From Candidatus Rokuibacteriota bacterium (GTDB lineage Bacteria; Methylomirabilota; Methylomirabilia; Rokubacteriales; CSP1-6), in the NCBI GenBank assembly GCA_016188005.1, contig JACPIQ010000002.1, positions 1 to 64,000 of the forward strand: a stretch of DNA of 64,000 nt, given 5' to 3'. Under the pieces are notes generated by a model. That model ran no database searches, was not told the DNA's origin, and saw only the letters and a program-made list of their open reading frames with translations. The position numbers and the translations under genes are program-made. Positions 1 through 64,000 of this stretch are shown one piece after another (position 1 is the first letter of the stretch; each line of letters starts with the position of its first letter).

Positions 1-1
1 G

Positions 2-484
2 CTCCGCGGGCTCATGCTCACCGCCATCGTGCTGGCCTCCATCGACTCGCCGCTGGGGTCGCTGGCCGCCTCGTTCGTCACCGACATCTACCGGCCGCTC
101 CTGGCGCCGGGGAAGAGCGAGCGCCACTACATGCGGGTCTCGCGCCTCTCCGTGGTCGCCTTCGGCCTGATGCTGGCGGCGCTGGCCTTCGCCTTCTCCT
201 TCTTCGACAGGATCCTCTGGCTTGCCTTCAAGATCGCGGGAGTGACCTTCGGCTCGCTGCTGGGCGTCTTCCTGCTGGGCCTCCTGACGCGGCTCAGGGC
301 CGACCGCGCCAATGTCGTCGCCATGGTCGCCATGGCGCTCGTGAACCTCGCCCTCCTCGTCCTCGCCGAGACGCGCGTGATCGCGCTGGGCTGGTCCTGG
401 CTCGTGATCCTGGGCACGGCCGGGACGATGGCGCTGGCCGCGCTCCTCGCCAAAGGGGGTCAGGTCTTGCAATCCGACACATGA
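2..484 (+). CDS. Sodium:solute symporter family protein, C-terminal part (cut by window start)
   Basis: The reading frame is already open at the window edge, so only about the last 160 residues are present. They contain the end of an SSS-type transporter: a conserved stretch with ASIDSPLGSLAASFVTDIY followed by four hydrophobic helices separated by short charged loops. Proteins of this family couple Na+ entry to uptake of a sugar, amino acid or organic acid; the substrate cannot be told from this fragment. The last codons (from base 454) lie inside an inverted-repeat element, so the tail KGGQVLQSDT and the stop codon are element-derived, and the ancestral protein probably ended differently. 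The family call is fairly safe; completeness and substrate are unknown. Confidence 0.75.
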   Translation, partial: LRGLMLTAIVLASIDSPLGSLAASFVTDIYRPLLAPGKSERHYMRVSRLSVVAFGLMLAALAFAFSFFDRILWLAFKIAGVTFGSLLGVFLLGLLTRLRADRANVVAMVAMALVNLALLVLAETRVIALGWSWLVILGTAGTMALAALLAKGGQVLQSDT

Positions 485-598
485 CCCCCGCCCCACCGTT
501 GGGGCGCTTCCGCCGGCACACGATGACCGGTGCCCTGACCCGAATCCCGACACAAGACCGCACCCCTGCCGATGTCGGAATGCAAGACCTGACCCCCT
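454..598. repeat. MITE-like element with 26-bp terminal inverted repeats
   Basis: Bases 454-479 and 573-598 are inverted copies of each other with a single mismatch (25 of 26). Each arm begins AGGGGGTCAGGTCTTGCA. The 93-bp interior is GC-rich and has no conserved gene. The left arm supplies the stop codon of the upstream symporter and the right arm ends 9 bp before the ATG of the cation transporter. The layout is that of a small non-autonomous element. The arm sequence resembles termini I associate with REP-type transposases, but that link is from memory and no transposase is present here. Confidence 0.8.
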
Positions 599-606
599 CT
601 AGTATC

Positions 607-1632
607 ATGACGGGCATGGGCGCCGTGTACGAGCCGCCCGCCGACGACGCGCGGATCCGCCTGCGGGCGGGCCTGATCTCGCTCGTCGTGTCCGTGGGGC
701 TCCTCGCCGCCAAGTACGAAGCCTACCGGCTCACCGGGTCCACCGCGATCCTGTCGGATGCGCTGGAGTCCATCGTCAATGTCGTGGCGGCCGTCTTCGC
801 GCTGGGGGGGCTCTACTTCGCCGCTCATCCGGCCGACCGCAACCACCCCTATGGGCACGGCAAGATCGAGTTCTTCTCTGCGGCCTTCGAGGGCGGCCTC
901 ATCGCCTTCGCCGCCGTCCTCATCATCTACGAGGTGGTGCTGAGCCTCGTGAGCGGCGCCGAGGTCCGGAGGCTCGACGCAGGGGTGCTCATCATCGCGG
1001 CCACCAGCGTCGTCAACCTGGTCCTCGGCCTCTTCCTCGTGCGCACGGGCCGGCGCCACCAGTCGCTGACCCTCGTGGCGGACGGCCAGCACGTGCTCTC
1101 CGACGCGTGGACCAGCGCGGGCGTCGTCGGGGGCCTCCTCCTCGTCCGGCTGACGGGGCTCGCGTGGCTCGATCCGATCGTGGCCGCCGTGGTGGCGCTC
1201 AATCTGCTGTGGACCGGCTATCGCCTGGTCCGCCACTCGGCGGGCGGCCTCCTCGACGAGGAGGACACGGAGATGCTGGACCGGCTGCTGCAGGTGCTGC
1301 GCTCTCACGTCGGCCAGGGCGTGATCCGCGTCCACCATCTCCGCGCCATCCGCGCGGGACGCTTCCACCACGTGGACGCCCATCTCGTGGTGCCGGAGTT
1401 CTGGCCCGTGGACAGGGCCCACGACATGGCCGAGTCGCTGGCGGAGCAGGTGATCGCGCAGCTCGGCGTGGAGGGGGAGATCGTCTTCCATACCGACCCC
1501 TGCCACCGCATCTACTGCGCCATGTGCGACCTCGAGGAGTGCGGCGTCCGCCGTGAGCCCTTCCGGGACCGGCCGCTCCTCACCCTGGACGAGGCGGTCC
1601 AGCCCGATACGCCGCATCCGTCCATCGCCTGA
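607..1632 (+). CDS. Cation diffusion facilitator (CDF) family metal transporter
   Basis: A 341-residue inner-membrane protein expected to export divalent metals such as Zn2+, Co2+, Fe2+ or Mn2+ in exchange for protons. It shows the CDF core: LSDALESIVNVVA in an early helix, HPYGHGKIEFF in the loop after helix 2, and LVADGQHVLSDAWTS in helix 5, which carry the metal-binding Asp/His positions. A cytoplasmic C-terminal domain follows and ends in a Cys/His-rich tail (HTDPCHRIYCAMCDLEEC), a possible extra metal site. The open frame reaches back to 481, but those 42 codons lie in the inverted-repeat element, so the ATG at 607 is preferred; ATG 616 is an alternative. It is convergent with the gene that follows. 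Metal specificity is not readable. Confidence 0.9.
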   Translation: MTGMGAVYEPPADDARIRLRAGLISLVVSVGLLAAKYEAYRLTGSTAILSDALESIVNVVAAVFALGGLYFAAHPADRNHPYGHGKIEFFSAAFEGGLIAFAAVLIIYEVVLSLVSGAEVRRLDAGVLIIAATSVVNLVLGLFLVRTGRRHQSLTLVADGQHVLSDAWTSAGVVGGLLLVRLTGLAWLDPIVAAVVALNLLWTGYRLVRHSAGGLLDEEDTEMLDRLLQVLRSHVGQGVIRVHHLRAIRAGRFHHVDAHLVVPEFWPVDRAHDMAESLAEQVIAQLGVEGEIVFHTDPCHRIYCAMCDLEECGVRREPFRDRPLLTLDEAVQPDTPHPSIA

Positions 1633-1639
1633 CCGGGCG

Positions 1640-1661
1640 GGCGAGCCCCGTCCGGCTCGCC
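1640..1661. terminator. Hairpin between convergent genes, possible terminator
   Basis: GGCGAGCC (1640-1647) and GGCTCGCC (1654-1661) form a perfect 8-bp stem with a 6-base loop, just after the CDF stop and before the convergent nagZ end. There is no T-run on either side, so it is at best a weak or factor-dependent terminator. Confidence 0.4.
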
Positions 1662-1719
1662 TCCCCGGCCGGGGGCCCAGCGCCCACCTGCTCCGCTGCT
1701 GGCGGGCCCGAACGTATCC

Positions 1720-3252
1720 TCAGGCGAGGAGGCGGGCGAGACAGGCCTCGAGCTGGCAGGCTCGCCAGCCGTAGCAGGTGACAGCGGCGACGCCGGGGGC
1801 GAGGTACTCGGCGTCCCAGGGATCACGCATCAGCACGACGCCCAGCGCAGGCGCCGTCTGCTGGAGCGCCTCGAGCAGCGTGAGGTTCGACGGGTAGAGA
1901 TGGGCGTCGTAGAGGCAGACGATCGTCGCGCTCGCCTCGCGCGCCGCGGCTGCGGCGCGCGCGATCTCGCCCTCACCTGGCTCGACGCCCACCACGTGCA
2001 CGTCCGGCTCGATCCCGTGGGGCGACATCACGCGGCGCACGTAGGCCGCTTCCTCCTGCATGGCCGGCTCGACGGTGATCCGGTCGGCCAGCGAGGAGAG
2101 CCGCGGGAACACCGCCACCACCGCGCCGTTGAGCCGCTGGCGCCAGCCGGCGGGCGGCGGGGCGACGAGCGTGACGGCGCGGGTGGCCATTGCGCGGGCC
2201 CGCGTCTCGCCGTCGCGCTCGGCGCGGGGTGACCCGCCCTCGCAGCGGGCTGCGCGCCTGGCCACGAGCGCGTCGATCCTGGCGCCGCTCGCCTCGAGCC
2301 CCGCCCGCGGGAGCGCCCCCGAGCGATACGCCTCGACGAGCGCGGCATGGGCCTGGCGCTGCGCGGTCTCGCTGTGGCAGACGAGCAGCAGGTCGTGGCC
2401 GGCCGCCGCGGCGCGCATGGCCGCCTCGCCCACGGGGCACAGCTCGCCGATCGCCCCCATCTCGAGGTCATCCGAGACGATCACGCCCTGATAGCCCAGA
2501 TCGCCCCGCAGGTGCTCCTCCACGATGCGCCGCGAGAAGGTGGCCGGCGTCTGCGGCGCGGGGTCGAGGCGCGGGTAGAGTGGGTGCGAGGTCATGATGC
2601 AGTCCACGCCCACCTCGATGGCGGCCAGGAAAGGCGGAAGATGATGACGCTCCATCGTTTCCCAGTCCGAGTCGATGACGGGCAGGCCGACGTGGGCATC
2701 CACCGGCGCATGTCCCTTGCCGGGGAAGTGCTTGGCGCACGCCGAGAGCCCCGCCCGTTGCAGCCCGCGGATGCGCGCCACGCCGAAGCGCGCCACGACG
2801 CCAGGGTCCTTGCCGTAGGAGCGGATGCCGATGTTCGGGCTGTAGCGCTCGGTGAGGACATCGAGCACCGGGGCGAAGTTGACGTCCACGCCGAGGCGCC
2901 TGAGCTCGCGCGCCTCGATGAGCCCCTGGCGCTCGGCGTGGGCCGGCTCGCCTGCCGCCGCCACGGCCAGGCTGTCGGGGAAGATCGTGACGCCGCGGTT
3001 GAGCATGATGATGCGGCCGCCCTCGTGATCAGTGGCGATCAGCAGCCGGCGCCCCAGGCCCTCTTCCAGCCCGCCGATGAGGGCGCGGAGCCGCTCGGGG
3101 GTCTCGAAGTTGCGCCGGTAGAGGATGAGCCCGCCCGCCTGCGTCTCGTCGAAGAGGCGGACGTCGGCGTCGGTAAGATCGGGGCCCGGCAGCCCGAAGA
3201 CGAGCCTGCGGCCCACGAGCGCCTCGAGGGGCATGGCCGGAACGCCCGTCAC
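1720..3252 (-). CDS. nagZ: Glycoside hydrolase family 3 beta-N-acetylhexosaminidase (NagZ-like)
   Basis: Removes non-reducing GlcNAc from muropeptides or chitobiose-type sugars during cell-wall recycling. The GH3 signature KHFPGKGHAPVDAH lies near residues 174-187 and the nucleophile motif SDDLEMGAI near 260-268, whose first Asp is the expected catalytic residue. About 200 further residues form a C-terminal domain as in the longer NagZ-type enzymes (510 residues in all). No signal peptide is visible, which suggests a cytosolic enzyme. GTG 3252 overlaps the upstream MFS stop (GTGA), the same coupling used between the two genes upstream; ATG 3234 is an alternative start. Its neighbours (NamZ-like, MFS, MurQ) support a peptidoglycan-salvage role. 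Confidence 0.92.
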   Translation of the reverse strand: MTGVPAMPLEALVGRRLVFGLPGPDLTDADVRLFDETQAGGLILYRRNFETPERLRALIGGLEEGLGRRLLIATDHEGGRIIMLNRGVTIFPDSLAVAAAGEPAHAERQGLIEARELRRLGVDVNFAPVLDVLTERYSPNIGIRSYGKDPGVVARFGVARIRGLQRAGLSACAKHFPGKGHAPVDAHVGLPVIDSDWETMERHHLPPFLAAIEVGVDCIMTSHPLYPRLDPAPQTPATFSRRIVEEHLRGDLGYQGVIVSDDLEMGAIGELCPVGEAAMRAAAAGHDLLLVCHSETAQRQAHAALVEAYRSGALPRAGLEASGARIDALVARRAARCEGGSPRAERDGETRARAMATRAVTLVAPPPAGWRQRLNGAVVAVFPRLSSLADRITVEPAMQEEAAYVRRVMSPHGIEPDVHVVGVEPGEGEIARAAAAAREASATIVCLYDAHLYPSNLTLLEALQQTAPALGVVLMRDPWDAEYLAPGVAAVTCYGWRACQLEACLARLLA

Positions 3253-4394
3253 GGCCGGGCCCCGGCCAGGGGTCGCGCGGCGAGGAGGCCGACCAGCGCG
3301 AGGCCGCCCGCGCAGAGCCCCCACAGGAGATCGTCGCGCCCGGCGTCGGTGAGCCGGCCGAAGAGCGCCGTGCCCAGCGCCGAGCCCGAGAAGAGGAACA
3401 GGGCGAAGAGGGAGAAGGCCTTGCCGCGCGCCGCCGGGGCGATCTCCGTGCCGCGGAGCTGCAGCGTCGTGTGCAACGCCATGTAGCCGAGCCCCAGGGC
3501 CAGCATGGCGCAGGCGTACACCGGCCAGGGCCAGCGCGGGATCAGGGCGGCGAAGCCGGCCCCCATCGTGAGCCCCCCCGCGCGGACCAGCGCGTTCTCG
3601 GACAGGACGCGCTGGAGGCGCGGCACGAGCAGTCCGCCGATCATCGTCCCCAGCCCGAATAGCGCCAGCACCAACCCCACCTGGAGCTGGTCGAACCCGT
3701 GGCGGCGCGCCGCGAAGGCGCCCAGATACGAGTAGCCGCCCCAGAGGAAGAACGCCTCGGCGGAGACGACGAGGTACACGGCGACGGCACGCCGGTCCAT
3801 CAGCAGGTCCACGAAGCGGACGGCGGAGTCGTGCGCCTCGGGCGGCGTCTCCGGGCGCGCTGGATCGAGCCTGAACATGAGGAGCGCGGGCACGAGCGTC
3901 AGGGCGCCGTAGCCCACGAACATCACGCGCCACGAGACGAAGTGGGCGACGATGCCGCCCACCGAGGCCGACAGCGCCTGGGCCGAGGAGGTCGTCGCCG
4001 CCAGACGGCCGATGGCCGTCTGGCGCTCGCCGTAGGCGAAGCGGTCCCCGATATAGGTCAGCGTGAGCGGGATCGCCGCCGAGGCGAAGGCGCCGGTCAG
4101 CAGGCGGATCAGCGCGAACTGCGGCACGCTGGCCGCGAGCCCGGCGGCGGCCGTGCAGACGCAGAAGAGGAGCGCCGCCACCCGGACCACGGCCACGCGT
4201 CCCTGGCGGTCGGAGAGCGGCCCGTAGAGGAGGGGGGCCGCCCCATAGGCCAGCGCGTAGGTGGCCATGGCCAGTCCCGCCGCCCCCGGGGTGGCTTCCA
4301 GCGACATCGAGATGGACGGGAGCAGCGGGGCGATGATCCGGTTGTCCACCGCGATCACGAACGAGACCGTGAACAGCAGGACCAGCGGCGTCAC
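3249..4394 (-). CDS. MFS transporter, candidate muropeptide or amino-sugar importer
   Basis: A 381-residue protein with about 12 hydrophobic helices. The MFS motif A appears as GPLSDRQGR between helices 2 and 3. It starts at GTG 4394, overlapping the NamZ-like stop codon by 4 bases, and its own stop overlaps the NagZ start, so all three genes should be translated together. Because both flanking genes are peptidoglycan-sugar hydrolases and murQ lies just beyond, import of MurNAc, GlcNAc-MurNAc or anhydro-muropeptides is the likely job. That is inference from context; sequence alone gives only the superfamily, and a sugar or drug exporter cannot be excluded. Confidence 0.85.
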   Translation of the reverse strand: MTPLVLLFTVSFVIAVDNRIIAPLLPSISMSLEATPGAAGLAMATYALAYGAAPLLYGPLSDRQGRVAVVRVAALLFCVCTAAAGLAASVPQFALIRLLTGAFASAAIPLTLTYIGDRFAYGERQTAIGRLAATTSSAQALSASVGGIVAHFVSWRVMFVGYGALTLVPALLMFRLDPARPETPPEAHDSAVRFVDLLMDRRAVAVYLVVSAEAFFLWGGYSYLGAFAARRHGFDQLQVGLVLALFGLGTMIGGLLVPRLQRVLSENALVRAGGLTMGAGFAALIPRWPWPVYACAMLALGLGYMALHTTLQLRGTEIAPAARGKAFSLFALFLFSGSALGTALFGRLTDAGRDDLLWGLCAGGLALVGLLAARPLAGARP

Positions 4395-5563
4395 GGGTAG
4401 AGCAGGTACGGGCGCCGGGCGCGCGCGAAGCGGGCGAGACCCTGACGCCAGGAGGCCTCGAGCCGACGGAGCGGCATCCCGCGCTCGATGGCGCGCCGGA
4501 TCCCGTCACCTCCACAGAGGAGATCGAATGGCAGGCGCCGGCGCTCGAACTCGTAGGGTGGCCGCCGCCAGCGGAAGTGGCGGGGGGCCTGGCGGCGCGC
4601 TTCCATGATCAGCGCGAGATAGGTCGCGAAGGGGCGGAGGCGCTCGGCGTCCGTGACGTGCAGCTGCACGCCCCCGCAGCGCCGGCCCCGCCACTTGTGG
4701 AAGGCGGGCTCGAAGGCGGCAGCGCGGAAGCGCGCCCCGGGCAGGCCGCGACGCTCGAGCGCCCGCGCGAGCCGCGGGCCGTCCAGGAAGGGCGCCCCGC
4801 ACAGCTCGAAGGGGCGCGTCGTCCCCCGCCCCTCGGAGAGATTGGTGCCCTCGAGGAGGCAGCCGCCCGGATAGACGCGGGCGGTGTCAGGCGCCGGCAT
4901 GTTGGGCGAGGGCGCGACCCAGGGAAGCCCCGTCTCCTCCCAGCGCATGGCGCGCCGCCAGCCCTGCATCGGCACCACGGTGAGGTCGCAGCCGAGGGCG
5001 TGCGTCTCGTTCAGGTACGAGGCCAGCTCGGCGATGGTCATGCCATGGCGCGCGGGGAGCGGGTAGAGGCCGACGAAGGAGGCGAAGCGCGCGTCGGAGA
5101 GATTGCCCTCCATCCGCTCGCCGCCCAGCGGGTTGGGCCGGTCCAGCACGATCACGGGCACGCCAGCGTCCGCGCAGGCCTGCATGGCCAGCGTCATGGT
5201 CCAGACGAACGTGTAGTAGCGCGCGCCCACATCCTGGAGATCCACCACGAGGGCGTCGAGGCCGGCGAGCATGCGCGGCTCGGGCGCCCGCCGCCGGCCG
5301 TAGAGGCTGTGCACGGCGATCCCGTCGCGCGCCGTCTGCTCCGTCCTCACCGCGGCATGGTCCTGCGCCGCCCCCGTGAGACCGTGCTCCGGCGCGAAGA
5401 GCGCGCGCAGCCGCACGCGGCGCAGCCCGCCGATCACATGAGCCGCGTGCTCGAGCTCGCGCGTCACCGAGGCCTGATGGCAGAGCAGCCCCACGCGGCG
5501 GCCGCGGAGAAGCGACGGGAGGCGGCGGCAGAGCACGTCGAGGCCGGAGCGGACGGGCGTCAC
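4391..5563 (-). CDS. namZ: DUF1343 family exo-beta-N-acetylmuramidase (NamZ-like)
   Basis: The 390-residue protein matches the DUF1343 family, whose Bacillus subtilis member YbbC/NamZ releases MurNAc from the non-reducing end of peptidoglycan fragments. Recognisable stretches are LFAPEHGLTG, VDLQDVGARYYTFVW, VLDRPNPLGG, PNMPAPDTARVYPGGCLLEG and NLSEGRGTTRPFE. Unlike many relatives it has no obvious signal peptide, so it may work in the cytosol on imported fragments. It is first in a minus-strand operon with the MFS and NagZ genes and divergent from murQ, close to the gene set found around namZ in Bacillus. The family call is firm; the exact substrate is inferred. Confidence 0.9.
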   Translation of the reverse strand: MTPVRSGLDVLCRRLPSLLRGRRVGLLCHQASVTRELEHAAHVIGGLRRVRLRALFAPEHGLTGAAQDHAAVRTEQTARDGIAVHSLYGRRRAPEPRMLAGLDALVVDLQDVGARYYTFVWTMTLAMQACADAGVPVIVLDRPNPLGGERMEGNLSDARFASFVGLYPLPARHGMTIAELASYLNETHALGCDLTVVPMQGWRRAMRWEETGLPWVAPSPNMPAPDTARVYPGGCLLEGTNLSEGRGTTRPFELCGAPFLDGPRLARALERRGLPGARFRAAAFEPAFHKWRGRRCGGVQLHVTDAERLRPFATYLALIMEARRQAPRHFRWRRPPYEFERRRLPFDLLCGGDGIRRAIERGMPLRRLEASWRQGLARFARARRPYLLYP

Positions 5564-5624
5564 GGCCCCCTATGGTAGGCTCTAACCCCGACGAAGCAAA
5601 GGACAACGAACCGATCGAGGGGGC

Positions 5625-6488
5625 ATGGCGGCGAGTCGCTACGACAGGGTGATCACGGAGCGGGCCGATCCGCGCACGCGGGCGCTGGATAGACTGTCGC
5701 CGCTCCAGATCGCGCGGGTGATGAACCGCGCCGACCGCGAGGCGGTGCGGGCCGCCGGCCGCGCGGCGCCCTCCATTGCGCGCGCGGTGGATCTCATCCT
5801 GCGAGCGCTGGGCGGCGGCGGCCGGCTCTTCTTCGTGGGCGCGGGCACGAGCGGCCGCCTCGGCGTGCTCGAGGCCGCCGAGTGCCCGCCCACCTTCGGC
5901 ATCCTGACCTCCCAGGTCCAGGCGGTGATGGCCGGCGGGCGCCGGGCGATATTCCGCTCGAAGGAGGGCGCCGAGGACGATGCGCGGGACGGCGCGCGGC
6001 AGATGCGGCGGCGCCTCCGCGCGGGGGACGTCGTGGCGGGGATCAGCGCCAGCGGCACCGCGCGCTTCGTCCTCGGGGCGCTCGCCGAGGCGCGGCGGCG
6101 CCGCGCGGCCACGATCCTCGTCACGTGCAATCCGCGCATCGGCCGTCGGGTCGCCCAGGTCGTGATCGTGCTCGAGACGGGGCCGGAGGTGCTCGCCGGC
6201 TCCACGCGGCTCAAGGCCGGGACGGCCACCAAGCTTGCGCTCAACACGCTCACCACCGCCACCTTCGCGCGGATGGGCCACATCCTCGGCAACCGCATGA
6301 TCATGGTCCAGCCCCGCTCGGCCAAGCTCCGCGCCCGCGCCGTGGGCCTGGTCGGCCACTTCGGCCAGGTGAGCCGGCGCGAGGCCGAGCGGCTCCTGGC
6401 GGAGACGCGAGGGAGCACGCTGGTCGCCATCACCATGGCGCGGTCGAAGGTGACGCTTCGCGGGCATCGCCGTCCCCCGCGCGCTTGA
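5625..6488 (+). CDS. murQ: N-acetylmuramic acid 6-phosphate etherase
   Basis: MurQ cleaves the lactyl ether of MurNAc-6-phosphate to give GlcNAc-6-phosphate and D-lactate. The 287-residue protein carries the SIS-domain family hallmarks: TERADPRTRALDRLS at the N-terminus, FFVGAGTSGRLGVLEAAECP near residue 67, EGAEDDA near 112, SASGTARFV, and ETGPEVLAGSTRLKAGTATK near 185. The Glu residues of EAAECP and EGAEDD correspond to those implicated in catalysis. A G-rich Shine-Dalgarno stretch lies unusually close to the ATG. It is transcribed divergently from the namZ-MFS-nagZ operon, from which it is 61 bp away. No MurNAc kinase or MurNAc PTS component is visible in the window, so the source of the phosphorylated substrate must be elsewhere. 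Confidence 0.93.
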   Translation: MAASRYDRVITERADPRTRALDRLSPLQIARVMNRADREAVRAAGRAAPSIARAVDLILRALGGGGRLFFVGAGTSGRLGVLEAAECPPTFGILTSQVQAVMAGGRRAIFRSKEGAEDDARDGARQMRRRLRAGDVVAGISASGTARFVLGALAEARRRRAATILVTCNPRIGRRVAQVVIVLETGPEVLAGSTRLKAGTATKLALNTLTTATFARMGHILGNRMIMVQPRSAKLRARAVGLVGHFGQVSRREAERLLAETRGSTLVAITMARSKVTLRGHRRPPRA

Positions 6489-6604
6489 CGCAGCGGCGCC
6501 GCCGTGCAGCGCTGGCGCGTCGTGGCTCGACTCTGGGGTTTGCCCTCCGGGTAGTCGGCGAACCAAGATTCGCGGGGCCCTCAACGGCATGGCCTGCGCG
6601 GGGC

Positions 6605-6610
6605 TATACT
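6605..6610 (+). promoter_or_regulatory. Possible -10 element TATACT upstream of the sensor genes
   Basis: TATACT is a near-consensus sigma70 -10 hexamer standing out in a GC-rich 209-bp gap before the truncated sensor gene. No good -35 is found 16-18 bp upstream (best match is CAACGG), so this is only a candidate. Confidence 0.3.
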
Positions 6611-6697
6611 GGGTCGAGGCCTCCGTGACATCGGTCCGGTGCTTCGAGACGCGACGCCCGGGGCTGGCCTGGTCGCCTCGGTCGTAGGGGAGGCGTG

Positions 6698-7018
6698 ATG
6701 GGTCCGGTGTCGCCGGCCGCTTACCTGATTCTCCCTCTGATGGGGGTCGCTGCCTCCCTGGCGCTGCACAATCTCTGGATGTGGCTCGAGCGAAGGAACG
6801 AGCCGCTTCACCTGTGGGTGGGCGCGTGGTGCGCCAACAGCTTGCTCGCCTACTGCAAGAAGGTCAGGAACGACAGCAACTACTGGCAGACCATCGAGGC
6901 CTATATCGGCGAACGCTCGGCGGCCACCTTCAGCCACGGCATCTGCCCCGACTGCCGGGAGAAGATCGTCCAGCCGGAGCTGGAGCGCTGGCGGAGGGAG
7001 CGGGACAACGACCGCTGA
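6698..7018 (+). CDS. Internally deleted duplicate of the adjacent sensor protein (106 aa)
   Basis: This short gene joins the N-terminus of the next gene's product to its C-terminus with everything between lost. Residues 1-45 (GPVSPAAYLILPLMGVAAS onward) match the first membrane helix and following segment of the 685-residue neighbour. From residue 50, YCKKVRNDSNYWQTIEAYIG to FSHGICPDCREKI matches its C-terminal CxxC module. The first Cys of the module (CAYC in the neighbour) is replaced by Leu (LAYC), so the four-Cys site is incomplete. GGGGAGG at 6687-6693 favours ATG 6698 over GTG 6695. It could be a decaying duplicate or a small membrane-anchored decoy; which one is unknown. Confidence 0.65.
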   Translation: MGPVSPAAYLILPLMGVAASLALHNLWMWLERRNEPLHLWVGAWCANSLLAYCKKVRNDSNYWQTIEAYIGERSAATFSHGICPDCREKIVQPELERWRRERDNDR

Positions 7019-7075
7019 CACCCCGGCACCCCCCTCGCATTTCCGGGTGGGATGCGGGCAGAGGAGCTTGAAGTG

Positions 7076-9133
7076 ATGCTGGCCCCGGTTTCTCCCATGA
7101 CCTGGCTTCTCCCTCCGCTGATGGGCGTGGCGGCGTACCTCGCCGCCCACCACCTGTGGATCTGGCTCGCCCGCCGCGAGCCACTGCACCTCTGGGTGGC
7201 CGCCTGGAGTACCACCAGCGTCGTCTACATCGTGAGCCACTACGTCCAGCTGGTCCCCGGCCGACCCGGGCAGATCGTGCTCGGCGGGCGGCTGGCCTGG
7301 ACGAGCGCCGCCATCCTCATCGTGATCTTCATCGGGTTGAGCCATGCCCTCGCGGGGCACCCGCAGCCCCGCCGGCTGATGTGGGCGGCAGGGGCCGTCA
7401 CCGCGGCGCTGCTGGCAGTGATCTGGGGAACCGCGCTCCTGGTCACCGACCGCACGTACGTTCGCACCGATCTGCTCGGCTTCCCGCAGCCGACGCCCGT
7501 CCCCGGGCCCCTCGTCCCCGCGTTCGTCCCGTTGATTCTCGCCGCGTTCGGCTATGTCTGGCACAGGCTCGGGCTCGCGGGAATGGAGGCGGGGGAGCGG
7601 CGGTTCAACCGCGTGGCCCTGGTCGTGTACGCCCTGCTGGGCCTGAACGACGTGCTTCACGAGGGGCGCCTCATCCAGAGCGTGCGCGTCTTCGACTTCG
7701 CCTTCGTCGCGGTCGGCGCCGGCCTCACGCACGTGCTGGTGAAGCGCTACGCGCGCCTCTCCGCCCGCCTCGAGGAGGAGGTGGCGGCCCAGACCCGGGA
7801 GGCCCATGTCCGACGTGCGGAGATGACGGCGCTGGCCGTCGACAACACGCGTCTCTACGAGGCCGCCCGGCGCCGGCTTCGAGAGTCAGAGGCCCTGCAG
7901 AACGTCAGTCACGTGCTCGCCGAGACCGGGGATCTGACGGAGACGGTGCGGCGCGTGGCCCGGGAGGCGGCCCGCGCGCTCGAGGCGGACATGGTGGGCG
8001 TGTACCTGGCCGATGACGAAGGATCGGTCTTGCGGCCCGTGGCGGGCTACCACGTCCCGCCGGATCGCCTCCGGGACTTCCTGCAATTCCCCTTCCCGGT
8101 CAGGGGGCATCGCGCCGTGGAGGAGGCGCAGGAGACGGGGCAGCCGGTATGGTCCAGCGATGCCGAGACCGATGCCCGGATCGACCGCGAGAGCTGGCAG
8201 CGCTTCCCTCACCGCTCGTCGCTCTTCGTTCCCATGGGGAGCCGGGAGGCGCTGCTCGGGGGCATCTTCGCGGTGTGGTGGGAGGAGCGTCGGGAGGCGA
8301 CTCCCGAAGACCTGAGGCTCGCGCTGGCCATCGGCCACCACGCGTCAGCGATCATCGAGAAGGCGCGCCTGTACGAGGCGCTCGCCCGGCGGCTCGAGCG
8401 GATGGAGACGCTCACGCGGCTCAGCCGCATCCTCTCCTCGTCCCTGGAGCGGAACACCGTGCTCCGCGAGATCGCCCGTGCGGCCGCCCAGCTCATGAAT
8501 GTCCCCGCCGCCTCCTTCTGGCTGGCCGACGAGGCGGCGCAGAGCATCGAGCTGATCGGCTTCTCGGATCCCGCGCTGGAGGCGGACTGGCCCATCAGGG
8601 TGCTCCGCTTCCACGATGGCGTGCTCGGTTGGGTGGCCACTCAGCGGCGACCGCTGCACGTTCCCGATGCGTTCGCCGACGGACGGTTCGGGGCCCTGGA
8701 GTGGTGGCGGGCGCATGGCCTCAGGAGCTTTCATGGTGTTCCCGTCCTGCACGAGGGGGCGCTCCTGGCCGTCCTCTCGCTGAACGGCACCGAGCCGTTC
8801 CGGCTCGGACCCGAGGACGAGGCGCTGCTCGGCGCCTTCGTGGCCCAGGCGGCCGTGGCCATCCGGAACGCCTCGCTGTACGAGGCCGAGGGGCAGGCGC
8901 GCCATACTGCCGAGGCGGCGCTGGCGGACGTGAAGCAGCTTCAGGGCCTGCTTCCTATCTGCGCCTACTGCAAGAAGATCAGGAACGACAGCAATTACTG
9001 GCAGAGCATCGAGGCCTATCTCGGCGAGCGCTCCCAGGCCACCTTCAGTCACGGCATCTGCCCCGACTGCCGCGAGCGGATCGTGAAGCCCGCGCTGGAG
9101 CGCTGGCGGCGGGGCGAGGACGAGCCGGCCTGA
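7076..9133 (+). CDS. Membrane sensor with 7 TM helices, two GAF domains and a C-terminal CxxC-CxxC module
   Basis: The 685-residue protein begins with about seven hydrophobic helices (to residue 240), then a coiled-coil linker (SARLEEEVAAQTREAHVRR). A GAF domain follows near 273-430 and a second near 442-600. The C-terminus has LLPICAYCKKIRNDSNYW and FSHGICPDCRERI near 624-665, giving a Cx2C...Cx2C pattern that could bind zinc. No histidine-kinase, GGDEF, phosphatase or DNA-binding domain is present. This terminal module is common after PAS, GAF or receiver domains in soil bacteria, but I know of no assigned function. ATG 7076 is preferred over ATG 7052 because GAGGAG at 7061-7066 is well placed for it. 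The ligand is unknown. Confidence 0.8.
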   Translation: MLAPVSPMTWLLPPLMGVAAYLAAHHLWIWLARREPLHLWVAAWSTTSVVYIVSHYVQLVPGRPGQIVLGGRLAWTSAAILIVIFIGLSHALAGHPQPRRLMWAAGAVTAALLAVIWGTALLVTDRTYVRTDLLGFPQPTPVPGPLVPAFVPLILAAFGYVWHRLGLAGMEAGERRFNRVALVVYALLGLNDVLHEGRLIQSVRVFDFAFVAVGAGLTHVLVKRYARLSARLEEEVAAQTREAHVRRAEMTALAVDNTRLYEAARRRLRESEALQNVSHVLAETGDLTETVRRVAREAARALEADMVGVYLADDEGSVLRPVAGYHVPPDRLRDFLQFPFPVRGHRAVEEAQETGQPVWSSDAETDARIDRESWQRFPHRSSLFVPMGSREALLGGIFAVWWEERREATPEDLRLALAIGHHASAIIEKARLYEALARRLERMETLTRLSRILSSSLERNTVLREIARAAAQLMNVPAASFWLADEAAQSIELIGFSDPALEADWPIRVLRFHDGVLGWVATQRRPLHVPDAFADGRFGALEWWRAHGLRSFHGVPVLHEGALLAVLSLNGTEPFRLGPEDEALLGAFVAQAAVAIRNASLYEAEGQARHTAEAALADVKQLQGLLPICAYCKKIRNDSNYWQSIEAYLGERSQATFSHGICPDCRERIVKPALERWRRGEDEPA

Positions 9134-9249
9134 GCGCGCACCCCGAGCGGCTGCCGGGGCTCGCCACGAATCGCCACGGTGCCGGAGGCGGCGGGGGGCG
9201 CCGCCGGCGGGAGCGGCGGGGCACTCGGGATCCGCTGGGGCATGCTGCC

Positions 9250-9543
9250 AGCACGACGGACAAGATCCTGGCCATCGTCCCGCCCATCAGCGCTTTCGTC
9301 GCGGCGGGCTTCGAGCATTCCATCGCGAACCTGTACTTCATCCCGGTGGGGCTCCTCATCGCGGCCTTCGACCCGGGCTTCGCCTTGTCGAGGGGGCTCG
9401 AGCCGCAGGCCGCGGCGCTCAGCGTGGCGGGCTTCCTCTGGCGGAACCTGCTCCCGGTGACCCTCGGGAATGTCATCGGCGGCGTGGTCATGGTGGGCGC
9501 GGGGTACTGGTTCGTGTACCTGCGGCCGCGTGCCGGGCGGTGA
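9250..9543 (+). pseudogene. Formate/nitrite transporter (FNT) family remnant, C-terminal end
   Basis: About 95 codons without a plausible start encode the last third of an FNT (FocA/NirC-like) channel: FVAAGFEHSIANLYFIPVGL, then NLLPVTLGNVIGGVVMVGAG and YWFVYLR. The FEHSIAN and NLLPVTLGN stretches are characteristic of the family. The upstream two thirds are missing; the sensor gene ends 116 bp before and the intervening bases look unrelated. This is best read as a truncated pseudogene left by a deletion or rearrangement. Confidence 0.7.
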
Positions 9544-9607
9544 TATCATCGGGGCGCTCGGATCGGGGCCGCGTCGGCAGTCCATCCCAACAAGGAGACC
9601 GTGATCC

Positions 9608-10405
9608 ATGAGGCTCGGGGGGAAGGTGGCGGTGGTGACGGGTGGCGGCGCGGGGATCGGGGAGGGCATCGTGCTGTGCATGGCGAAGGAGGGCGCGGAC
9701 ATCGCCATCCCCGACATCCAGGAGGGCAACGCGGCGGCGGCCGTGAAGAAGGTGCAGGCGCTGGGACGCCGCGCCATCTCCATGCGGTGCGACGTGACGA
9801 AGGGCGCGGAGGTCCAGGCGGCGCTGGACCGCATCCGCCGGGAGCTGGGGCGGATCGACATCCTCGTGAACAACGCCGGCGCGGCCTCGGCGCCGGGCAT
9901 GCCCTTCACCAACAACAGCGAGGAGGACTGGGACCGGACCTACGCGGTCAACCTCAAGTCGGTCTTCCTCACCTGCAAGACGATCGCGCCCTACTTCATC
10001 GAGCGCAAGGCGGGGCGCATCATCAACATCGCCTCCATCGCAGGCCCGCTGGCGGCGCCGACCATGCCGCCGTACTCGGTGGCCAAGGGCGGCGTCATCA
10101 CCTTCACGCGCGTCATCGCCAAGGAGCTGGCGCCGCACGGGGTGACGGTGAACGCCATCTGCCCCGGCGTGCTCTGGACGGCCTTCTGGGAGGGGCTCGC
10201 CCGGTACATCGCCGACACGAACCCCACCTTCAAGGGCATGACGCCGCGCCAGGTCTTCGACAAGCGCGTGGCCGACCTCATCCCCATGAAGCGCGAGCAG
10301 GCGCCGGAGGACATCGGCTGGGCGGCGGTGTTTCTCGCCAGCGAGGAGGCGCGGAACATCACGGGGCAGGCGCTGAACGTCGACGGCGGCTCCGTGATGC
10401 ACTGA
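9608..10405 (+). CDS. Short-chain dehydrogenase/reductase (SDR) family oxidoreductase
   Basis: A 265-residue classical SDR that should oxidise or reduce a hydroxy/keto group using NAD(P)(H). Visible landmarks are the cofactor motif TGGGAGIG (residues 11-18), NNAG near 90, the catalytic Ser in NIASIAG (about 143) and YSVAK with Tyr near 156 and Lys near 160. It ends with the usual GQALNVDGGSVMH. AAGGAG at 9592-9597 precedes the ATG. It is followed by an acyl-CoA dehydrogenase and a crotonase-fold gene, suggesting a beta-oxidation-like or aromatic/alicyclic acid route, for example as a 3-hydroxyacyl-CoA dehydrogenase; that substrate is inferred only. Its stop codon sits inside the left arm of a repeat element. 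Confidence 0.9.
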   Translation: MRLGGKVAVVTGGGAGIGEGIVLCMAKEGADIAIPDIQEGNAAAAVKKVQALGRRAISMRCDVTKGAEVQAALDRIRRELGRIDILVNNAGAASAPGMPFTNNSEEDWDRTYAVNLKSVFLTCKTIAPYFIERKAGRIINIASIAGPLAAPTMPPYSVAKGGVITFTRVIAKELAPHGVTVNAICPGVLWTAFWEGLARYIADTNPTFKGMTPRQVFDKRVADLIPMKREQAPEDIGWAAVFLASEEARNITGQALNVDGGSVMH

Positions 10406-10530
10406 TGCCGGGCCAACTGACGTCGCCATACTTCGTTCTCGGTCGGCGCGGGGGCTCAACGTACACCTACGTACGCCTCGCGCCCGCGCCTCCCTCGGGC
10501 CTCGTCTGGCTCGTCATTTGGCCCGGCATC
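10404..10530. repeat. Intercistronic repeat with 19-bp terminal inverted repeats (type R, copy 1)
   Basis: Bases 10404-10422 and 10512-10530 are inverted copies matching at 18 of 19 positions, beginning GATGCCGGGCCAACTGACG. The left arm overlaps the SDR stop codon and the right arm ends 22 bp before the next start codon. The interior has a core around 10434-10484 (CTCAACGTACACCTACGTAC) that recurs at 23636-23688 in a longer relative. CGTAC/GTACG in that core can pair. It has no coding capacity of its own. Confidence 0.8.
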
Positions 10531-10551
10531 GGCCGCGTGTGAGGACTCGCC

Positions 10552-11745
10552 ATGGACTTCGACTTCACCCCCGGGCAGCAGGCCTTCCGCCGCGAGGTGC
10601 GGGCGTGGCTCGCGGCCAATGTCCCGGCCGACCTCAAGGGACGCGGCTTCGCCTCCTCGCGCGCGGACCGCGAGCACGTGGACCGGCTCCGGGCCTGGCA
10701 GCGCACGCTCCACGAGGCGGGATACGTCGGCGTCGACTGGCCGGCCGAGTACGGCGGCCGCGGCGCCTCGATCATGGAGCAGGTGATCCTCTACGAGGAG
10801 ATGGCACGGGCCCAGAGCCCGCAGCCGGTGAACCGCGGCGGGCTCTCCGTGCTGGGCCCGACGCTGATGACCCACGGGACGCCGGCCCAGCGGGCGCGCC
10901 ACCTGGACAAGATCCTCACCGCCGAGGAGATCTGGTGCCAGGGCTTCTCGGAGCCGGAGGCCGGCAGCGACCTCGCCAATCTCAAGACGCACGCGGTGCT
11001 CGAGGGGGACCACTACGTCGTCACGGGCCAGAAGGTGTGGACGAGCATGGCGCACGTGTCGGAGTGGGGCTTCTTCCTCGTCCGCACCGATCCCACGGCG
11101 CCGAAGCACAAGGGGATCACCTTCCTCCTCATCGACATGAGGAGCCCCGGGATCAGCATCCGGCCGCTGCGCCAGATCACGGGCGAGGCGGAGTTCAACG
11201 AGGTGTTCCTGGAGGGTGTCCGGGTGCCCGTCACCAACGTCGTGGGCCGGGTCAACGAGGGCTGGGGCGTGGCGCTCACCACGCTCGCCTACGAGCGCGA
11301 CGTGCTGACCATGATCCGGCACATCAGCCTGCGCACGGCCCTGGAGCGGCTGATGGCCCTCGCCAGGCGCACGCGGAAGGACGGAGGCATGGCAGCGCAC
11401 GACCCCGTGGTGCGCCAGAAGGTTGCAGGCCTCGTCATCGGCGAGCGGGTGCTCCAGCTCAACGGCTACCGGAGCCTCACCCGCATCCTCAAGGGCGCGG
11501 CCCCCGGCCCCGAAGGGTCCACCTCGAAGCTCTTCTGGAGCCAGGTGGACCAGGACCTGGCGGAGGTCGCCACGGAGGTGATCGGCCCCTACGCGCAGCT
11601 GGAGGGCCCGAGTCCCTGGGCGCCGGACGAGGGGCAGTGGGCCTTCTACGCGGTCCTGGCCCGCGGCAGCGGCATCCGCGCAGGCACCTCCGAGATCCTG
11701 CGCAACATCCTCGGCGAGCGCGTCCTCGGCCTGCCCAAGGATTGA
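10552..11745 (+). CDS. Acyl-CoA dehydrogenase family protein
   Basis: A 397-residue flavoprotein that introduces an alpha-beta double bond into an acyl-CoA. Typical family stretches are present: FSEPEAGSDLANLKTHA near residues 129-145, GQKVWTSMAHVSEWG, and the C-terminal GTSEILRNILGERVLGLPKD. The usual YEG catalytic position near the C-terminus is not Glu here. A Glu in AYERDVL near residue 248 corresponds to the alternative base used by isovaleryl-CoA dehydrogenase-type members, so the active site may be of that kind (inference). GAGG precedes the ATG. It lies between the SDR and the crotonase-fold gene, each junction being filled by a dispersed repeat. Confidence 0.92.
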   Translation: MDFDFTPGQQAFRREVRAWLAANVPADLKGRGFASSRADREHVDRLRAWQRTLHEAGYVGVDWPAEYGGRGASIMEQVILYEEMARAQSPQPVNRGGLSVLGPTLMTHGTPAQRARHLDKILTAEEIWCQGFSEPEAGSDLANLKTHAVLEGDHYVVTGQKVWTSMAHVSEWGFFLVRTDPTAPKHKGITFLLIDMRSPGISIRPLRQITGEAEFNEVFLEGVRVPVTNVVGRVNEGWGVALTTLAYERDVLTMIRHISLRTALERLMALARRTRKDGGMAAHDPVVRQKVAGLVIGERVLQLNGYRSLTRILKGAAPGPEGSTSKLFWSQVDQDLAEVATEVIGPYAQLEGPSPWAPDEGQWAFYAVLARGSGIRAGTSEILRNILGERVLGLPKD

Positions 11746-11747
11746 TT

Positions 11748-11808
11748 GGCGAGCCGCAGCCGAAGGCGAGGCGAGCGGATATGGAAGAGGGCCCGAGCGG
11801 AGCGAGGG
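11748..11808 (+). repeat. Dispersed repeat type A, copy 1
   Basis: A roughly 60-bp sequence (GGCGAGCCGCAGCCGAAGGC, then GAGGCGAGCGGATATGG and GAGCGGAGCGAGGG) starting a few bases after the acyl-CoA dehydrogenase stop. It is nearly the same as the units at 47905-48099 and is found inverted at 23591-23629. Its last bases supply the Shine-Dalgarno-like GGGAGAGG of the following gene. It is open in the frame of that gene. Confidence 0.8.
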
Positions 11809-11816
11809 AGAGGACC

Positions 11817-12611
11817 ATGTCGACCCAGACGGACGAGCTGCTCTATGACGTCAAGGACCGGATCGCCACGCTCACGCTGAACCGACCCGAGAAGATGAAC
11901 GCCTTCACGGGCCCGATGATCCAGCGCTGGGCCTGGGCGCTCGGAGAGGCGCAGCAGGACCCCGAGGTCAGCGTGGTGGTGGTGACCGGGGCGGGCAAGG
12001 CCGTCTGCGCCGGCGGCGACGTCGCGCGCATGGACGAGGGGGAGCCGACGGCGCTGGACCACAAGAACATGCTGTGGGAGCACGTCCACCGGATCCCGAA
12101 GGCGCTCGAGGCCATGGACAAGCCGGTCATCGCCATGGTCAACGGCGTGGCGGTGGGCGCTGGCATGGGGATGGCGCTCATGTGCGACGTGCGCATCGCC
12201 TCGGAGACGGCACGCTTCTCCACCGGCTACGTGAAGGTGGGGCTGGTGCCCGGGGACGGCGACACGTACTTCCTGCCACGGCTCGTGGGCGGCGCCAAGG
12301 CGCTGGAGCTCCTGTGGACGGCGGACTTCATCGAGGCCGCCGAGGCCGAGCGGCTCGGCATCGTGAACCGCGTCGTCCCCCCCGCGCTCCTCGCCGAGGA
12401 GACCTATCACCTGGCGCGGCGCATCGCCGAGGGGCCGCAGGTGCCCATCCGCATGATCAAGCGGCTCGTCTACCAGTCGCTGCGACTCGACCTGCGCACC
12501 CACCTGGACCTGGTGTCCTCGCACATGGCCGTGGTGCGTGAGACCGCCGACCACCGGGAAGGCGTGCAGGCCTTCAAGGAGAAGCGCCCGCCCCGCTTCA
12601 CCGGCCGGTAG
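11817..12611 (+). CDS. Enoyl-CoA hydratase/isomerase (crotonase) family protein lacking both classical catalytic Glu residues
   Basis: The 264-residue protein has the crotonase fold: oxyanion-hole stretch VCAGGDVARMD near residues 63-73 and NGVAVGAGMGMALMCDVRIA near 109-128, then GLVPGDGDTYFLPRLVGG. In enoyl-CoA hydratase the two acid residues (Glu144 and Glu164 of the rat enzyme) lie in GGGCE and QPE. Here these positions read GAGMG (Gly118) and GYV (Tyr138), so neither acid is present. The protein may be an isomerase, thioesterase or lyase of the superfamily rather than a hydratase. It follows the acyl-CoA dehydrogenase, separated only by a type A repeat that carries its ribosome-binding site. 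Confidence 0.85.
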   Translation: MSTQTDELLYDVKDRIATLTLNRPEKMNAFTGPMIQRWAWALGEAQQDPEVSVVVVTGAGKAVCAGGDVARMDEGEPTALDHKNMLWEHVHRIPKALEAMDKPVIAMVNGVAVGAGMGMALMCDVRIASETARFSTGYVKVGLVPGDGDTYFLPRLVGGAKALELLWTADFIEAAEAERLGIVNRVVPPALLAEETYHLARRIAEGPQVPIRMIKRLVYQSLRLDLRTHLDLVSSHMAVVRETADHREGVQAFKEKRPPRFTGR

Positions 12612-12675
12612 CGGCGCCGGCCGCCCCCGGCCGTCCGGCGCGAGCCCCGCTCGACGAGAAGCCGGGGTGAGGGCG

Positions 12676-12905
12676 TCACGGGCGGCGTGCCCCCGGCCGA
12701 CCGTCCGCGGGCGGGCGGCGCCACCAGGCGCCGATCAGGGCGAGGCCGGCGAGCCCCAGCGCGCCGTTGACGAGCAGCGCGGTGCTCACGCCCCAGCGCT
12801 CCGACATGGCGCCCACGAAGAAGGCCCCGAAGGGGAAGGCGCCGCCCCAGACGAGAGTGTAGTGTCCGCCGCGTAGCGCAGCCCGGCCCCGATCTCCTGG
12901 GCGAT
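12676..12905 (-). pseudogene. MFS transporter remnant, C-terminal end
   Basis: On the minus strand, GGHYTLVWGGAFPFGAFFVG and SERWGVSTALLVNGALGLAG resemble the last two helices of a major facilitator transporter, ending at a stop at 12676. Further upstream the matching sequence seems to continue in another frame (ALNHRDSIAQEIGAGLRYAA), suggesting a frameshift as well as loss of the N-terminal bulk. The whole 12612-12980 gap contains only this remnant and GC-rich spacer. Family assignment rests on a short segment and is tentative. Confidence 0.5.
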
Positions 12906-12980
12906 GGAGTCGCGGTGATTCAGCGCGCGAAGCCCGCGCGGAAAGGGCATGGGCGGGAGCGCGCCTGGCGCGCCCCGGGC

Positions 12981-13505
12981 TCAGGTGGGCCTGACGCCGG
13001 TGCGGTGGCGCTGGGCCAGGGCCTGGTAGCCGGCCGGGTTGACTTGCACCCAGCGCTCGGCGGGAGTGCCGGCCAGCGGGCCCCGGACCTTGCACGGCGC
13101 CCCGAGCGCGAGCATCCCGTCGGGGATCTCCGTGCCCGGGGTCACGAGCGAGCCCGCGCCCACCATGGCCCGCGCGCCGATGCGCGCGCCGTCCAGCACC
13201 GTGGCGCTGTTGCCGATGAGCGCCTCCTCCCCGATCTGCGCCGCGTGGATGGTGCAGAGGTGCCCCACGGTGGCGCCGGCCCCGATCTCCACGCCGGCCA
13301 CGGGCGTGACGTGGATCACCGCGCAGTCCTGCACGTTGGCGCCCCGGCGGATGACGATGGCGTTGAAGTCGGCGCGGACCACGGCGTTGTACCAGACCGA
13401 GGCGTTCTCCTCGATCGTCACGTCCCCGATGATGGACGCCGTCGGGGCGATGAAGGCGGTGGAGTGGATCCGCGGGGCCTTGCCCTCGAACGAGAAGAGC
13501 GGCAT
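12981..13505 (-). CDS. Gamma-class carbonic anhydrase family protein
   Basis: A 174-residue left-handed beta-helix protein of the gamma-carbonic anhydrase/hexapeptide-repeat family, likely a Zn2+ or Fe2+ enzyme that interconverts CO2 and bicarbonate. Three metal-ligand candidates stand at His65 (CAVIHV), His82 (VGHLC) and His87 (TIHAA), the spacing found in CamH-like members. VVRAD near residue 43 and NVQD near 58 supply the usual Arg, Asp and Gln. Hexapeptide turns (IGDVTI, IGAGAT, IGNSAT, IGARAM) fill the middle. AGGAG in the minus strand selects ATG 13505 over the frame's earlier ATG at 13526. It is divergent from the polyketide synthase gene. Members with all ligands are not always active, so activity is probable rather than certain. 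Confidence 0.9.
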   Translation of the reverse strand: MPLFSFEGKAPRIHSTAFIAPTASIIGDVTIEENASVWYNAVVRADFNAIVIRRGANVQDCAVIHVTPVAGVEIGAGATVGHLCTIHAAQIGEEALIGNSATVLDGARIGARAMVGAGSLVTPGTEIPDGMLALGAPCKVRGPLAGTPAERWVQVNPAGYQALAQRHRTGVRPT

Positions 13506-13577
13506 GCCTGTCTCCTTTGGACTCATTTAGCATCCGTCTCCTGGACATGACAAGGGGCCGGGCGTACCCTGACGCGC

Positions 13578-14603
13578 ATGAGCCCGCCGAGGATCGTCGC
13601 GGCGGCGACATCGGTTCCGGCGCACCGCTTCGATCAGGAGACGCTCCTGCGGATCGCCGGCTACACCGACGCGCAGCGGGCCGGCTTCTTCGCCAACAGC
13701 CAGATCGAGGGGCGGCACCTCTACCTGGAGTCGGACGTCTTCACCCCCGACGAGACCCTCGACCAGCTCCAGAAGCGCTTCGCGCGCGGCGCGCTCCAGC
13801 TGGGGGCGGAGGCGGTGCGGCGGGCGGTCGAGCGCGCCGGGTGGGGGCTGACGGACGTGGACTTCCTCGCCACGACCACGTGCACGGGCCGGCTCTGCCC
13901 GAGCCTCGACGCGCGGCTCATCGCCCAGCTCGGACTCAAGCCCTCCGTCCAGCGCGTGCACGTCGGCGACACGGGCTGCGCCAGCGCCATGGTGGCGCTC
14001 CAGCAGGCGCACAATCACCTGCGGGCCTTCCCGCGCCACCGCGCGGTCATCGTGGCGGTGGAGCTCTGCTCGACGGCCTACTATCTCGACAGCCGCCTCG
14101 AGAGCGCCGTGGCGCATGCCATCTTCGCCGACGGCGCTGGCGCCGTGGCGCTGGCGACGACGGGCGACGGCCCGGCCATCGTCGAGCTGCGGACCATCTT
14201 CCGCTCGGAGCACCTGCCGGCCATGGGCTTCGAGTTTCCGGGCGGACGTCTGCGCGTGGTGCTGTCCAAGGACGTGCGGCGGATCGGCGGCGCCATGATG
14301 CAGGAGATGGCCGAGACGCTCATGGCCGCCCAGGGGCTCAAGCGGGAGGACGTGCGCCACTACGTCCTGCACTCGGCCGGCCGCCGCGTCATCGAGCAGG
14401 CGCGCCGGCTCATGGACCTCGACGAGAGCCAGGTCGCCCACTCGCGCCGGGTCCTCCGGCACTTCGGCAACATGTCCTCGGCGACGGTGGTGTTCGTCCT
14501 CGAGGACGTCCTCCGCACGGCCGCCCCGACGCCCGGCGACTGGGGCCTGATGATCGCGCTGGGCCCGGGGTTCGCGGCGGAGGGCGCCCTCCTGCGCTGG
14601 TAG
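13578..14603 (+). CDS. Type III polyketide synthase (chalcone synthase-like)
   Basis: A 341-residue thiolase-fold enzyme that extends an acyl starter with malonyl-CoA units and cyclises it, typically to alkylresorcinols or alkylpyrones in bacteria. The catalytic triad is visible as Cys134 in GDTGCASA, His265 in LHSAGRR and Asn298 in FGNMSSATV. The closing GPGFAAEGALLRW is also typical. It heads a compact operon with a methyltransferase (1-base spacing) and an FAD reductase (overlapping). In Streptomyces a type III PKS, a methyltransferase and a flavin hydroxylase together make methylated phenolic lipids or quinones. A similar membrane-lipid or quinone product is a fair guess here, but starter and product are not known. 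Confidence 0.93.
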   Translation: MSPPRIVAAATSVPAHRFDQETLLRIAGYTDAQRAGFFANSQIEGRHLYLESDVFTPDETLDQLQKRFARGALQLGAEAVRRAVERAGWGLTDVDFLATTTCTGRLCPSLDARLIAQLGLKPSVQRVHVGDTGCASAMVALQQAHNHLRAFPRHRAVIVAVELCSTAYYLDSRLESAVAHAIFADGAGAVALATTGDGPAIVELRTIFRSEHLPAMGFEFPGGRLRVVLSKDVRRIGGAMMQEMAETLMAAQGLKREDVRHYVLHSAGRRVIEQARRLMDLDESQVAHSRRVLRHFGNMSSATVVFVLEDVLRTAAPTPGDWGLMIALGPGFAAEGALLRW

Positions 14604-14604
14604 C

Positions 14605-15327
14605 ATGCGCTGGCTGTCGCCGGTGCCGCGAGCGGCGGACGCGCTCGAGCTGCTGGACGGGCCGGCGTCCTTCCCGGACCGTCGCCGGAGCCTCCTGGAC
14701 GTGGCGCGGCTCAACGGCCTCTTCGGCGGCCGGCGCGTCACCCTGGCGCAGGTCAAGCGGCTCCTGGCGCGCCTGCCCGCGGACCGGACGGTCACCATCC
14801 TCGACCTCGGGACCGGGGCGGGCGACATCCCCGTGGCGCTGGTCCGCTGGGCCCGGCGCGTCCGCCGGCCCGTGCGCGTGTACGCCCTCGACCGCGACGC
14901 GGCCACCCTGCGCGTCGCCCGCGACCTCGTCGGGCCCCATCCCGAGATCGTGCTCGTGCAGGCCGACGCCATGGCCCTGCCTCTCCGTCCCGGCGCCGTG
15001 GACGTCGTGATCTCCGCCCTCACGCTCCACCACCTCGAGCCCGCCGCCGCCACCCGCTGCCTCGCGGTCATGGACGAGGCGGCCCGCGTCGGCATCGTCG
15101 TGAACGACCTCTCCCGGAGCCGCGCGGCGTGGGCGCTGGTCTGGCTGGCGACGCGCTTCCTCGCCAGGAGCCCGCTGTCGCGACACGACGGACCGCTCTC
15201 GGTGCTGCGCGCGTACACCGCGGAGGAGCTCCGCGCACTCGGCGCCCGCGCCGGGCTTGGGCGCGTCGAGATCCGGCGCTACCCGCCGCTGCTGCGGCAC
15301 TGCCTCGTGAAGGCCAAGGCGCCGTGA
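14605..15327 (+). CDS. Class I SAM-dependent methyltransferase
   Basis: A 240-residue protein with the SAM-binding motif ILDLGTGAGDIPVALVR (Asp67 to Asp74), an acidic residue after strand 2 (YALDRDA), QADAMALPL in the motif III position and ALTLHHLE after strand 4. These are standard for small-molecule class I methyltransferases. It starts one base after the polyketide synthase stop, so it probably methylates that enzyme's phenolic or pyrone product, or its quinone derivative. Acceptor atom (O or C) cannot be decided. Confidence 0.88.
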   Translation: MRWLSPVPRAADALELLDGPASFPDRRRSLLDVARLNGLFGGRRVTLAQVKRLLARLPADRTVTILDLGTGAGDIPVALVRWARRVRRPVRVYALDRDAATLRVARDLVGPHPEIVLVQADAMALPLRPGAVDVVISALTLHHLEPAAATRCLAVMDEAARVGIVVNDLSRSRAAWALVWLATRFLARSPLSRHDGPLSVLRAYTAEELRALGARAGLGRVEIRRYPPLLRHCLVKAKAP

Positions 15328-16535
15328 CCCGCGACGTCGACGTCACCATCGTCGGGGCCGGACCCGCCGGCAGCGCGACGGCGATCCTGCTGGCCGAGCG
15401 CGGCTGGACCGTGCGGCTGCTCGACAAGGCCACCTTTCCGAGGCCGAAGGTGTGCGGCGAGTACCTGTCGCCCGAGGCCTCGCGGATCCTGGACCGCCTC
15501 GGCGTCCTCAAGGACGTCGACGCCGCCCCCGCCCAGATGCTTCCGGGCATGCGGATCATCGCTCCCGACGGCACGCGGCTGGATGGCGAGTATCGGGCGG
15601 CCGGGCCCTGGCGCGCCTATCGCCAGCACGCTCTCGCCCTGCCGCGCGAGAAGCTGGACGCGATCCTGCTGAACCGGGCCCGGAGCTTCCCGGTGGAGGT
15701 GGGTGAGCGCCGGCGCGTGACCGGGCTCCTCGTGGAGGGCGACCGCGTGGTCGGGGTGCGCGCCGAGGATCCTGACGGCCGCCGCTGGGAGGCGAGGAGC
15801 CGGCTCGTGGTGGGCGCCGACGGTCGCGGCTCCGTCGTCGCCAGGCAGCTCGGGCTCGTCCGGGCGCGGCGCCTGAAACGCATGGCGCTCGTCAGGCACG
15901 TGGAGGGTCTCACGGGCTTCGACGGCTGCGGCGAGATCTACGTGGATCCGCCCGACTATGCCATCCTCAACCCGGTCGCCCCCGGGCAGGTCAACCTGAG
16001 CCTGGTGGTGCCGTTCGTCCACGCCGTGGCCTTCCGCGGGCGCATGGAGGCCTTCTTCGACGCGCGGCTCAAGCAGCTGCGCCACCTGGACATGCGCCTC
16101 GAGGGCATGCGCCCGGCGGGGCGGCTGCGGGTCCTCGGTCCGCTGGCCTACCGGATCGTGGCGCCGCGCCATGCCGGCGTGGCGCTGGTGGGTGATGCGG
16201 CGGGCTTCCTCGATCCGTTCACGGGAGACGGGCTCTTCACCGCGCTGCGCTCCGCCGAGTTCCTGGCGGAGGCGGCTCACGCTGCGCTCGGCGAGGGGCC
16301 GGTCTCGGCGCAAGCGCTGGTCCCCTACTGGCGGGCCCGCCGCCGCGCCTTCGGCGCGAAGGAGCGCGTCACGCGTGGGCTGCAGGTGGTGATCGCGCAT
16401 CGGCGCCTTGCCAACCTGGCCGCCCACCTCCTGGCCAGCCGCCCGGCGCTGCTGGGGACGCTCATGGGCGTGATCGGCGACTTCGTGCCGCCCGGGGAGC
16501 TGCTGCGCCCCTCCCTCCTGCGCCGCGCCCGCTGA
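15324..16535 (+). CDS. FAD-dependent oxidoreductase of the geranylgeranyl reductase-like family
   Basis: A 403-residue flavoprotein starting at GTG 15324, which overlaps the methyltransferase stop (GTGA). It has the FAD-binding motif VGAGPAGSATA near residues 10-20, PRPKVCGEYLSPEA near 40-53, GADGRG in the middle and GDAAGFLDPFTGDGLFTAL near 290-308. The PxxKxCGExLSP and GDAAGFxDPFTGDG patterns are characteristic of geranylgeranyl reductase-type enzymes, which reduce prenyl or alkene bonds, and of related hydroxylases. In this operon it may hydroxylate or reduce the polyketide product. Hydroxylase and reductase roles cannot be separated by sequence. Confidence 0.88.
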   Translation: MTRDVDVTIVGAGPAGSATAILLAERGWTVRLLDKATFPRPKVCGEYLSPEASRILDRLGVLKDVDAAPAQMLPGMRIIAPDGTRLDGEYRAAGPWRAYRQHALALPREKLDAILLNRARSFPVEVGERRRVTGLLVEGDRVVGVRAEDPDGRRWEARSRLVVGADGRGSVVARQLGLVRARRLKRMALVRHVEGLTGFDGCGEIYVDPPDYAILNPVAPGQVNLSLVVPFVHAVAFRGRMEAFFDARLKQLRHLDMRLEGMRPAGRLRVLGPLAYRIVAPRHAGVALVGDAAGFLDPFTGDGLFTALRSAEFLAEAAHAALGEGPVSAQALVPYWRARRRAFGAKERVTRGLQVVIAHRRLANLAAHLLASRPALLGTLMGVIGDFVPPGELLRPSLLRRAR

Positions 16536-16558
16536 CGGACCCCCGGACTCGCACGACG

Positions 16559-16609
16559 CCCCGGGCGCCGCCTTGCCTTCGGAGCTCCGAGGCGGGACCC
16601 CGGGGCTCA
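16559..16609. terminator. GC-rich nested inverted repeat between convergent genes
   Basis: Between the convergent oxidoreductase and M23 peptidase genes, CCCCGGG near 16559 can pair with CCCGGGG near 16600, and inside it CCGCCT pairs with AGGCGG. This nested hairpin may end transcription from both sides. No T-run follows, so confidence is low. Confidence 0.35.
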
Positions 16610-18040
16610 GCGCGCCCGCCGCGGTCGAAGCCTCCGGATCGGGGCGGCGGCAGGCTCCGCATCGGCGGTGGCGGCGGGCTGATCGGCCTCGAGGAGCGCG
16701 ACGTTGGCCTCGCGGAGCGGTCGGCCGATGTGGTCGCGGATCCACTTGCCGTCCCACCACTCGAGCGGCGTCACCGAGATCCCGTGGATGAGGACCTCGT
16801 AGTGGAGGTGATCGCCCAGGGCGAGCCCGGTGGCCCCCGAGCGGCCCAGCTCCTGGCCCTTCTGCACCCCGTCGCCGTCCTTGACGCCGATGGTGGACAG
16901 ATGCCCGTAGAGCGTCATGAGGCCCAGGCCGTGGTCCACGACCACGGTGTTGCCGTAGATCGTGAGCGGCCCGGCGAAGACCACCCGCCCGGCATTGGCC
17001 GCGGGCACCACGCTCTGCTTCACCGAGGCCAGGTCATAACCCAGGTGCACCTGAGCGTCCACGTCCCGGCCACCGTAGCGGTACACGCGCGCCTCGGCGA
17101 AGTTGGAGAAGACCTTGGTGTTGCGCGGCTGGAGGAAGGCCCCTTGCCACAGCGGGCTTGGCGCGGTCCGCGCCGCCAGCTCCCGCTTGGTCTGCTCGGC
17201 CGTCCGGCGCAGGTCCCGGTTCACGGTGAGGAAGGCGGCCAGCACTTGCTCGGGCGGGATGGCGCCGCGCCCCGGCAAGAGCTCGGGCAGCTTGGCCGCG
17301 AGAAACTCCGGCTTGAGCTCGACGACGCCGTCCGGGAAGCGCCGGGGCTTGATCTCGGCCGGGACCGGTCGAGAGGTGGTGTTGCCGGCCTCGTCCTGCG
17401 CCGTCACCGCGATGGGGGCCGACGGGGGCGCCTCCCAGGGCAGGGCCACCATGGCGGCGTAGAGTCCCGCTTCCGGCTGGCCCACGGGGTAGGCGGGCAG
17501 GAAGATGCCGCCCACGTTGACGCCGAGCCGGGCGCCTCCCCTGGCGCGGAAGACCACGAGGCCCCCGCCCCCCTGGGCCAGGTAGCGCGTGCTCGAGATG
17601 ACCTCCAGCGCGGGGGGCGTGAGGTCGAGCGTGACCGGCACCGTGAGCACGGGCCGGTCGTCCACGCGGAGCGGCCGCCAGAAGCCGTCGCGCGCGAACA
17701 CCTCGAGCGTGGCCGCGCCCTCGCGCAGGCCGAGTCCCGAGCCGTCGACCGTGAGCTGGATGCGCTGCTGGAGGGCGCCGCCCGCGAAGCTCTGGCGCGC
17801 CAGGACGGCGCGGCCCTGCCCCTGGACGAGCCGCAACTCGGCCGACTCGATGCCGCCGCGCGCGGCAGTGAGGGTGATGCCGAGCGGCGTCCTGAGGCCG
17901 ATGTGGCGCAGCGGCGGTGTCAGCTCGGCGCGGATACTGGGCACGTTCTGCCTCCACGCCAGGAAGGAGAGGCCGCCGACGATCACGAGCACGGAGACGA
18001 CGACCAACAGGACCCAGAATCGCACGCCGGAGCGAGCCAC
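16607..18040 (-). CDS. M23 family metallopeptidase (LysM-less, membrane-anchored murein hydrolase)
   Basis: A 477-residue protein with one N-terminal membrane anchor (FWVLLVVVSVLVIVGG). A long beta-rich region, probably periplasmic, is followed by a C-terminal peptidase M23 (LytM) domain. The metal site is visible as HLGYD near residue 333 and HLHYE near 414, with GNTVVVDHGLGLMTLYGHLS between them. Such enzymes cut peptidoglycan cross-bridges during growth or division, or act as degenerate activators. Because both zinc motifs are intact, hydrolase activity is likely. The frame opens with GTG at 18040; no better ATG is in frame. It is divergent from the GlcG-like gene. Confidence 0.9.
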   Translation of the reverse strand: MARSGVRFWVLLVVVSVLVIVGGLSFLAWRQNVPSIRAELTPPLRHIGLRTPLGITLTAARGGIESAELRLVQGQGRAVLARQSFAGGALQQRIQLTVDGSGLGLREGAATLEVFARDGFWRPLRVDDRPVLTVPVTLDLTPPALEVISSTRYLAQGGGGLVVFRARGGARLGVNVGGIFLPAYPVGQPEAGLYAAMVALPWEAPPSAPIAVTAQDEAGNTTSRPVPAEIKPRRFPDGVVELKPEFLAAKLPELLPGRGAIPPEQVLAAFLTVNRDLRRTAEQTKRELAARTAPSPLWQGAFLQPRNTKVFSNFAEARVYRYGGRDVDAQVHLGYDLASVKQSVVPAANAGRVVFAGPLTIYGNTVVVDHGLGLMTLYGHLSTIGVKDGDGVQKGQELGRSGATGLALGDHLHYEVLIHGISVTPLEWWDGKWIRDHIGRPLREANVALLEADQPAATADAEPAAAPIRRLRPRRAR

Positions 18041-18132
18041 CGCGCCATCATACCGGCGGCGCCCCGGGGCGTCAATTTGCGCGTCCTCGCGCGCGCCCGC
18101 GCGTGGTAGTAAGGGTGGAAAGGGAGGACTCC

Positions 18133-18573
18133 ATGAGTCACGTCGAGCCCACGTGTCGCCTCACCGAGGCCGGCGCCGCCGCCATCATGGCGGCCGCCGT
18201 CGCTCAGGCCCATGCCCTGGGCATTCCCATGTCCGTGGCCATCGTGGACGCCGGCTGCCACCTGCTCCTCTTCACGCGCACGGGCGGCGGCAAGCCCCAC
18301 ACCGTGCGCATCGCCCAGGCCAAGGCGCGCGCCGCGGCCTCGAACCGGCTGCCCAGCGGCAAGACCGGCTCCACGGGCCACGAGCTGACCGACTTCGGCG
18401 CGCTGGCATTGACCCTGGCGGCGGGGCCCGAGATCTACGCCGGCTTCCCCGGCGGGCTGCCCATCGTGGCCGGGGGGCAGTGCGTGGGCGGCATCGGCGT
18501 GAGCGGCGGCACGGGAGAGCAGGACGTGGAGGTCGCGCGCGCCGGCCTGGAGGCCTTCGCGCCCGGCCCATAG
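18133..18573 (+). CDS. GlcG/HbpS family heme-binding-like protein
   Basis: A 146-residue protein of the GlcG/HbpS (DUF336) family: LTEAGAAAIMAAAVAQAHAL at the N-terminus, VAIVDAGCHLLLFTRTGG in the centre, and GGLPIVAGGQCVGGIGVSGG at the C-terminus. Members include a heme-binding redox sensor partner (HbpS) and proteins encoded beside glycolate or diol metabolism genes; the biochemical role of most is unproven. The ATG is preceded by GGGAGG. No heme- or metal-related gene is adjacent, so its role here is open. Confidence 0.85.
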   Translation: MSHVEPTCRLTEAGAAAIMAAAVAQAHALGIPMSVAIVDAGCHLLLFTRTGGGKPHTVRIAQAKARAAASNRLPSGKTGSTGHELTDFGALALTLAAGPEIYAGFPGGLPIVAGGQCVGGIGVSGGTGEQDVEVARAGLEAFAPGP

Positions 18574-18640
18574 AGGCCGGCGCGCCCCGTCGCTCGCTCA
18601 ACGGTTCGCCTGCCGCCACGGGGAGTTGGCGCCAGCGTCC

Positions 18641-18669
18641 TTGACACCCACGACCCCTTTGGATAGAGT
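18641..18669 (+). promoter_or_regulatory. Sigma70-type promoter of the nuoLMN operon
   Basis: TTGACA at 18641-18646 and TAGAGT at 18664-18669 are separated by exactly 17 bp, 29 bp upstream of the nuoL ATG. In such GC-rich DNA this is a strong match. Confidence 0.75.
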
Positions 18670-18673
18670 GATG

Positions 18674-18687
18674 CGGGTTTGTACCCG
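18674..18687. promoter_or_regulatory. Inverted repeat CGGGT-ttgt-ACCCG in the nuoL leader
   Basis: A perfect 5-bp inverted repeat with a 4-base loop falls at the expected transcription start of the nuoL promoter. It could be an operator half-site pair or a small 5' hairpin that shapes initiation. Function is inferred from position only. Confidence 0.4.
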
Positions 18688-18698
18688 AAAGCACAACC

Positions 18699-20564
<1,866 letters not shown>

Positions 20565-20578
20565 TGACTCACTAGCTC

Positions 20579-22087
20579 ATGCTGCTGTCCACCGTCACGT
20601 TCCTGCCGGTCGCGGGCGCGGTCGTCATCGCGCTCCTGCCGCGGGCCCAGGAGCGGCTGGCGCGCTCCCTGGCGCTCCTGACGACCCTGGCGGCCTTCGT
20701 CATCTCGCTCCCGCTCTACACCGGGTTCGACGCGGGGCAGGCCGGCTACCAGTTCGTCGAGCGCGGGGACTGGATGCCCTCCCTGGGCATCACCTATCAC
20801 CTGGGCATCGACGGGATCAGCCTGCTGCTCGTGCTCCTCACGACCTTCCTGATGCCGCTGGCGGTCCTGTCGTCCTGGCACTCCATCGAGCGCCGGTGGA
20901 AGGAGTTCGCCGTCACCATGCTGCTGCTGGAGACGGGGATGCTCGGCGTCTTCGTGGCGCTGGACCTCTTCCTCTTCTACGTCTTCTGGGAGGCCATGCT
21001 GATCCCGATGTACCTGATCATCGGGATCTGGGGCGGCACGAACCGCGTCTACGCGGCCCTTAAGTTCGTCCTCTACACCCTGGCGGGCTCGGTGCTGATG
21101 CTGGTCGCCATCCTGGCCCTGTACTTCCAGCACGGCGCCGCCACCGGGATCTACACCTTCGACCTGCCCGTGCTGGCCCGCTACCTCGTGCCGGCGGGGC
21201 TCGGCCAGAACCTCCTCTTCCTCGCCTTCGCGCTGGCCTTCGCCATCAAGGTGCCGATGTTCCCCTTCCACACCTGGCTGCCGGACGCCCACGTGGAGGC
21301 GCCGACGGCGGGCAGCGTGATCCTGGCGGGCGTGCTGCTGAAGATGGGCACCTACGGATTCCTGCGGTTCTGCCTGCCGCTCTTCCCGCAGGCGAGCCTG
21401 GCCTTCGCCCCCTGGATCGTCGCCCTGGCGATCGTCGGCATCATCTACGGTGCCTGGGTCTCCACCGTCCAGCCGGACCTGAAGAAGCTCGTGGCGTATT
21501 CCAGCGTGAGCCACCTGGGCTTCGTGATGCTCGGCCTGTTCGTGTTCAACGCCCAGGGACTGGTGGGCGGCATCATCCAGATGGTGAACCACGGCCTCAG
21601 CACGGGGGCGCTCTTCCTCCTGGTAGGGATGATCTACGAGCGACGTCACACGCGGCTCATCGCCGACTTCGGCGGGCTCTGGAAGGTGATGCCCGCCTAC
21701 AGCGCCCTCTTCCTGATCGTGGCGCTGTCCTCGCTGGGGCTGCCGGGCCTCAACGGCTTCGTGGGCGAGTTCCTGATCCTCGTCGGCGCCTTCCAGTGGA
21801 ACGTGACGGTGGCGGCGCTGGCCACCACCGGCATCATCTTCGCCGCGGTGTACCTGTTGTGGATGTACCAGCGCGTCGTCTTCGGCGAGGTGACGCGGGA
21901 GGAGAACCGCCGTCTGGCCGACCTCTCGGCGCGCGAGTGGGTCGTGCTGCTGCCGGTGCTGGCGCTCATCGTGTGGATCGGCGTCTACCCGGCGCCCTTC
22001 ACCGGGGTGACCGAGGCGAGCGTGCAGGCCCTCCTCGCCCAGGTGCATGCCAAGGCCGCCGCCACCGCCGCCCTGGTGCCGCGGTGA
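20579..22087 (+). CDS. nuoM: NADH-quinone oxidoreductase subunit M
   Basis: A 502-residue antiporter-like subunit of complex I with about 14 membrane helices. Family landmarks are [16 protein letters not shown], which carries the functionally important Glu, then [20 protein letters not shown] near residues 225-244, and [13 protein letters not shown] near 306. It lies 14 bp after nuoL and its stop overlaps the GTG start of nuoN, so all three pumping subunits are made from one message. Confidence 0.96.
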
Positions 22088-23544
22088 GCCCGACCCTCGT
22101 CCTGCCCGTCATCAGTTTCCGCGCCATCGCGCCGGTCACGGTGGTGGCGGCGGCCGCCTGCCTCCTGCTGCTCCTCGATCTCCTGCCGACGCGGGGCCGC
22201 AAGGACCACCTGGGCGTCGTGGGGCTGGCGGGCGTCGTCCTGTCCATGATCCTCACGCTGAGCCTCTGGGGGTCCGACGAGCGGGCGTTCAACGGCATGG
22301 TGCGGCTCGACGGCTTCGCCCTCTTCTTCGACCTCGTCATCGGCTTCGCCACCGGGCTCGTGCTGCTGCTCTCACTCGACTACCTGCGGCGCCAGGGGAT
22401 GGAGTCGGGCGAGTTCTACATCCTCGTCCTCTTCGCGGCCGTCGGCATGATGCTCATGGCGGCGGCGGGGGACCTCATCGTGGTCTTCCTGGGCCTCGAG
22501 ATCATGTCGCTGTCGCTCTACGTCCTGGCCGGCTGGTTCGTGGGGCGGCTCGAGGCGGGCGAGGCCGCCATGAAGTACTTCCTCCTCGGCGCCTTCGCGT
22601 CGGGCTTCTTCCTCTACGGCATCGCGCTCATCTTCGGCGCCACGGGCTCGACCAACCTCGACCGGATCGGCGTGGCGGTGGGGGCGGGCGCCGGGCGCGA
22701 CCCGCTGCTGCTGATCGGGCTCGGGCTCCTGGTGGTGGGCTTCGGCTTCAAGATCTCCTCGGTGCCCTTCCACATGTGGGCCTCGGATGTGTACCAGGGC
22801 GCGCCGACCTCCGTGACCGCGCTCATCGCCACCGGCTCCAAGGCGGCGGCCTTCGCCGCGCTCCTCCGCGTGCTCCTCTCCGCAATGCGGGCGGCCCAGC
22901 CCGACTGGACGATGCTGATGTGGTGGCTCGCCGTGCTCAGCATGACGGTGGGCAACGTCGTCGCCCTCGCCCAGCAGAACATCAAGCGGATGCTCGCCTA
23001 CTCCTCCATCGCGCACGTGGGCTACATCCTCGTGGGCGTGGTGGCGGGCGGGGCGCTGGGCGGCGGCAGCGTGCTCTTCTACCTGCTCGTCTATACCTTC
23101 ACCACCGCGGGGGCCTTCGGCGTCATCCTGCTCCTCGAGCGGGAGGGGCGGGAGGCGGTGGAGGTGGGCGACCTGGCGGGTCTCGCCACGCGGCACCCGG
23201 TGCTGGCGCTCGCCTTCTCCGTGTTCCTGCTCTCGCTGACCGGCATCCCGCCCATGGCAGGCTTCGTCGGGAAGTTCTACCTCTTCGGGGCAGCCGTGCG
23301 AACCGGGTACGTGTGGCTCGCCGTGATCGGCGTGCTCAACTCGGCCATCGCCGCCTACTACTACCTCCGGCTGATCGTCTACATGTACATGCGCGACCCC
23401 GCGGGCGCCCCGACCGTCCTGGTCCCGTCCTTCCCGGCGGGGCTCGCGCTGGCCGTCGCCCTGTGGGGCGTGGTGCAGCTCGGGGTGCTGCCCGCGCCCT
23501 TCCTCGATCTGGCCCAGGCGGCCGTCCTCCCGCTGCTCCGGTAG
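22084..23544 (+). CDS. nuoN: NADH-quinone oxidoreductase subunit N
   Basis: A 486-residue antiporter-like complex I subunit with about 14 helices. It shows [17 protein letters not shown] near residue 137, [20 protein letters not shown] near 229 and [14 protein letters not shown] near 308. Translation most likely starts at GTG 22084, overlapping the nuoM stop as GTGA. Its TAG stop coincides with the left edge of a long repeat element, so the element sits exactly at the end of the operon's last nuo gene. Confidence 0.95.
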
Positions 23545-23784
23545 TGCCGGGCCGGCTGGCTTCGCCATGCTCGCTCACGCTCGCATGACTCCCATATCCG
23601 CTCGTCTTGCCTGCGGCTGCGCCTCGCTCAGCCACGTTCTCGGTCGTCGCCAGCGCTCAACGTACACCCACGTACGCCTCGCGCCCGCCGCTTCGCTCCC
23701 CTCCCGGCTTCGCTCGCCTCGCCTTCGGCTGCGGCTCCCATGGCGATCCTCGGGCCTCGTCTGGCTCGCCATCCGTCCCGGCAC
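23544..23784. repeat. Composite intercistronic repeat with terminal inverted repeats (type R, copy 2)
   Basis: GTGCCGGGCCGGCTGGC at 23544-23560 is inverted at 23768-23784 (15 of 17 matching). The 241-bp interior holds the core shared with the 10.4-kb copy (CTCAACGTACACCCACGTAC, 23657-23676). It also holds two reverse-oriented type A sequences, one at 23591-23629 (CCCATATCCGCTCG onward) and one near 23708-23742. It fills the gap between nuoN and the HAD gene, overlapping the nuoN stop and ending 6 bp before the next GTG. Confidence 0.8.
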
Positions 23785-23790
23785 CGAGCT

Positions 23791-24576
23791 GTGACGCTGC
23801 GGTTTCCGTACCGGGGCTGGCTCTTCGACCTGGACGGGACGGTCTACCTGGGCGAGCGGCTCATCCCGGGCGCGGCCGAGGCCGTCGCCGCCCTCCGCCA
23901 GGCCGGCCGGCGCGTCGCCTTCCTCTCCAACAAGCCGCTCCAGACCCGCGCCGACTACGCCGCCAAGCTCTCCCGCCTGGGCATCCCGGCCCAGGCCGAC
24001 GACGTCATCAATTCCTCGCTGGTGCTGGCGCGCCACCTCCGCGGGCTCGACCCGGGGGCCCCGGTGTTCGTCATCGGCGAGCCGCCCATGATCGCCGAGA
24101 TGCGGGCGCACGGCTTCGAGGTGCGGGAGGACGAGCGCGTGCGCTGGGTCGTGATCGCCTTCGACCGGACCTTCACCTATGCGAAGCTCAACACGGCGCT
24201 CCAGGCCGTCAGGCGCGGAGCGCGCCTCATCGCCACCAACCCGGACCGCACCTGCCCCGTCGAAGGCGGGGAGATCCCCGACTGCGCGGGCATGATCGCC
24301 GCCGTGGAGGCCGTCACCGGGCGCACGGTGGAGGCCGTGGTCGGCAAGCCGTCGCCGATCATCCTCGAGGTGGCGCTCGCCGCCCTCGGCGTGCGGGCCG
24401 ACGAGGCGGTGATCGTCGGCGACCGCCTGGAGACCGACATCACCATGGGCAAGCGTCTGGGGCTGGGGACCATCCTCGTGCTGAGTGGGATCACCCGGGC
24501 CGGCGATCCCCGAATCGCCGCGCTCGCTCCCGACCACGTGGTACGATCGATCGCGGAGCTGATCGCGACACCATGA
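23791..24576 (+). CDS. HAD superfamily (subfamily IIA) phosphatase, candidate glycerol-3-phosphate phosphatase
   Basis: A 261-residue NagD/PGP-like HAD hydrolase. Motif I is FDLDGTVYLGE (residues 12-22), motif II the Ser of LSNKPL near 49, motif III Lys in VVGKPSP near 187 and motif IV GDRLETDITMGK near 210. A C2a-type cap lies between motifs II and III. The frame is open back to ATG 23740, but that part is repeat-derived, so GTG 23791 is chosen. Its stop overlaps the glpD start (ATGA). Being first in a glycerol-phosphate operon, it may dephosphorylate glycerol-3-phosphate or a related sugar phosphate; this is inferred from context. Confidence 0.85.
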   Translation: MTLRFPYRGWLFDLDGTVYLGERLIPGAAEAVAALRQAGRRVAFLSNKPLQTRADYAAKLSRLGIPAQADDVINSSLVLARHLRGLDPGAPVFVIGEPPMIAEMRAHGFEVREDERVRWVVIAFDRTFTYAKLNTALQAVRRGARLIATNPDRTCPVEGGEIPDCAGMIAAVEAVTGRTVEAVVGKPSPIILEVALAALGVRADEAVIVGDRLETDITMGKRLGLGTILVLSGITRAGDPRIAALAPDHVVRSIAELIATP

Positions 24577-26198
24577 GCAGGCTGGTGGGACTCGACGGCA
24601 TGGCCTTCGACGCCGTGGTGATCGGCGGCGGCATGGCCGGCGCGGGCGTCGCGCGCGACCTGGCGCTCCGCGGCGCCTCGGTGGCCCTCTTCGAGAAGGG
24701 CGACTTCTCCTCCGGCACCACCTCGCGGTCCTCCAAGCTGATCCACGGCGGCCTGCGCTACCTGGAGCTGGGCGACTTCCGGCTCGTCCGTGAGTCGCTG
24801 CGCGAGAAGGCGACGCTCGAGCGACTCGCGCCCCACCTGGTCCGCCCGCTGCCGTTCCTGGTCCCGATCTACCGGGGCGGCCCGCGCGGGCTGATCCGGG
24901 TGCGGATCGGGATGTGGCTCTACCATCTCCTGACCCCCGGCAAGCGCACCGAGCGCTACCGGGTCCTCCGCCAGGGGGACACCCTCGCCCTCGAGCCGTC
25001 CATCCGCGCCGAGGGCCTGCGCGGCGCGGGCTATTACTTCGACGACCTCCTGCTGTCCCCGGAGAGGCTGTGCCTCGAGAACACGCTGTCCGCGGTGCGG
25101 CACGGCGCGCGGGCGCACAACTACTGCCAGGTCGAGGAGCTGGTGCACGGCGGGCGTGGCGTCGAGAGCGTGCGTGTCCGTGATCTGCTGTCGGGGCAGG
25201 TGCACACCGTGCGCGCCTCCGTGATCGTCAACTGTGCCGGCCCCTGGGTGGACCGCATCCGGGAGCTCGCCGGCGTCGCCGCCGGGGGCCGGAGGATTCT
25301 CCGCACGACGAAGGGCATCCACTGCCTGCTGCCGCGGATGACGGACCGCGCCGTCTACCTCTCCGGCGAGGACGAGCGGATGATCTTCGTGATCCCCTGG
25401 CGCGAGTTCACGCTCGTCGGCACCACGGACACCGACTTCGAGGGCGACCCGGATCGGCTCTGGGCCACCCGGGACGAGGTGACCTACCTCCTGGCGGCGG
25501 CGGAGCGCGCGCTGCCGGACCCGCGTGTGGCCTTCGACCGCGTCGTCTACGCCTACGCCGGGGTCCGTCCGCTGTCGTGGGAGGAGGGCGTGTCCGAGTC
25601 GAAGGTGTCGCGGGAGCACCGGGTCGTCATGGAGGGCCCCGAGGGCCGCTTCATGTCGGTCACGGGGACCAAGCTCACCTGTTTCCGGAGCCTCGCCGAG
25701 GAGGTGGGCGACCTCGTGATGGCCCGCCTCGGCCGCTCGCGACCGTCACGGTCGGCCGCGCTCGCGCTGGACGGGCTCGACGAGGAGGCCGGGAAGGTCG
25801 AGGCGCGCGTCTGGATGGACGTGTCGGAGGAGACGGCGGCCACCGGCCTCTCGCGCGAGACCATGCAGGTCCTCGTGGAGACGTACGGCCGCGGCTACGG
25901 CCGCGTGATCGAGCTGGCCCGCAAGCTGCCCGACGGGACGGACCGGCTCTGCCCCCGGAACGGGGAGATCGTGGCCCAGCTCCACCAGGCCGTGCGCGAG
26001 GAGATGGCCGTGTCCCTCCAGGACGTGCTGCTGCGGCGGACGGGGATCGGATTGAGCCCGTGCCAGGGGCTCGACTGCGCCGAGGCCATCGGCCGACGGA
26101 TGGCGGAGCTCTGCGGCTGGTCGCCCCGGCGGCTCGACGCGGAGCTGTCCGCCTACCGCCTGCACGTGGACCGGAGTCACAGGTTCCGGACGCACTGA
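24573..26198 (+). CDS. glpD: Aerobic glycerol-3-phosphate dehydrogenase (FAD)
   Basis: A 541-residue membrane-associated flavoenzyme that oxidises glycerol-3-phosphate to dihydroxyacetone phosphate and passes electrons to the quinone pool. It has FAD motif VVIGGGMAGAGVARDLALRG near residues 15-34, EKGDFSSGTTSRSSKLIHGG near 43-62, GLRYLELGDF just after, NCAGPWVD in the middle and TTDTDFEGDP near 288. The C-terminal DAO_C-type helical domain is present. The ATG overlaps the preceding HAD stop. It links glycerol-phosphate uptake, encoded immediately downstream, to respiration. Confidence 0.95.
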   Translation: MSRLVGLDGMAFDAVVIGGGMAGAGVARDLALRGASVALFEKGDFSSGTTSRSSKLIHGGLRYLELGDFRLVRESLREKATLERLAPHLVRPLPFLVPIYRGGPRGLIRVRIGMWLYHLLTPGKRTERYRVLRQGDTLALEPSIRAEGLRGAGYYFDDLLLSPERLCLENTLSAVRHGARAHNYCQVEELVHGGRGVESVRVRDLLSGQVHTVRASVIVNCAGPWVDRIRELAGVAAGGRRILRTTKGIHCLLPRMTDRAVYLSGEDERMIFVIPWREFTLVGTTDTDFEGDPDRLWATRDEVTYLLAAAERALPDPRVAFDRVVYAYAGVRPLSWEEGVSESKVSREHRVVMEGPEGRFMSVTGTKLTCFRSLAEEVGDLVMARLGRSRPSRSAALALDGLDEEAGKVEARVWMDVSEETAATGLSRETMQVLVETYGRGYGRVIELARKLPDGTDRLCPRNGEIVAQLHQAVREEMAVSLQDVLLRRTGIGLSPCQGLDCAEAIGRRMAELCGWSPRRLDAELSAYRLHVDRSHRFRTH

Positions 26199-26209
26199 GC
26201 CGCCGCGGC

Positions 26210-26239
26210 GAACCGGTTCCCGATCTTTCGTGGTATATT
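26210..26239 (+). promoter_or_regulatory. Palindrome GAACCGGTTC and -10-like TATATT upstream of ugpB
   Basis: In the 160-bp gap before ugpB, GAACCGGTTC (26210-26219) is a perfect 10-bp palindrome and TATATT (26234-26239) is a near-consensus -10. The palindrome covers the -35 position, where no good hexamer exists. It is a candidate repressor or activator site for the transporter genes. Confidence 0.4.
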
Positions 26240-26358
26240 TTGGGCCGCCCGGGCCCGGGCCAGACCGAGTCGCCACGCGACCGCGACCCAGGTGGAACGC
26301 GCATCCGTCACAGAGAGCCACCCAGGCTGACCTACCTCATGACGATCGGAGGACACCC

Positions 26359-27687
26359 ATGCGGCGGACAGTGAGATCCTTCATCCCAGGCTTCGCGGCG
26401 CTGGCTCTGCTTGCCGCGCCGCTGCTGGCCCCGGCCCCTGCGCTGGCCAAGACCGAGATCCACTTCTGGCACGCGATGGGCGGTCAGCTCGGCGAGACCG
26501 TCGGCGAGCTGGTCAGGCAGTTCAACCAGAGCCAGCGAGAGTACGAGGTCAAGGCCCTCAACAAGGGGACGTACCCCGAGGTCCTGACGGCCGCCATCGC
26601 CGCGTATCGGCAGAAGAACCCGCCCCACATCGTCCAGTTCTTCGATGTGGGGACGCAGACCATGCTCTCCTCCGGGGCCATCTACCCGGTGTTCCAGCTC
26701 ATGAAGGAGCAGGAGGTCGCCGTCAACTGGAAGGACTTCATCGCGCCGGTGGTCAGCTACTACTCCAAGGACGGCAACCTCTACTCCATGCCCTTCAACT
26801 CGTCGAGCCCGATCCTCTACTACAACAAGGCCGCCTTCAAGAAGGCGGGACTCGATCCGGGCAACCCCCCGGCCACCTGGAAGCAGGTGGGAGAGGTCTC
26901 GAAGAAGATCATCGCCGCGGGCGCGGCGAAGTGCGGCTTCACCACCTCCTGGCCGTCGTGGACCATGCTCGAGAACACCTTCCCCTGGCACGACCAGCCC
27001 TTCGCCACCAACGAGAACGGCTACAAGGGGCTCGAGACGAAGCTCCTGATCAACAGCGAGTTCGGGATCAAGCACATCGGCCAGCTCGCGGCGTGGCAGA
27101 AGGAGCGGGTCTACTCCTACGGCGGGCGCATGGGGCAGCCCGACCCGAAGTTCGTCAACGGCGACTGCGCCATGCTGATCCAGTCCTCCGCCGTGATCGG
27201 CGGCTTCAAGCGGTCCGTGAAATTCGACTGGGCGACGGGCCAGCTCCCCCACTGGGGGGCGCCCTACAAGAAGCAGAACGCGATTGTGGGCGGCGGCACG
27301 CTCTGGGTCATGAAGGGGCAGAAGGCGGGTGACTACAAGGGTGTGGCCCAGTTCCTCAAGTTCATCTCGGATCCGCATCAGCAGATGTGGTGGAGTGTCA
27401 CCACGGGCTATGTCCCGATCACCCAGACGGCGATCAAGAACCTGGAGGCGGGCTACCACTTCAAGAAGAACCCCGAGCAGTGGACGGCACTCAGCCAGCT
27501 GGGCGCCACGCCCACCGCCAACAGCCGCGGGCACCGGCTCGGCAACATGGCCCAGATCCGGGATGCCATCGAGCCGGAGCTGGAGAACATCTTCGCCGGG
27601 AAGAAGACGACGAAGGAGGGGCTGGAGGCCGCCGTGGCGAAGGGCAATGAGATCCTGAAGGAGTTCGCGGCGGCCAACAAGCCCTGA
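26359..27687 (+). CDS. ugpB: ABC transporter substrate-binding protein for sn-glycerol-3-phosphate
   Basis: The 442-residue periplasmic binding protein of a CUT1-type ABC importer. It has a signal peptide (about 30 residues, ending APALA) and then the UgpB-like EIHFWHAMGG, QRVKALNKGTYPEVLTA-type segment and FFDVGTQTM. FNSSSPILYYNKAAFKKAGL and WPSWTMLENTFPWHDQPFAT also fit UgpB. GGAGGA stands 5 bp before the ATG. It is followed at once by two permease genes, a glycerophosphodiesterase and glycerol kinase, and preceded by glpD, which together support glycerol-3-phosphate or glycerophosphodiester uptake. Confidence 0.93.
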   Translation: MRRTVRSFIPGFAALALLAAPLLAPAPALAKTEIHFWHAMGGQLGETVGELVRQFNQSQREYEVKALNKGTYPEVLTAAIAAYRQKNPPHIVQFFDVGTQTMLSSGAIYPVFQLMKEQEVAVNWKDFIAPVVSYYSKDGNLYSMPFNSSSPILYYNKAAFKKAGLDPGNPPATWKQVGEVSKKIIAAGAAKCGFTTSWPSWTMLENTFPWHDQPFATNENGYKGLETKLLINSEFGIKHIGQLAAWQKERVYSYGGRMGQPDPKFVNGDCAMLIQSSAVIGGFKRSVKFDWATGQLPHWGAPYKKQNAIVGGGTLWVMKGQKAGDYKGVAQFLKFISDPHQQMWWSVTTGYVPITQTAIKNLEAGYHFKKNPEQWTALSQLGATPTANSRGHRLGNMAQIRDAIEPELENIFAGKKTTKEGLEAAVAKGNEILKEFAAANKP

Positions 27688-27691
27688 GTCG

Positions 27692-28573
27692 ATGAAGCGG
27701 AGCGTCTTCAAGAACCGGGGGTTGCCGTATCTGCTGGTGCTGCCGCAGCTGGCGGTGACCCTCGTGTTCTTCTTCTGGCCGGCCTTCGAGTCGCTCCGTC
27801 TGAGCTTCTTCCGGACCTCTGCCTTCGGCGACCGGGTCGTCTTCGTCGGGCTCGAGAACTTCCGCAAGCTCCTGGTCTCCGGTGACTACTACCAGTCGGT
27901 CGTCAACAGCTTCATCTTCGCCTTCGGCGTCACGGCGCTGGGGGTGGGGGCGGGGCTCTTCGTGGCGGCGCTGGCCACCCAGAACGTGCGCGGGCTCACG
28001 GCCTACCGGACCGCGGTGCTCTGGCCCTACGGCATCGCGCCCCCCATCGCGGGCATCATCTTCCTGTTCATCTTCCACCCCTCCTACGGGGTGCTCCCGT
28101 ACTGGCTGTCCTTCGTGACAGCCTACGAGTTCAACTGGCTCCTCAAGGGCTGGGTGGCCATGGCGCTGGTGGTGATCGCCACGGCGTGGACGCACGTGGG
28201 CTACAACATCGCCTTCTTCCTCGCTGGCCTGCTGGCCGTCCCGACCTCGGTGCTCGAAGCCGCCAGTGTGGACGGTGCGGGGGCCCTGCGGCGCTTCCGC
28301 CTCATCGTCTTCCCGCTGCTGGCGCCCATCACCTTCTACCTGGTCGTCGTCAACCTGTTCTTCTCGTTCTTCAGCTCGTTCGGCATGATCCACGCCGTGA
28401 CCCAGGGCGGGCCGGGCGGGGCCACCGAGATCATGGTCTTCAAGGTCTACAAGGACGGCTTCATCGGGCTCAACCTGGGCTCTTCCGCCGCCCAGTCGGT
28501 GATCCTCATGCTCGTCGTCATCGGGCTCACCGCGCTCCAGTTCCGCTTCGTGGAAAAGAGGATCACGTATTGA
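27692..28573 (+). CDS. ugpA: ABC transporter permease for sn-glycerol-3-phosphate
   Basis: A 293-residue CUT1 permease with six membrane helices. The EAA loop that contacts the ATPase appears as EAASVDGAGALRRFRLIVFP near residues 190-209, and the helix-rich ends match UgpA/MalF-type proteins. It starts 4 bp after ugpB and overlaps ugpE through TTGA. It should pair with UgpE to form the membrane channel. Confidence 0.93.
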   Translation: MKRSVFKNRGLPYLLVLPQLAVTLVFFFWPAFESLRLSFFRTSAFGDRVVFVGLENFRKLLVSGDYYQSVVNSFIFAFGVTALGVGAGLFVAALATQNVRGLTAYRTAVLWPYGIAPPIAGIIFLFIFHPSYGVLPYWLSFVTAYEFNWLLKGWVAMALVVIATAWTHVGYNIAFFLAGLLAVPTSVLEAASVDGAGALRRFRLIVFPLLAPITFYLVVVNLFFSFFSSFGMIHAVTQGGPGGATEIMVFKVYKDGFIGLNLGSSAAQSVILMLVVIGLTALQFRFVEKRITY

Positions 28574-29466
28574 GCGGGGACGGCGCCCTCGCTGCCCCGG
28601 CCCGGGCCGCCTCGCTGCCGGCCGTCCTCGAGACCCGGCGCAGGCCGCTCGACTGGCACGCGCTCGTGGTCCATGCCCTGCTGCTCGCCTGCGTGGCGCT
28701 CATCGCCTTTCCGCTCTATTACGCTTTCGTCATCTCCACCCAGACCGTGGAACAGGTCATCGCCCGACCCCCGGTGCTCCGTCCCGCGGGGCATGCGGTG
28801 CAGAACTACCTGGAGGCATGGACCCGGGCGAAGATGGGGCGGCTCCTGTGGAACAGCGCCGTGGTGGCCGTGGTCTCGGCCCTCGGCAAGATCGTCATCT
28901 CCGTGCTGTCGGCCTTCGCCATCGTCTACTTCAACTTCCGCGGCCGGACCGCCTGCTTCTGGCTCATCCTCGTCACGCTGATGCTGCCGGTCGAGGTGCG
29001 GATCATGTCCACCTACGAGGTGATCGGCAACCTCGGCTGGCTCGACTCCTACGCTGGGCTCACCGTGCCGCTCATGGCCTCGGCCACCGCGACCTTCCTC
29101 TTCCGCCAGTTCTATCTCACCATCCCCCACGAGATGGTGGAGGCGGCGCAGCTCGACGGGGCCGGCCCCATGCGTTTCCTCTGGTCGTTCCTCGTGCCGC
29201 TCTCCTGGGCCAACATCGCGGCGCTCTTCGTGGTGCTCTTCATCTACGGGTGGAACCAGTACCTGTGGCCCCTCATGATCACCAACACCGAGGCGATGCG
29301 CGTGGTGGTCATCGGCCTGCAGGATCTCATCCCGCGCACGGGCACCCACATCCCCGAGTGGAACATCATGATGGCGGCGGCCATGATGGCGCTGCTGCCA
29401 CCGGTGGCGGTCATCCTGTTCATGCAGCGCTGGTTCGTGAAGGGGCTGGTGGAGTCGGAGAAGTGA
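28570..29466 (+). CDS. ugpE: ABC transporter permease for sn-glycerol-3-phosphate
   Basis: A roughly 298-residue second permease with six helices and the EAA loop EAAQLDGAGPMRFLWSFLVP near residues 197-216. The most coupled start is TTG 28570, overlapping the ugpA stop; no in-frame ATG lies before the first membrane helix. The first 25 residues are then cytoplasmic and poorly conserved, so a later start is possible. No ATPase gene follows directly; the nearest one is with the second transporter at 32998. Confidence 0.92.
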   Translation: MSGDGALAAPARAASLPAVLETRRRPLDWHALVVHALLLACVALIAFPLYYAFVISTQTVEQVIARPPVLRPAGHAVQNYLEAWTRAKMGRLLWNSAVVAVVSALGKIVISVLSAFAIVYFNFRGRTACFWLILVTLMLPVEVRIMSTYEVIGNLGWLDSYAGLTVPLMASATATFLFRQFYLTIPHEMVEAAQLDGAGPMRFLWSFLVPLSWANIAALFVVLFIYGWNQYLWPLMITNTEAMRVVVIGLQDLIPRTGTHIPEWNIMMAAAMMALLPPVAVILFMQRWFVKGLVESEK

Positions 29467-30293
29467 GATCTCCCGGGCTGGTGGCGACCGGGCTCGGGCT
29501 CGTGGCCCTCGTGGCCAGCGCCGGTCACGCGCGCGCCGCCGCGCCCGTCCTCTTCGCGGCCCACCGGGGGGGCTCGCTCCTCTGGGCGGAGAACAGCCTG
29601 CTCGCCTTCGGCCGGGCCGCGGCCCTCGGCGCCGACTTCCTCGAGTTCGACGTGCATCTCTCGCGGGACGGGGAGCCGGTGGTGATCCACGATGCCACGC
29701 TCGACCGCACCAGCACGGGCCGCGGCCCGGTGCGGGAGCGCACGCTGGCCGAGCTCAAGCAGATCCGGCTCAGGGACAGCGCCGGCACGATGACCGAGGA
29801 GCCGGTGCCGACGCTGGAGGAGGTCGTGAGGCTGGCGGCGTCCGGGAAGCGCCAGCTGCTGCTTGAGATCAAGGTGGACGAGCGGAAGGCGCGCTACCCG
29901 GGCATCGAGGAGAAGGTGCTGGCCGTCCTGGACCGCCACGCCATGGCGCCCTCCGCCGTCATCATGGCCTTCGAGGCCGACAGCTGGCGCCGGGTGCGGG
30001 CGCTCCGGCCCGACATCCGCACCGCGGCCCTCTATGCGCCGCGGATGGTGGAGGGCCACCCCTCGGGGCTGGCCGGGGTGATGGACGAGGTGAGGCAGGC
30101 TGGGGTGGCCTTCATCGGGCTGCACCAGGCCCTGGTCGATGCCCGGGCGGTGGCGCTCGCGCGCAAGATGGGACTCGGCTTGGGCGTCTGGACGGTGAAC
30201 GAGCGCGAGGCCATGCGCCGCTTCATCGACCTGGGCGTCGGCATCGTCATCACCGACCGCCCCGACTGGGCGAAAGACCTCCTCGCCCGATGA
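29463..30293 (+). CDS. ugpQ: Glycerophosphodiester phosphodiesterase, exported
   Basis: A 276-residue GDPD-family TIM-barrel enzyme that hydrolyses glycerophosphodiesters to glycerol-3-phosphate and an alcohol. Catalytic landmarks are AAHRGGSLLWAENSLLAF near residues 35-52, FLEFDVHLSRDGEPVVIHDA near 59-78 and LLEIKVDE for the metal site. GVWTVNEREAMRRF lies near the end. An N-terminal signal peptide (to about ARAAA) suggests a periplasmic enzyme feeding the importer, unlike the cytosolic UgpQ of E. coli. GTG 29463 overlaps the ugpE stop. Its own stop codon lies in a type B repeat. Confidence 0.92.
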   Translation: MRSPGLVATGLGLVALVASAGHARAAAPVLFAAHRGGSLLWAENSLLAFGRAAALGADFLEFDVHLSRDGEPVVIHDATLDRTSTGRGPVRERTLAELKQIRLRDSAGTMTEEPVPTLEEVVRLAASGKRQLLLEIKVDERKARYPGIEEKVLAVLDRHAMAPSAVIMAFEADSWRRVRALRPDIRTAALYAPRMVEGHPSGLAGVMDEVRQAGVAFIGLHQALVDARAVALARKMGLGLGVWTVNEREAMRRFIDLGVGIVITDRPDWAKDLLAR

Positions 30294-30340
30294 GCGCCGG
30301 AGGCGCGAAGAGGCCGAGCCGCCACCCGATGTCCTCCACG
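30284..30340 (+). repeat. Dispersed repeat type B, copy 1
   Basis: A 57-bp sequence starting at the glycerophosphodiesterase stop (GATGAGCGCC) and running through GCGAAGAGGCC to GATGTCCTCCACG. It contains the hairpin GCGCCggaGGCGC (30294-30306). Related copies are at 50686-50741 and 59933-59991. It occupies the gap before glpK. Confidence 0.75.
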
Positions 30341-30354
30341 TTCAAGCAACCTGA

Positions 30355-31872
30355 ATGACCCGGGGGCGTTTCATCCTCGCGCTCGACCAGGGGACCACCG
30401 GGTCCACGGTCCTGGTGGTGGACCCCGAGGGGCAGATCCGCGGCCGCGGCTATGTCGAGCTGCCGCAGCACTACCCGCGGCCCGGCTGGGTGGAGCACGA
30501 CCCGGAGCAGATCTGGCGGACCACCGTCGAGGCCATGGGCCAGGCGCTGGGGGCCGCCCGGATCTCACCGGCCGAGGTGGCGGCCGTCGGCATCACGAAC
30601 CAGCGCGAGACCACCCTCCTCTGGGAGCGCGGCTCGGGTCGGCCCCTCCACCATGCGATCGTCTGGCAGTGCCGGCGGACGGCGGGCCTCTGCGACAGGC
30701 TCAAGGCCGACGGTGTCGAGGCCGAGGTCCGGCGCAAGACGGGGCTCGTCGTGGACGCCTACTTCTCCGGGACGAAGATCGCGTGGCTGCTGGACCACGT
30801 GGAGGGCGCGCGGGCCCAGGCCGAGCACGGAGCGCTGGCCTTCGGCACGGTGGACTCGTGGCTCCTCTGGCGGCTCACGGGCGGCCGCGTCCACGCCACC
30901 GATCCCTCCAACGCTTCCCGGACGCTCTGTTTCGACATCCGGGCGCTGCGGTGGGACGAGGGGCTCGCGGGGATGCTCGGCGTCCCCATGCCGCTCTTCC
31001 CCGAAGTGCGGCCCTCGGCGGGGGTGTTCGGGGAAACTGCCACGGGCGGGCCGCTGCCGGGGGGGATCCCGGTGGCGGGCATCGCCGGCGACCAGCAGGC
31101 CGCGCTCTTCGGCCAGGCGTGCCTCGAGCCGGGCATGGCCAAGAACACCTATGGCACGGGCTGCTTCCTCCTGCTGAACACCGGCGAGCGTCTCGTGACC
31201 TCCGACCGTGGGCTGCTGACCACGGTGGCCTGGTCGGTGGGTGGGCGCATCACCTACGCGCTGGAGGGCAGCGTGTTCATCGCGGGGGCGGCGGTGCAGT
31301 GGCTGCGGGATGGGCTCGGCATCATCGCCCGGGCCGGGGAGACCCAGGCGCTGGCGGAATCGGTGCCCGATACGGGCGGTGTCTATCTGGTGCCGGCCTT
31401 CGTGGGGCTGGGGGCGCCGTACTGGGACCCCTACGCGCGGGGAACCATCGTGGGGCTCACGCGGGGAACCACGCGGGCGCACCTGGCCCGGGCGGCGCTG
31501 GAGGCCATCGCCTACCAGAGCCGGGATGTGCTGGACACCATGGCCGAGGAGGCGGGCGTGGCGATCCGGACGCTCCGGGTGGACGGCGGCGCCGCGGGCA
31601 ACGACTTCCTCTGCCAGTTCCAGGCGGACATGCTGGGCGTGGAGGTGCTGCGCCCCTCGGTCACCGAGACGACAGGCCTCGGGGCGGCCTGGCTGGCGGG
31701 GGTCGGGGTGGGGCTGTGGAAGACGGAAGAGCTCGGCAGCCGCTGGCGGCTCGAGCGCCGGTTCACGCCCGCACTCGAGCCGGGCGAACGGCATGCCGTC
31801 TATGATGGCTGGCGGCGCGCCGTGGAGCGGTCGCGCGCCTGGGTGCAACCAACCGACAGGAGGGCTCCATGA
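30355..31872 (+). CDS. glpK: Glycerol kinase
   Basis: A 505-residue FGGY-family kinase that phosphorylates glycerol to glycerol-3-phosphate. It has the ATP/glycerol site [16 protein letters not shown] near residues 9-24, GITNQRETT near 80, [13 protein letters not shown] near 180, [13 protein letters not shown] near 242, and [16 protein letters not shown] near 263. [15 protein letters not shown] closes the fold. The ATG lies 15 bp after a type B repeat, with no strong Shine-Dalgarno sequence. It overlaps the next binding-protein gene (ATGA), tying the second transporter to glycerol metabolism. Confidence 0.96.
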
Positions 31873-32996
31873 CACGGATCATCGCAGTGGCGCTGATGCT
31901 GGCCGGACTGGCCGTGACGGAATGGACCGGGCCGGCGGCGGCCCAGGCGCCGATCGAGAGCGAGCTGGCGCTGATCACGCCGGTCTCGAAGTTCATCCAC
32001 GACGCGGCGCTCAAGGCGTTCGCCGAGTATGCCAAGGAGAAGTGGAAGATCACCGTCAAGGTGAGCGCGATTCCCGCGGGCACGCCGGTGGCCTACGGGC
32101 GCATCACCGAGTGGAAGGGCAAGCCCGACGTCGACATCTTCTGGGGCGGCGAGTCGGCGCTCTTCGAGAAGCTGGCCGAGCAGAGGCTGCTCCAGAAGGT
32201 CGAGATCTCGAAGGAGGCGTGGGACTCGATCCCGGCCGCCATCGGCAAGCCCAAGCCCATCCCGCTCAAGGACAAGGACGGCTACTGGGTGGGCACGGCG
32301 CTGGAGCCCTACGGCCTCGTCTACCACCCGAAGCGGATCCAGCGCCTCGGGGTGCCCGAGCCGAAGGACTGGGAGGACCTCCTGAACCCCAAGCTCAAGG
32401 GGGAGGTGGCCCAGTGCGCGCCGACGCGCTCGTCCTCCTCCAACGCGACCTACGAGGTCATCCTCTCCATGCACGGCGAGGAGAAGGGCTGGGACTGGCT
32501 CCGCAAGCTGGCGGCCAACACCGGGCACTTCACCGCCAGGAGCCGGGACGTGCCGACGGTGGTGGCCAAGGGGGAGTTCGCGGCCGGCTTCGCCGTGCCC
32601 TCCTACATGGCCTTCGAGGAGAAGCTCGCGGGCTTCGACATCAAGTTCGTGGCGCCGAAGAACGCCTTCGTGACGCCCGAGCCCATGGCGGTCCTGGCGG
32701 GGGCGCGCAACCCGAAGGCGGCGCGCGCCTTCATCGAGTTCCTGCTGACGGAGCGCGGCCAGAAGGTCTTCATGGAGCGCGGGCTGTTCCCGATCACGCC
32801 CAGGTACAAGGTCCAGGGCGCGCCGGGGTCCACGGCGGAGCTGGCGGTGCAGTTCACGGGGGGCGTCCGCTCCTACTTCGACCAGGAGGTCGCCAACGTC
32901 TACGACGAGGGCGTGGCGGCCAAGCGCTCCGCGGCGCTCAAGACCAAGTACCGCTCGGACATCGAGGCCAAGTGGGAAGAGCTGAAGAAGAAGTGA
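31869..32996 (+). CDS. ABC transporter substrate-binding protein (Fe3+/FbpA-like family), substrate unknown
   Basis: A 375-residue exported binding protein (signal peptide ending GPAAAQA) of the FbpA/PotD-like type II fold. Typical stretches are [46 protein letters not shown] and [18 protein letters not shown]. The Tyr pair that binds ferric iron in true FbpA is not evident, so iron is doubtful. Related proteins bind phosphoglycerates, 2-aminoethylphosphonate, polyamines or sugars. Its ATG overlaps the glpK stop, so it is translated with the glycerol-phosphate operon; a phosphorylated three-carbon or phosphodiester ligand would make sense but is inferred. Confidence 0.85.
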
Positions 32997-32997
32997 C

Positions 32998-34072
<1,075 letters not shown>

Positions 34073-34080
<8 letters not shown>

Positions 34081-35743
34081 CGCCCGCCTCCCGCTCCTCC
34101 TGGGAGTGGGGCTGATCTGGGCGTTCCTGATCCTCTTTCTCGTCTACCCGCTCTGCCGGATCTTCTACGACGCGGTGACGGACGGGGCCGGCCACTTCAC
34201 GCTGGCGAACTTCCAGGACTTCTTCACCGACGAGTTCTACCGGCGCTCCCTCTGGAACTCCCTGCTCCTGGGCGTGGCGACGGTCATCACCTCCTCCGCC
34301 CTCGGCATCGCCGTCGCCTTCCTCCTCGTCCGCTTCGACTTCTGGGGCCGCAGCCTCTTCAGCTACCTCACGATCATCCCCATCATCTCGCCGCCGCTCG
34401 TGGGGGTGCTGGGCTTCACCTTCATCCTGGGCCGGGCGGGGACCGTGAACGTGCTCCTGATGGACTGGCTCGACATGCTGCGGCCCGTCAACTTCCTCTA
34501 CGGGATCCACGGGGTGGTGCTGGTGGAGACCCTCCACCTCTTCCCGATGATCACGCTCAACGTGGTGGACGCCCTCGGCAAGATCGACCCGTCGCTGGAG
34601 GAGGCGGCGGAGAGCGTGGGGGCGCGCGGGTGGAGGAAGTTCTGGACCGTGACGCTGCCGCTGACGACACCCGGCTACATCGCCGGCGCGCTGCTGGTCT
34701 TCATCTGGACCTTCTCGGACTTCGCGACGCCGCTGGTCCTGGGGGTGCAGGATCTCCTGGCGGCCCAGGCCTACCTCAACATCGTCCAGTTCGTGGACAA
34801 GCGGATCTTCCGGATGGGCATCGTGATCTCGGCGCTCATGGTGCTCCTGGCGGTGCTCTTCCTGCTGGCTGCCCGGCACTACGTCGGGCTCAAGGACTAC
34901 TCCTCGCTCTCCTATTCGAAGATCGCGCGGCGCCGGCTGTCGACGCCGAGGCAGGTGCTGGCGGTCGCGTTCCTCTCCGGCGCGCTCCTCCTCTCCTTCA
35001 TCCCGTACATCGGCGTGACGCTCGCCTCCCTCGGCAAGGGGTGGTCGCTCACGCCTCTGCCCGTGGCCTACACCATCCAGTACTACGAGCGTGTGATCGT
35101 GGAGACGCCGAAGTACATCCTCAACAGCTTCCTGTACTCCGGGATCGCGGTCGGGCTCTGTATCGCCGTCGGGGTCCCGATCGCGTGGCTGCTCGGCCGC
35201 TCCACGGTGCCGGGGCGCGGGGCGCTGGACGCCCTCAACACCCTGATCCTGGCCATCCCGGGCACCGCCATCGGCATCGCCTACATCCGGGCCTTCCACT
35301 TCGACCTGCCCGGCTTCGACCGGGGGCTCACGTCCTTCTGGATCATCATGCCGCTGGTGCTCGCGGTGCGGCGGCTGCCCTATACGGTGCGGGGCTCCTA
35401 CGCCTCGCTCCAGCTGGTGCACCTCTCCATGGAGGAGGCGGCCGCCAGCGTGGGGGCCACGGGGTTGCGGTCCTTCCGGGACATCACGCTCCCCCTGATC
35501 TGGAAGGGGGTGCTGGTCGGGAGCCTCTTCTCCTTCATGACGTCGCTGCAGGAGGCCTCGGCCGTCCTCTTCCTCGCCCTCGGCGGCTGGGAGTCCATCA
35601 CCAACGGCATCTTCGCCTTCTACATCGCGGGCAGCGCCAACGAGGCCGCCGCGCTCGGCGTGATCCTCATCCTCGTGGCTGCCCTCAGCACCCTCGTCAT
35701 CAACCGCATCGCGGGGACGCGGATGGGAGGTGTCTTTGGCTGA
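34073..35743 (+). CDS. ABC transporter permease, fused two-module type (FbpB-like)
   Basis: A 556-residue permease with about 12 helices made of two linked six-helix modules. Each module has its own ATPase-contact loop: EEAAESVGARGWRKFWTVTL near residue 177 and EEAAASVGATGLRSFRDITL near 453. This duplicated form is usual for Fe3+-type and phosphonate-type importers and needs no second permease gene. It overlaps the ATPase gene by 8 bp and ends the operon. About 130 bp of non-coding sequence then precede the ATP-synthase genes. Confidence 0.92.
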
Positions 35744-35838
35744 GGCCGTGCGCTGGACCCCGCGGAGAAGGGTGGCCTTGTGCGTGACCGCCGCCTCCGC
35801 CCTGCAGATTGACCCGAGAAATCAAGGTGTTTGCCCAC

Positions 35839-35867
35839 TTGTGCGGGCGGTGGCGCTGTGATAGTGT
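35839..35867 (+). promoter_or_regulatory. Candidate extended -10 promoter of the atpZ-atpB-atpE cluster
   Basis: TTGTGC (35839-35844) and TAGTGT (35862-35867) are 17 bp apart, and TGA before the -10 gives the TGn extension. Transcription would start about 4 bases before the ATG at 35878, where no Shine-Dalgarno sequence is seen, so the message could be nearly leaderless. Confidence 0.4.
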
Positions 35868-35877
35868 TCCTGTTCAC

Positions 35878-36111
35878 ATGGGGGTCTCGGAGCCGTCCCC
35901 CTGGCGTACCCTCGGAACGCTGGCGACCGTGGGGATCACCTTCGTGGTGTCCACCGCGGGCGCCACGGTGGGAGGGTACTTCATCGATCGGTGGCTCGAT
36001 ACAAGCCCATGGCTCACGCTGATCGGCATGGGCGTGGGAATCGCCGCTGGCTTCCGGGACCTTTTCCGTTCGATCACGCGGGCCGAAAAACAGGAGCGCG
36101 ATGGACCGTGA
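35878..36111 (+). CDS. atpZ: AtpZ/AtpI family F0F1 ATPase accessory protein
   Basis: A 77-residue protein with two membrane helices (GTLATVGITFVVSTAGATVG and WLTLIGMGVGIAAGFRDL). The GYFIDRWLDTSPW turn between them and the FRxLxR end match the AtpZ/AtpI (AtpQ-like) family, which aids c-ring assembly or Mg2+/Ca2+ handling. The frame is open from 35809, but those codons look non-coding, so ATG 35878 is chosen although no ribosome-binding site is visible. It overlaps the next gene by 11 bp. Confidence 0.8.
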   Translation: MGVSEPSPWRTLGTLATVGITFVVSTAGATVGGYFIDRWLDTSPWLTLIGMGVGIAAGFRDLFRSITRAEKQERDGP

Positions 36112-36466
36112 CCTGGTGATGCGCGTCAGCCGCGCGACGCTCGGCGCGGCGGTGCCGGCGGCCGCCGGGGGCGCCCTCCTGGCGGGGCTCCCCGGCGCCC
36201 TCGGGGTACTCGGGGGCGCGCTCGTCTCCGTCGCCAGCTTCCGCTGGCTCGCGCGGGCGGCCTCGCAGCCGACGACCCTGATCGGCGGCGGCCGTCCCCG
36301 GCCCCTCCGGGTCCTCGCCCTCGGCCTGCGGCACCTCGTCCTGTTCGGGGTCATCGTGGCGTTGCTCCAGGCCGGGCTCCACCCCGTGGGAGTCATGGTG
36401 GGGCTCGCGGTGCTCCCGCCCACCGTGATCGCACTGGGGTGGCAGGGCGCCCGGACGGCTCTCTAG
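36101..36466 (+). CDS. atpI: ATP synthase subunit I-like membrane protein
   Basis: A 121-residue protein with about four hydrophobic helices and little else conserved. Size, position directly before atpB and overlap with atpZ fit the AtpI/UncI family of assembly factors for the c-ring. The symbol rests mostly on gene order, because AtpI proteins are poorly conserved in sequence. Confidence 0.65.
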   Translation: MDRDLVMRVSRATLGAAVPAAAGGALLAGLPGALGVLGGALVSVASFRWLARAASQPTTLIGGGRPRPLRVLALGLRHLVLFGVIVALLQAGLHPVGVMVGLAVLPPTVIALGWQGARTAL

Positions 36467-36474
36467 AGGAGTCC

Positions 36475-37227
36475 ATGGAAGCCATCGAGCATCCCCCGCT
36501 GCTGCACATCGCGGGCGTCCCCGATCACGTGCTCTACACCTGGCTCGTGATGGCCGTGCTGATCGCCGTCTCCGCCGTCGCCTCCCGGAACGTGCAGCTC
36601 GTCCCCCGGGGGACTCAGAACTTCATGGAGGTCGTGCTCGAGCAGTTCCTGTCCCTGCTCGACGACGTGATCGGGCACGAGGGACGCCGCTACCTGCCCT
36701 GGATCGCCACCCTCGGCCTGTTCATCCTGGTGTCGAACCTCATGGGCCTCGTGCCGGGCCTCATCGCCCCCACCGGCAACCTCAACACCACGGCCGCCTG
36801 CGCCATCACGGTGTTCATCCTCTACCACTCCATCGGCATCCGGAAGCAGGGGTTCGTGACCTACCTGAAGCACTTCGCCGGCCCGGTCCCGTTCCTGGCC
36901 CCCCTCATGTTCCCCATCGAGCTCGTGAGCCACTTCGCGCGCCCACTCTCGCTGGCCCTCCGCCTCTTCGGCAACATGTTCGGCGGGCACATCCTGCTGG
37001 CGATCATCTTCCTCCTGACCGGCTTCGACGGGCTCTTCGGCTGGGCCCTGACGGGCCAGCTCACGGGGCTCCTCGTGGGCACGCCGGCCGGCGTGCTCAT
37101 GATCGCGTTCACCACGGGCTTCCTGCTGCCACTCAAGATCCTGGTCGCGTTCCTGCAGGCCTTCATCTTCTGCATGCTGTCCATGCTGTACATCGCCGGC
37201 GCGGTCGAGGAAGCCGAGCACCACTAG
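36475..37227 (+). CDS. atpB: ATP synthase F0 subunit a
   Basis: The 250-residue stator subunit that forms the two half-channels for ion flow past the c-ring. The essential Arg lies in SLALRLFGNMFGGH near residues 158-171, and the C-terminal helix region LPLKILVAFLQAFIFCMLSM is typical. The frame opens earlier (36439), but GAGGA just before ATG 36475 selects that start. It precedes atpE; no atpF, H, A, G, D or C genes follow, so the F1 part is encoded elsewhere. Confidence 0.95.
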   Translation: MEAIEHPPLLHIAGVPDHVLYTWLVMAVLIAVSAVASRNVQLVPRGTQNFMEVVLEQFLSLLDDVIGHEGRRYLPWIATLGLFILVSNLMGLVPGLIAPTGNLNTTAACAITVFILYHSIGIRKQGFVTYLKHFAGPVPFLAPLMFPIELVSHFARPLSLALRLFGNMFGGHILLAIIFLLTGFDGLFGWALTGQLTGLLVGTPAGVLMIAFTTGFLLPLKILVAFLQAFIFCMLSMLYIAGAVEEAEHH

Positions 37228-37259
37228 TCGTTCCCAACCCCACCAAGGAGGCGAAAGTC

Positions 37260-37595
37260 GTGCGACGCTCACTGATGCTGACGCTGATGACGTTGACCGT
37301 TCTCTCCGTTCCAGGGATCTCCCTCGCGGCCGAGGGGGCGGCCCCTGCGACGGGCGGCTGGGTGGGCCCTTTCGCCGTGATCGCGGCCGGGTTGGGCATG
37401 GCCCTGGCCTCCGGTCTCTGCGCGCTGGGGCAGGGCAAGGCGGCGGCCGCCGCCGTGGACGCCATGGCGCGCCAGCCCGGGGCCGCCGCCCGCATCCAGA
37501 CGGCCATGATCATCGGCCTGGCGCTCATCGAGTCGCTGGCCCTGTATGTGTTCGTCATCGCCGCCATCCTCCTCTTCGTGCAGCCGGTGAAGTAG
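37260..37595 (+). CDS. atpE: ATP synthase F0 subunit c
   Basis: A 111-residue rotor-ring subunit: two helices joined by the polar ARQPGAA loop, preceded by a 30-residue signal-like N-terminal extension ending SLAAEG. The ion-binding acid is Glu91 in LALIESLALYVFV. Gln58 (ALGQGK), Ser92 and Tyr96 occupy positions that coordinate Na+ in sodium-type rings, while the usual Thr after ES is Leu. AAGGAGG precedes the GTG start. The ring could be H+- or Na+-coupled; the retained Ser makes the question worth testing. Confidence 0.93.
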   Translation: MRRSLMLTLMTLTVLSVPGISLAAEGAAPATGGWVGPFAVIAAGLGMALASGLCALGQGKAAAAAVDAMARQPGAAARIQTAMIIGLALIESLALYVFVIAAILLFVQPVK

Positions 37596-37674
37596 TGATC
37601 GGGGACGGGTGTCCCACGACCCGTCCGGGACACCCGTCCCCGTCCACGCTGCACGGCCGGACGCCTGGAGGGAC

Positions 37675-38325
37675 ATGACCGCACGCTCCCACTTCAAGAT
37701 CCCGAAGATCCCGGAGATGACCATCCGTCGTCTGTCGGTCTACACCCGCTGCTTGCTCCACCTGGAGGAGGACGGGGTCAAGACGATCTCCTCCCAGGAG
37801 CTGGCCGAGCGTTTCAACCTCAATTCCGCGCAGGTCCGGAAGGACCTGGCCTACTTCGGCGAGTTCGGCGTGCGGGGCATCGGCTACTACGTCTCGGGGC
37901 TCAAGGCCGAGCTGCAGAAGATCCTGGGGCTGGACCGGGAGTGGGCAGTGGCCCTGGTGGGTTTCGGGAACCTCGGCTCCGCGCTGTTCCACTACAAGGG
38001 CTTCGCCAGGCAGGGCTTCCGGATCGCCGTCGTCTTCGACGACGACCCCGGCAAGGTCGGCAAGTCCGCGGACGGGGTGCCCATCCTGCCGCTCCGCGAC
38101 CTCCCCAGGGAGGCCAAGGCGCGCGATCTCCAGATCGCCATCGTGGCGGTTCCCGCGGAGGCGGCCCAGTCGGTGACCGAGAAGCTGGTGGCCGCCGGGG
38201 TCAAGGCCATCCTGAACTTCGCGCCCACCCGCATCAAGACGGGGCGGGACGTGCGTCTGAAGAACGTGGACCTGTCCATCGAGCTGGAGTCCCTCAGCTT
38301 CTACCTCGCCCAGGGCGGCCGGTAG
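37675..38325 (+). CDS. rex: Redox-sensing transcriptional repressor Rex
   Basis: A 216-residue repressor that binds operator DNA when the NADH/NAD+ ratio is low and releases it when NADH binds. The winged-helix part contains FNLNSAQVRKDLAYFGEFGV near residues 45-64, and the Rossmann part LVGFGNLGSALFHYKGF near 94. The C-terminal helix LSFYLAQGG completes the domain-swapped dimer. ATG 37675 with GAGGG upstream is chosen over a GTG at 37609. It lies downstream of the F0 genes and may control respiration genes such as these and nuoLMN, but no clear Rex operator was found here. Confidence 0.95.
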   Translation: MTARSHFKIPKIPEMTIRRLSVYTRCLLHLEEDGVKTISSQELAERFNLNSAQVRKDLAYFGEFGVRGIGYYVSGLKAELQKILGLDREWAVALVGFGNLGSALFHYKGFARQGFRIAVVFDDDPGKVGKSADGVPILPLRDLPREAKARDLQIAIVAVPAEAAQSVTEKLVAAGVKAILNFAPTRIKTGRDVRLKNVDLSIELESLSFYLAQGGR

Positions 38326-38349
38326 CCCGAGCCCGCCTGGCCGCAGTAC

Positions 38350-41300
38350 ATGACGGACGCCTCTTCCGTCCCCCCCGCTCTCTCCGGCTGGAGTGCTCTC
38401 AGGGAGCTGGCCGGCGCCGTCGCCTCGGGCACCCCCTGCCTCGGGGCCCACGCGCTCTGGGGCGCCTCCCGCGCTCTCGTCATCGCAGCCCTCCGGACGA
38501 CCGCGAGGCGCCCGGTGCTGGTCCTGGCGCCGGCCCAGGCCGAGGTGCACCACATGGCCCTGGACCTCGCCTTCTTCCTCTCCTCCCTCGGGGGTGACGG
38601 GGACGCCCTCGCCTCCAGAGCCCGCGTCCTCGAGTTCCCGCCGGCCGCGCTGCCGGCCTGGCGGGGTCGCCACGGCGAGCACGACGCCGAGCGCGTCCTC
38701 GTGTGTCACCGGCTCCTGGAGGGGGAGGCGCCGGTGGTCGTGTGCACCCCGGCCGCGCTCTCCTCGCCGCTGCCCACGCCTGCCGAGTTCCGCGCCCGGG
38801 CCCTGCGTCTCTCGTTCGGCGACACCATCGAGCGCGAGCGCCTGCTCGCGCGCCTCGAGGCGGGGGGATACGAGCGGGTAGAGGCCGTGGCGGAGGTCGG
38901 GCAGTGGAGCCTGCGCGGCGGCATCGTGGACATCTTCTCCCCGGCCCGGGAGTGTCCGGTGCGCGTGGAGTTCTTCGGCGACGAGGTGGAGTCCCTCCGC
39001 CTGTTCGACCCCACTTCCCAGCGGTCCGTCGAGGAGGTCTCGGAGCTGGTGGTGCTCCCCCTCGGGGGCGCCACCGCGGAGACCACGCTCGCGGCGTACC
39101 TGCCGCTGGACACGCTCGCCGTCCTCCCGGACCCGGCCGTGCTCGAGGCGCCGCAGGACGACGCGCCGTCCGCCGTGCCTCTCGCGCGGCTGCTCGCCGC
39201 CTTTCAGCGGCTCGACCTGTCTCTCGTCGCCGAGGGGCGTGCCGGCACTCCGGGCATTGCCCTGGGCGCACGCTCCGTCGGCGGGTTCCGCGGCCAGTTC
39301 AAGGCCCTGGCCGTGGAGCTCGAGCGCTGGCGGAGCGAGGGCTTCGCGGTGCGGCTCGTGGTCAACGACGAGCCCCAGGCCCAGCGCCTGAGCCGGATCC
39401 TCTCGGAGCACGGGCTCGAGGCCTGGCCGGGGACGCACCTCTGGAGCCCCGAGGGCCTCGGAATCCTCGTCGGGGACTGCTCCACCGGCTTCCAGCTCCC
39501 GGCCCTGGGCCTCGTGGTGCTCACCGAGGAGGAGCTCTTCGGCGCGCGCCGCCGCCGGTTGCGGCGCCCACTGTTCCAGCGGGGCGCCGCCATCGCGTCC
39601 TTCACGGACCTCGCGCCCGGGGACCTCGTCGTCCACGAGGCCCACGGGGTGGGCCGATACCACGGTCTCCGGACCATGTCGGCCGAGGGGCGAGCGGCCG
39701 ACTTCCTCCTGCTGGAGTACGCCGAGGGCGGGCGGCTGTACCTGCCGGTGGAGAGGCTGGACCTGATCTCCAAGTACATGGGCGCGCCCGAGGGCGCCGC
39801 GCGTCTCGACCGTCTCGGCGGTGGCGCCTGGCAGCGGGTCAAGGGGTCGGTCCGTGCCGCGCTCCGTCAGATGGCCGAGGAGCTCCTCCGCCTCTATGCC
39901 ACCCGCGCGCTCGCCGAGCGAGAGGCGTTCCCGGCCGACACGCCCTGGCAGCGCGAGTTCGACGCGGCCTTCCGGTTCGAGGAGACGCCTGGCCAGCTCC
40001 GCGCCATCGAGGATACCAAGGCGGACCTGGAACGGGCCCAGCCCATGGACCGGCTCGTCGCGGGCGACGTGGGCTACGGCAAGACCGAAGTGGCGCTGCG
40101 GGCCGCGTTCAAGGTGGTGGCCGACGGGCGCCAGGTCGCCGTCCTGGTGCCCACGACGGTGCTGGCCCAGCAGCACTTCAACACCTTCACCGACCGCTTC
40201 GCCTCCTTCCCCGCTCGGGTCGAGCTGCTCTCGCGCTTCCGGAGTCCCAGGGAGCAGAAGGCCGTGCTGGCGGGGCTCAGGAGCGGCACGGTGGACGTCG
40301 TCATCGGCACCCACCGACTCCTGTCCAGGGACGTGGAGTTCAAGCGGCTGGGGCTCCTCGTGGTGGACGAGGAGCACCGTTTCGGCGTCACCCACAAGGA
40401 GCGCGTGAAGCAGCTGCGGGCCTCGGTGGACGTCCTCACGCTCACCGCCACGCCGATCCCGCGCACCCTCTACATGGCCATGTCCGGGGTGCGTGATCTC
40501 TCGGTGATCGAGACGCCGCCGCTGGACCGGCTGCCCGTCGAGACGGTCGTGACCCGCTTCAGCCGGAGCGTGATCCAGGAGGCGATCGAGCGGGAGCTGG
40601 GCCGCGGGGGGCAGGTCTTCTTCGTCCACAACCGGGTGCAGTCGCTGCCGTCCATGACCGCCTTCATCCGGGGGCTGTGTCCGGAGGCGCGTGTCGTGAT
40701 GGCGCACGGGCAGATGGCCGAGCGCGAGCTCGAGGCCGTCATGGTGAAGTTCGTGGACGGCCAGGCCGACGTGCTGGTCTCCACGGCCATCGTGGAGTCG
40801 GGGCTCGATATCCCCGCCTCGAACACCATCATCATCAACCGGGCCGATCGCTTCGGACTGGCGCAGCTCTACCAGCTCCGGGGCCGGGTCGGGCGGGAGC
40901 GTCTGCAGGCCTACGCGTACCTCCTCATCCCCGCCGACGGCCGGCTGGACGAGACCGCGCAGCGGCGGCTCCGCGTCGTCGAGGAGCTGACGGAGCTGGG
41001 CGCCGGCTTCAAGCTGGCGCTCCGCGACCTCGAGATCCGCGGGGCGGGAAACCTGCTCGGGCCGGAGCAGCACGGACACATCGCCGCGGTGGGGTTCGAC
41101 CTCTACACCAAGCTTCTCGAGGAAGCTGTGAGAGAATTGAAGGGCGAGCCCGCCCCGGCCTCCGTGGACCCGACCGTCACGGTGGAGGTGGAGGCGCTGC
41201 TGCCCGAGGACTACGTTCCGGAGGTCAACCAGCGGCTCGCGCTCTACAAGCGGCTTGCCGACATCGTCGAGGGGGAGGAGATCGGGCGTCTCCGATCGGA

Positions 41301-41601
41301 ACTGCTGGACCGCTTCGGGCCCGTGCCGGCCGCGGTCGAGGCCCTGCTCGACGTCGTGGGGCTGCGCGTGACGGCGCGCGCCCTGGGGGTCGAGCGGGTC
41401 GAAGCGCAGGGGGGCCGGGCGCTCCTGACGTTCGCGCCGTCGACGCCCGTCACCCCGGAACGGCTGCTGCAGGCCATCAGCCGGAGCCGTGGGGCCATGA
41501 GGATGCTCAGGGAGTTCACCGTGGAAGCGAAGATCCCAGGAGGGCCGTGGCCGGCGGTCCGGACGGCGCTCATCGCCCTGCTGGAGTCGGTGCGGCCGTG
41601 A
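38350..41601 (+). CDS. mfd: Transcription-repair coupling factor Mfd
   Basis: A 1083-residue ATP-dependent translocase that removes stalled RNA polymerase and recruits UvrA to lesions. The N-terminal UvrB-like region includes GGIVDIFSP near residue 195. The RNA-polymerase-interaction domain (FVGDLVVHEAHGVGRYHGL-like) lies near 420. The helicase motor has Walker A GDVGYGKTEVALRAAF near 571, DEEH near 675 and TATPIPRTLYMAMSG near 700. The second RecA domain contains VESGLDIPASNTIIINRAD near 816, then QLRGRVGR, and a C-terminal TRCF domain follows. It ends GTGA into the next gene. Confidence 0.96.
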   Translation: MTDASSVPPALSGWSALRELAGAVASGTPCLGAHALWGASRALVIAALRTTARRPVLVLAPAQAEVHHMALDLAFFLSSLGGDGDALASRARVLEFPPAALPAWRGRHGEHDAERVLVCHRLLEGEAPVVVCTPAALSSPLPTPAEFRARALRLSFGDTIERERLLARLEAGGYERVEAVAEVGQWSLRGGIVDIFSPARECPVRVEFFGDEVESLRLFDPTSQRSVEEVSELVVLPLGGATAETTLAAYLPLDTLAVLPDPAVLEAPQDDAPSAVPLARLLAAFQRLDLSLVAEGRAGTPGIALGARSVGGFRGQFKALAVELERWRSEGFAVRLVVNDEPQAQRLSRILSEHGLEAWPGTHLWSPEGLGILVGDCSTGFQLPALGLVVLTEEELFGARRRRLRRPLFQRGAAIASFTDLAPGDLVVHEAHGVGRYHGLRTMSAEGRAADFLLLEYAEGGRLYLPVERLDLISKYMGAPEGAARLDRLGGGAWQRVKGSVRAALRQMAEELLRLYATRALAEREAFPADTPWQREFDAAFRFEETPGQLRAIEDTKADLERAQPMDRLVAGDVGYGKTEVALRAAFKVVADGRQVAVLVPTTVLAQQHFNTFTDRFASFPARVELLSRFRSPREQKAVLAGLRSGTVDVVIGTHRLLSRDVEFKRLGLLVVDEEHRFGVTHKERVKQLRASVDVLTLTATPIPRTLYMAMSGVRDLSVIETPPLDRLPVETVVTRFSRSVIQEAIERELGRGGQVFFVHNRVQSLPSMTAFIRGLCPEARVVMAHGQMAERELEAVMVKFVDGQADVLVSTAIVESGLDIPASNTIIINRADRFGLAQLYQLRGRVGRERLQAYAYLLIPADGRLDETAQRRLRVVEELTELGAGFKLALRDLEIRGAGNLLGPEQHGHIAAVGFDLYTKLLEEAVRELKGEPAPASVDPTVTVEVEALLPEDYVPEVNQRLALYKRLADIVEGEEIGRLRSELLDRFGPVPAAVEALLDVVGLRVTARALGVERVEAQGGRALLTFAPSTPVTPERLLQAISRSRGAMRMLREFTVEAKIPGGPWPAVRTALIALLESVRP

Positions 41602-42707
41602 CGGGCTCCTGCGCGGCGCTGGTCGTGCTCCTGGCCGTGTCCCTCGCGGGGTGCTCCATTCCCTCCTGGGTCCCGCTGATCGGCCAAGCCAGGGCGGTGC
41701 CGAATGTGCCGCCGGGAGCGGCCCCGCCCCCGGCCTCCCCGCTGCAAACGAAGGCGCCCACGGGCGCGCCGGTCTTGCCGGGGGGACCCGTTGCCCGGGC
41801 GCCGCAGGCGGAGGAGGTCCTGGACCGGGTGATCTGCGTCGTCAACAACGACGCCATCACGCTCTTCCAGCTCGACGAGGCCGAGGCGTACCAGGTTTAC
41901 GAGAGCAAAGAGGAGCCGAAGGACGCGGCGGCCCGGCAGGCGCTGCGGGATCAGCTCCTCCAGCGCCTCATCGACAACCGCCTCCAGCTCCAGCAGGCGG
42001 AGCGGGACCGGATCGTCGTGGAGGAGGCCGAGATCGCCGAGCAACTGGCCGAGATCAGAAAGAAGCTCGGCGCCGCCACCGAGGCCCAGCTGGAGGAGAC
42101 GCTGAAGGCCCAGGGCGTCACCCTCGAGGGCGTCAAGCGCCGCGTTCGCGACCAGCTGATGGTCCAGCGGGTGGTCCGCCGGAAGGTCTCGCTGCGGGTC
42201 AGCGTGACCGAGCAGGAGATCGACCGCTACCTCGCCGAGAACCGCGAGAAGCTCGAGACCGGTCTCTCCTTCGGAGCCCGGCACATCCTCTTCCTGCCCG
42301 AGGCCGGTCGGGGAGAGGACGGGTGGACCGTCGCCCGCCGGAGGGCCGGGGAGGTCTACGCCCTGCTGCTCGGTGGGACGGACTTCCCCGAGATGGCCCG
42401 GAAGCACTCCGACGACGGGTCGGGGAAGGACGGGGGAGCGCTCGGCACGCTCAAGCGCGGCGAGCTGGCGCCCGAGATCGAGGCGGCCATCCTCAAGCTC
42501 CAGCCCGGGGAGGTGTCCGCGCCATTCCGCTCCGAGGTCGGCTATCACCTCTTCAAGCTCGAGTCGAAGGAGACGCTGGTGGGCGACGGCCTGGTGCAGG
42601 CCAGGAACCAGATCCGCGAGATCCTCTTCCGGGAGAAGCACCAGGCCCGGTTCCGGGATTGGCTCGCCGAGATCAAGCAGCGGGCCATCATCGACCGGCG
42701 GCTGTGA
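41598..42707 (+). CDS. SurA-like parvulin peptidyl-prolyl isomerase, probable lipoprotein
   Basis: A 369-residue periplasmic folding factor. The N-terminus has a lipobox (VSLAGCS) with Cys19, then a Pro-rich linker. A SurA-type chaperone helix region follows, opening with VICVVNNDAITLFQLDEAEA. One parvulin domain runs from about residue 220 to 325 (ARHILFLPEAG, FPEMARKHSDDGSGKDGG, FRSEVGYHLFKLE). Such proteins help outer-membrane proteins fold. GTG 41598 overlaps the mfd stop. Unlike E. coli SurA it has one, not two, parvulin domains and is lipid-anchored. Confidence 0.88.
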   Translation: MTGSCAALVVLLAVSLAGCSIPSWVPLIGQARAVPNVPPGAAPPPASPLQTKAPTGAPVLPGGPVARAPQAEEVLDRVICVVNNDAITLFQLDEAEAYQVYESKEEPKDAAARQALRDQLLQRLIDNRLQLQQAERDRIVVEEAEIAEQLAEIRKKLGAATEAQLEETLKAQGVTLEGVKRRVRDQLMVQRVVRRKVSLRVSVTEQEIDRYLAENREKLETGLSFGARHILFLPEAGRGEDGWTVARRRAGEVYALLLGGTDFPEMARKHSDDGSGKDGGALGTLKRGELAPEIEAAILKLQPGEVSAPFRSEVGYHLFKLESKETLVGDGLVQARNQIREILFREKHQARFRDWLAEIKQRAIIDRRL

Positions 42708-42907
42708 GGCGGGCGGCAAGAATCCGGTTGACAGTTACGCGGACGGTGTGGGAGAGTGGCTTCAGTAGAGCGGCACCGGTGTAGCGGTTGAACCCCTCGT
42801 ACACAGCGTAACCCCCCGGAGACAGCCATTTCGCCGCGCATTCCTAAGCGAAACTCGCCGAGGATGTCCGCGAACTCCGCTCCGACCCCATCGGAAGCCG
42901 GAGGGGG

Positions 42908-42913
42908 AGGAGG
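42908..42913 (+). promoter_or_regulatory. Ribosome-binding site that decides the rho start
   Basis: AGGAGG sits 7 bases before ATG 42921 and only 1 base before ATG 42915, so it argues against the longer frames beginning at 42864 or 42915. Confidence 0.7.
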
Positions 42914-42920
42914 CATGAAG

Positions 42921-44174
42921 ATGAACCTGTCCGAGCTCAAAGACAAGACCATCACCGAGCTGAACCAAGTCGCCAAGGACCTTGGCGTCCAGGGCTTCAG
43001 CGGCCTCCGCAAGCAGGAGCTGATCTTCAAGATCCTCCAGGGGCAGGCGGAGAAGGACGGGCTCATCTTCGCCGAGGGGGTGCTCGAGGTGCTGCCGGAC
43101 GGTTTCGGGTTCCTCCGGGCGCCCGACTACAACTACCTGCCCGGGCCGGATGACATCTACGTGTCCCCGTCTCAGATCCGGCGCTTCGACCTCCGGACCG
43201 GCGACACCATTTCGGGTCAGGTTCGACCTCCGAAAGACAGCGAGCGGTACTTCGCCCTGCTCAAGGTCGAGGCCATCAACTTCGAGACGCCCGAGCAGGC
43301 GAAGGACAAGACGATCTTCGACAACCTCACACCGCTCTACCCGATGGAGCGGCTGCGGCTGGAGCACGATTCCGACAACCTCACGACGCGCGCCATGGAC
43401 CTGCTCTGTCCCATCGGCAAGGGCCAGCGCGGGCTCATCGTCGCGGCCCCGCGGACCGGCAAGACCGTTCTCCTGCAGAACCTGGCCAACGCCATCGCCA
43501 AGAACCACCCGGAGGTCTACCTCATCGTGCTTCTCATCGACGAGCGACCCGAGGAGGTCACCGACATGCAGCGCTCCGTGAAGGGAGAGGTCATCTCCTC
43601 GACCTTCGACGAACCGCCGCAGCGGCACGTGCAGGTGGCCGACATGGTCATCGAGAAGGCCAAGCGTCTGGTGGAGCACAAGCGCGACGTCGTCATCCTC
43701 CTCGACTCCATCACCCGGTTCGCCCGGGCCCACAACGCCGTCATCCCGTCCTCCGGCAAGGTGCTGTCGGGCGGGCTGGACGCGAACGCGCTGCAGCGGC
43801 CCCGGCGCTTCTTCGCCGCCGCCCGGAACGTCGAGGAAGGCGGCTCGCTCACCATCATGGCCACCGCCCTCATCGACACGGGCTCCCGGATGGACGACGT
43901 GATCTTCGAGGAGTTCAAGGGCACGGGCAACATGGAGGTCCATCTGGACCGCCGCCTGATGGACAAGCGCATCTTTCCCACCATCAACATCGAGCAGACC
44001 GGCACCCGCAAGGAAGAGCTCTTGCTGGAGAAGGACGAGCTCCAAAAGGTCTGGCTGCTCCGGAAGGCCCTGTCCCAGCTGAATCCCGTGGAGGCCATGG
44101 AGCTCCTGCTGGACAAGCTCCGGCTGACGAAGACGAACCGGGACTTCCTCAACCAGATGAACCAGCTCGGCTAG
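42921..44174 (+). CDS. rho: Transcription termination factor Rho
   Basis: A 417-residue RNA-dependent ATPase that ends transcription. It has the N-terminal RNA-binding fold ([20 protein letters not shown]), primary-site residues [20 protein letters not shown] near 75-94, P-loop [11 protein letters not shown] near 175, [13 protein letters not shown], and [12 protein letters not shown] with the Q/R-loop segments after it. The frame is open from 42864, but AGGAGG at 42908-42913 is 7 bases from ATG 42921, and that start reproduces the usual Rho N-terminus and length (419 in E. coli). Confidence 0.96.
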
Positions 44175-44186
44175 GTCTCTCCCCCG

Positions 44187-44214
44187 GGGCGGGCTCCCGG
44201 GCTGTCGCCCGCCC
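44187..44214 (+). terminator. GC-rich hairpin after rho
   Basis: GGGCGGGC (44187-44194) pairs perfectly with GCCCGCCC (44207-44214) around a 12-base loop, 12 bases after the rho stop. There is no T-run, so it may act as a weak or Rho-assisted terminator, or as an mRNA 3' end. Confidence 0.4.
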
Positions 44215-44299
44215 GACCCGGGCGTACCGCGACGCTCGGTCCTTCTCGCGGGCGCCGCCGGCCGATCCCAGCTCGGTGGTCACCCCCGCATGGCCGTGG

Positions 44300-44344
44300 C
44301 AAGTGGCGCAATTCCTTGCTTTTTCCCACTTGCGCTGGTACCGT
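44300..44344 (+). promoter_or_regulatory. Candidate rpmE promoter with overlapping inverted repeat
   Basis: TTGCTT (44316-44321) and TACCGT (44339-44344), the latter preceded by TGG as an extended -10, are 17 bp apart. The inverted repeat CAAGTGG (44300-44306) / CCACTTG (44326-44332) straddles the -35, a good position for a regulator such as a zinc-responsive one, although no Zur box is evident. Confidence 0.45.
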
Positions 44345-44369
44345 ATGTGCTTCATCCAGGAGGTGAGCC

Positions 44370-44585
44370 GTGAAGGCTGGCATTCATCCCGACTATGTCG
44401 ATACGACCATCACCTGCAACTGTGGAGAGGTCATTCAAACCCGCTCCACCCAGGCGGCCATCCGGGTCGAGGTCTGCTCGAAGTGCCATCCGTTCTACAC
44501 GGGCAAGCAGAAGTTCCTGGACACGGCGGGCCGCGTCGAACGCTTCCAGCGGAAGTACAACAGGAAGCCGATCGCGGAGGCGTAG
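44370..44585 (+). CDS. rpmE: 50S ribosomal protein L31, zinc-binding form
   Basis: A 71-residue bL31 protein bridging the ribosomal subunits. Cys16 and Cys18 (TCNCGE) with Cys36 and Cys39 ([11 protein letters not shown]) form the zinc site of the C+ type, which cells under zinc shortage often replace with a Cys-less paralogue. Translation begins at GTG 44370, behind AGGAGGTGA, an almost perfect anti-Shine-Dalgarno match. It lies between rho and prfA, an order common in many bacteria. Confidence 0.96.
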
Positions 44586-44703
44586 GGCAGCGATCCGGCG
44601 CCGGCAGCCGCGGTTCGACCCGAGCACCGCCCGTCCCCGCGCGTCGTCGATGTGCCCACTGTCGTGGCGGCCTGCCCCGTCCCCCCGCCTCTGAGGGCGC
44701 GCG

Positions 44704-45774
44704 ATGTTCGACAGGCTGCGGCAGCTGGAAGAGCGCTACCGGGATCTCTCGCGCCGGCTGTCCGATCCCCAGGTGATCGGACAACCGGCGGAGTACGCCC
44801 GGACGGCCAAGGCGGCCTCCGAGCTGGCCGAGGTGGTCCAGAAGTTCGACGACTACAAGACCCTGCTCGCCCGGATCTCCGAGGCGCACCACATCGTGGC
44901 CGAGGACACCGACCGGGAGATGCGCGAGATGGCCCAGGCGGAAGTCGATCTCCTGACCGCGCGCCAGACGGCGCTCGAGGAGGAGCTCCGCGCGCTGCTC
45001 CTGCCGCGGGACCCCAACGACCAGAAGAACGTCTTCGTCGAGATCCGCGCCGGCGCGGGCGGGGACGAGGCCGGGCTCTTCGCCGCCGACCTCGCGCGGA
45101 TGTACGGCAAGTACGCGGAGAGCCAGCGGTGGAAAGTTGAGGTGATGGACAGCCACCCCACGGGCGTGGGCGGGTTCAAGGAGATCGTCCTCTTCGTGCA
45201 GGGGCGCGGTGCGTGGAAGCGGATGAAGTTCGAGCGCGGCGTGCATCGCGTGCAGCGCGTGCCGGCGACCGAGTCGAGCGGCCGGATCCACACCTCCACG
45301 GTGACGGTGGCCGTGCTCCCGGAGGCGGAGGACGTGGACATCAAGGTCGAGGAGAGGGACATCCGCGTGGACGTCTACCGCTCCTCCGGCCCCGGCGGCC
45401 AGGGCGTGAACACCACGGACTCGGCCGTGCGGCTGACTCACCTGCCCACCGGGCTGGTCGTGACCTGCCAGGACGAGCGCTCGCAGATCAAGAACCGCGC
45501 GAAGGCACTGCGGGTGCTCAAGGCACGGCTGCTCGAGCGCGCCCAGGAGGAGCAGGCGGCGGCCATCGCCGCGGACCGGCGGAGCCAGGTCGGGACCGGC
45601 GAGCGGAGCGAGCGTATCCGGACCTACAACTTCCCGCAGGGGCGGGTGTCGGACCACCGCATCGGTCTCACGCTGCACCGGCTGCCGGCCGTCATGGAAG
45701 GCGACCTGGACGAGATCATCGACGCCCTCACGGCGTGGGACCAGGGACGCAAGCTGGCCGAGACCACGGCATGA
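44704..45774 (+). CDS. prfA: Peptide chain release factor 1
   Basis: A 356-residue class I release factor reading UAA and UAG. The codon-recognition motif PAT is present in QRVPATESSGRIHTS near residue 183, and the peptidyl-transferase motif GGQ in SGPGGQGVNTTDSAVRL near 230. Length is as usual. The ATG is preceded by GAGGG. The stop overlaps the prmC start, which fits because PrmC methylates the Gln of this GGQ motif. Confidence 0.97.
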   Translation: MFDRLRQLEERYRDLSRRLSDPQVIGQPAEYARTAKAASELAEVVQKFDDYKTLLARISEAHHIVAEDTDREMREMAQAEVDLLTARQTALEEELRALLLPRDPNDQKNVFVEIRAGAGGDEAGLFAADLARMYGKYAESQRWKVEVMDSHPTGVGGFKEIVLFVQGRGAWKRMKFERGVHRVQRVPATESSGRIHTSTVTVAVLPEAEDVDIKVEERDIRVDVYRSSGPGGQGVNTTDSAVRLTHLPTGLVVTCQDERSQIKNRAKALRVLKARLLERAQEEQAAAIAADRRSQVGTGERSERIRTYNFPQGRVSDHRIGLTLHRLPAVMEGDLDEIIDALTAWDQGRKLAETTA

Positions 45775-46645
45775 CGACGGCGCTGTCGGCTCTGTCGGTG
45801 GGAACGCTGCTGCGGGAGAGCGTGCGACGTCTCGAGGTGGCGGTCGCTCCGAGCGCCCGCCAGGACGCCGAGTGGCTGCTCGCCGCGGCCCTCGGCGTGG
45901 AGCGTTTCCATCTCTACCTCGAGCCGGCCCAGGAGGTGGCGGCGTCCGTGGCGGCCCGCGTCCGGGGGTTGGTCGAGCGACGCGCCGCCCACGAGCCGCT
46001 CCAGCACCTGCTCGGCTTCGAGGATTTCCGGGGACTCAGGCTCCGGGTCACCCCCGACGTGCTCATCCCGCGTCCCGAGACGGAGGGGCTGGTCGAGTGG
46101 GCGCTGGAAATGCTCGCCCCGCTGCCCCGGCCCGTGGTGGCGGACGTGGGAACGGGGAGCGGCGCGATCGCCTGCGCGCTCGCGGCCGCCTGTCCGGCCC
46201 TCGAGGTGGTGGCCATCGACTCGTCTCTGGCCGCCCTCGCCGTGGCCACGGCCAACGTGCGCGCGCTCGGGCTGGCCCCGCGCGTTCACATCGTCGCGGG
46301 CGATCTGCTGGCGCCCCTGGCGGCGCTGGCCGGGGCGGTCGACGCGATCGTGGCCAACCCACCGTACCTGCCGAGCGGGAGCCTCCCGTCGCTCCCTCCT
46401 GAGGTCGCGCGGTTCGAGCCGCGGCTCGCCCTGGATGGCGGGCCGGACGGGCTCCGGGTCATCCGGCGGATCGTCGGCACGGCGCCGCGCGTGCTGCGGC
46501 CGGGAGGGGCGCTCGTCATGGAGATCGGCGAGGAGCAGGCGGGGAGCGTGGCCTCGCTCCTGGCGGCCGAGGGCTTCTCCGGCATCGAGGCCCGCCGCGA
46601 CCTGCGTGGGGTCGAGCGATACGTCGCCGGGTGGCTGGGCGACTG

Positions 46646-46646
<1 letters not shown>
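45771..46646 (+). CDS. prmC: Release factor glutamine methyltransferase
   Basis: A 291-residue SAM-dependent enzyme that N5-methylates the GGQ glutamine of RF1 and RF2. It has the helical N-terminal domain, then [14 protein letters not shown] near residue 98, [17 protein letters not shown] near 123 for SAM, and the substrate-binding VANPPYLP near 193. ATG 45771 overlaps the prfA stop; its own stop overlaps the murA start (TGATG). Confidence 0.95.
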
Positions 46647-47901
<1,255 letters not shown>

Positions 47902-47902
<1 letters not shown>

Positions 47903-48768
47903 TGGGCGAGCCGCAGCCGGAGGCGAGGCGAGCGGATATGGGGATTCCCCGAGCGGAGCGAGGTGGCGAGCCGCAGCCCGCCGTGCGAGGCGCAGCCGAA
48001 GGCGAGCCGAGCGACGTGGATCGAGAAGCGCGAAGCGCGCCGAGGCGAGCGGATATGGGGATTCCCCGAGCGGAGCGAGGTGGCGAGCCGCAGCCCGCCC
48101 TGACCCTCGCCCTGCCCAAGGGGCGGCTCCTCGAGCCGGCCCTGGCCCTGCTTGCCTCGCTCGGGATGCGTGGCCTCGGCGGGGAGTCCAGGCGCCTCGT
48201 CGTGACCGACGAGACCCGCGAGCTGCGCTTCATCTTCCTCAAGCCTGCGGACGTCCCCACCTACGTGCAGTACGGGGCGGCCGATCTCGGCATCGTGGGC
48301 AAGGACATCCTGGCCGAGCAGGAGCCGGACGTCTACGAGCCGGTGGATCTCGGCTTCGGGCACTGCCGTCTCGTCGTCGCGGAGTCCCGGGCACTCTGGG
48401 AGCGGGACGATCCGGCCCGGTGGTCCTGGGTGCGCGTGGCGACGAAGTACCCGACGCTGACCGAGCGCTACTTCTCCGAGCGGGGTATCCAGGTGGAGAT
48501 GATCCGCCTGGACGGCTCCATCGAGCTGGCGCCGCTCGTCGGCCTCGCGGAGCGGATCGTGGACCTCGTTCAGTCGGGGGAGACGCTGCGGGCCAATGGT
48601 CTCGTGGAGGTGGCGCAGATCATGAGCTCCACGGCCAGGCTCATCGTCAATCGCGCCTCGCTCAAGACGGCGCACGCCCGCGTGAGCGCGCTGATCGCTG
48701 CCGTCCGCCGGGCGGTGTCCGCTCCAGGCGCGTCCGTCGGCGCCCCCGCCACGAGGCCCGCGCCATGA
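47902..48768 (+). CDS. hisG: ATP phosphoribosyltransferase catalytic subunit (short form) with repeat-derived N-terminal extension
   Basis: Catalyses the first step of histidine synthesis, joining ATP and PRPP. The HisG core starts near base 48100 with [18 protein letters not shown] and continues through [20 protein letters not shown] and ERYFSERGI to [20 protein letters not shown]. With about 220 core residues and no C-terminal regulatory domain it is the short form, which normally needs HisZ; no hisZ is in the window. The frame is open back to ATG 47902, overlapping the murA stop, but the first 66 codons come from type A repeats. In-frame ATG 48055, inside the second repeat unit, is the other possible start. 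Which start is used is unresolved. Confidence 0.92.
47905..48099 (+). repeat. Dispersed repeat type A, tandem units inside the hisG frame
   Basis: A 59-bp sequence at 47924-47982 recurs without change at 48041-48099, a period of 117 bp or exactly 39 codons. Each unit includes GAGGCGAGCGGATATGGGG and GAGCGGAGCGAGGTGG. Together with the partial unit at 47905 it fills the murA-hisG junction and encodes the repeated peptide [19 protein letters not shown]. It matches the copy at 11748-11808. Confidence 0.88.
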
Positions 48769-50075
48769 TCCGGCGGCTCGACACCGGCGCGCTGGGAGTG
48801 GAGGGCGTGGCCCGGGCCCTGGACCGGGCGCCTGCAAACGTGGACCCCGAGGTCCGCGGGCAGGTGGCGCAGATCGTGGCCGCGGTGCGGGAGAAGGGCG
48901 ACGCAGCACTCCTGGAGCTGACGGAGCGCCTCGACCGGGTCACCCTGATGCCGGGCGAGCTGGCCGTGACCCCCGCCGAGTGGGAGGCCGCGGAGCGCCA
49001 GGTCGGGGCGAGGACCGTCGAGGCCCTCCGCTACGCGGCGGCGCGGATCGAGCGCTTCCATCGGGCGGCCATGCCCCGCTCGTGGAGCACGACCGACGGC
49101 GACGGCTCGGTCGTGGGGCAGGAGGTTCGCCCGCTGGAGCGTGTCGGCATCTACGTCCCCGGAGGTCGCGCGGCGTACCCCTCCACGGTGCTGATGACGG
49201 CCGTGCCCGCGCGCGTGGCCGGTGTGAAGGACGTCGTGCTGGTCTCGCCGCCGGGACCTGACCGGTCGCTCCCCCCGGCCGTCCTCGCCGCGGCCCGCAT
49301 CGCCGGGGTGACCGAGGCCTACCGTGTCGGCGGGGCCCAGGCCGTCGCGGCGCTGGCCTATGGCACGGAGACGATCCGCCGCGTGGACAAGATCGTGGGC
49401 CCGGGGAACATCTACGTGGCGCTCGCCAAGGCCCTGGTCTTCGGCGACGTGGGGATCGACATGCTGGCGGGGCCCAGCGAGGTCGTGGTGATCGCCGACG
49501 GGGAGGCGCAGGCCGGATGCGTCGCCGCCGATCTCCTGGCTCAGGCCGAGCACGACCCCATGGCGCGCGCCGTGCTCCTGACGCCGTCGCGGGGGCTGCG
49601 GGACCGGGTCCAGGCCGAGACGGAACGCCGGCTGGCGAGGCTCCACCGGCGGGAGATCGCCTCGAGCGCGCTCCGCGCGCACGGCGCGCTCGTGCTGACG
49701 GCGAGCCTGGAGGAGGCGGTGGAGGTGGCCAACCGGCTGGCGCCAGAGCACCTCGAGCTGGCCGTGGCGGATCCCGAGGCCCTGCTCGCCCGCGTGAGGC
49801 ACGCCGGCGCGGTGTTTCTCGGGGGATTCACGCCCGAAGTGGTGGGTGACTACGTTGCGGGGCCGAGCCACGTGCTGCCCACCGGCGGGACCGCGCGCTT
49901 CTCCTCCGCGCTGGGCACCGAGGACTTCGTCAAGCGGCTGAGCGTGATCCGGTACTCGCCCCGCGGGCTCGCGGCGGCCTGGCCCCATCTGGCCGAGCTC
50001 GCGCGCGTGGAGGGGCTCGACGCCCACGCCGCGGCCGCCGGTGCGCGCATCACGAACACGGGAGGCGAGCCATGA
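48765..50075 (+). CDS. hisD: Histidinol dehydrogenase
   Basis: A 436-residue zinc enzyme carrying out the last two oxidations from histidinol to histidine. Key stretches are [17 protein letters not shown] near residue 127, [18 protein letters not shown] near 187, [14 protein letters not shown] and [23 protein letters not shown] carries metal and catalytic residues, and [16 protein letters not shown] lies near 365. ATG 48765 overlaps the hisG stop and its own stop overlaps hisB. Confidence 0.97.
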
Positions 50076-50665
50076 GTGGAGAGCGCCGGGCCCGGGTGGA
50101 GCGCAGGACCAAGGAGACGGAGATCGTGCTGGCGCTCGGCCTCGACGGGACCGGTGTGTCCTGCGTCGAGACGACGATTCCCTTCTTCAACCACATGCTC
50201 GAGGCGTGGTCCAGGCACGGCCTCATGGACCTGACGGTGGAGGCCAGGGGTGATACGGAGGTGGATCTCCACCACACGGTGGAGGACGTGGGCATCTGCC
50301 TCGGCCGTGCCTTCAAGGAGGCCGTGGGCGACAAGAAGGGGATCGTCCGCTACGGGGCCTCCTTCCTCCCCATGGACGAGGCGCTGCTCCACGCGGCGGT
50401 GGACATCTCGGGCCGGCCGTACCTGGTGTTCAATGTGCCGCTCGGGCGGACGCGGATCTCGACCTTCGACCTGGACCTGCTGAAGGACTTCTTCCGGGCG
50501 TTCGCGGTCAACGCTGAGGTGACGTTGCACGTGAACATGCACTACGGCGAGAATCTGCACCACATCGCCGAGGCCACCTTCAAGGCGGTGGCCCGCGCGC
50601 TGGCCCAGGCCACGCGGCTCGACCCCCGCATCGCCGACGTCCTCTCCACCAAGGGCACGCTGTGA
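50072..50665 (+). CDS. hisB: Imidazoleglycerol-phosphate dehydratase
   Basis: A 197-residue monofunctional HisB that dehydrates imidazole glycerol phosphate. The manganese-binding signatures are [13 protein letters not shown] near residues 70-82 and [11 protein letters not shown] near 168-178, and [13 protein letters not shown] is near 37. No histidinol-phosphatase domain is fused. ATG 50072 overlaps the hisD stop. A 90-bp gap with a type B repeat separates it from hisH. Confidence 0.97.
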
Positions 50666-50685
50666 GTGGCACGCGCGTGGAGAGG

Positions 50686-50741
50686 GCGCCCCGATGAGCG
50701 CTTGCGCGAAGAGGCCCAGCCGCAACGCGATGTCATCCACG
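50686..50741 (+). repeat. Dispersed repeat type B, copy 2
   Basis: The hisB-hisH gap holds a second type B sequence (GCGCCCCGATGAGCG, then GCGAAGAGGCCCAGCCGCAA, to CATCCACG). Its hairpin is GCGCttGCGC (50698-50707): both stem arms differ from the other copies yet still pair. Confidence 0.75.
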
Positions 50742-50755
50742 GTCAGGCGAGACAC

Positions 50756-51379
50756 ATGATCGCCGTGGTGGATTACGGGCGGGGGAACCTCGGCAGCGTG
50801 GAGAACGCCTTCGGACGCCTCGGTATGCGGGCGCTCGTCACCCAGGACCCCCGCGCCGTCGAGGACGCGGAGGCGGTGGTGCTGCCCGGCGACGGTGCCT
50901 TCCACGACGCCATGCGAAGTCTCGAGGGGATGGGGCTGCAGGCGGCGCTGCGGGCGGTCCTCGCGGACGGGCGCCCGTTCCTCGGGATCTGCCTTGGCTA
51001 CCAGCTCCTCTTCAGCGAGAGTGAGGAGTTCGGCCAGGGCAAGGGGCTCGACGTCATCGAGGGGCTCGTCCGGCGCTTCCCGTCTGGGCTCAAGGTGCCG
51101 CACATGGGATGGAACCAGGTGGAGCATGCCGGCGACTGCCTGATCTTGGACGGGATCCCGAGCGGCACCAACTTCTACTTCGTGCACTCGTACTACCCCG
51201 ACACGGCGGATGCGTCGCTGCGCATCGCGACCTGCACCTACGGGATTACCTTCCCGGCTGCAGTCGAGCGCGGGGCGCTGTTCGGCACCCAGTTCCACCC
51301 GGAGAAGAGCCAGCGCTGGGGGCTCCGGCTCTTGGAGAACTTCGCCGCCTGCGTGAAGGACCGCCGCCGCGCGCCATGA
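50756..51379 (+). CDS. hisH: Imidazole glycerol phosphate synthase, glutamine amidotransferase subunit
   Basis: A 207-residue class I glutaminase that supplies ammonia to HisF. The nucleophile Cys is in FLGICLGYQLLF near residue 81, the His-Glu pair in GTQFHPEKSQRW near 181, and VVDYGRGNLGSV opens the protein. The frame is open from 50666 but that part is repeat, so ATG 50756 is chosen. It overlaps hisA (ATGA). Confidence 0.97.
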   Translation: MIAVVDYGRGNLGSVENAFGRLGMRALVTQDPRAVEDAEAVVLPGDGAFHDAMRSLEGMGLQAALRAVLADGRPFLGICLGYQLLFSESEEFGQGKGLDVIEGLVRRFPSGLKVPHMGWNQVEHAGDCLILDGIPSGTNFYFVHSYYPDTADASLRIATCTYGITFPAAVERGALFGTQFHPEKSQRWGLRLLENFAACVKDRRRAP

Positions 51380-52110
51380 GCTTCCTCGTGATCCCCGCCA
51401 TCGATCTGAAGAACGGGCGCTGCGTGCGTCTCGTCCGGGGCCGCGCCGAGGACGAGACGGTCTTTTCCGAGGACCCGCTGGCCCGGGCGCGGCAGTGGGA
51501 GGAGCAGGGCGCCCCCCGCCTGCACGTGGTCGATCTCGACGGGGCCTGGGCGGGCGCGCCGGCCCAGGCGGCCCTCGTACGGGCCATCGTGGGCGCACTC
51601 TCGATCCCTGTCCAGGCGGGCGGCGGGCTGCGGGACCGCTGGGCGGTGGAGCAGCTGCTCGACGCCGGGGCACGGTGGGCAGTGGTCGGCACGCGAGCGG
51701 CCCTCGATCCGGGCTTCCTCGGGGAGATCTGCCGGGCGTGCGAGGACCGGATCATCGTGTCCGTGGACGCCTCGGACGGCAGGGTGGCCGTGGACGGCTG
51801 GACGCGGGTCCTCGATCTCGATGCCATCGCCCTCGCGCGCGACGCCGCCGCCGCCGGAGCGGCGGCCATCCTCTACACGGACATCGCGCGCGACGGCACC
51901 CAGGAAGGCCCCAACCTGTGGAGCACCGGGGCCGTGGCGAAGGCTGCGGGCATTCCCGTCCTCGCCTCCGGCGGCGTGTCGTGTCTGGACGACCTGCGCC
52001 AGCTTGCCGGCATCCCGGGAGTCGACGGGGCCATCGTCGGGCGCGCGCTGTATACCGGAGCCGTGGACCTGCGCCGCGCCCTGTCCGAAATCGGCGGGGG
52101 TGGAGCATGA
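51376..52110 (+). CDS. hisA: Phosphoribosylformimino-5-aminoimidazole carboxamide ribotide isomerase
   Basis: A 244-residue TIM-barrel isomerase (ProFAR isomerase). The catalytic Asp is in [15 protein letters not shown] near residue 10 and the second in [14 protein letters not shown] near 171. Phosphate-binding VQAGGGLRD and VLASGGVS are in place. ATG overlaps hisH. Confidence 0.96.
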
Positions 52111-52114
52111 TCAC

Positions 52115-52894
52115 ATGCTCTGCAAGCGCCTGATCCCCTGCCTCGACGTGCGGGATGGGCGCGTCGTCAAGGGCGTGCGCTTCGTGAACCTGCTGGACGC
52201 GGGCGATCCGGTCGAGGCCGCCCAGGCCTATGACCAGCAAGGCGCGGACGAGCTCGTCTTCCTGGACATCACCGCCTCCCACGAGGCGCGCGCGATCATG
52301 CTGGAGGTGGTGCGGCGCACGGCTGAGGGCATCTATATGCCGCTGACCGTGGGCGGGGGCGTGCGCGCGCTCGAGGACATCCGGACCCTGCTGCGGGCGG
52401 GGGCCGACAAGGTGTCGCTCAACACGGCGGCGCTGGAGCGCCCCGAGCTCGTCCGCGAGGCGGCGCGCGCCTTCGGGAGCCAGTGCATCGTGGTGGCCAT
52501 CGACGCGAAGCGGGAGCCGGCGAGCCCTGGCGCGCCCCCGCGGTGGGGGGTCTTCACCCATGGCGGGCGGCGGGCGGCGGGGCGCGACGCCCTGCGCTGG
52601 GCGGGGGAGGTCGAGGGGCTCGGCGCCGGCGAGATCCTGCTCACGAGCATGGACCGCGACGGGACGGGCGACGGCTATGACCTCGAGTTGACGCGCGCGG
52701 TGTCCGAGGCGGTGTCGGTCCCCGTCATCGCTTCCGGCGGCGCGGGCACCCTCGAGCACCTCTACGACGGCGTGGTGGCGGGCCGGGCGGACGCGGTGCT
52801 CGTGGCCTCGATGTTCCACTTCGGCCGCTACACCATCCGGGAGGCCAAGGCCTATCTGAAGGAGCGTGGGGTCCCGGTGCGGATCGAGCCATGA
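52115..52894 (+). CDS. hisF: Imidazole glycerol phosphate synthase, cyclase subunit
   Basis: A 259-residue TIM-barrel cyclase making imidazole glycerol phosphate and AICAR with ammonia from HisH. The catalytic Asp residues are in [14 protein letters not shown] near residue 11 and [14 protein letters not shown] near 177. [13 protein letters not shown] and [13 protein letters not shown] are the phosphate sites. It starts 4 bp after hisA and its stop overlaps hisIE. Confidence 0.97.
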
Positions 52895-53568
52895 GCGGCG
52901 ATCTGGCGCTCAGGTGGGACGCGGCCGGTCTCCTCCCGGCCGTGGTGCAGGAGGCGGACACGGGCGAGGTCCTCATGGTCGCGTGGATGGATCGAGCTGC
53001 CCTGGGGAAGACGCTCGAGACGGGCCTCGCGCACTTCTGGTCGCGTTCGCGCCAGGCGCTGTGGCTCAAGGGAGAGACCTCCGGACATGTCCAGCACGTG
53101 GACGGCGTCTACGCCGACTGCGACCGGGACACGCTGCTCCTGCAGGTCCACCAGGAGGGCGTCGCCTGCCACACGGGCGCCCGCTCGTGCTTCTTCACGC
53201 GGGTGTCGGGACCCGCGCCGGAGGAACGCGCCGCCGAGCGGCCCGGGCCGATGCTGCTCGAGGTGATCGAGCGCGTCATCGTGTCGCGCAAGGTGGAGCG
53301 CCCCGCCGGGTCCTACGTGGCCGGGCTCCTGGACCGGGGCGAGGCCCAGATCTGCCGGAAGATCGGGGCAGAGGCCACGGAGGTGGTGACGGCGGCGCTG
53401 GGGGGCGAGGGCGACGAACGCGTGGTGTCGGAGATCGCCGACCTGTGGTTTCACTGCATGGTCCTCATGGCGGGGCGCGGCATCCCGCTCCGCCGGGTGT
53501 TCGCCGAGCTGGAGCGCCGCCACGGGAGGCGGCCGCCGGGGGCCGCTGGGCAGCGCTCCGGGGAATGA
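52891..53568 (+). CDS. hisIE: Bifunctional phosphoribosyl-AMP cyclohydrolase/phosphoribosyl-ATP pyrophosphatase
   Basis: A 225-residue fusion covering steps two and three of histidine synthesis. The HisI half has [36 protein letters not shown] near residue 50 and the metal residues DCDRDTLL and [11 protein letters not shown]. The HisE half has the helical [11 protein letters not shown]-like [15 protein letters not shown] near 154 and [14 protein letters not shown]. Its stop overlaps the next, unrelated lipoprotein gene. No hisC lies in the cluster, so the aminotransferase is elsewhere. Confidence 0.95.
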
Positions 53569-54065
53569 AGGCCCTCGCCGCAGCGTGCGGGTTTCTGCTC
53601 CTCGTGGGCTGCAGCGCTGACCGGATCGAACGGGGCGTGTTCCACTCGAGGAAGGGGTACGAGGTGAGGCTTCCGGCCGGCGGGTGGCTCGTGGCGCCGG
53701 GGGGAAAGGCGGATCTCGAGCTCAGGCGGGAGGGCGCCCCGCCTGCCGGCATGCTGGCGGATGCGACGTGCGAGGGGCGCCCGCTGCGGCGCCCGCTCGG
53801 CGTGCTGGCGCGGCACCTCTTCTTCGGCCTCGCGGATCGCTCGGAGGAGACGAGCCACGAGACCGTCGTCCGGGGTCGGCCCGCGATCCGCAGCCTCGTG
53901 CGCGGCCGGCTCGACGGCGCCCTCGTGGCGGTGGAGGCCGTGGTGGTGAAGGACGAGCGCTGCGTGTACGACTTCGTGTACGTGGCCCCGGCCGCCCACT
54001 TCGAGGCGGGGCGCGGCGACTTCCGGAGCTTCGTCGAGAGCTTCGCGGTCGGAGCGGAGCCATGA
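53565..54065 (+). CDS. Putative lipoprotein of unknown function upstream of mlaE
   Basis: A 166-residue protein with a lipoprotein signal ([10 protein letters not shown], lipidated Cys16) and a small folded domain rich in beta strands and Arg/Glu, with two further Cys residues. I do not recognise a domain. ATG 53565 overlaps the hisIE stop, and its own stop overlaps mlaE, so it is translated with the Mla genes. A role as a periplasmic accessory to phospholipid transport is possible but unproven. Confidence 0.75.
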
Positions 54066-54841
54066 CCCTGGGCGGGTATCTCCAGAAGCAAGGGCGGGAG
54101 GCGGTGATCTGGTACGGGGGCCTCGGGCTCCTGAGCGCCCAGGTCGCCCGGAACCTCGTCCTGCCCCGCGCCTACCTCTCCATCGTCGCGCGGGAGATCG
54201 ACACCATTGGCATCCGGTCGGTCGCGGTGGCGCTCACGGCGGCGCTCTTCACCGGGATGGTCCTGGCGCTCCAGAGCGCGGTGAACATGGCGCGCTTCGG
54301 CGCCGAGAACTACGTGGGGCCCGTCGTGGCGCTGTCCATCCTGCGGGAGCTGGGGCCCGTCCTGACGGCCATCCTCGTGGGGGGCAAGGTCGCCTCGGGC
54401 ATCACGGCCGAGCTGGGCTCCATGCAGGTCACGGAGCAGATCGACGCGCTGCGCGCCATCGGCGTCAACTACATCAAGCGGCTGGTGGTGCCGCGCCTGA
54501 TGGCTGCAGTGCTGGTGTTCCCACTGGTGACCATCCTGGCCGACGCCGTCGGGATGTTTGGCGGCATGCTGATCGTCGTCTTCGAGCGCGACGTGGATCC
54601 GTACCTCTACTGGAACACCATCTCCTACTGGGTCGTGCTGAAGGACTTCCTCACGGGGCTCGTCAAGAGCGTGGTCTTCGGCGCCATCGTGACGCTGATC
54701 GGTTGCTACAATGGGCTCAACACCACCGGCGGGACGGAGGGGCTGGGGCGCTCGACGACGGCCACCGTGGTGCAGGTCGCCATGGGTGTCATCATCTCCG
54801 ACTTCTTCCTGACGAAGCTCCTCCTGTTCCTCTTCTGGTGA
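54062..54841 (+). CDS. mlaE: MlaE family ABC transporter permease
   Basis: A 259-residue inner-membrane permease of the MlaFEDB-type complex that moves phospholipids between the membranes. Family landmarks are the five to six helices, the amphipathic N-terminus, ELGPVLTAILVGGKVASGIT near residue 97, and AELGSMQVTEQIDALRAIGV just after. GCYNGLNTTGGTEGLGRSTT lies near 217. Overlaps the lipoprotein gene; followed 4 bp later by mlaF. Confidence 0.94.
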   Translation: MTLGGYLQKQGREAVIWYGGLGLLSAQVARNLVLPRAYLSIVAREIDTIGIRSVAVALTAALFTGMVLALQSAVNMARFGAENYVGPVVALSILRELGPVLTAILVGGKVASGITAELGSMQVTEQIDALRAIGVNYIKRLVVPRLMAAVLVFPLVTILADAVGMFGGMLIVVFERDVDPYLYWNTISYWVVLKDFLTGLVKSVVFGAIVTLIGCYNGLNTTGGTEGLGRSTTATVVQVAMGVIISDFFLTKLLLFLFW

Positions 54842-54845
54842 CGCC

Positions 54846-55598
54846 ATGAGCGTGCGCCCGTTGCCCGTGGAGATCCGGGAGGTGTGGAAGTCGTTCGAGC
54901 AGAAGCCGGTGCTCTGCGGGCTGAGCTTCGCCCTGGCGAAGGGCACGACGCTGGCGGTCATGGGCGGAAGCGGATCCGGCAAGACCGTCCTCCTGCGGAT
55001 CGTCGCCGGGCTCCTGCGGCCCGACGCGGGCCAGGTGGCCCTCTTCGGCACGCAGATCGGCCCCCTGCGGGAGGAGCAGATGCTGGCGCTCCGGCGGCGC
55101 ACGGGGTTCGTGTTCCAGGGTGCGGCGCTGTTCGACTCGCTGTCGGTCTTCGAGAACGTGGCCTTCCCGCTGCGGGAGCACACGCGCATGTCCCTGGGCG
55201 AGATCACCGACCGGGTGCACCGCTTCCTCTCCCTGGTGGGATTGCCCGGGACAGACGACCTGCTGCCGGCAGCCCTGTCCGGCGGCATGCGGAAGCGGGT
55301 CGGCATCGCGCGGGCCCTCGTCCTGGAGCCGGAGGTGGTCTTCTTCGACGAGCCCACGGCGGGGCTCGACCCCACCAACGCGCGGCTCGTGGCCGAGCTG
55401 ATCGCCGAGCTGCGGACCGGCGTCTGCGACACGGCCATCGTCGTGACCCACGACGTCGAGTTCGCGGAGATGGTGGCGGATCAGATGGCCATTCTCCACC
55501 AGGGACGGTTCGCCGACATGGGGACGCCCGCCGACATCCGCCGCTCGGCCAGCGATGCCGTCCAGCGGTTCCTGGCCGGCGAGCTCCGGGAGGACTGA
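54846..55598 (+). CDS. mlaF: MlaF family ABC transporter ATP-binding protein
   Basis: A 250-residue ATPase powering phospholipid transport with MlaE and MlaD. Walker A is GGSGSGKTVLLRI near residue 40, the signature LSGGMRKRVGIARAL near 142, Walker B VFFDEPTAGLDP near 165, and the switch His is in VVTHDVEFA. The signature variant GGMRKR is typical of the MlaF/Mkl branch. Confidence 0.94.
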   Translation: MSVRPLPVEIREVWKSFEQKPVLCGLSFALAKGTTLAVMGGSGSGKTVLLRIVAGLLRPDAGQVALFGTQIGPLREEQMLALRRRTGFVFQGAALFDSLSVFENVAFPLREHTRMSLGEITDRVHRFLSLVGLPGTDDLLPAALSGGMRKRVGIARALVLEPEVVFFDEPTAGLDPTNARLVAELIAELRTGVCDTAIVVTHDVEFAEMVADQMAILHQGRFADMGTPADIRRSASDAVQRFLAGELRED

Positions 55599-55602
55599 GA
55601 CC

Positions 55603-56868
55603 ATGGACGGCCGCGGCTACGCCCTCCAGCTGCGCATCGGCGCCTTCGTGGTGATCTCGCTCGTCGTCTTCCTGGGCATCATCTACCTCCTCGGCGCCCA
55701 GGCGCGGTACTTCGAGCGGAAGTACGACCTCGTCGCCGAGTTCATCGAGGTGGGCGGCCTCATCGAGGGGGCCACCGTGAGGCTGGCGGGTGTCCAGATC
55801 GGCCGCGTGACGCGCGTGGCGCTGGCCCCCCAGGCCGGCGGGAAAGTACGGGTCACGCTCACGATCGCGCGGCGCTTCTCGGACCGTATCCGCAAGAACT
55901 CGGAGGCGCGGATCGTGACCCAGGGGCTCCTGGGAGACAAGCTCGTGGAGATCACCATGGGCGCGCCCGACTCGCCGGCGCTCACGCCGGGCGAGGCCCT
56001 CCAGGCCCGCGAGCCGGTCGAGATGGGACGCATGGTCGCTGAGGGCACCGACACGCTCGCCGGGATCCGCAAGCTGGTGCTCTCGCTCCAGGCGAGCCTC
56101 GACCGGCTGGGCCAGGCGGGGACCCTCGAGGACCTGGGCGCCACGGTCAAGTCCACGCGCCGCGTCGCGGAGCAGCTCGAAGGGCTCGGGCGAGACGGCG
56201 CCCTGGGCGACCTGGGCGCGGCGGCACGCTCGGCCCGCCGGATCACGGAGCAGGTGGAGAAGGGCGGCGGGTGGCTGCACGCGCTCATCTACGAGGAACC
56301 CGAGACCCTGCGCCGTCTCAATGCTCTGCTCGCCTCGGCGCAAGAGATGCTGGCCCGGGCCGGGCAGGGGGAGAGCGCGGTCTCGCTCCTCCTCTCACCG
56401 GAGAGCGGCCGCGCGGTGCGCGGGCTCCTGGCCGCCATGGACGCGCTCGGGCGGGGCGCCGAGAAGTCTGGCAGCGGCGAGGGCCTGCTGCCGACGCTCC
56501 TCTTCGACCCCCAGTACAAGCCGGTGGTCGACGATCTCCAGACGGTGGCCCGCAACTTCCGCGAGCTCTCGGAGCGTCTCACCCAGGGGCAGGGGCTCCT
56601 CGCCGGTCTGCTCCGTGAGCCGGGCGACGGCCCGCTGGATCAGGCGGCGGCCGACTTCCGCGTGGCCATGGCGAACCTCCGGACCATCACCGACCGGCTC
56701 AAGGCCGGCGAGGGGACGCTGGGCGGCTTTCTCGAGGATCCCACCGTCTACGAGAACCTCGCCGCGTTCCTCGAAGGAGCGCAGCGGAGCTTCCTGTTGC
56801 GCGCGCTGATCCGGTCCACCCTCCAGGGCGGCGCGGCGCCCGGGCCGCCTGGAGCCGGCGGGCGCTGA
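55603..56868 (+). CDS. mlaD: MlaD/MCE family lipid-binding protein
   Basis: A 421-residue protein with one N-terminal membrane anchor (IGAFVVISLVVFLGIIYLLG) and one MCE domain (VGGLIEGATVRLAGVQIGRV near residues 48-67). A long alpha-helical region rich in leucine and glycine repeats (for example LEDLGATVKSTRRVAEQLEG) follows. MCE rings with long helices can form a bridge or tunnel across the periplasm. E. coli MlaD is 183 residues, so this longer form is more like PqiB-, YebT- or plant TGD2-type variants. GGGAGG precedes ATG 55603. The stop overlaps radA (TGATG). Confidence 0.9.
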   Translation: MDGRGYALQLRIGAFVVISLVVFLGIIYLLGAQARYFERKYDLVAEFIEVGGLIEGATVRLAGVQIGRVTRVALAPQAGGKVRVTLTIARRFSDRIRKNSEARIVTQGLLGDKLVEITMGAPDSPALTPGEALQAREPVEMGRMVAEGTDTLAGIRKLVLSLQASLDRLGQAGTLEDLGATVKSTRRVAEQLEGLGRDGALGDLGAAARSARRITEQVEKGGGWLHALIYEEPETLRRLNALLASAQEMLARAGQGESAVSLLLSPESGRAVRGLLAAMDALGRGAEKSGSGEGLLPTLLFDPQYKPVVDDLQTVARNFRELSERLTQGQGLLAGLLREPGDGPLDQAAADFRVAMANLRTITDRLKAGEGTLGGFLEDPTVYENLAAFLEGAQRSFLLRALIRSTLQGGAAPGPPGAGGR

Positions 56869-58232
56869 TGGCCAGGGACCGCTCGGTCTACCGTTGCCAG
56901 ACGTGCGGCTTCGCCGCCCCGAAGGCCGGCAGCTGCCCGGACTGCGCCCGGCAGGGCACGTTCGTGGCGCTGGTGGAGGAGCGCACCGCGCCCCCGCGCG
57001 GCGACCGCCCGCGACTCGCGGCCGGCGGCCGGCCCCAGCGCCTCAGCGAGATCCGCGTCGAGGGCGGCGAGCGGACCCAGACCGGCATCGGAGAGCTGGA
57101 CCGCGTCCTCGGCGGCGGCGTGGTCAAGGGCTCGCTGGTGCTGATCGGCGGCGACCCGGGGGTCGGCAAGAGCACGCTGCTGCTGCAGGCCAGCCGCGCG
57201 CTGGCCGAGCGCGGAGGCCCCGTGCTCTATGTCTCGGGCGAGGAGTCGGCTGGACAGATCAAGCTCCGCGCCGACCGGCTGGGCATCGCGGCTGACGAGC
57301 TCTACTTCCTGGCCGAGACGGATCTGGAGGTCATCGAGTCCCACGTGGCCGGGCTCGGGCCGCGCGTCCTCGTCGTGGACTCGATCCAGACGGTGTTCCT
57401 GCCCGACCTCGAATCGGCGCCGGGGAGCGTGAGTCAGGTGCGGGAGTGCGGCGGGCGGCTCATGCGCTCGGCCAAGACGACGGGCGTGGCGACCTTCCTC
57501 GTCGGGCACGTCACGAAGGACGGCGCGCTGGCGGGCCCGCGCGTCCTCGAGCACCTGGTGGACACGGTCCTGTACTTCGAGGGCGAGCGCCACCACGCGT
57601 ACCGGGTGCTGCGGGCGGTGAAGAACCGTTTCGGCTCCACCAACGAGATCGGGGTCTTCGAGATGGCCGACGGCAGGCTCGCCGAGGTCAGGAACCCCTC
57701 GGGTTTCTTTCTCTCCGAGCGGCCGAAAGGTGCGCCCGGGTCCGTGATCGTCTCGAGCCTCGAGGGGACGCGGCCGCTCCTGATGGAGCTGCAGGCCCTC
57801 GTGACCCCCGCCAACTTCGGCACGCCGCGCCGGACCGTGCTTGGCACCGATTACAACCGCGTCTGTCTGCTCCTCGCCGTGCTCGAGAAGCGCGTCGGGT
57901 TTCCGCTGCAGACCCAGGACGCCTTCGTCAACGTGGCAGGCGGGGGGCGGGTGTCGGAGCCCGCCGGGGATCTCGGCGTCGCCATCGCTGCGGCGTCGAG
58001 CTACCTGGATCGCCCGGTCCGCGGCGACCTGGTCGTGATGGGAGAGGTCGGGCTCACCGGCGAGGTGCGGGCCGTGTCGGGGCTACCGGTGCGGCTCCGG
58101 GAGGCGGCCGCCCTCGGCTTCTCGTTGGCGGTGGTCCCGCAGAACAACCTGGCCGCGGGGCAGGCCTATCCGCTGGAGGTGCAGGGGGTCGGATCCGTGG
58201 AAGAGGCGGTCAAGGCGCTTCTGGGAGCGTGA
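56868..58232 (+). CDS. radA: DNA repair protein RadA (Sms)
   Basis: A 454-residue RecA-like branch-migration ATPase used in recombination repair. It has a four-Cys zinc finger (YRCQTCGFAAPKAGSCPDCA), Walker A GGDPGVGKSTLLLQ near residue 94, YVSGEES near 122, the RadA-specific KNRFGSTNEIGVF near 251, and a C-terminal Lon-like domain (GDLGVAIAAASSYLDRPV). Length and order are standard. Confidence 0.96.
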   Translation: MARDRSVYRCQTCGFAAPKAGSCPDCARQGTFVALVEERTAPPRGDRPRLAAGGRPQRLSEIRVEGGERTQTGIGELDRVLGGGVVKGSLVLIGGDPGVGKSTLLLQASRALAERGGPVLYVSGEESAGQIKLRADRLGIAADELYFLAETDLEVIESHVAGLGPRVLVVDSIQTVFLPDLESAPGSVSQVRECGGRLMRSAKTTGVATFLVGHVTKDGALAGPRVLEHLVDTVLYFEGERHHAYRVLRAVKNRFGSTNEIGVFEMADGRLAEVRNPSGFFLSERPKGAPGSVIVSSLEGTRPLLMELQALVTPANFGTPRRTVLGTDYNRVCLLLAVLEKRVGFPLQTQDAFVNVAGGGRVSEPAGDLGVAIAAASSYLDRPVRGDLVVMGEVGLTGEVRAVSGLPVRLREAAALGFSLAVVPQNNLAAGQAYPLEVQGVGSVEEAVKALLGA

Positions 58233-58240
58233 GGCCTGCC

Positions 58241-59233
58241 ATGACCATCGTCATCGCCCGCTTGCTGGTCCTCGCCGTGGCCACCGGTGCGGGGCTCGCG
58301 CTGGGGCCCGCGGTGGGGGTGTCGGGGCCCAGCCCGTGGCTGGCCGCTGCCGGGCTGCTCGTGGGCATCCTGGCGGTGATCCTCGAGTGGCGCGGCCGGC
58401 AGGTCCCGGTGGAGCGGCTCTTCTGGGGCGCGACCGGGGGTGTCGTGGGCGTCCTCCTCGGGCTCGGCCTCGGAAGCGCGTTCGGCGCCGTGGTCCCCGG
58501 GGCGGCGACGCTGGGGCGCGGCCTCTTTGGCCTGCTGCTCGGCTACCTCGGCTGGGCGGTGGCGCTTGCCAAGGGGGAGGAGCTCGCGGGCGTGTCGGCC
58601 AGGCTCTTTCCCAAGGGCGGCTCGCAGAAGGGCGCCTGCAAGATCCTCGACACCTCGGTGATCATCGACGGTCGGGTGGCGGATGTGTGCGAGACCGGGT
58701 TCCTCGAAGGCACGCTGGTGGTGCCGCAATTCGTGCTGCGGGAGCTCCAGCAGATCGCCGACTCCGCGGATGGGCTCAAGCGCAACCGGGGCAAGCGCGG
58801 CTTCGACATCCTGCAGCGGCTCCAGCGCAACCCCAAGGTGGCCGTCCTGATCCTGGATCGGGATTTCCCCCAGGCCCGCGAGGTGGACCGCAAGCTCATC
58901 GAGCTGGCCCGCGCGCTGGACGGCACGGTGGTCACCAACGACTACAACCTGAACAAGGTCGCCGAGCTCTCGGGCGTGCCCGTGCTCAACCTCAACGAGC
59001 TCGCGAACGCGCTCAAGCCGGCCGTGCTCCCCGGGGAGACGCTGCACCTCTACGTGCTCAAGGAGGGCAAGGAGGCAGGGCAGGGAGTGGCTTACCTGGA
59101 CGACGGCACCATGGTGGTGGTCGATCACGGTCGCAAGCTCATCGGCCAGAGCGTGGACGCGACGGTGACGAGCGTGCTCCAGACGACGGCGGGCCGGATG
59201 ATCTTCGCCCGGCCGGCGCCGGCCGAGGAGTAG
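58241..59233 (+). CDS. PIN/TRAM domain membrane protein (YacL-like)
   Basis: A 330-residue protein with four N-terminal membrane helices and then a PIN nuclease-fold domain. The PIN domain holds acidic metal residues in LDTSVIIDGRVAD near residue 137, ELQQIADSAD, DRDFPQAREVDRK and TNDYNLNKVAELSGV. A C-terminal TRAM domain near 275-325 (GQGVAYLDDGTMVVVDHG) is likely to bind RNA. Relatives include Bacillus YacL and mycobacterial membrane PIN proteins; their RNA targets are not established. It lies 8 bp after radA and before ispD, the same neighbourhood as yacL. Confidence 0.9.
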   Translation: MTIVIARLLVLAVATGAGLALGPAVGVSGPSPWLAAAGLLVGILAVILEWRGRQVPVERLFWGATGGVVGVLLGLGLGSAFGAVVPGAATLGRGLFGLLLGYLGWAVALAKGEELAGVSARLFPKGGSQKGACKILDTSVIIDGRVADVCETGFLEGTLVVPQFVLRELQQIADSADGLKRNRGKRGFDILQRLQRNPKVAVLILDRDFPQAREVDRKLIELARALDGTVVTNDYNLNKVAELSGVPVLNLNELANALKPAVLPGETLHLYVLKEGKEAGQGVAYLDDGTMVVVDHGRKLIGQSVDATVTSVLQTTAGRMIFARPAPAEE

Positions 59234-59241
59234 CCCGAGCG

Positions 59242-60009
59242 ATGCCATCCAGCGGGCGCGCGCTCAGGGCAGCGGTCATCGTGCCGGCCGGGGGCACCGG
59301 CCTGCGCATGGGCGCGCGGGTGCCCAAGCAGTATCTCGCGCTGAGGGGCGTCCCACTCCTGGTCCATACCCTGCGCGCGCTGGCGCGCGCCCGCGCCGTC
59401 GCCGGGATCGTCGTCGCCGCGCCCCGCGACAGCCTTCGGTCGACGGAGCGCCTGCTCCGGCGTCACAGGGTGCCGAAGGTGGTCAGGGTGGTGGCGGGGG
59501 GAGCCGAGCGGCAGGAGTCGGTCTGGCTCGGCCTGCAAGCGGTCCCGGCCGGTCTCGAGTGGGTCGTGGTGCACGACGCGGTCCGGCCCTTCGTCGTGCC
59601 GGACCTGGTCGAGCGTGTCCTGGCGGCGGCGGCGGTCCCCGGCGCGGCGACCTGCGGGATCCCCGTGCGGGACACGGTCAAGAGGGTGCGCGGGTCGAGC
59701 GTCGAGGCCACGCTGGACCGGGAGGGGCTGTGGCTCGTCCAGACACCGCAGGCCTTCAGCCGTCAGCTCCTGTGGGAGGCCCACGACAAGGCACGCCGCG
59801 ACGGCTACTCGGGGACCGACGACGCCGTGCTCGCCGAGCGGCTGGGCGCCCGGGTCGCCATGGTCCCGGGACTCCCGCAGAACCTGAAGATCACCACCCC
59901 CGCCGACCTGATCACCGCCCGGCTGTGGATGCGCGCCCCGATGAGCGCCGGAGGCGCGAAGAGGCCCAACCGCAACGCGGTCGGGTCCACGCGCGACGGA
60001 CGGCCATGA
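59242..60009 (+). CDS. ispD: 2-C-methyl-D-erythritol 4-phosphate cytidylyltransferase with repeat-derived C-terminal tail
   Basis: A 255-residue enzyme of the MEP isoprenoid pathway that makes CDP-methylerythritol. It has the CTP-binding VPAGGTGLRMGARVPKQYL near residue 15, VHDAVRPFV near 113 and TPQAFSRQLLWEAH near 165. GTDDAVLAERLG and KITTPADLITAR precede the end of the fold. The last 25 or so residues (from MRAPMSAGGAKRPN) are encoded by a type B repeat and have no counterpart in normal IspD, which usually ends near the ITTPxDL segment. The stop overlaps ispF. Confidence 0.95.
   Translation: MPSSGRALRAAVIVPAGGTGLRMGARVPKQYLALRGVPLLVHTLRALARARAVAGIVVAAPRDSLRSTERLLRRHRVPKVVRVVAGGAERQESVWLGLQAVPAGLEWVVVHDAVRPFVVPDLVERVLAAAAVPGAATCGIPVRDTVKRVRGSSVEATLDREGLWLVQTPQAFSRQLLWEAHDKARRDGYSGTDDAVLAERLGARVAMVPGLPQNLKITTPADLITARLWMRAPMSAGGAKRPNRNAVGSTRDGRP
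59933..59991 (+). repeat. Dispersed repeat type B, copy 3, inside the ispD reading frame
   Basis: The 3' end of ispD is a type B repeat (GCGCCCCGATGAGCG to GGTCCACG) with hairpin GCGCCggaGGCGC at 59945-59957, as in copy 1. The frame stays open through it and stops 18 bases later at the ispF start. Confidence 0.8.
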
Positions 60010-60488
60010 CGCGGATGGGGCTCGGATTCGATCTGCATCCCCTGGTGGACGGACGCCAGCTCGTCCTCGGGGGGATCACGGTGCCCGCCTCCCGCGGTCT
60101 CGGCGGACACTCGGACGCCGACGTACTCACCCACGCCGTCTGCGAGGCCCTGCTCGGCGCCCTTGCGCTGGGAGACCTGGGTCGGCTCTTCCCGGACACC
60201 GACGAGCGCTATCGCGGGGTATCGAGCCTCGTGCTGCTCCGGGGCGTGATGGACCTCGTGCGGGCCCGCGGCGGGCGCCTGGTCAACGTGGACGCCACGG
60301 TCATCTGCCAGGCGCCCCGGCTGTCGGCCTTCCTGCCCGACATGGCCACACTGCTGGCGGCGACGCTCGCGGTTGAGCCCGAGTGCGTGAGCGTCAAGGC
60401 CAAGAGCCCCGAGCAACTGGGCCTCCTCGGCCGCGAAGAGGGAATCGCCGCGCTCGCCGTCGCATCGGTGGCCGTGACACCTCGGTAG
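60006..60488 (+). CDS. ispF: 2-C-methyl-D-erythritol 2,4-cyclodiphosphate synthase
   Basis: A 160-residue trimeric zinc enzyme of the MEP pathway. Zinc ligands are in GFDLHPL (Asp9, His11) and the conserved GGHSDADVLTHAVCEALLGA near residue 34. LFPDTDERYRG and VKAKSPEQLGLLGREEGIAA follow as expected. ATG overlaps the ispD stop. Confidence 0.96.
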   Translation: MTRMGLGFDLHPLVDGRQLVLGGITVPASRGLGGHSDADVLTHAVCEALLGALALGDLGRLFPDTDERYRGVSSLVLLRGVMDLVRARGGRLVNVDATVICQAPRLSAFLPDMATLLAATLAVEPECVSVKAKSPEQLGLLGREEGIAALAVASVAVTPR

Positions 60489-60504
60489 AGATCAGGAGGC
60501 GGGG

Positions 60505-61935
60505 GTGGGACTCAGGATCTTCAACTCGCTCACTCGACGGAAAGAGGAGTTCACCTCGCTCACGCCGGGGGAGGTGCGGATGTACGTGTGCGGGGTCACC
60601 GTGTACGACATCTCGCACGTCGGACATGCCCGGAGCGCCCTGGCCTTCGACGTGATCCGGCGCTACCTGCGCTTCAAGGGCTACCGTGTGCAGTTCGTCA
60701 AGAACTTCACGGACGTGGACGACAAGATCATCAAGCGGGCCGCACAGGAGGGCGTCTCCTCCCAGGAGATCTCCGAGCGCTACATCGCCGAGTACCGGGC
60801 CGACATGGCCTCCCTCGGCGTGCTTCCCGGGGACGTGGAGCCCAAGGCGACCGAGCATATACCGCAGATGATCGCGCTGATCGAGCGGCTCGTGGCCAGA
60901 GGGCTGGCGTACGCTGTGGACGGAGACGTCTACTTCGAGATCCGGCGATTCCCGGCCTACGGGCAACTCTCGGGGAAGAACCTCGAGGAGCTCCTCGCCG
61001 GCGCCCGCGTGGAGGTCGATGACCGCAAGCGGGATCCCCGGGACTTCGCACTGTGGAAGTCGACCAAGCCGGGGGAGCCCTCGTGGCCGAGCCCGTGGGG
61101 TCCCGGGCGGCCCGGCTGGCACATCGAGTGCTCCGCCATGTCCATGCAGTACCTGGGGGAATCCTTCGACATCCACGGGGGCGGCGAAGACCTCATCTTT
61201 CCGCATCACGAGTGCGAGATTGCCCAGGCCGAGGGCGCCAGCGGGAAGCGCTTCGTCCGCTACTGGATCCACAACGGCTTCGTGAACTTCGGCGACCAGA
61301 AGATGTCCAAGTCCCTGGGCAACACGCTCACCATCAGGGACCTGGTGGGGCGCCACGACGCGGAGGCCATGCGCCTGTACCTGCTCGGCACACACTACCG
61401 TCACCCGCTCGAGTTCAGCGACGAGCGCATCGCCGAGGCGGCGCGGGCCGTCGAGCGGCTGCGCGGCCTCGTCGCGGAAGCCGACCGGCTTGCCGCGAAG
61501 GGGACGCCCGCGCCGGGCCCCGGCCTCGGCCTCTTCGAGGATGTGGCCCAGCATCGCGCGCGCTTCGAGGCAGCCCTGGACGACGACTTCAACACGCCGC
61601 AGGCGCTCGGCGCTCTCTTCGACCTCGCCCGGCGGCTGCAGACGGCGCGGACCGACGTGTCCGAGGGTCGCGCCGGCGCCGGAGCGTTCCTCGTGGGCGT
61701 GGGGGAGCTCGTGACGCTGGGCCGCGTCCTGGGGCTCCTCGAGGGGAAGGCGCAGCCGGCCCCGGCCCTCGAGCCCCAGACCAGGGCGCGCATCGAGTCG
61801 CTGGTGTGGCTGCGCCAGGCGGCGCGAAAGGCGCGCGACTTCGCCGAGGCTGACCGGCTGCGGGCGGAGCTGGAGCGGATGGGGGTGGTGGTCGAGGACG
61901 CCCGCGATGGCAGCACGTGGAAGCTCCGCCGGTGA
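60505..61935 (+). CDS. cysS: Cysteinyl-tRNA synthetase
   Basis: A 476-residue class I synthetase. Zinc-binding Cys in YVCGVTVYDISHVGHAR near residue 29 includes the HIGH-type motif HVGH. NFTDVDDKIIKRA, HIECSAMSMQYLG, DIHGGGEDLIFPHHECEIAQ and KMSKSLGN near 269 complete the catalytic domain. The start is GTG 60505 behind AGGAGG. The stop overlaps rlmB. Confidence 0.97.
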   Translation: MGLRIFNSLTRRKEEFTSLTPGEVRMYVCGVTVYDISHVGHARSALAFDVIRRYLRFKGYRVQFVKNFTDVDDKIIKRAAQEGVSSQEISERYIAEYRADMASLGVLPGDVEPKATEHIPQMIALIERLVARGLAYAVDGDVYFEIRRFPAYGQLSGKNLEELLAGARVEVDDRKRDPRDFALWKSTKPGEPSWPSPWGPGRPGWHIECSAMSMQYLGESFDIHGGGEDLIFPHHECEIAQAEGASGKRFVRYWIHNGFVNFGDQKMSKSLGNTLTIRDLVGRHDAEAMRLYLLGTHYRHPLEFSDERIAEAARAVERLRGLVAEADRLAAKGTPAPGPGLGLFEDVAQHRARFEAALDDDFNTPQALGALFDLARRLQTARTDVSEGRAGAGAFLVGVGELVTLGRVLGLLEGKAQPAPALEPQTRARIESLVWLRQAARKARDFAEADRLRAELERMGVVVEDARDGSTWKLRR

Positions 61936-62699
61936 ACACTCGAGAGCCGGCGCCGCTCTGGGGGCGCAACCCCGTGCTCGAGCTGCTGCGGGCCGAGGGC
62001 CGGCGGGTGGAGGAGATCGCCATCCTGGCGGAGGGGCGCGGACCCGCGCTGCAAGAGCTCCTGACGCTGGCGCGGAGCCAGAACGTCAAGGTCTCGTACC
62101 GCACGCGCGATCAGCTGACAGCCATGGCCGGGACGCCTCACCATCAGGGCGTCGTCGCCCGGGTTGCGGAGGCCACCTACGCGACTCTCGGGGAGCTGCT
62201 GGCGGTCCCCGCGGCGCGGCGCGAGCCGGCGTTCTTCCTGGTGCTGGATCGGGTCCAGGATCCGCGCAATCTCGGGGCGGTGCTGAGAACCGCCGAGGCC
62301 ACGGGAGTGCACGGTCTCATCCTCCCGAGGCACCAGGCGGTGGGGCTCACGGCGGCGGTGGCCAAGGCGGCCATGGGGGCGGTCGAGCACCTGGCCGTGG
62401 CGAGAGAAACGAACATCGTCCAGGTGCTCGAGACCCTCAAGAGGGAGTCCCTGTGGGTCATGGGCGCGGCCGAGCAGGGCGGCAAGGCGCCCTGGAGCGT
62501 GGACCTGGCCGGGCCGCTCTGCCTCGTGCTCGGGGGGGAAGGGGAGGGGCTCCGGCCGCTGGTGGCGCGGAGCTGCCACGAACTCCTCACCCTGCCGATG
62601 AAGGGGAAGATCGGGTCGCTGAACGTCTCCGCGGCTGCCGCGGCCCTCTGCTACGAGGTGCTGCGGCAGCGGAGCCTCGGGTCTGGAAAAAGCGCTTGA
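61932..62699 (+). CDS. rlmB: TrmH/RlmB family 23S rRNA (guanosine-2'-O-)-methyltransferase
   Basis: A 255-residue SPOUT methyltransferase. A substrate-binding N-terminal domain (WGRNPVLELLRAEGRRVEEI) is followed by the knotted domain with LDRVQDPRNLGAVLRTAEAT near residue 103, LVLGGEGEGLRPL near 196 and IGSLNVSAAAAALCYEVLR at the end. The motif set fits RlmB, which methylates G2251 of 23S rRNA; TrmH-type tRNA activity is less likely. GTG 61932 overlaps the cysS stop (GTGA). The stop codon lies in the -35 box of the tRNA promoter. Confidence 0.93.
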   Translation: MNTREPAPLWGRNPVLELLRAEGRRVEEIAILAEGRGPALQELLTLARSQNVKVSYRTRDQLTAMAGTPHHQGVVARVAEATYATLGELLAVPAARREPAFFLVLDRVQDPRNLGAVLRTAEATGVHGLILPRHQAVGLTAAVAKAAMGAVEHLAVARETNIVQVLETLKRESLWVMGAAEQGGKAPWSVDLAGPLCLVLGGEGEGLRPLVARSCHELLTLPMKGKIGSLNVSAAAAALCYEVLRQRSLGSGKSA

Positions 62700-62724
62700 C
62701 TTCCGATATCCTCGAAACTAAAGT
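62696..62724 (+). promoter_or_regulatory. Sigma70-type promoter of the tRNA-tuf operon
   Basis: TTGACT (62696-62701) and TAAAGT (62719-62724) with a 17-bp spacer, 15 bp before the first tRNA. The -35 overlaps the rlmB stop codon. Confidence 0.75.
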
Positions 62725-62738
62725 GAAGTTTTGCGACT

Positions 62739-62813
62739 GCTGGCGTAGCTCAGGGGAAGAGCAACTGCCTTGTAAGCAGTGGGTCGGGGGTTCAAATCCT
62801 CCCGCCAGCGCCA
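62739..62813 (+). tRNA. tRNA-Thr (anticodon TGT)
   Basis: Acceptor GCTGGCG pairs with CGCCAGC (62803-62809), D-stem GCTC/GAGC, anticodon stem ACTGC/GCAGT with loop CTTGTAA, and T-arm GTTCAAAT. CCA is encoded (62811-62813). First of four tRNAs in front of tuf. Confidence 0.96.
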
Positions 62814-62847
62814 GCGTTTCCGGGGAGTTGTCGTCCGGGGAACGGGC

Positions 62848-62933
62848 GGGGAGATACCCAAGTGGCCAAAGGGGGCAGACTGTAAATCTGCTGGCGCACG
62901 CCTTCGGGGGTTCAAATCCTCCTCTCCCCACCA
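62848..62933 (+). tRNA. tRNA-Tyr (anticodon GTA)
   Basis: Class II tRNA with long variable arm. Acceptor GGGGAGA pairs with TCTCCCC (62923-62929), anticodon stem GCAGA/TCTGC with loop CTGTAAA, T-loop GTTCAAAT, CCA encoded at 62931-62933. Confidence 0.96.
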
Positions 62934-62972
62934 CTTTTCTCGCGGGGGCTGGGAAGCGCGCCGAACGGGCAG

Positions 62973-63047
62973 GCGGGAATAGCTCAGCGGTAGAGCGCCA
63001 GCCTTCCAAGCTGGGGGTCGCGGGTTCGAATACCGTTTCCCGCTCCA
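62973..63047 (+). tRNA. tRNA-Gly (anticodon TCC)
   Basis: Acceptor GCGGGAA pairs with TTCCCGC (63037-63043), D-stem GCTC/GAGC, anticodon stem CCAGC/GCTGG with loop CTTCCAA, T-loop GTTCGAAT, CCA encoded at 63045-63047. Confidence 0.96.
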
Positions 63048-63091
63048 TCGGCTCTTCCGCGGCGCGAGGCACGACCGGGGTCAGCATTCGG

Positions 63092-63167
<76 letters not shown>

Positions 63168-63216
63168 CTTAATACGGCCAAACTCAGCGCGGCAGCACCT
63201 GGAGGAGGAGGCTCCG

Positions 63217-64000
<784 letters not shown>

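Follow-up and report, generated by a model that had tools for sequence, protein, structure and literature searches.

In this Candidatus Rokuibacteriota genome (5.37 Mb, 140 contigs), a short hairpin repeat recurs where one gene ends and the next begins. One of its copies, located between an acyl-CoA dehydrogenase gene and a crotonase-fold gene, was interpreted in an initial annotation as a mobile repeat that brings a translation start signal with it. The question raised by this locus is whether the repeat carries such signals, and whether the neighbouring genes make use of them. The window, i.e., the whole stretch of 64,000 nucleotides containing the site, corresponds to positions 1-64000 of contig C2, and the sequence analysed has a G+C content of 71%.

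The repeat family is real and lies far above chance expectation. A query consisting of window positions 11742-11820 gave at least 79 matches in the 5.37 Mb genome, with 40 of the 88 first-look candidates scored. When up to three mismatches were allowed, a 20-base core gave 84 matches vs 2 for the reversed-pattern control, and a 59-position profile gave 107 hits, grouped in 58 clusters at E <=10 and 54 clusters at E <=1e-4. Depending on the locus, the arrays contain one to five repeat units. Matches occur in 17 of the 40 genomes searched, the own genome included, and the best ones belong to two genomes of the same genus. Rfam, applied at gathering thresholds to the window and four other loci, returned only four tRNAs, all of them within the window, and the literature search found no paper about this repeat, as judged by the title or the start of the abstract. 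The orientation counts given below pool the own genome (G000) and the two same-genus genomes (G001 and G002), and the three-genome counts contain orthologous junctions. The copies from G001 and G002 are a sample: each genome contributed 20 stretches, G002 also L121 and L191, and at least three listed G001 places and one listed G002 place are omitted. Gene starts are the calls of a small purpose-made codon-usage caller, and the distinction between stand-alone, composite and third-type copies follows a crude string rule.

Other repeated features were encountered along with the family. A tandem array at L091:4082-4372 is built, by eye, from a larger unit of ~117 nt with a GAGCGCGAAGCGCGCC segment absent from the basic unit, a segment that by eye is also present in the hisG array. 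The window additionally contains a pair of 26-nt inverted arms (454-479 and 573-598, 96% complementary, 93 nt apart) at a predicted gene end, a direct duplication of 152 nt (6847-6998 and 8962-9113, 89% identical), and a cluster of four tRNA genes (62739-63164).

The unit of ~60 nt consists of a 5' tag, often TGATTG, followed by a hairpin H1, a linker and a second hairpin H2, and GA/GA mismatches break up the stems of both hairpins. In most copies the linker sequence is GGANRTGG; among the positions located by a loose pattern, 109 have ATG and 9 have GTG. The repeat is predicted to be a pair of hairpins, a case that rests on covariation among copies and not on single-copy fold energies. In 35 aligned copies, taken from 61 full-length hits after exclusion of copies with a longer H1 that the aligner misplaced, 93.5% of the cells are paired vs 84.6% upon shuffling, and 37 cells have changed on both sides vs 18.7. 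None of 500 shuffles matched the paired cells, the double-change cells or the covariation score, and slid versions of the named structure reached at most 40.4% paired cells. Strong covarying pairs occur at columns 13-31 (CG 26, GC 6), 54-71 (GC 15, CG 10) and 55-70 (CG 18, GC 16). The signal is weaker when double-changed pairs are counted (5 vs 3.9 shuffled, reached by 44 of 500 shuffles) or further pair types (12 vs 9.9, reached by 42 of 500). With respect to single copies, the folding energies of five copies were no better than those of their shuffles (z -1.25 to 0.57); the minimum-energy folds of five copies show H1 in four and H2 in three, and the first hisG copy displays neither.

The bases preceding the core are only partly conserved among the 62 first copies of arrays, with G at position -5 in 57 and at position -1 in 51 of them. 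TGATTG stands directly before the core in 10, and the tag position reads TGA in 18, which is the stop codon of the upstream gene in 13 cases. GTAG at positions -5 to -2 was found in just 9 of the 62, the G at -5 being the sole conserved base there; CGTC at one end is a trait of RPEs.

Table 1. Features of the window at the repeat-bearing sites (positions in the window).
Feature	Position	Strand	Remark
Acyl-CoA dehydrogenase gene, upstream of the repeat	10552..11745	+	Pfam Acyl-CoA_dh_1, _M, _N
5' tag TGATTG of the repeat	11743..11748	+	TGA 11743-11745 is the acyl-CoA dehydrogenase stop
Predicted hairpin H1, GC-GA-GCC-GCA-GCC-GAA-GGC-GA-GGC-GA-GC	11749..11776	+	fold, covarying pairs
Linker ATG, in frame with the crotonase ATG 11817	11781..11783	+	
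Predicted hairpin H2, CCC-GA-GC-GGA-GC-GA-GGG	11792..11808	+	fold, covarying pairs
GGGAGAGG, SD-like run made of repeat and flank at their border	11806..11813	+	
Enoyl-CoA hydratase/isomerase (crotonase-fold) gene	11817..12611	+	Pfam ECH_1
Two partial/diverged copies in a longer composite element, antisense to the neighbours	23570..23737	-	
hisG start ATG (native), overlaps the TGA stop of murA (47900-47902)	47902..47904	+	
Array between murA and hisG with three profile hits; no stop in the hisG frame	47906..48079	+	empty site in G001
Repeat ATG in the hisG frame, last unit (another at 47938-47940)	48055..48057	+	

At the reported site, where the repeat core is the profile match 11749-11806, the repeat does begin at the acyl-CoA dehydrogenase stop, as had been noticed, the TGA lying at its 5' edge. 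This stop codon is the clearest delivery of the repeat at the site. G001 and G002 have an insertion at the same junction, and their upstream gene has kept an earlier TAG stop, followed by a few bases and then by the tag TTGATTG; in G000 the bases between TAG and tag are absent, and the TGA of the tag is the stop of the acyl-CoA dehydrogenase gene. The SD-like run of the crotonase gene, which the initial annotation had ascribed to the last bases of the repeat, belongs to the repeat core for its first one or two bases and to the flank for the remainder, resulting in a hybrid of GAGCGAGG from the repeat and GAGAGG from the flank, the start of which is overlapped by the GGG of the H2 3' arm. The same junction devoid of the repeat is readable in eight relatives, six of which possess a purine run of their own, either GGAGAG (G003 TGAGGGAGAGCCATG and G009 TGACGGAGAGAAGCGTCATG) or another run (G004, G008, G010 and G013), the other two having none (G007 and G014). 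Since repeat-less relatives have purine runs at this place, the flank may have held its part of the SD-like run before the insertion took place, the repeat then adding GAGCGAGG. Within the genus the flank after the repeat differs (GAGAGGACC, AGGACAGCC and GGGATAGCC), and in G001 repeat and flank jointly read GAGCGAGGAGGACAGCC, which contains AGGAGG. The predicted anti-SD pairing at the reported site amounts to -7.8 kcal/mol, and to -6.6 kcal/mol with the array reversed.

Stand-alone arrays are mostly located between co-directional genes (57 '++', 6 '--', 5 '-+', 3 '+-' and 2 unresolved, n=73), with a sense to antisense ratio of 57:6 (p 1.6e-11 for the pooled genomes; 27:2 in G000 alone). The composite class comprises 13 '--', 9 '++' and 3 others (n=25), and the third class 6 '--', 3 '++' and 2 others (n=11). 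When all classes are pooled the bias becomes weaker (69 '++' vs 25 '--') because the composite copies are mostly antisense. A stop occurs in 33 of 219 array frames read in the sense direction and in 8 of 219 read in the antisense direction; antisense frames being freer of stops, open frames do not explain the orientation bias. In 42 stand-alone arrays the distance from the upstream stop to the core is -5 to 20 nt, and this stop is a TGA in 14 of 14 cases at the 3-nt offset vs 468 of 688 elsewhere.

On the downstream side, the three genomes offer 69 sense clusters between co-directional genes, 59 of which have their called start either ahead of the array's end or at most 60 nt past it. The start candidates at these 59 junctions lie upstream of, inside or past the array, and an ordinary start past the array occurs at most junctions. 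The constant repeat-to-start distance on which the initial annotation had staked its reading was rejected, the distance ranging from -27 to +55 nt at 30 of the 35 sense co-directional junctions of G000 (start <=60 nt); nine of these 30 starts are inside the array and six lie 3-12 nt past it. The linker ATG was also rejected as a general in-frame start, the frames 0/1/2 of the last copy being 20/8/31 of 59, with no above-chance excess in frame. An ATG, GTG or TTG at the linker is slightly commoner at stand-alone co-directional sites (72/120) than elsewhere (46/98).

The predicted ability of the array to pair with the anti-SD depends largely on its base composition. At 25 junctions with a start 0-12 nt past the array, orthologous junctions among them, the mean pairing is -7.66 kcal/mol, vs -4.05 kcal/mol with the array reversed, which is weaker in 25 of 25. 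Upon shuffling that keeps the same-strand composition, the mean still reaches -6.88 kcal/mol, the sense array being better in 17 of 25 (p 0.019), and 212 other starts have a median of -6.4 vs -7.2 (p 0.015). The purine-rich composition explains most of the anti-SD effect of the array.

The hisG gene, for which the same arrangement had been claimed, resembles the reported site in that both have a repeat ATG in the frame of the downstream gene (11781; 47938 and 48055), but the hisG array is inside the hisG frame, after the native ATG. The repeat-less site of G001 reads GCC TGATGG ACAGGCACGGT CTG ACT CTC, the hisG ATG overlapping the murA stop, and the array of G000 starts directly after TGATGG. 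No ATG, GTG or TTG is listed within ~65 nt past this array, the length of which is equal in G002 and G000. With 13 N positions omitted from the counts, the extension differs between these two genomes by eight substitutions (2/0/6 on codon positions 1/2/3) and no length change, and the hisG body by 15/8/30.

A candidate for a start brought by the repeat is found at livG, whose product contains the Pfam domains ABC_tran and BCA_ABC_TP_C. From 120 nt before the array to ~35 nt after it, in-frame ATG, GTG or TTG codons lie solely in the repeat, the candidates being the repeat's ATG and a GTG after it. G001 has the same start arrangement with two repeat units, and G020, where the repeat is absent, has no clear start by eye; the junction is readable in these two, the other seven genomes having been searched without a resolved junction. 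Repeat-less counterparts exist in relatives for the hisG, crotonase, rimM, psd, miaA and permease gene junctions. At rimM, four relatives (L225, L227, L228 and L230) show, by eye, an overlap of the khpA stop with a TTG or GTG, an upstream TTG and the repeat ATG are both in frame in G000, and G001 and G002 carry arrays of their own. At psd, the frame of the gene runs through the G000 array from a GTG overlapping the upstream stop; the array is absent from G003, G004, G005, G008, G010, G019 and G020, G001 has only an array fragment, and G002 a different sequence of ~300 nt. For miaA, in-frame starts occur before the array (GTG), in the repeat (two ATGs) and 14 nt past the array (GTG). The permease gene junction (L099:8336) reads TGATGGATCTCGTC in G001, and TGATGG, array, ATGGACCTCGTC in G000. 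In some cases a neighbour now appears to rely on a signal carried by the repeat, the acyl-CoA dehydrogenase gene for its stop and livG for its start.

The repeat also lies in frame within protein genes, including 21 genes that span an array and some interior cases. In-frame interior copies, all in frame A, were seen at L155:3028 and L157:3966 (G001) and at L181:3100 (G002), and the genes at L155:3028 and L181:3100 look alike by eye.

The composite element of the window extends over ~250 bp (23543-23790, minus strand) and was also seen at L063, L064, L086 and L102. By eye it ends with GTGCCGGGCC and GGGCCGGCAC, with two diverged repeat copies within, and its copies end ~26 nt from the stop codons of the neighbours to which they are antisense.

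Taken together, we regard it as somewhat probable that the repeat is a REP/RPE-like element kept at co-directional junctions, some features of which can act as translation signals, and not a dedicated start cassette. The repeat would persist where harm is least, at or ~20-30 nt from the stop/start junction of co-directional genes, and insertions that keep both neighbours translated would survive. In the sense orientation the tag can serve as a stop, an ATG is frequent in the linker, and the purine-rich 3' end could pair with the anti-SD of the ribosome; where the signals of neither neighbour are left between, open frames would be read through as extra amino acids. Selection would then account for the orientation. 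A bolder reading makes the repeat a mobile and portable termination-reinitiation junction, which ends the preceding gene with a stop and gives the following one either an SD with a start or an in-frame extension; operons would thereby absorb it without loss of translation, and some core genes (livG, possibly hisG, rimM, miaA and psd) would now start from the repeat. The livG junction, the orientation bias and the hybrid SDs point in this direction, but the spacing varies, most junctions have an ordinary start downstream and the composition control speaks against it, and we consider it improbable. At the other extreme, an inert REP-like element could be restricted to places after stops as the only ones tolerated in a dense genome, downstream genes using their own signals. 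Coding sequence makes up 92% of what was fetched, most junctions have a start past the array, at the crotonase site most repeat-less relatives possess a purine run themselves, and REPs elsewhere occur near the 3' ends of upstream ORFs (PMC3733652, as excerpted); such inertness does not, by itself, predict the 57:6 orientation, nor that the livG start candidates are found only in the repeat, and is somewhat doubtful.

The sense bias could also be a target effect, devoid of any selection on translation, if the mover recognised a TGNTNG-like target resembling stop/start overlaps (TGATG). The conserved G residues at -5 and -1 would fit, as would the empty G001 sites at hisG and the permease gene, which already read TGATGG, and the ATGG flanking the permease gene array on both sides, one suggestive case of a target-site duplication, a trait of MITEs. 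However, comparison of L168 with the empty site in L086 indicates that TGATTG apparently arrives with the element, and words common to both flanks are barely longer than shuffled (3.46 vs 3.06; 19 of 300 shuffles reach). A Y1 transposase (RAYT; PF01797) occurs in 11 of 26 genomes, including one each in G001, G002 and G004; none was found in G000, which is 98% complete, and it was rejected as the mover for the own genome. Some species with REPs have no RAYT. Insertion guided by a target appears likewise somewhat doubtful as the source of the bias. Less plausible still, a peptide-coding element comparable to the Rickettsia palindromic elements would be kept as an in-frame hydrophilic peptide at the ends or in the interior of proteins. 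The first-copy frame, read in 20 of the 21 spanning genes, is A in 11, C in 8 and B in 1, in-frame interior insertions occur in G001 and G002, and the hisG substitutions lean towards third positions; but the frames in use are two and not one, the array lies outside the called frames of both genes at most junctions, and the hisG extension offers only eight substitutions. For the initial annotation, this means that its observation is partly confirmed and its interpretation partly supported. That the repeat brings translation signals gains support elsewhere, from the orientation bias, from the comparison with reversed arrays and from livG; at the reported site the SD is a hybrid, the spacing is variable in general, and the gain over the composition control is small.

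If the stops, ribosome-binding sites and starts borne by the repeat are used, they would allow selfish DNA to enter gene-dense operons with translation intact, and the repeat-encoded N-terminal tails on HisG, RimM and other conserved proteins would be real and no annotation errors. The 57:6 orientation bias makes the claim about translation signals concrete and testable, and the repeat stands as a warning for start-site prediction in the clade.

Compared with known systems, the repeat is of a REP/RPE-like kind but a member of neither group. It is set apart because a conserved GTAG tag and a RAYT, both features of REPs, were not found, and its size is not that of RPEs. The excerpted account of Di Nocera and colleagues (PMC3733652) describes GTAG/CGTC-tagged REPs as short high-copy hairpins, near the 3' end of the upstream ORF and at varying distance from the downstream ORF, often between unidirectional genes; their GTAG ends provide stop codons, and some lie in frame inside genes, some of them N-terminal. 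The repeat shares this setting, the ends that can provide stops and the in-frame occurrences, but it lacks a conserved GTAG tag, its two hairpins are unlike and have GA/GA mismatches in their stems, its sense orientation is strong, and no Y1 transposase was found in its own genome. RPEs, in the excerpted texts (PMC2229807, PMC10969869), fuse in frame to Rickettsia genes and measure 105-146 or ~150 bp. Open frames that turn into in-frame parts of protein genes are common to both, whereas the unit described here has ~60 nt (59-position profile), forms tandem arrays and is mostly found at gene junctions. For E. coli REPs situated no more than 15 nt from a stop, an excerpted source (PMC12306157) reports a down-regulation of translation, and the repeat is likened to them by position alone, just after the upstream stop.
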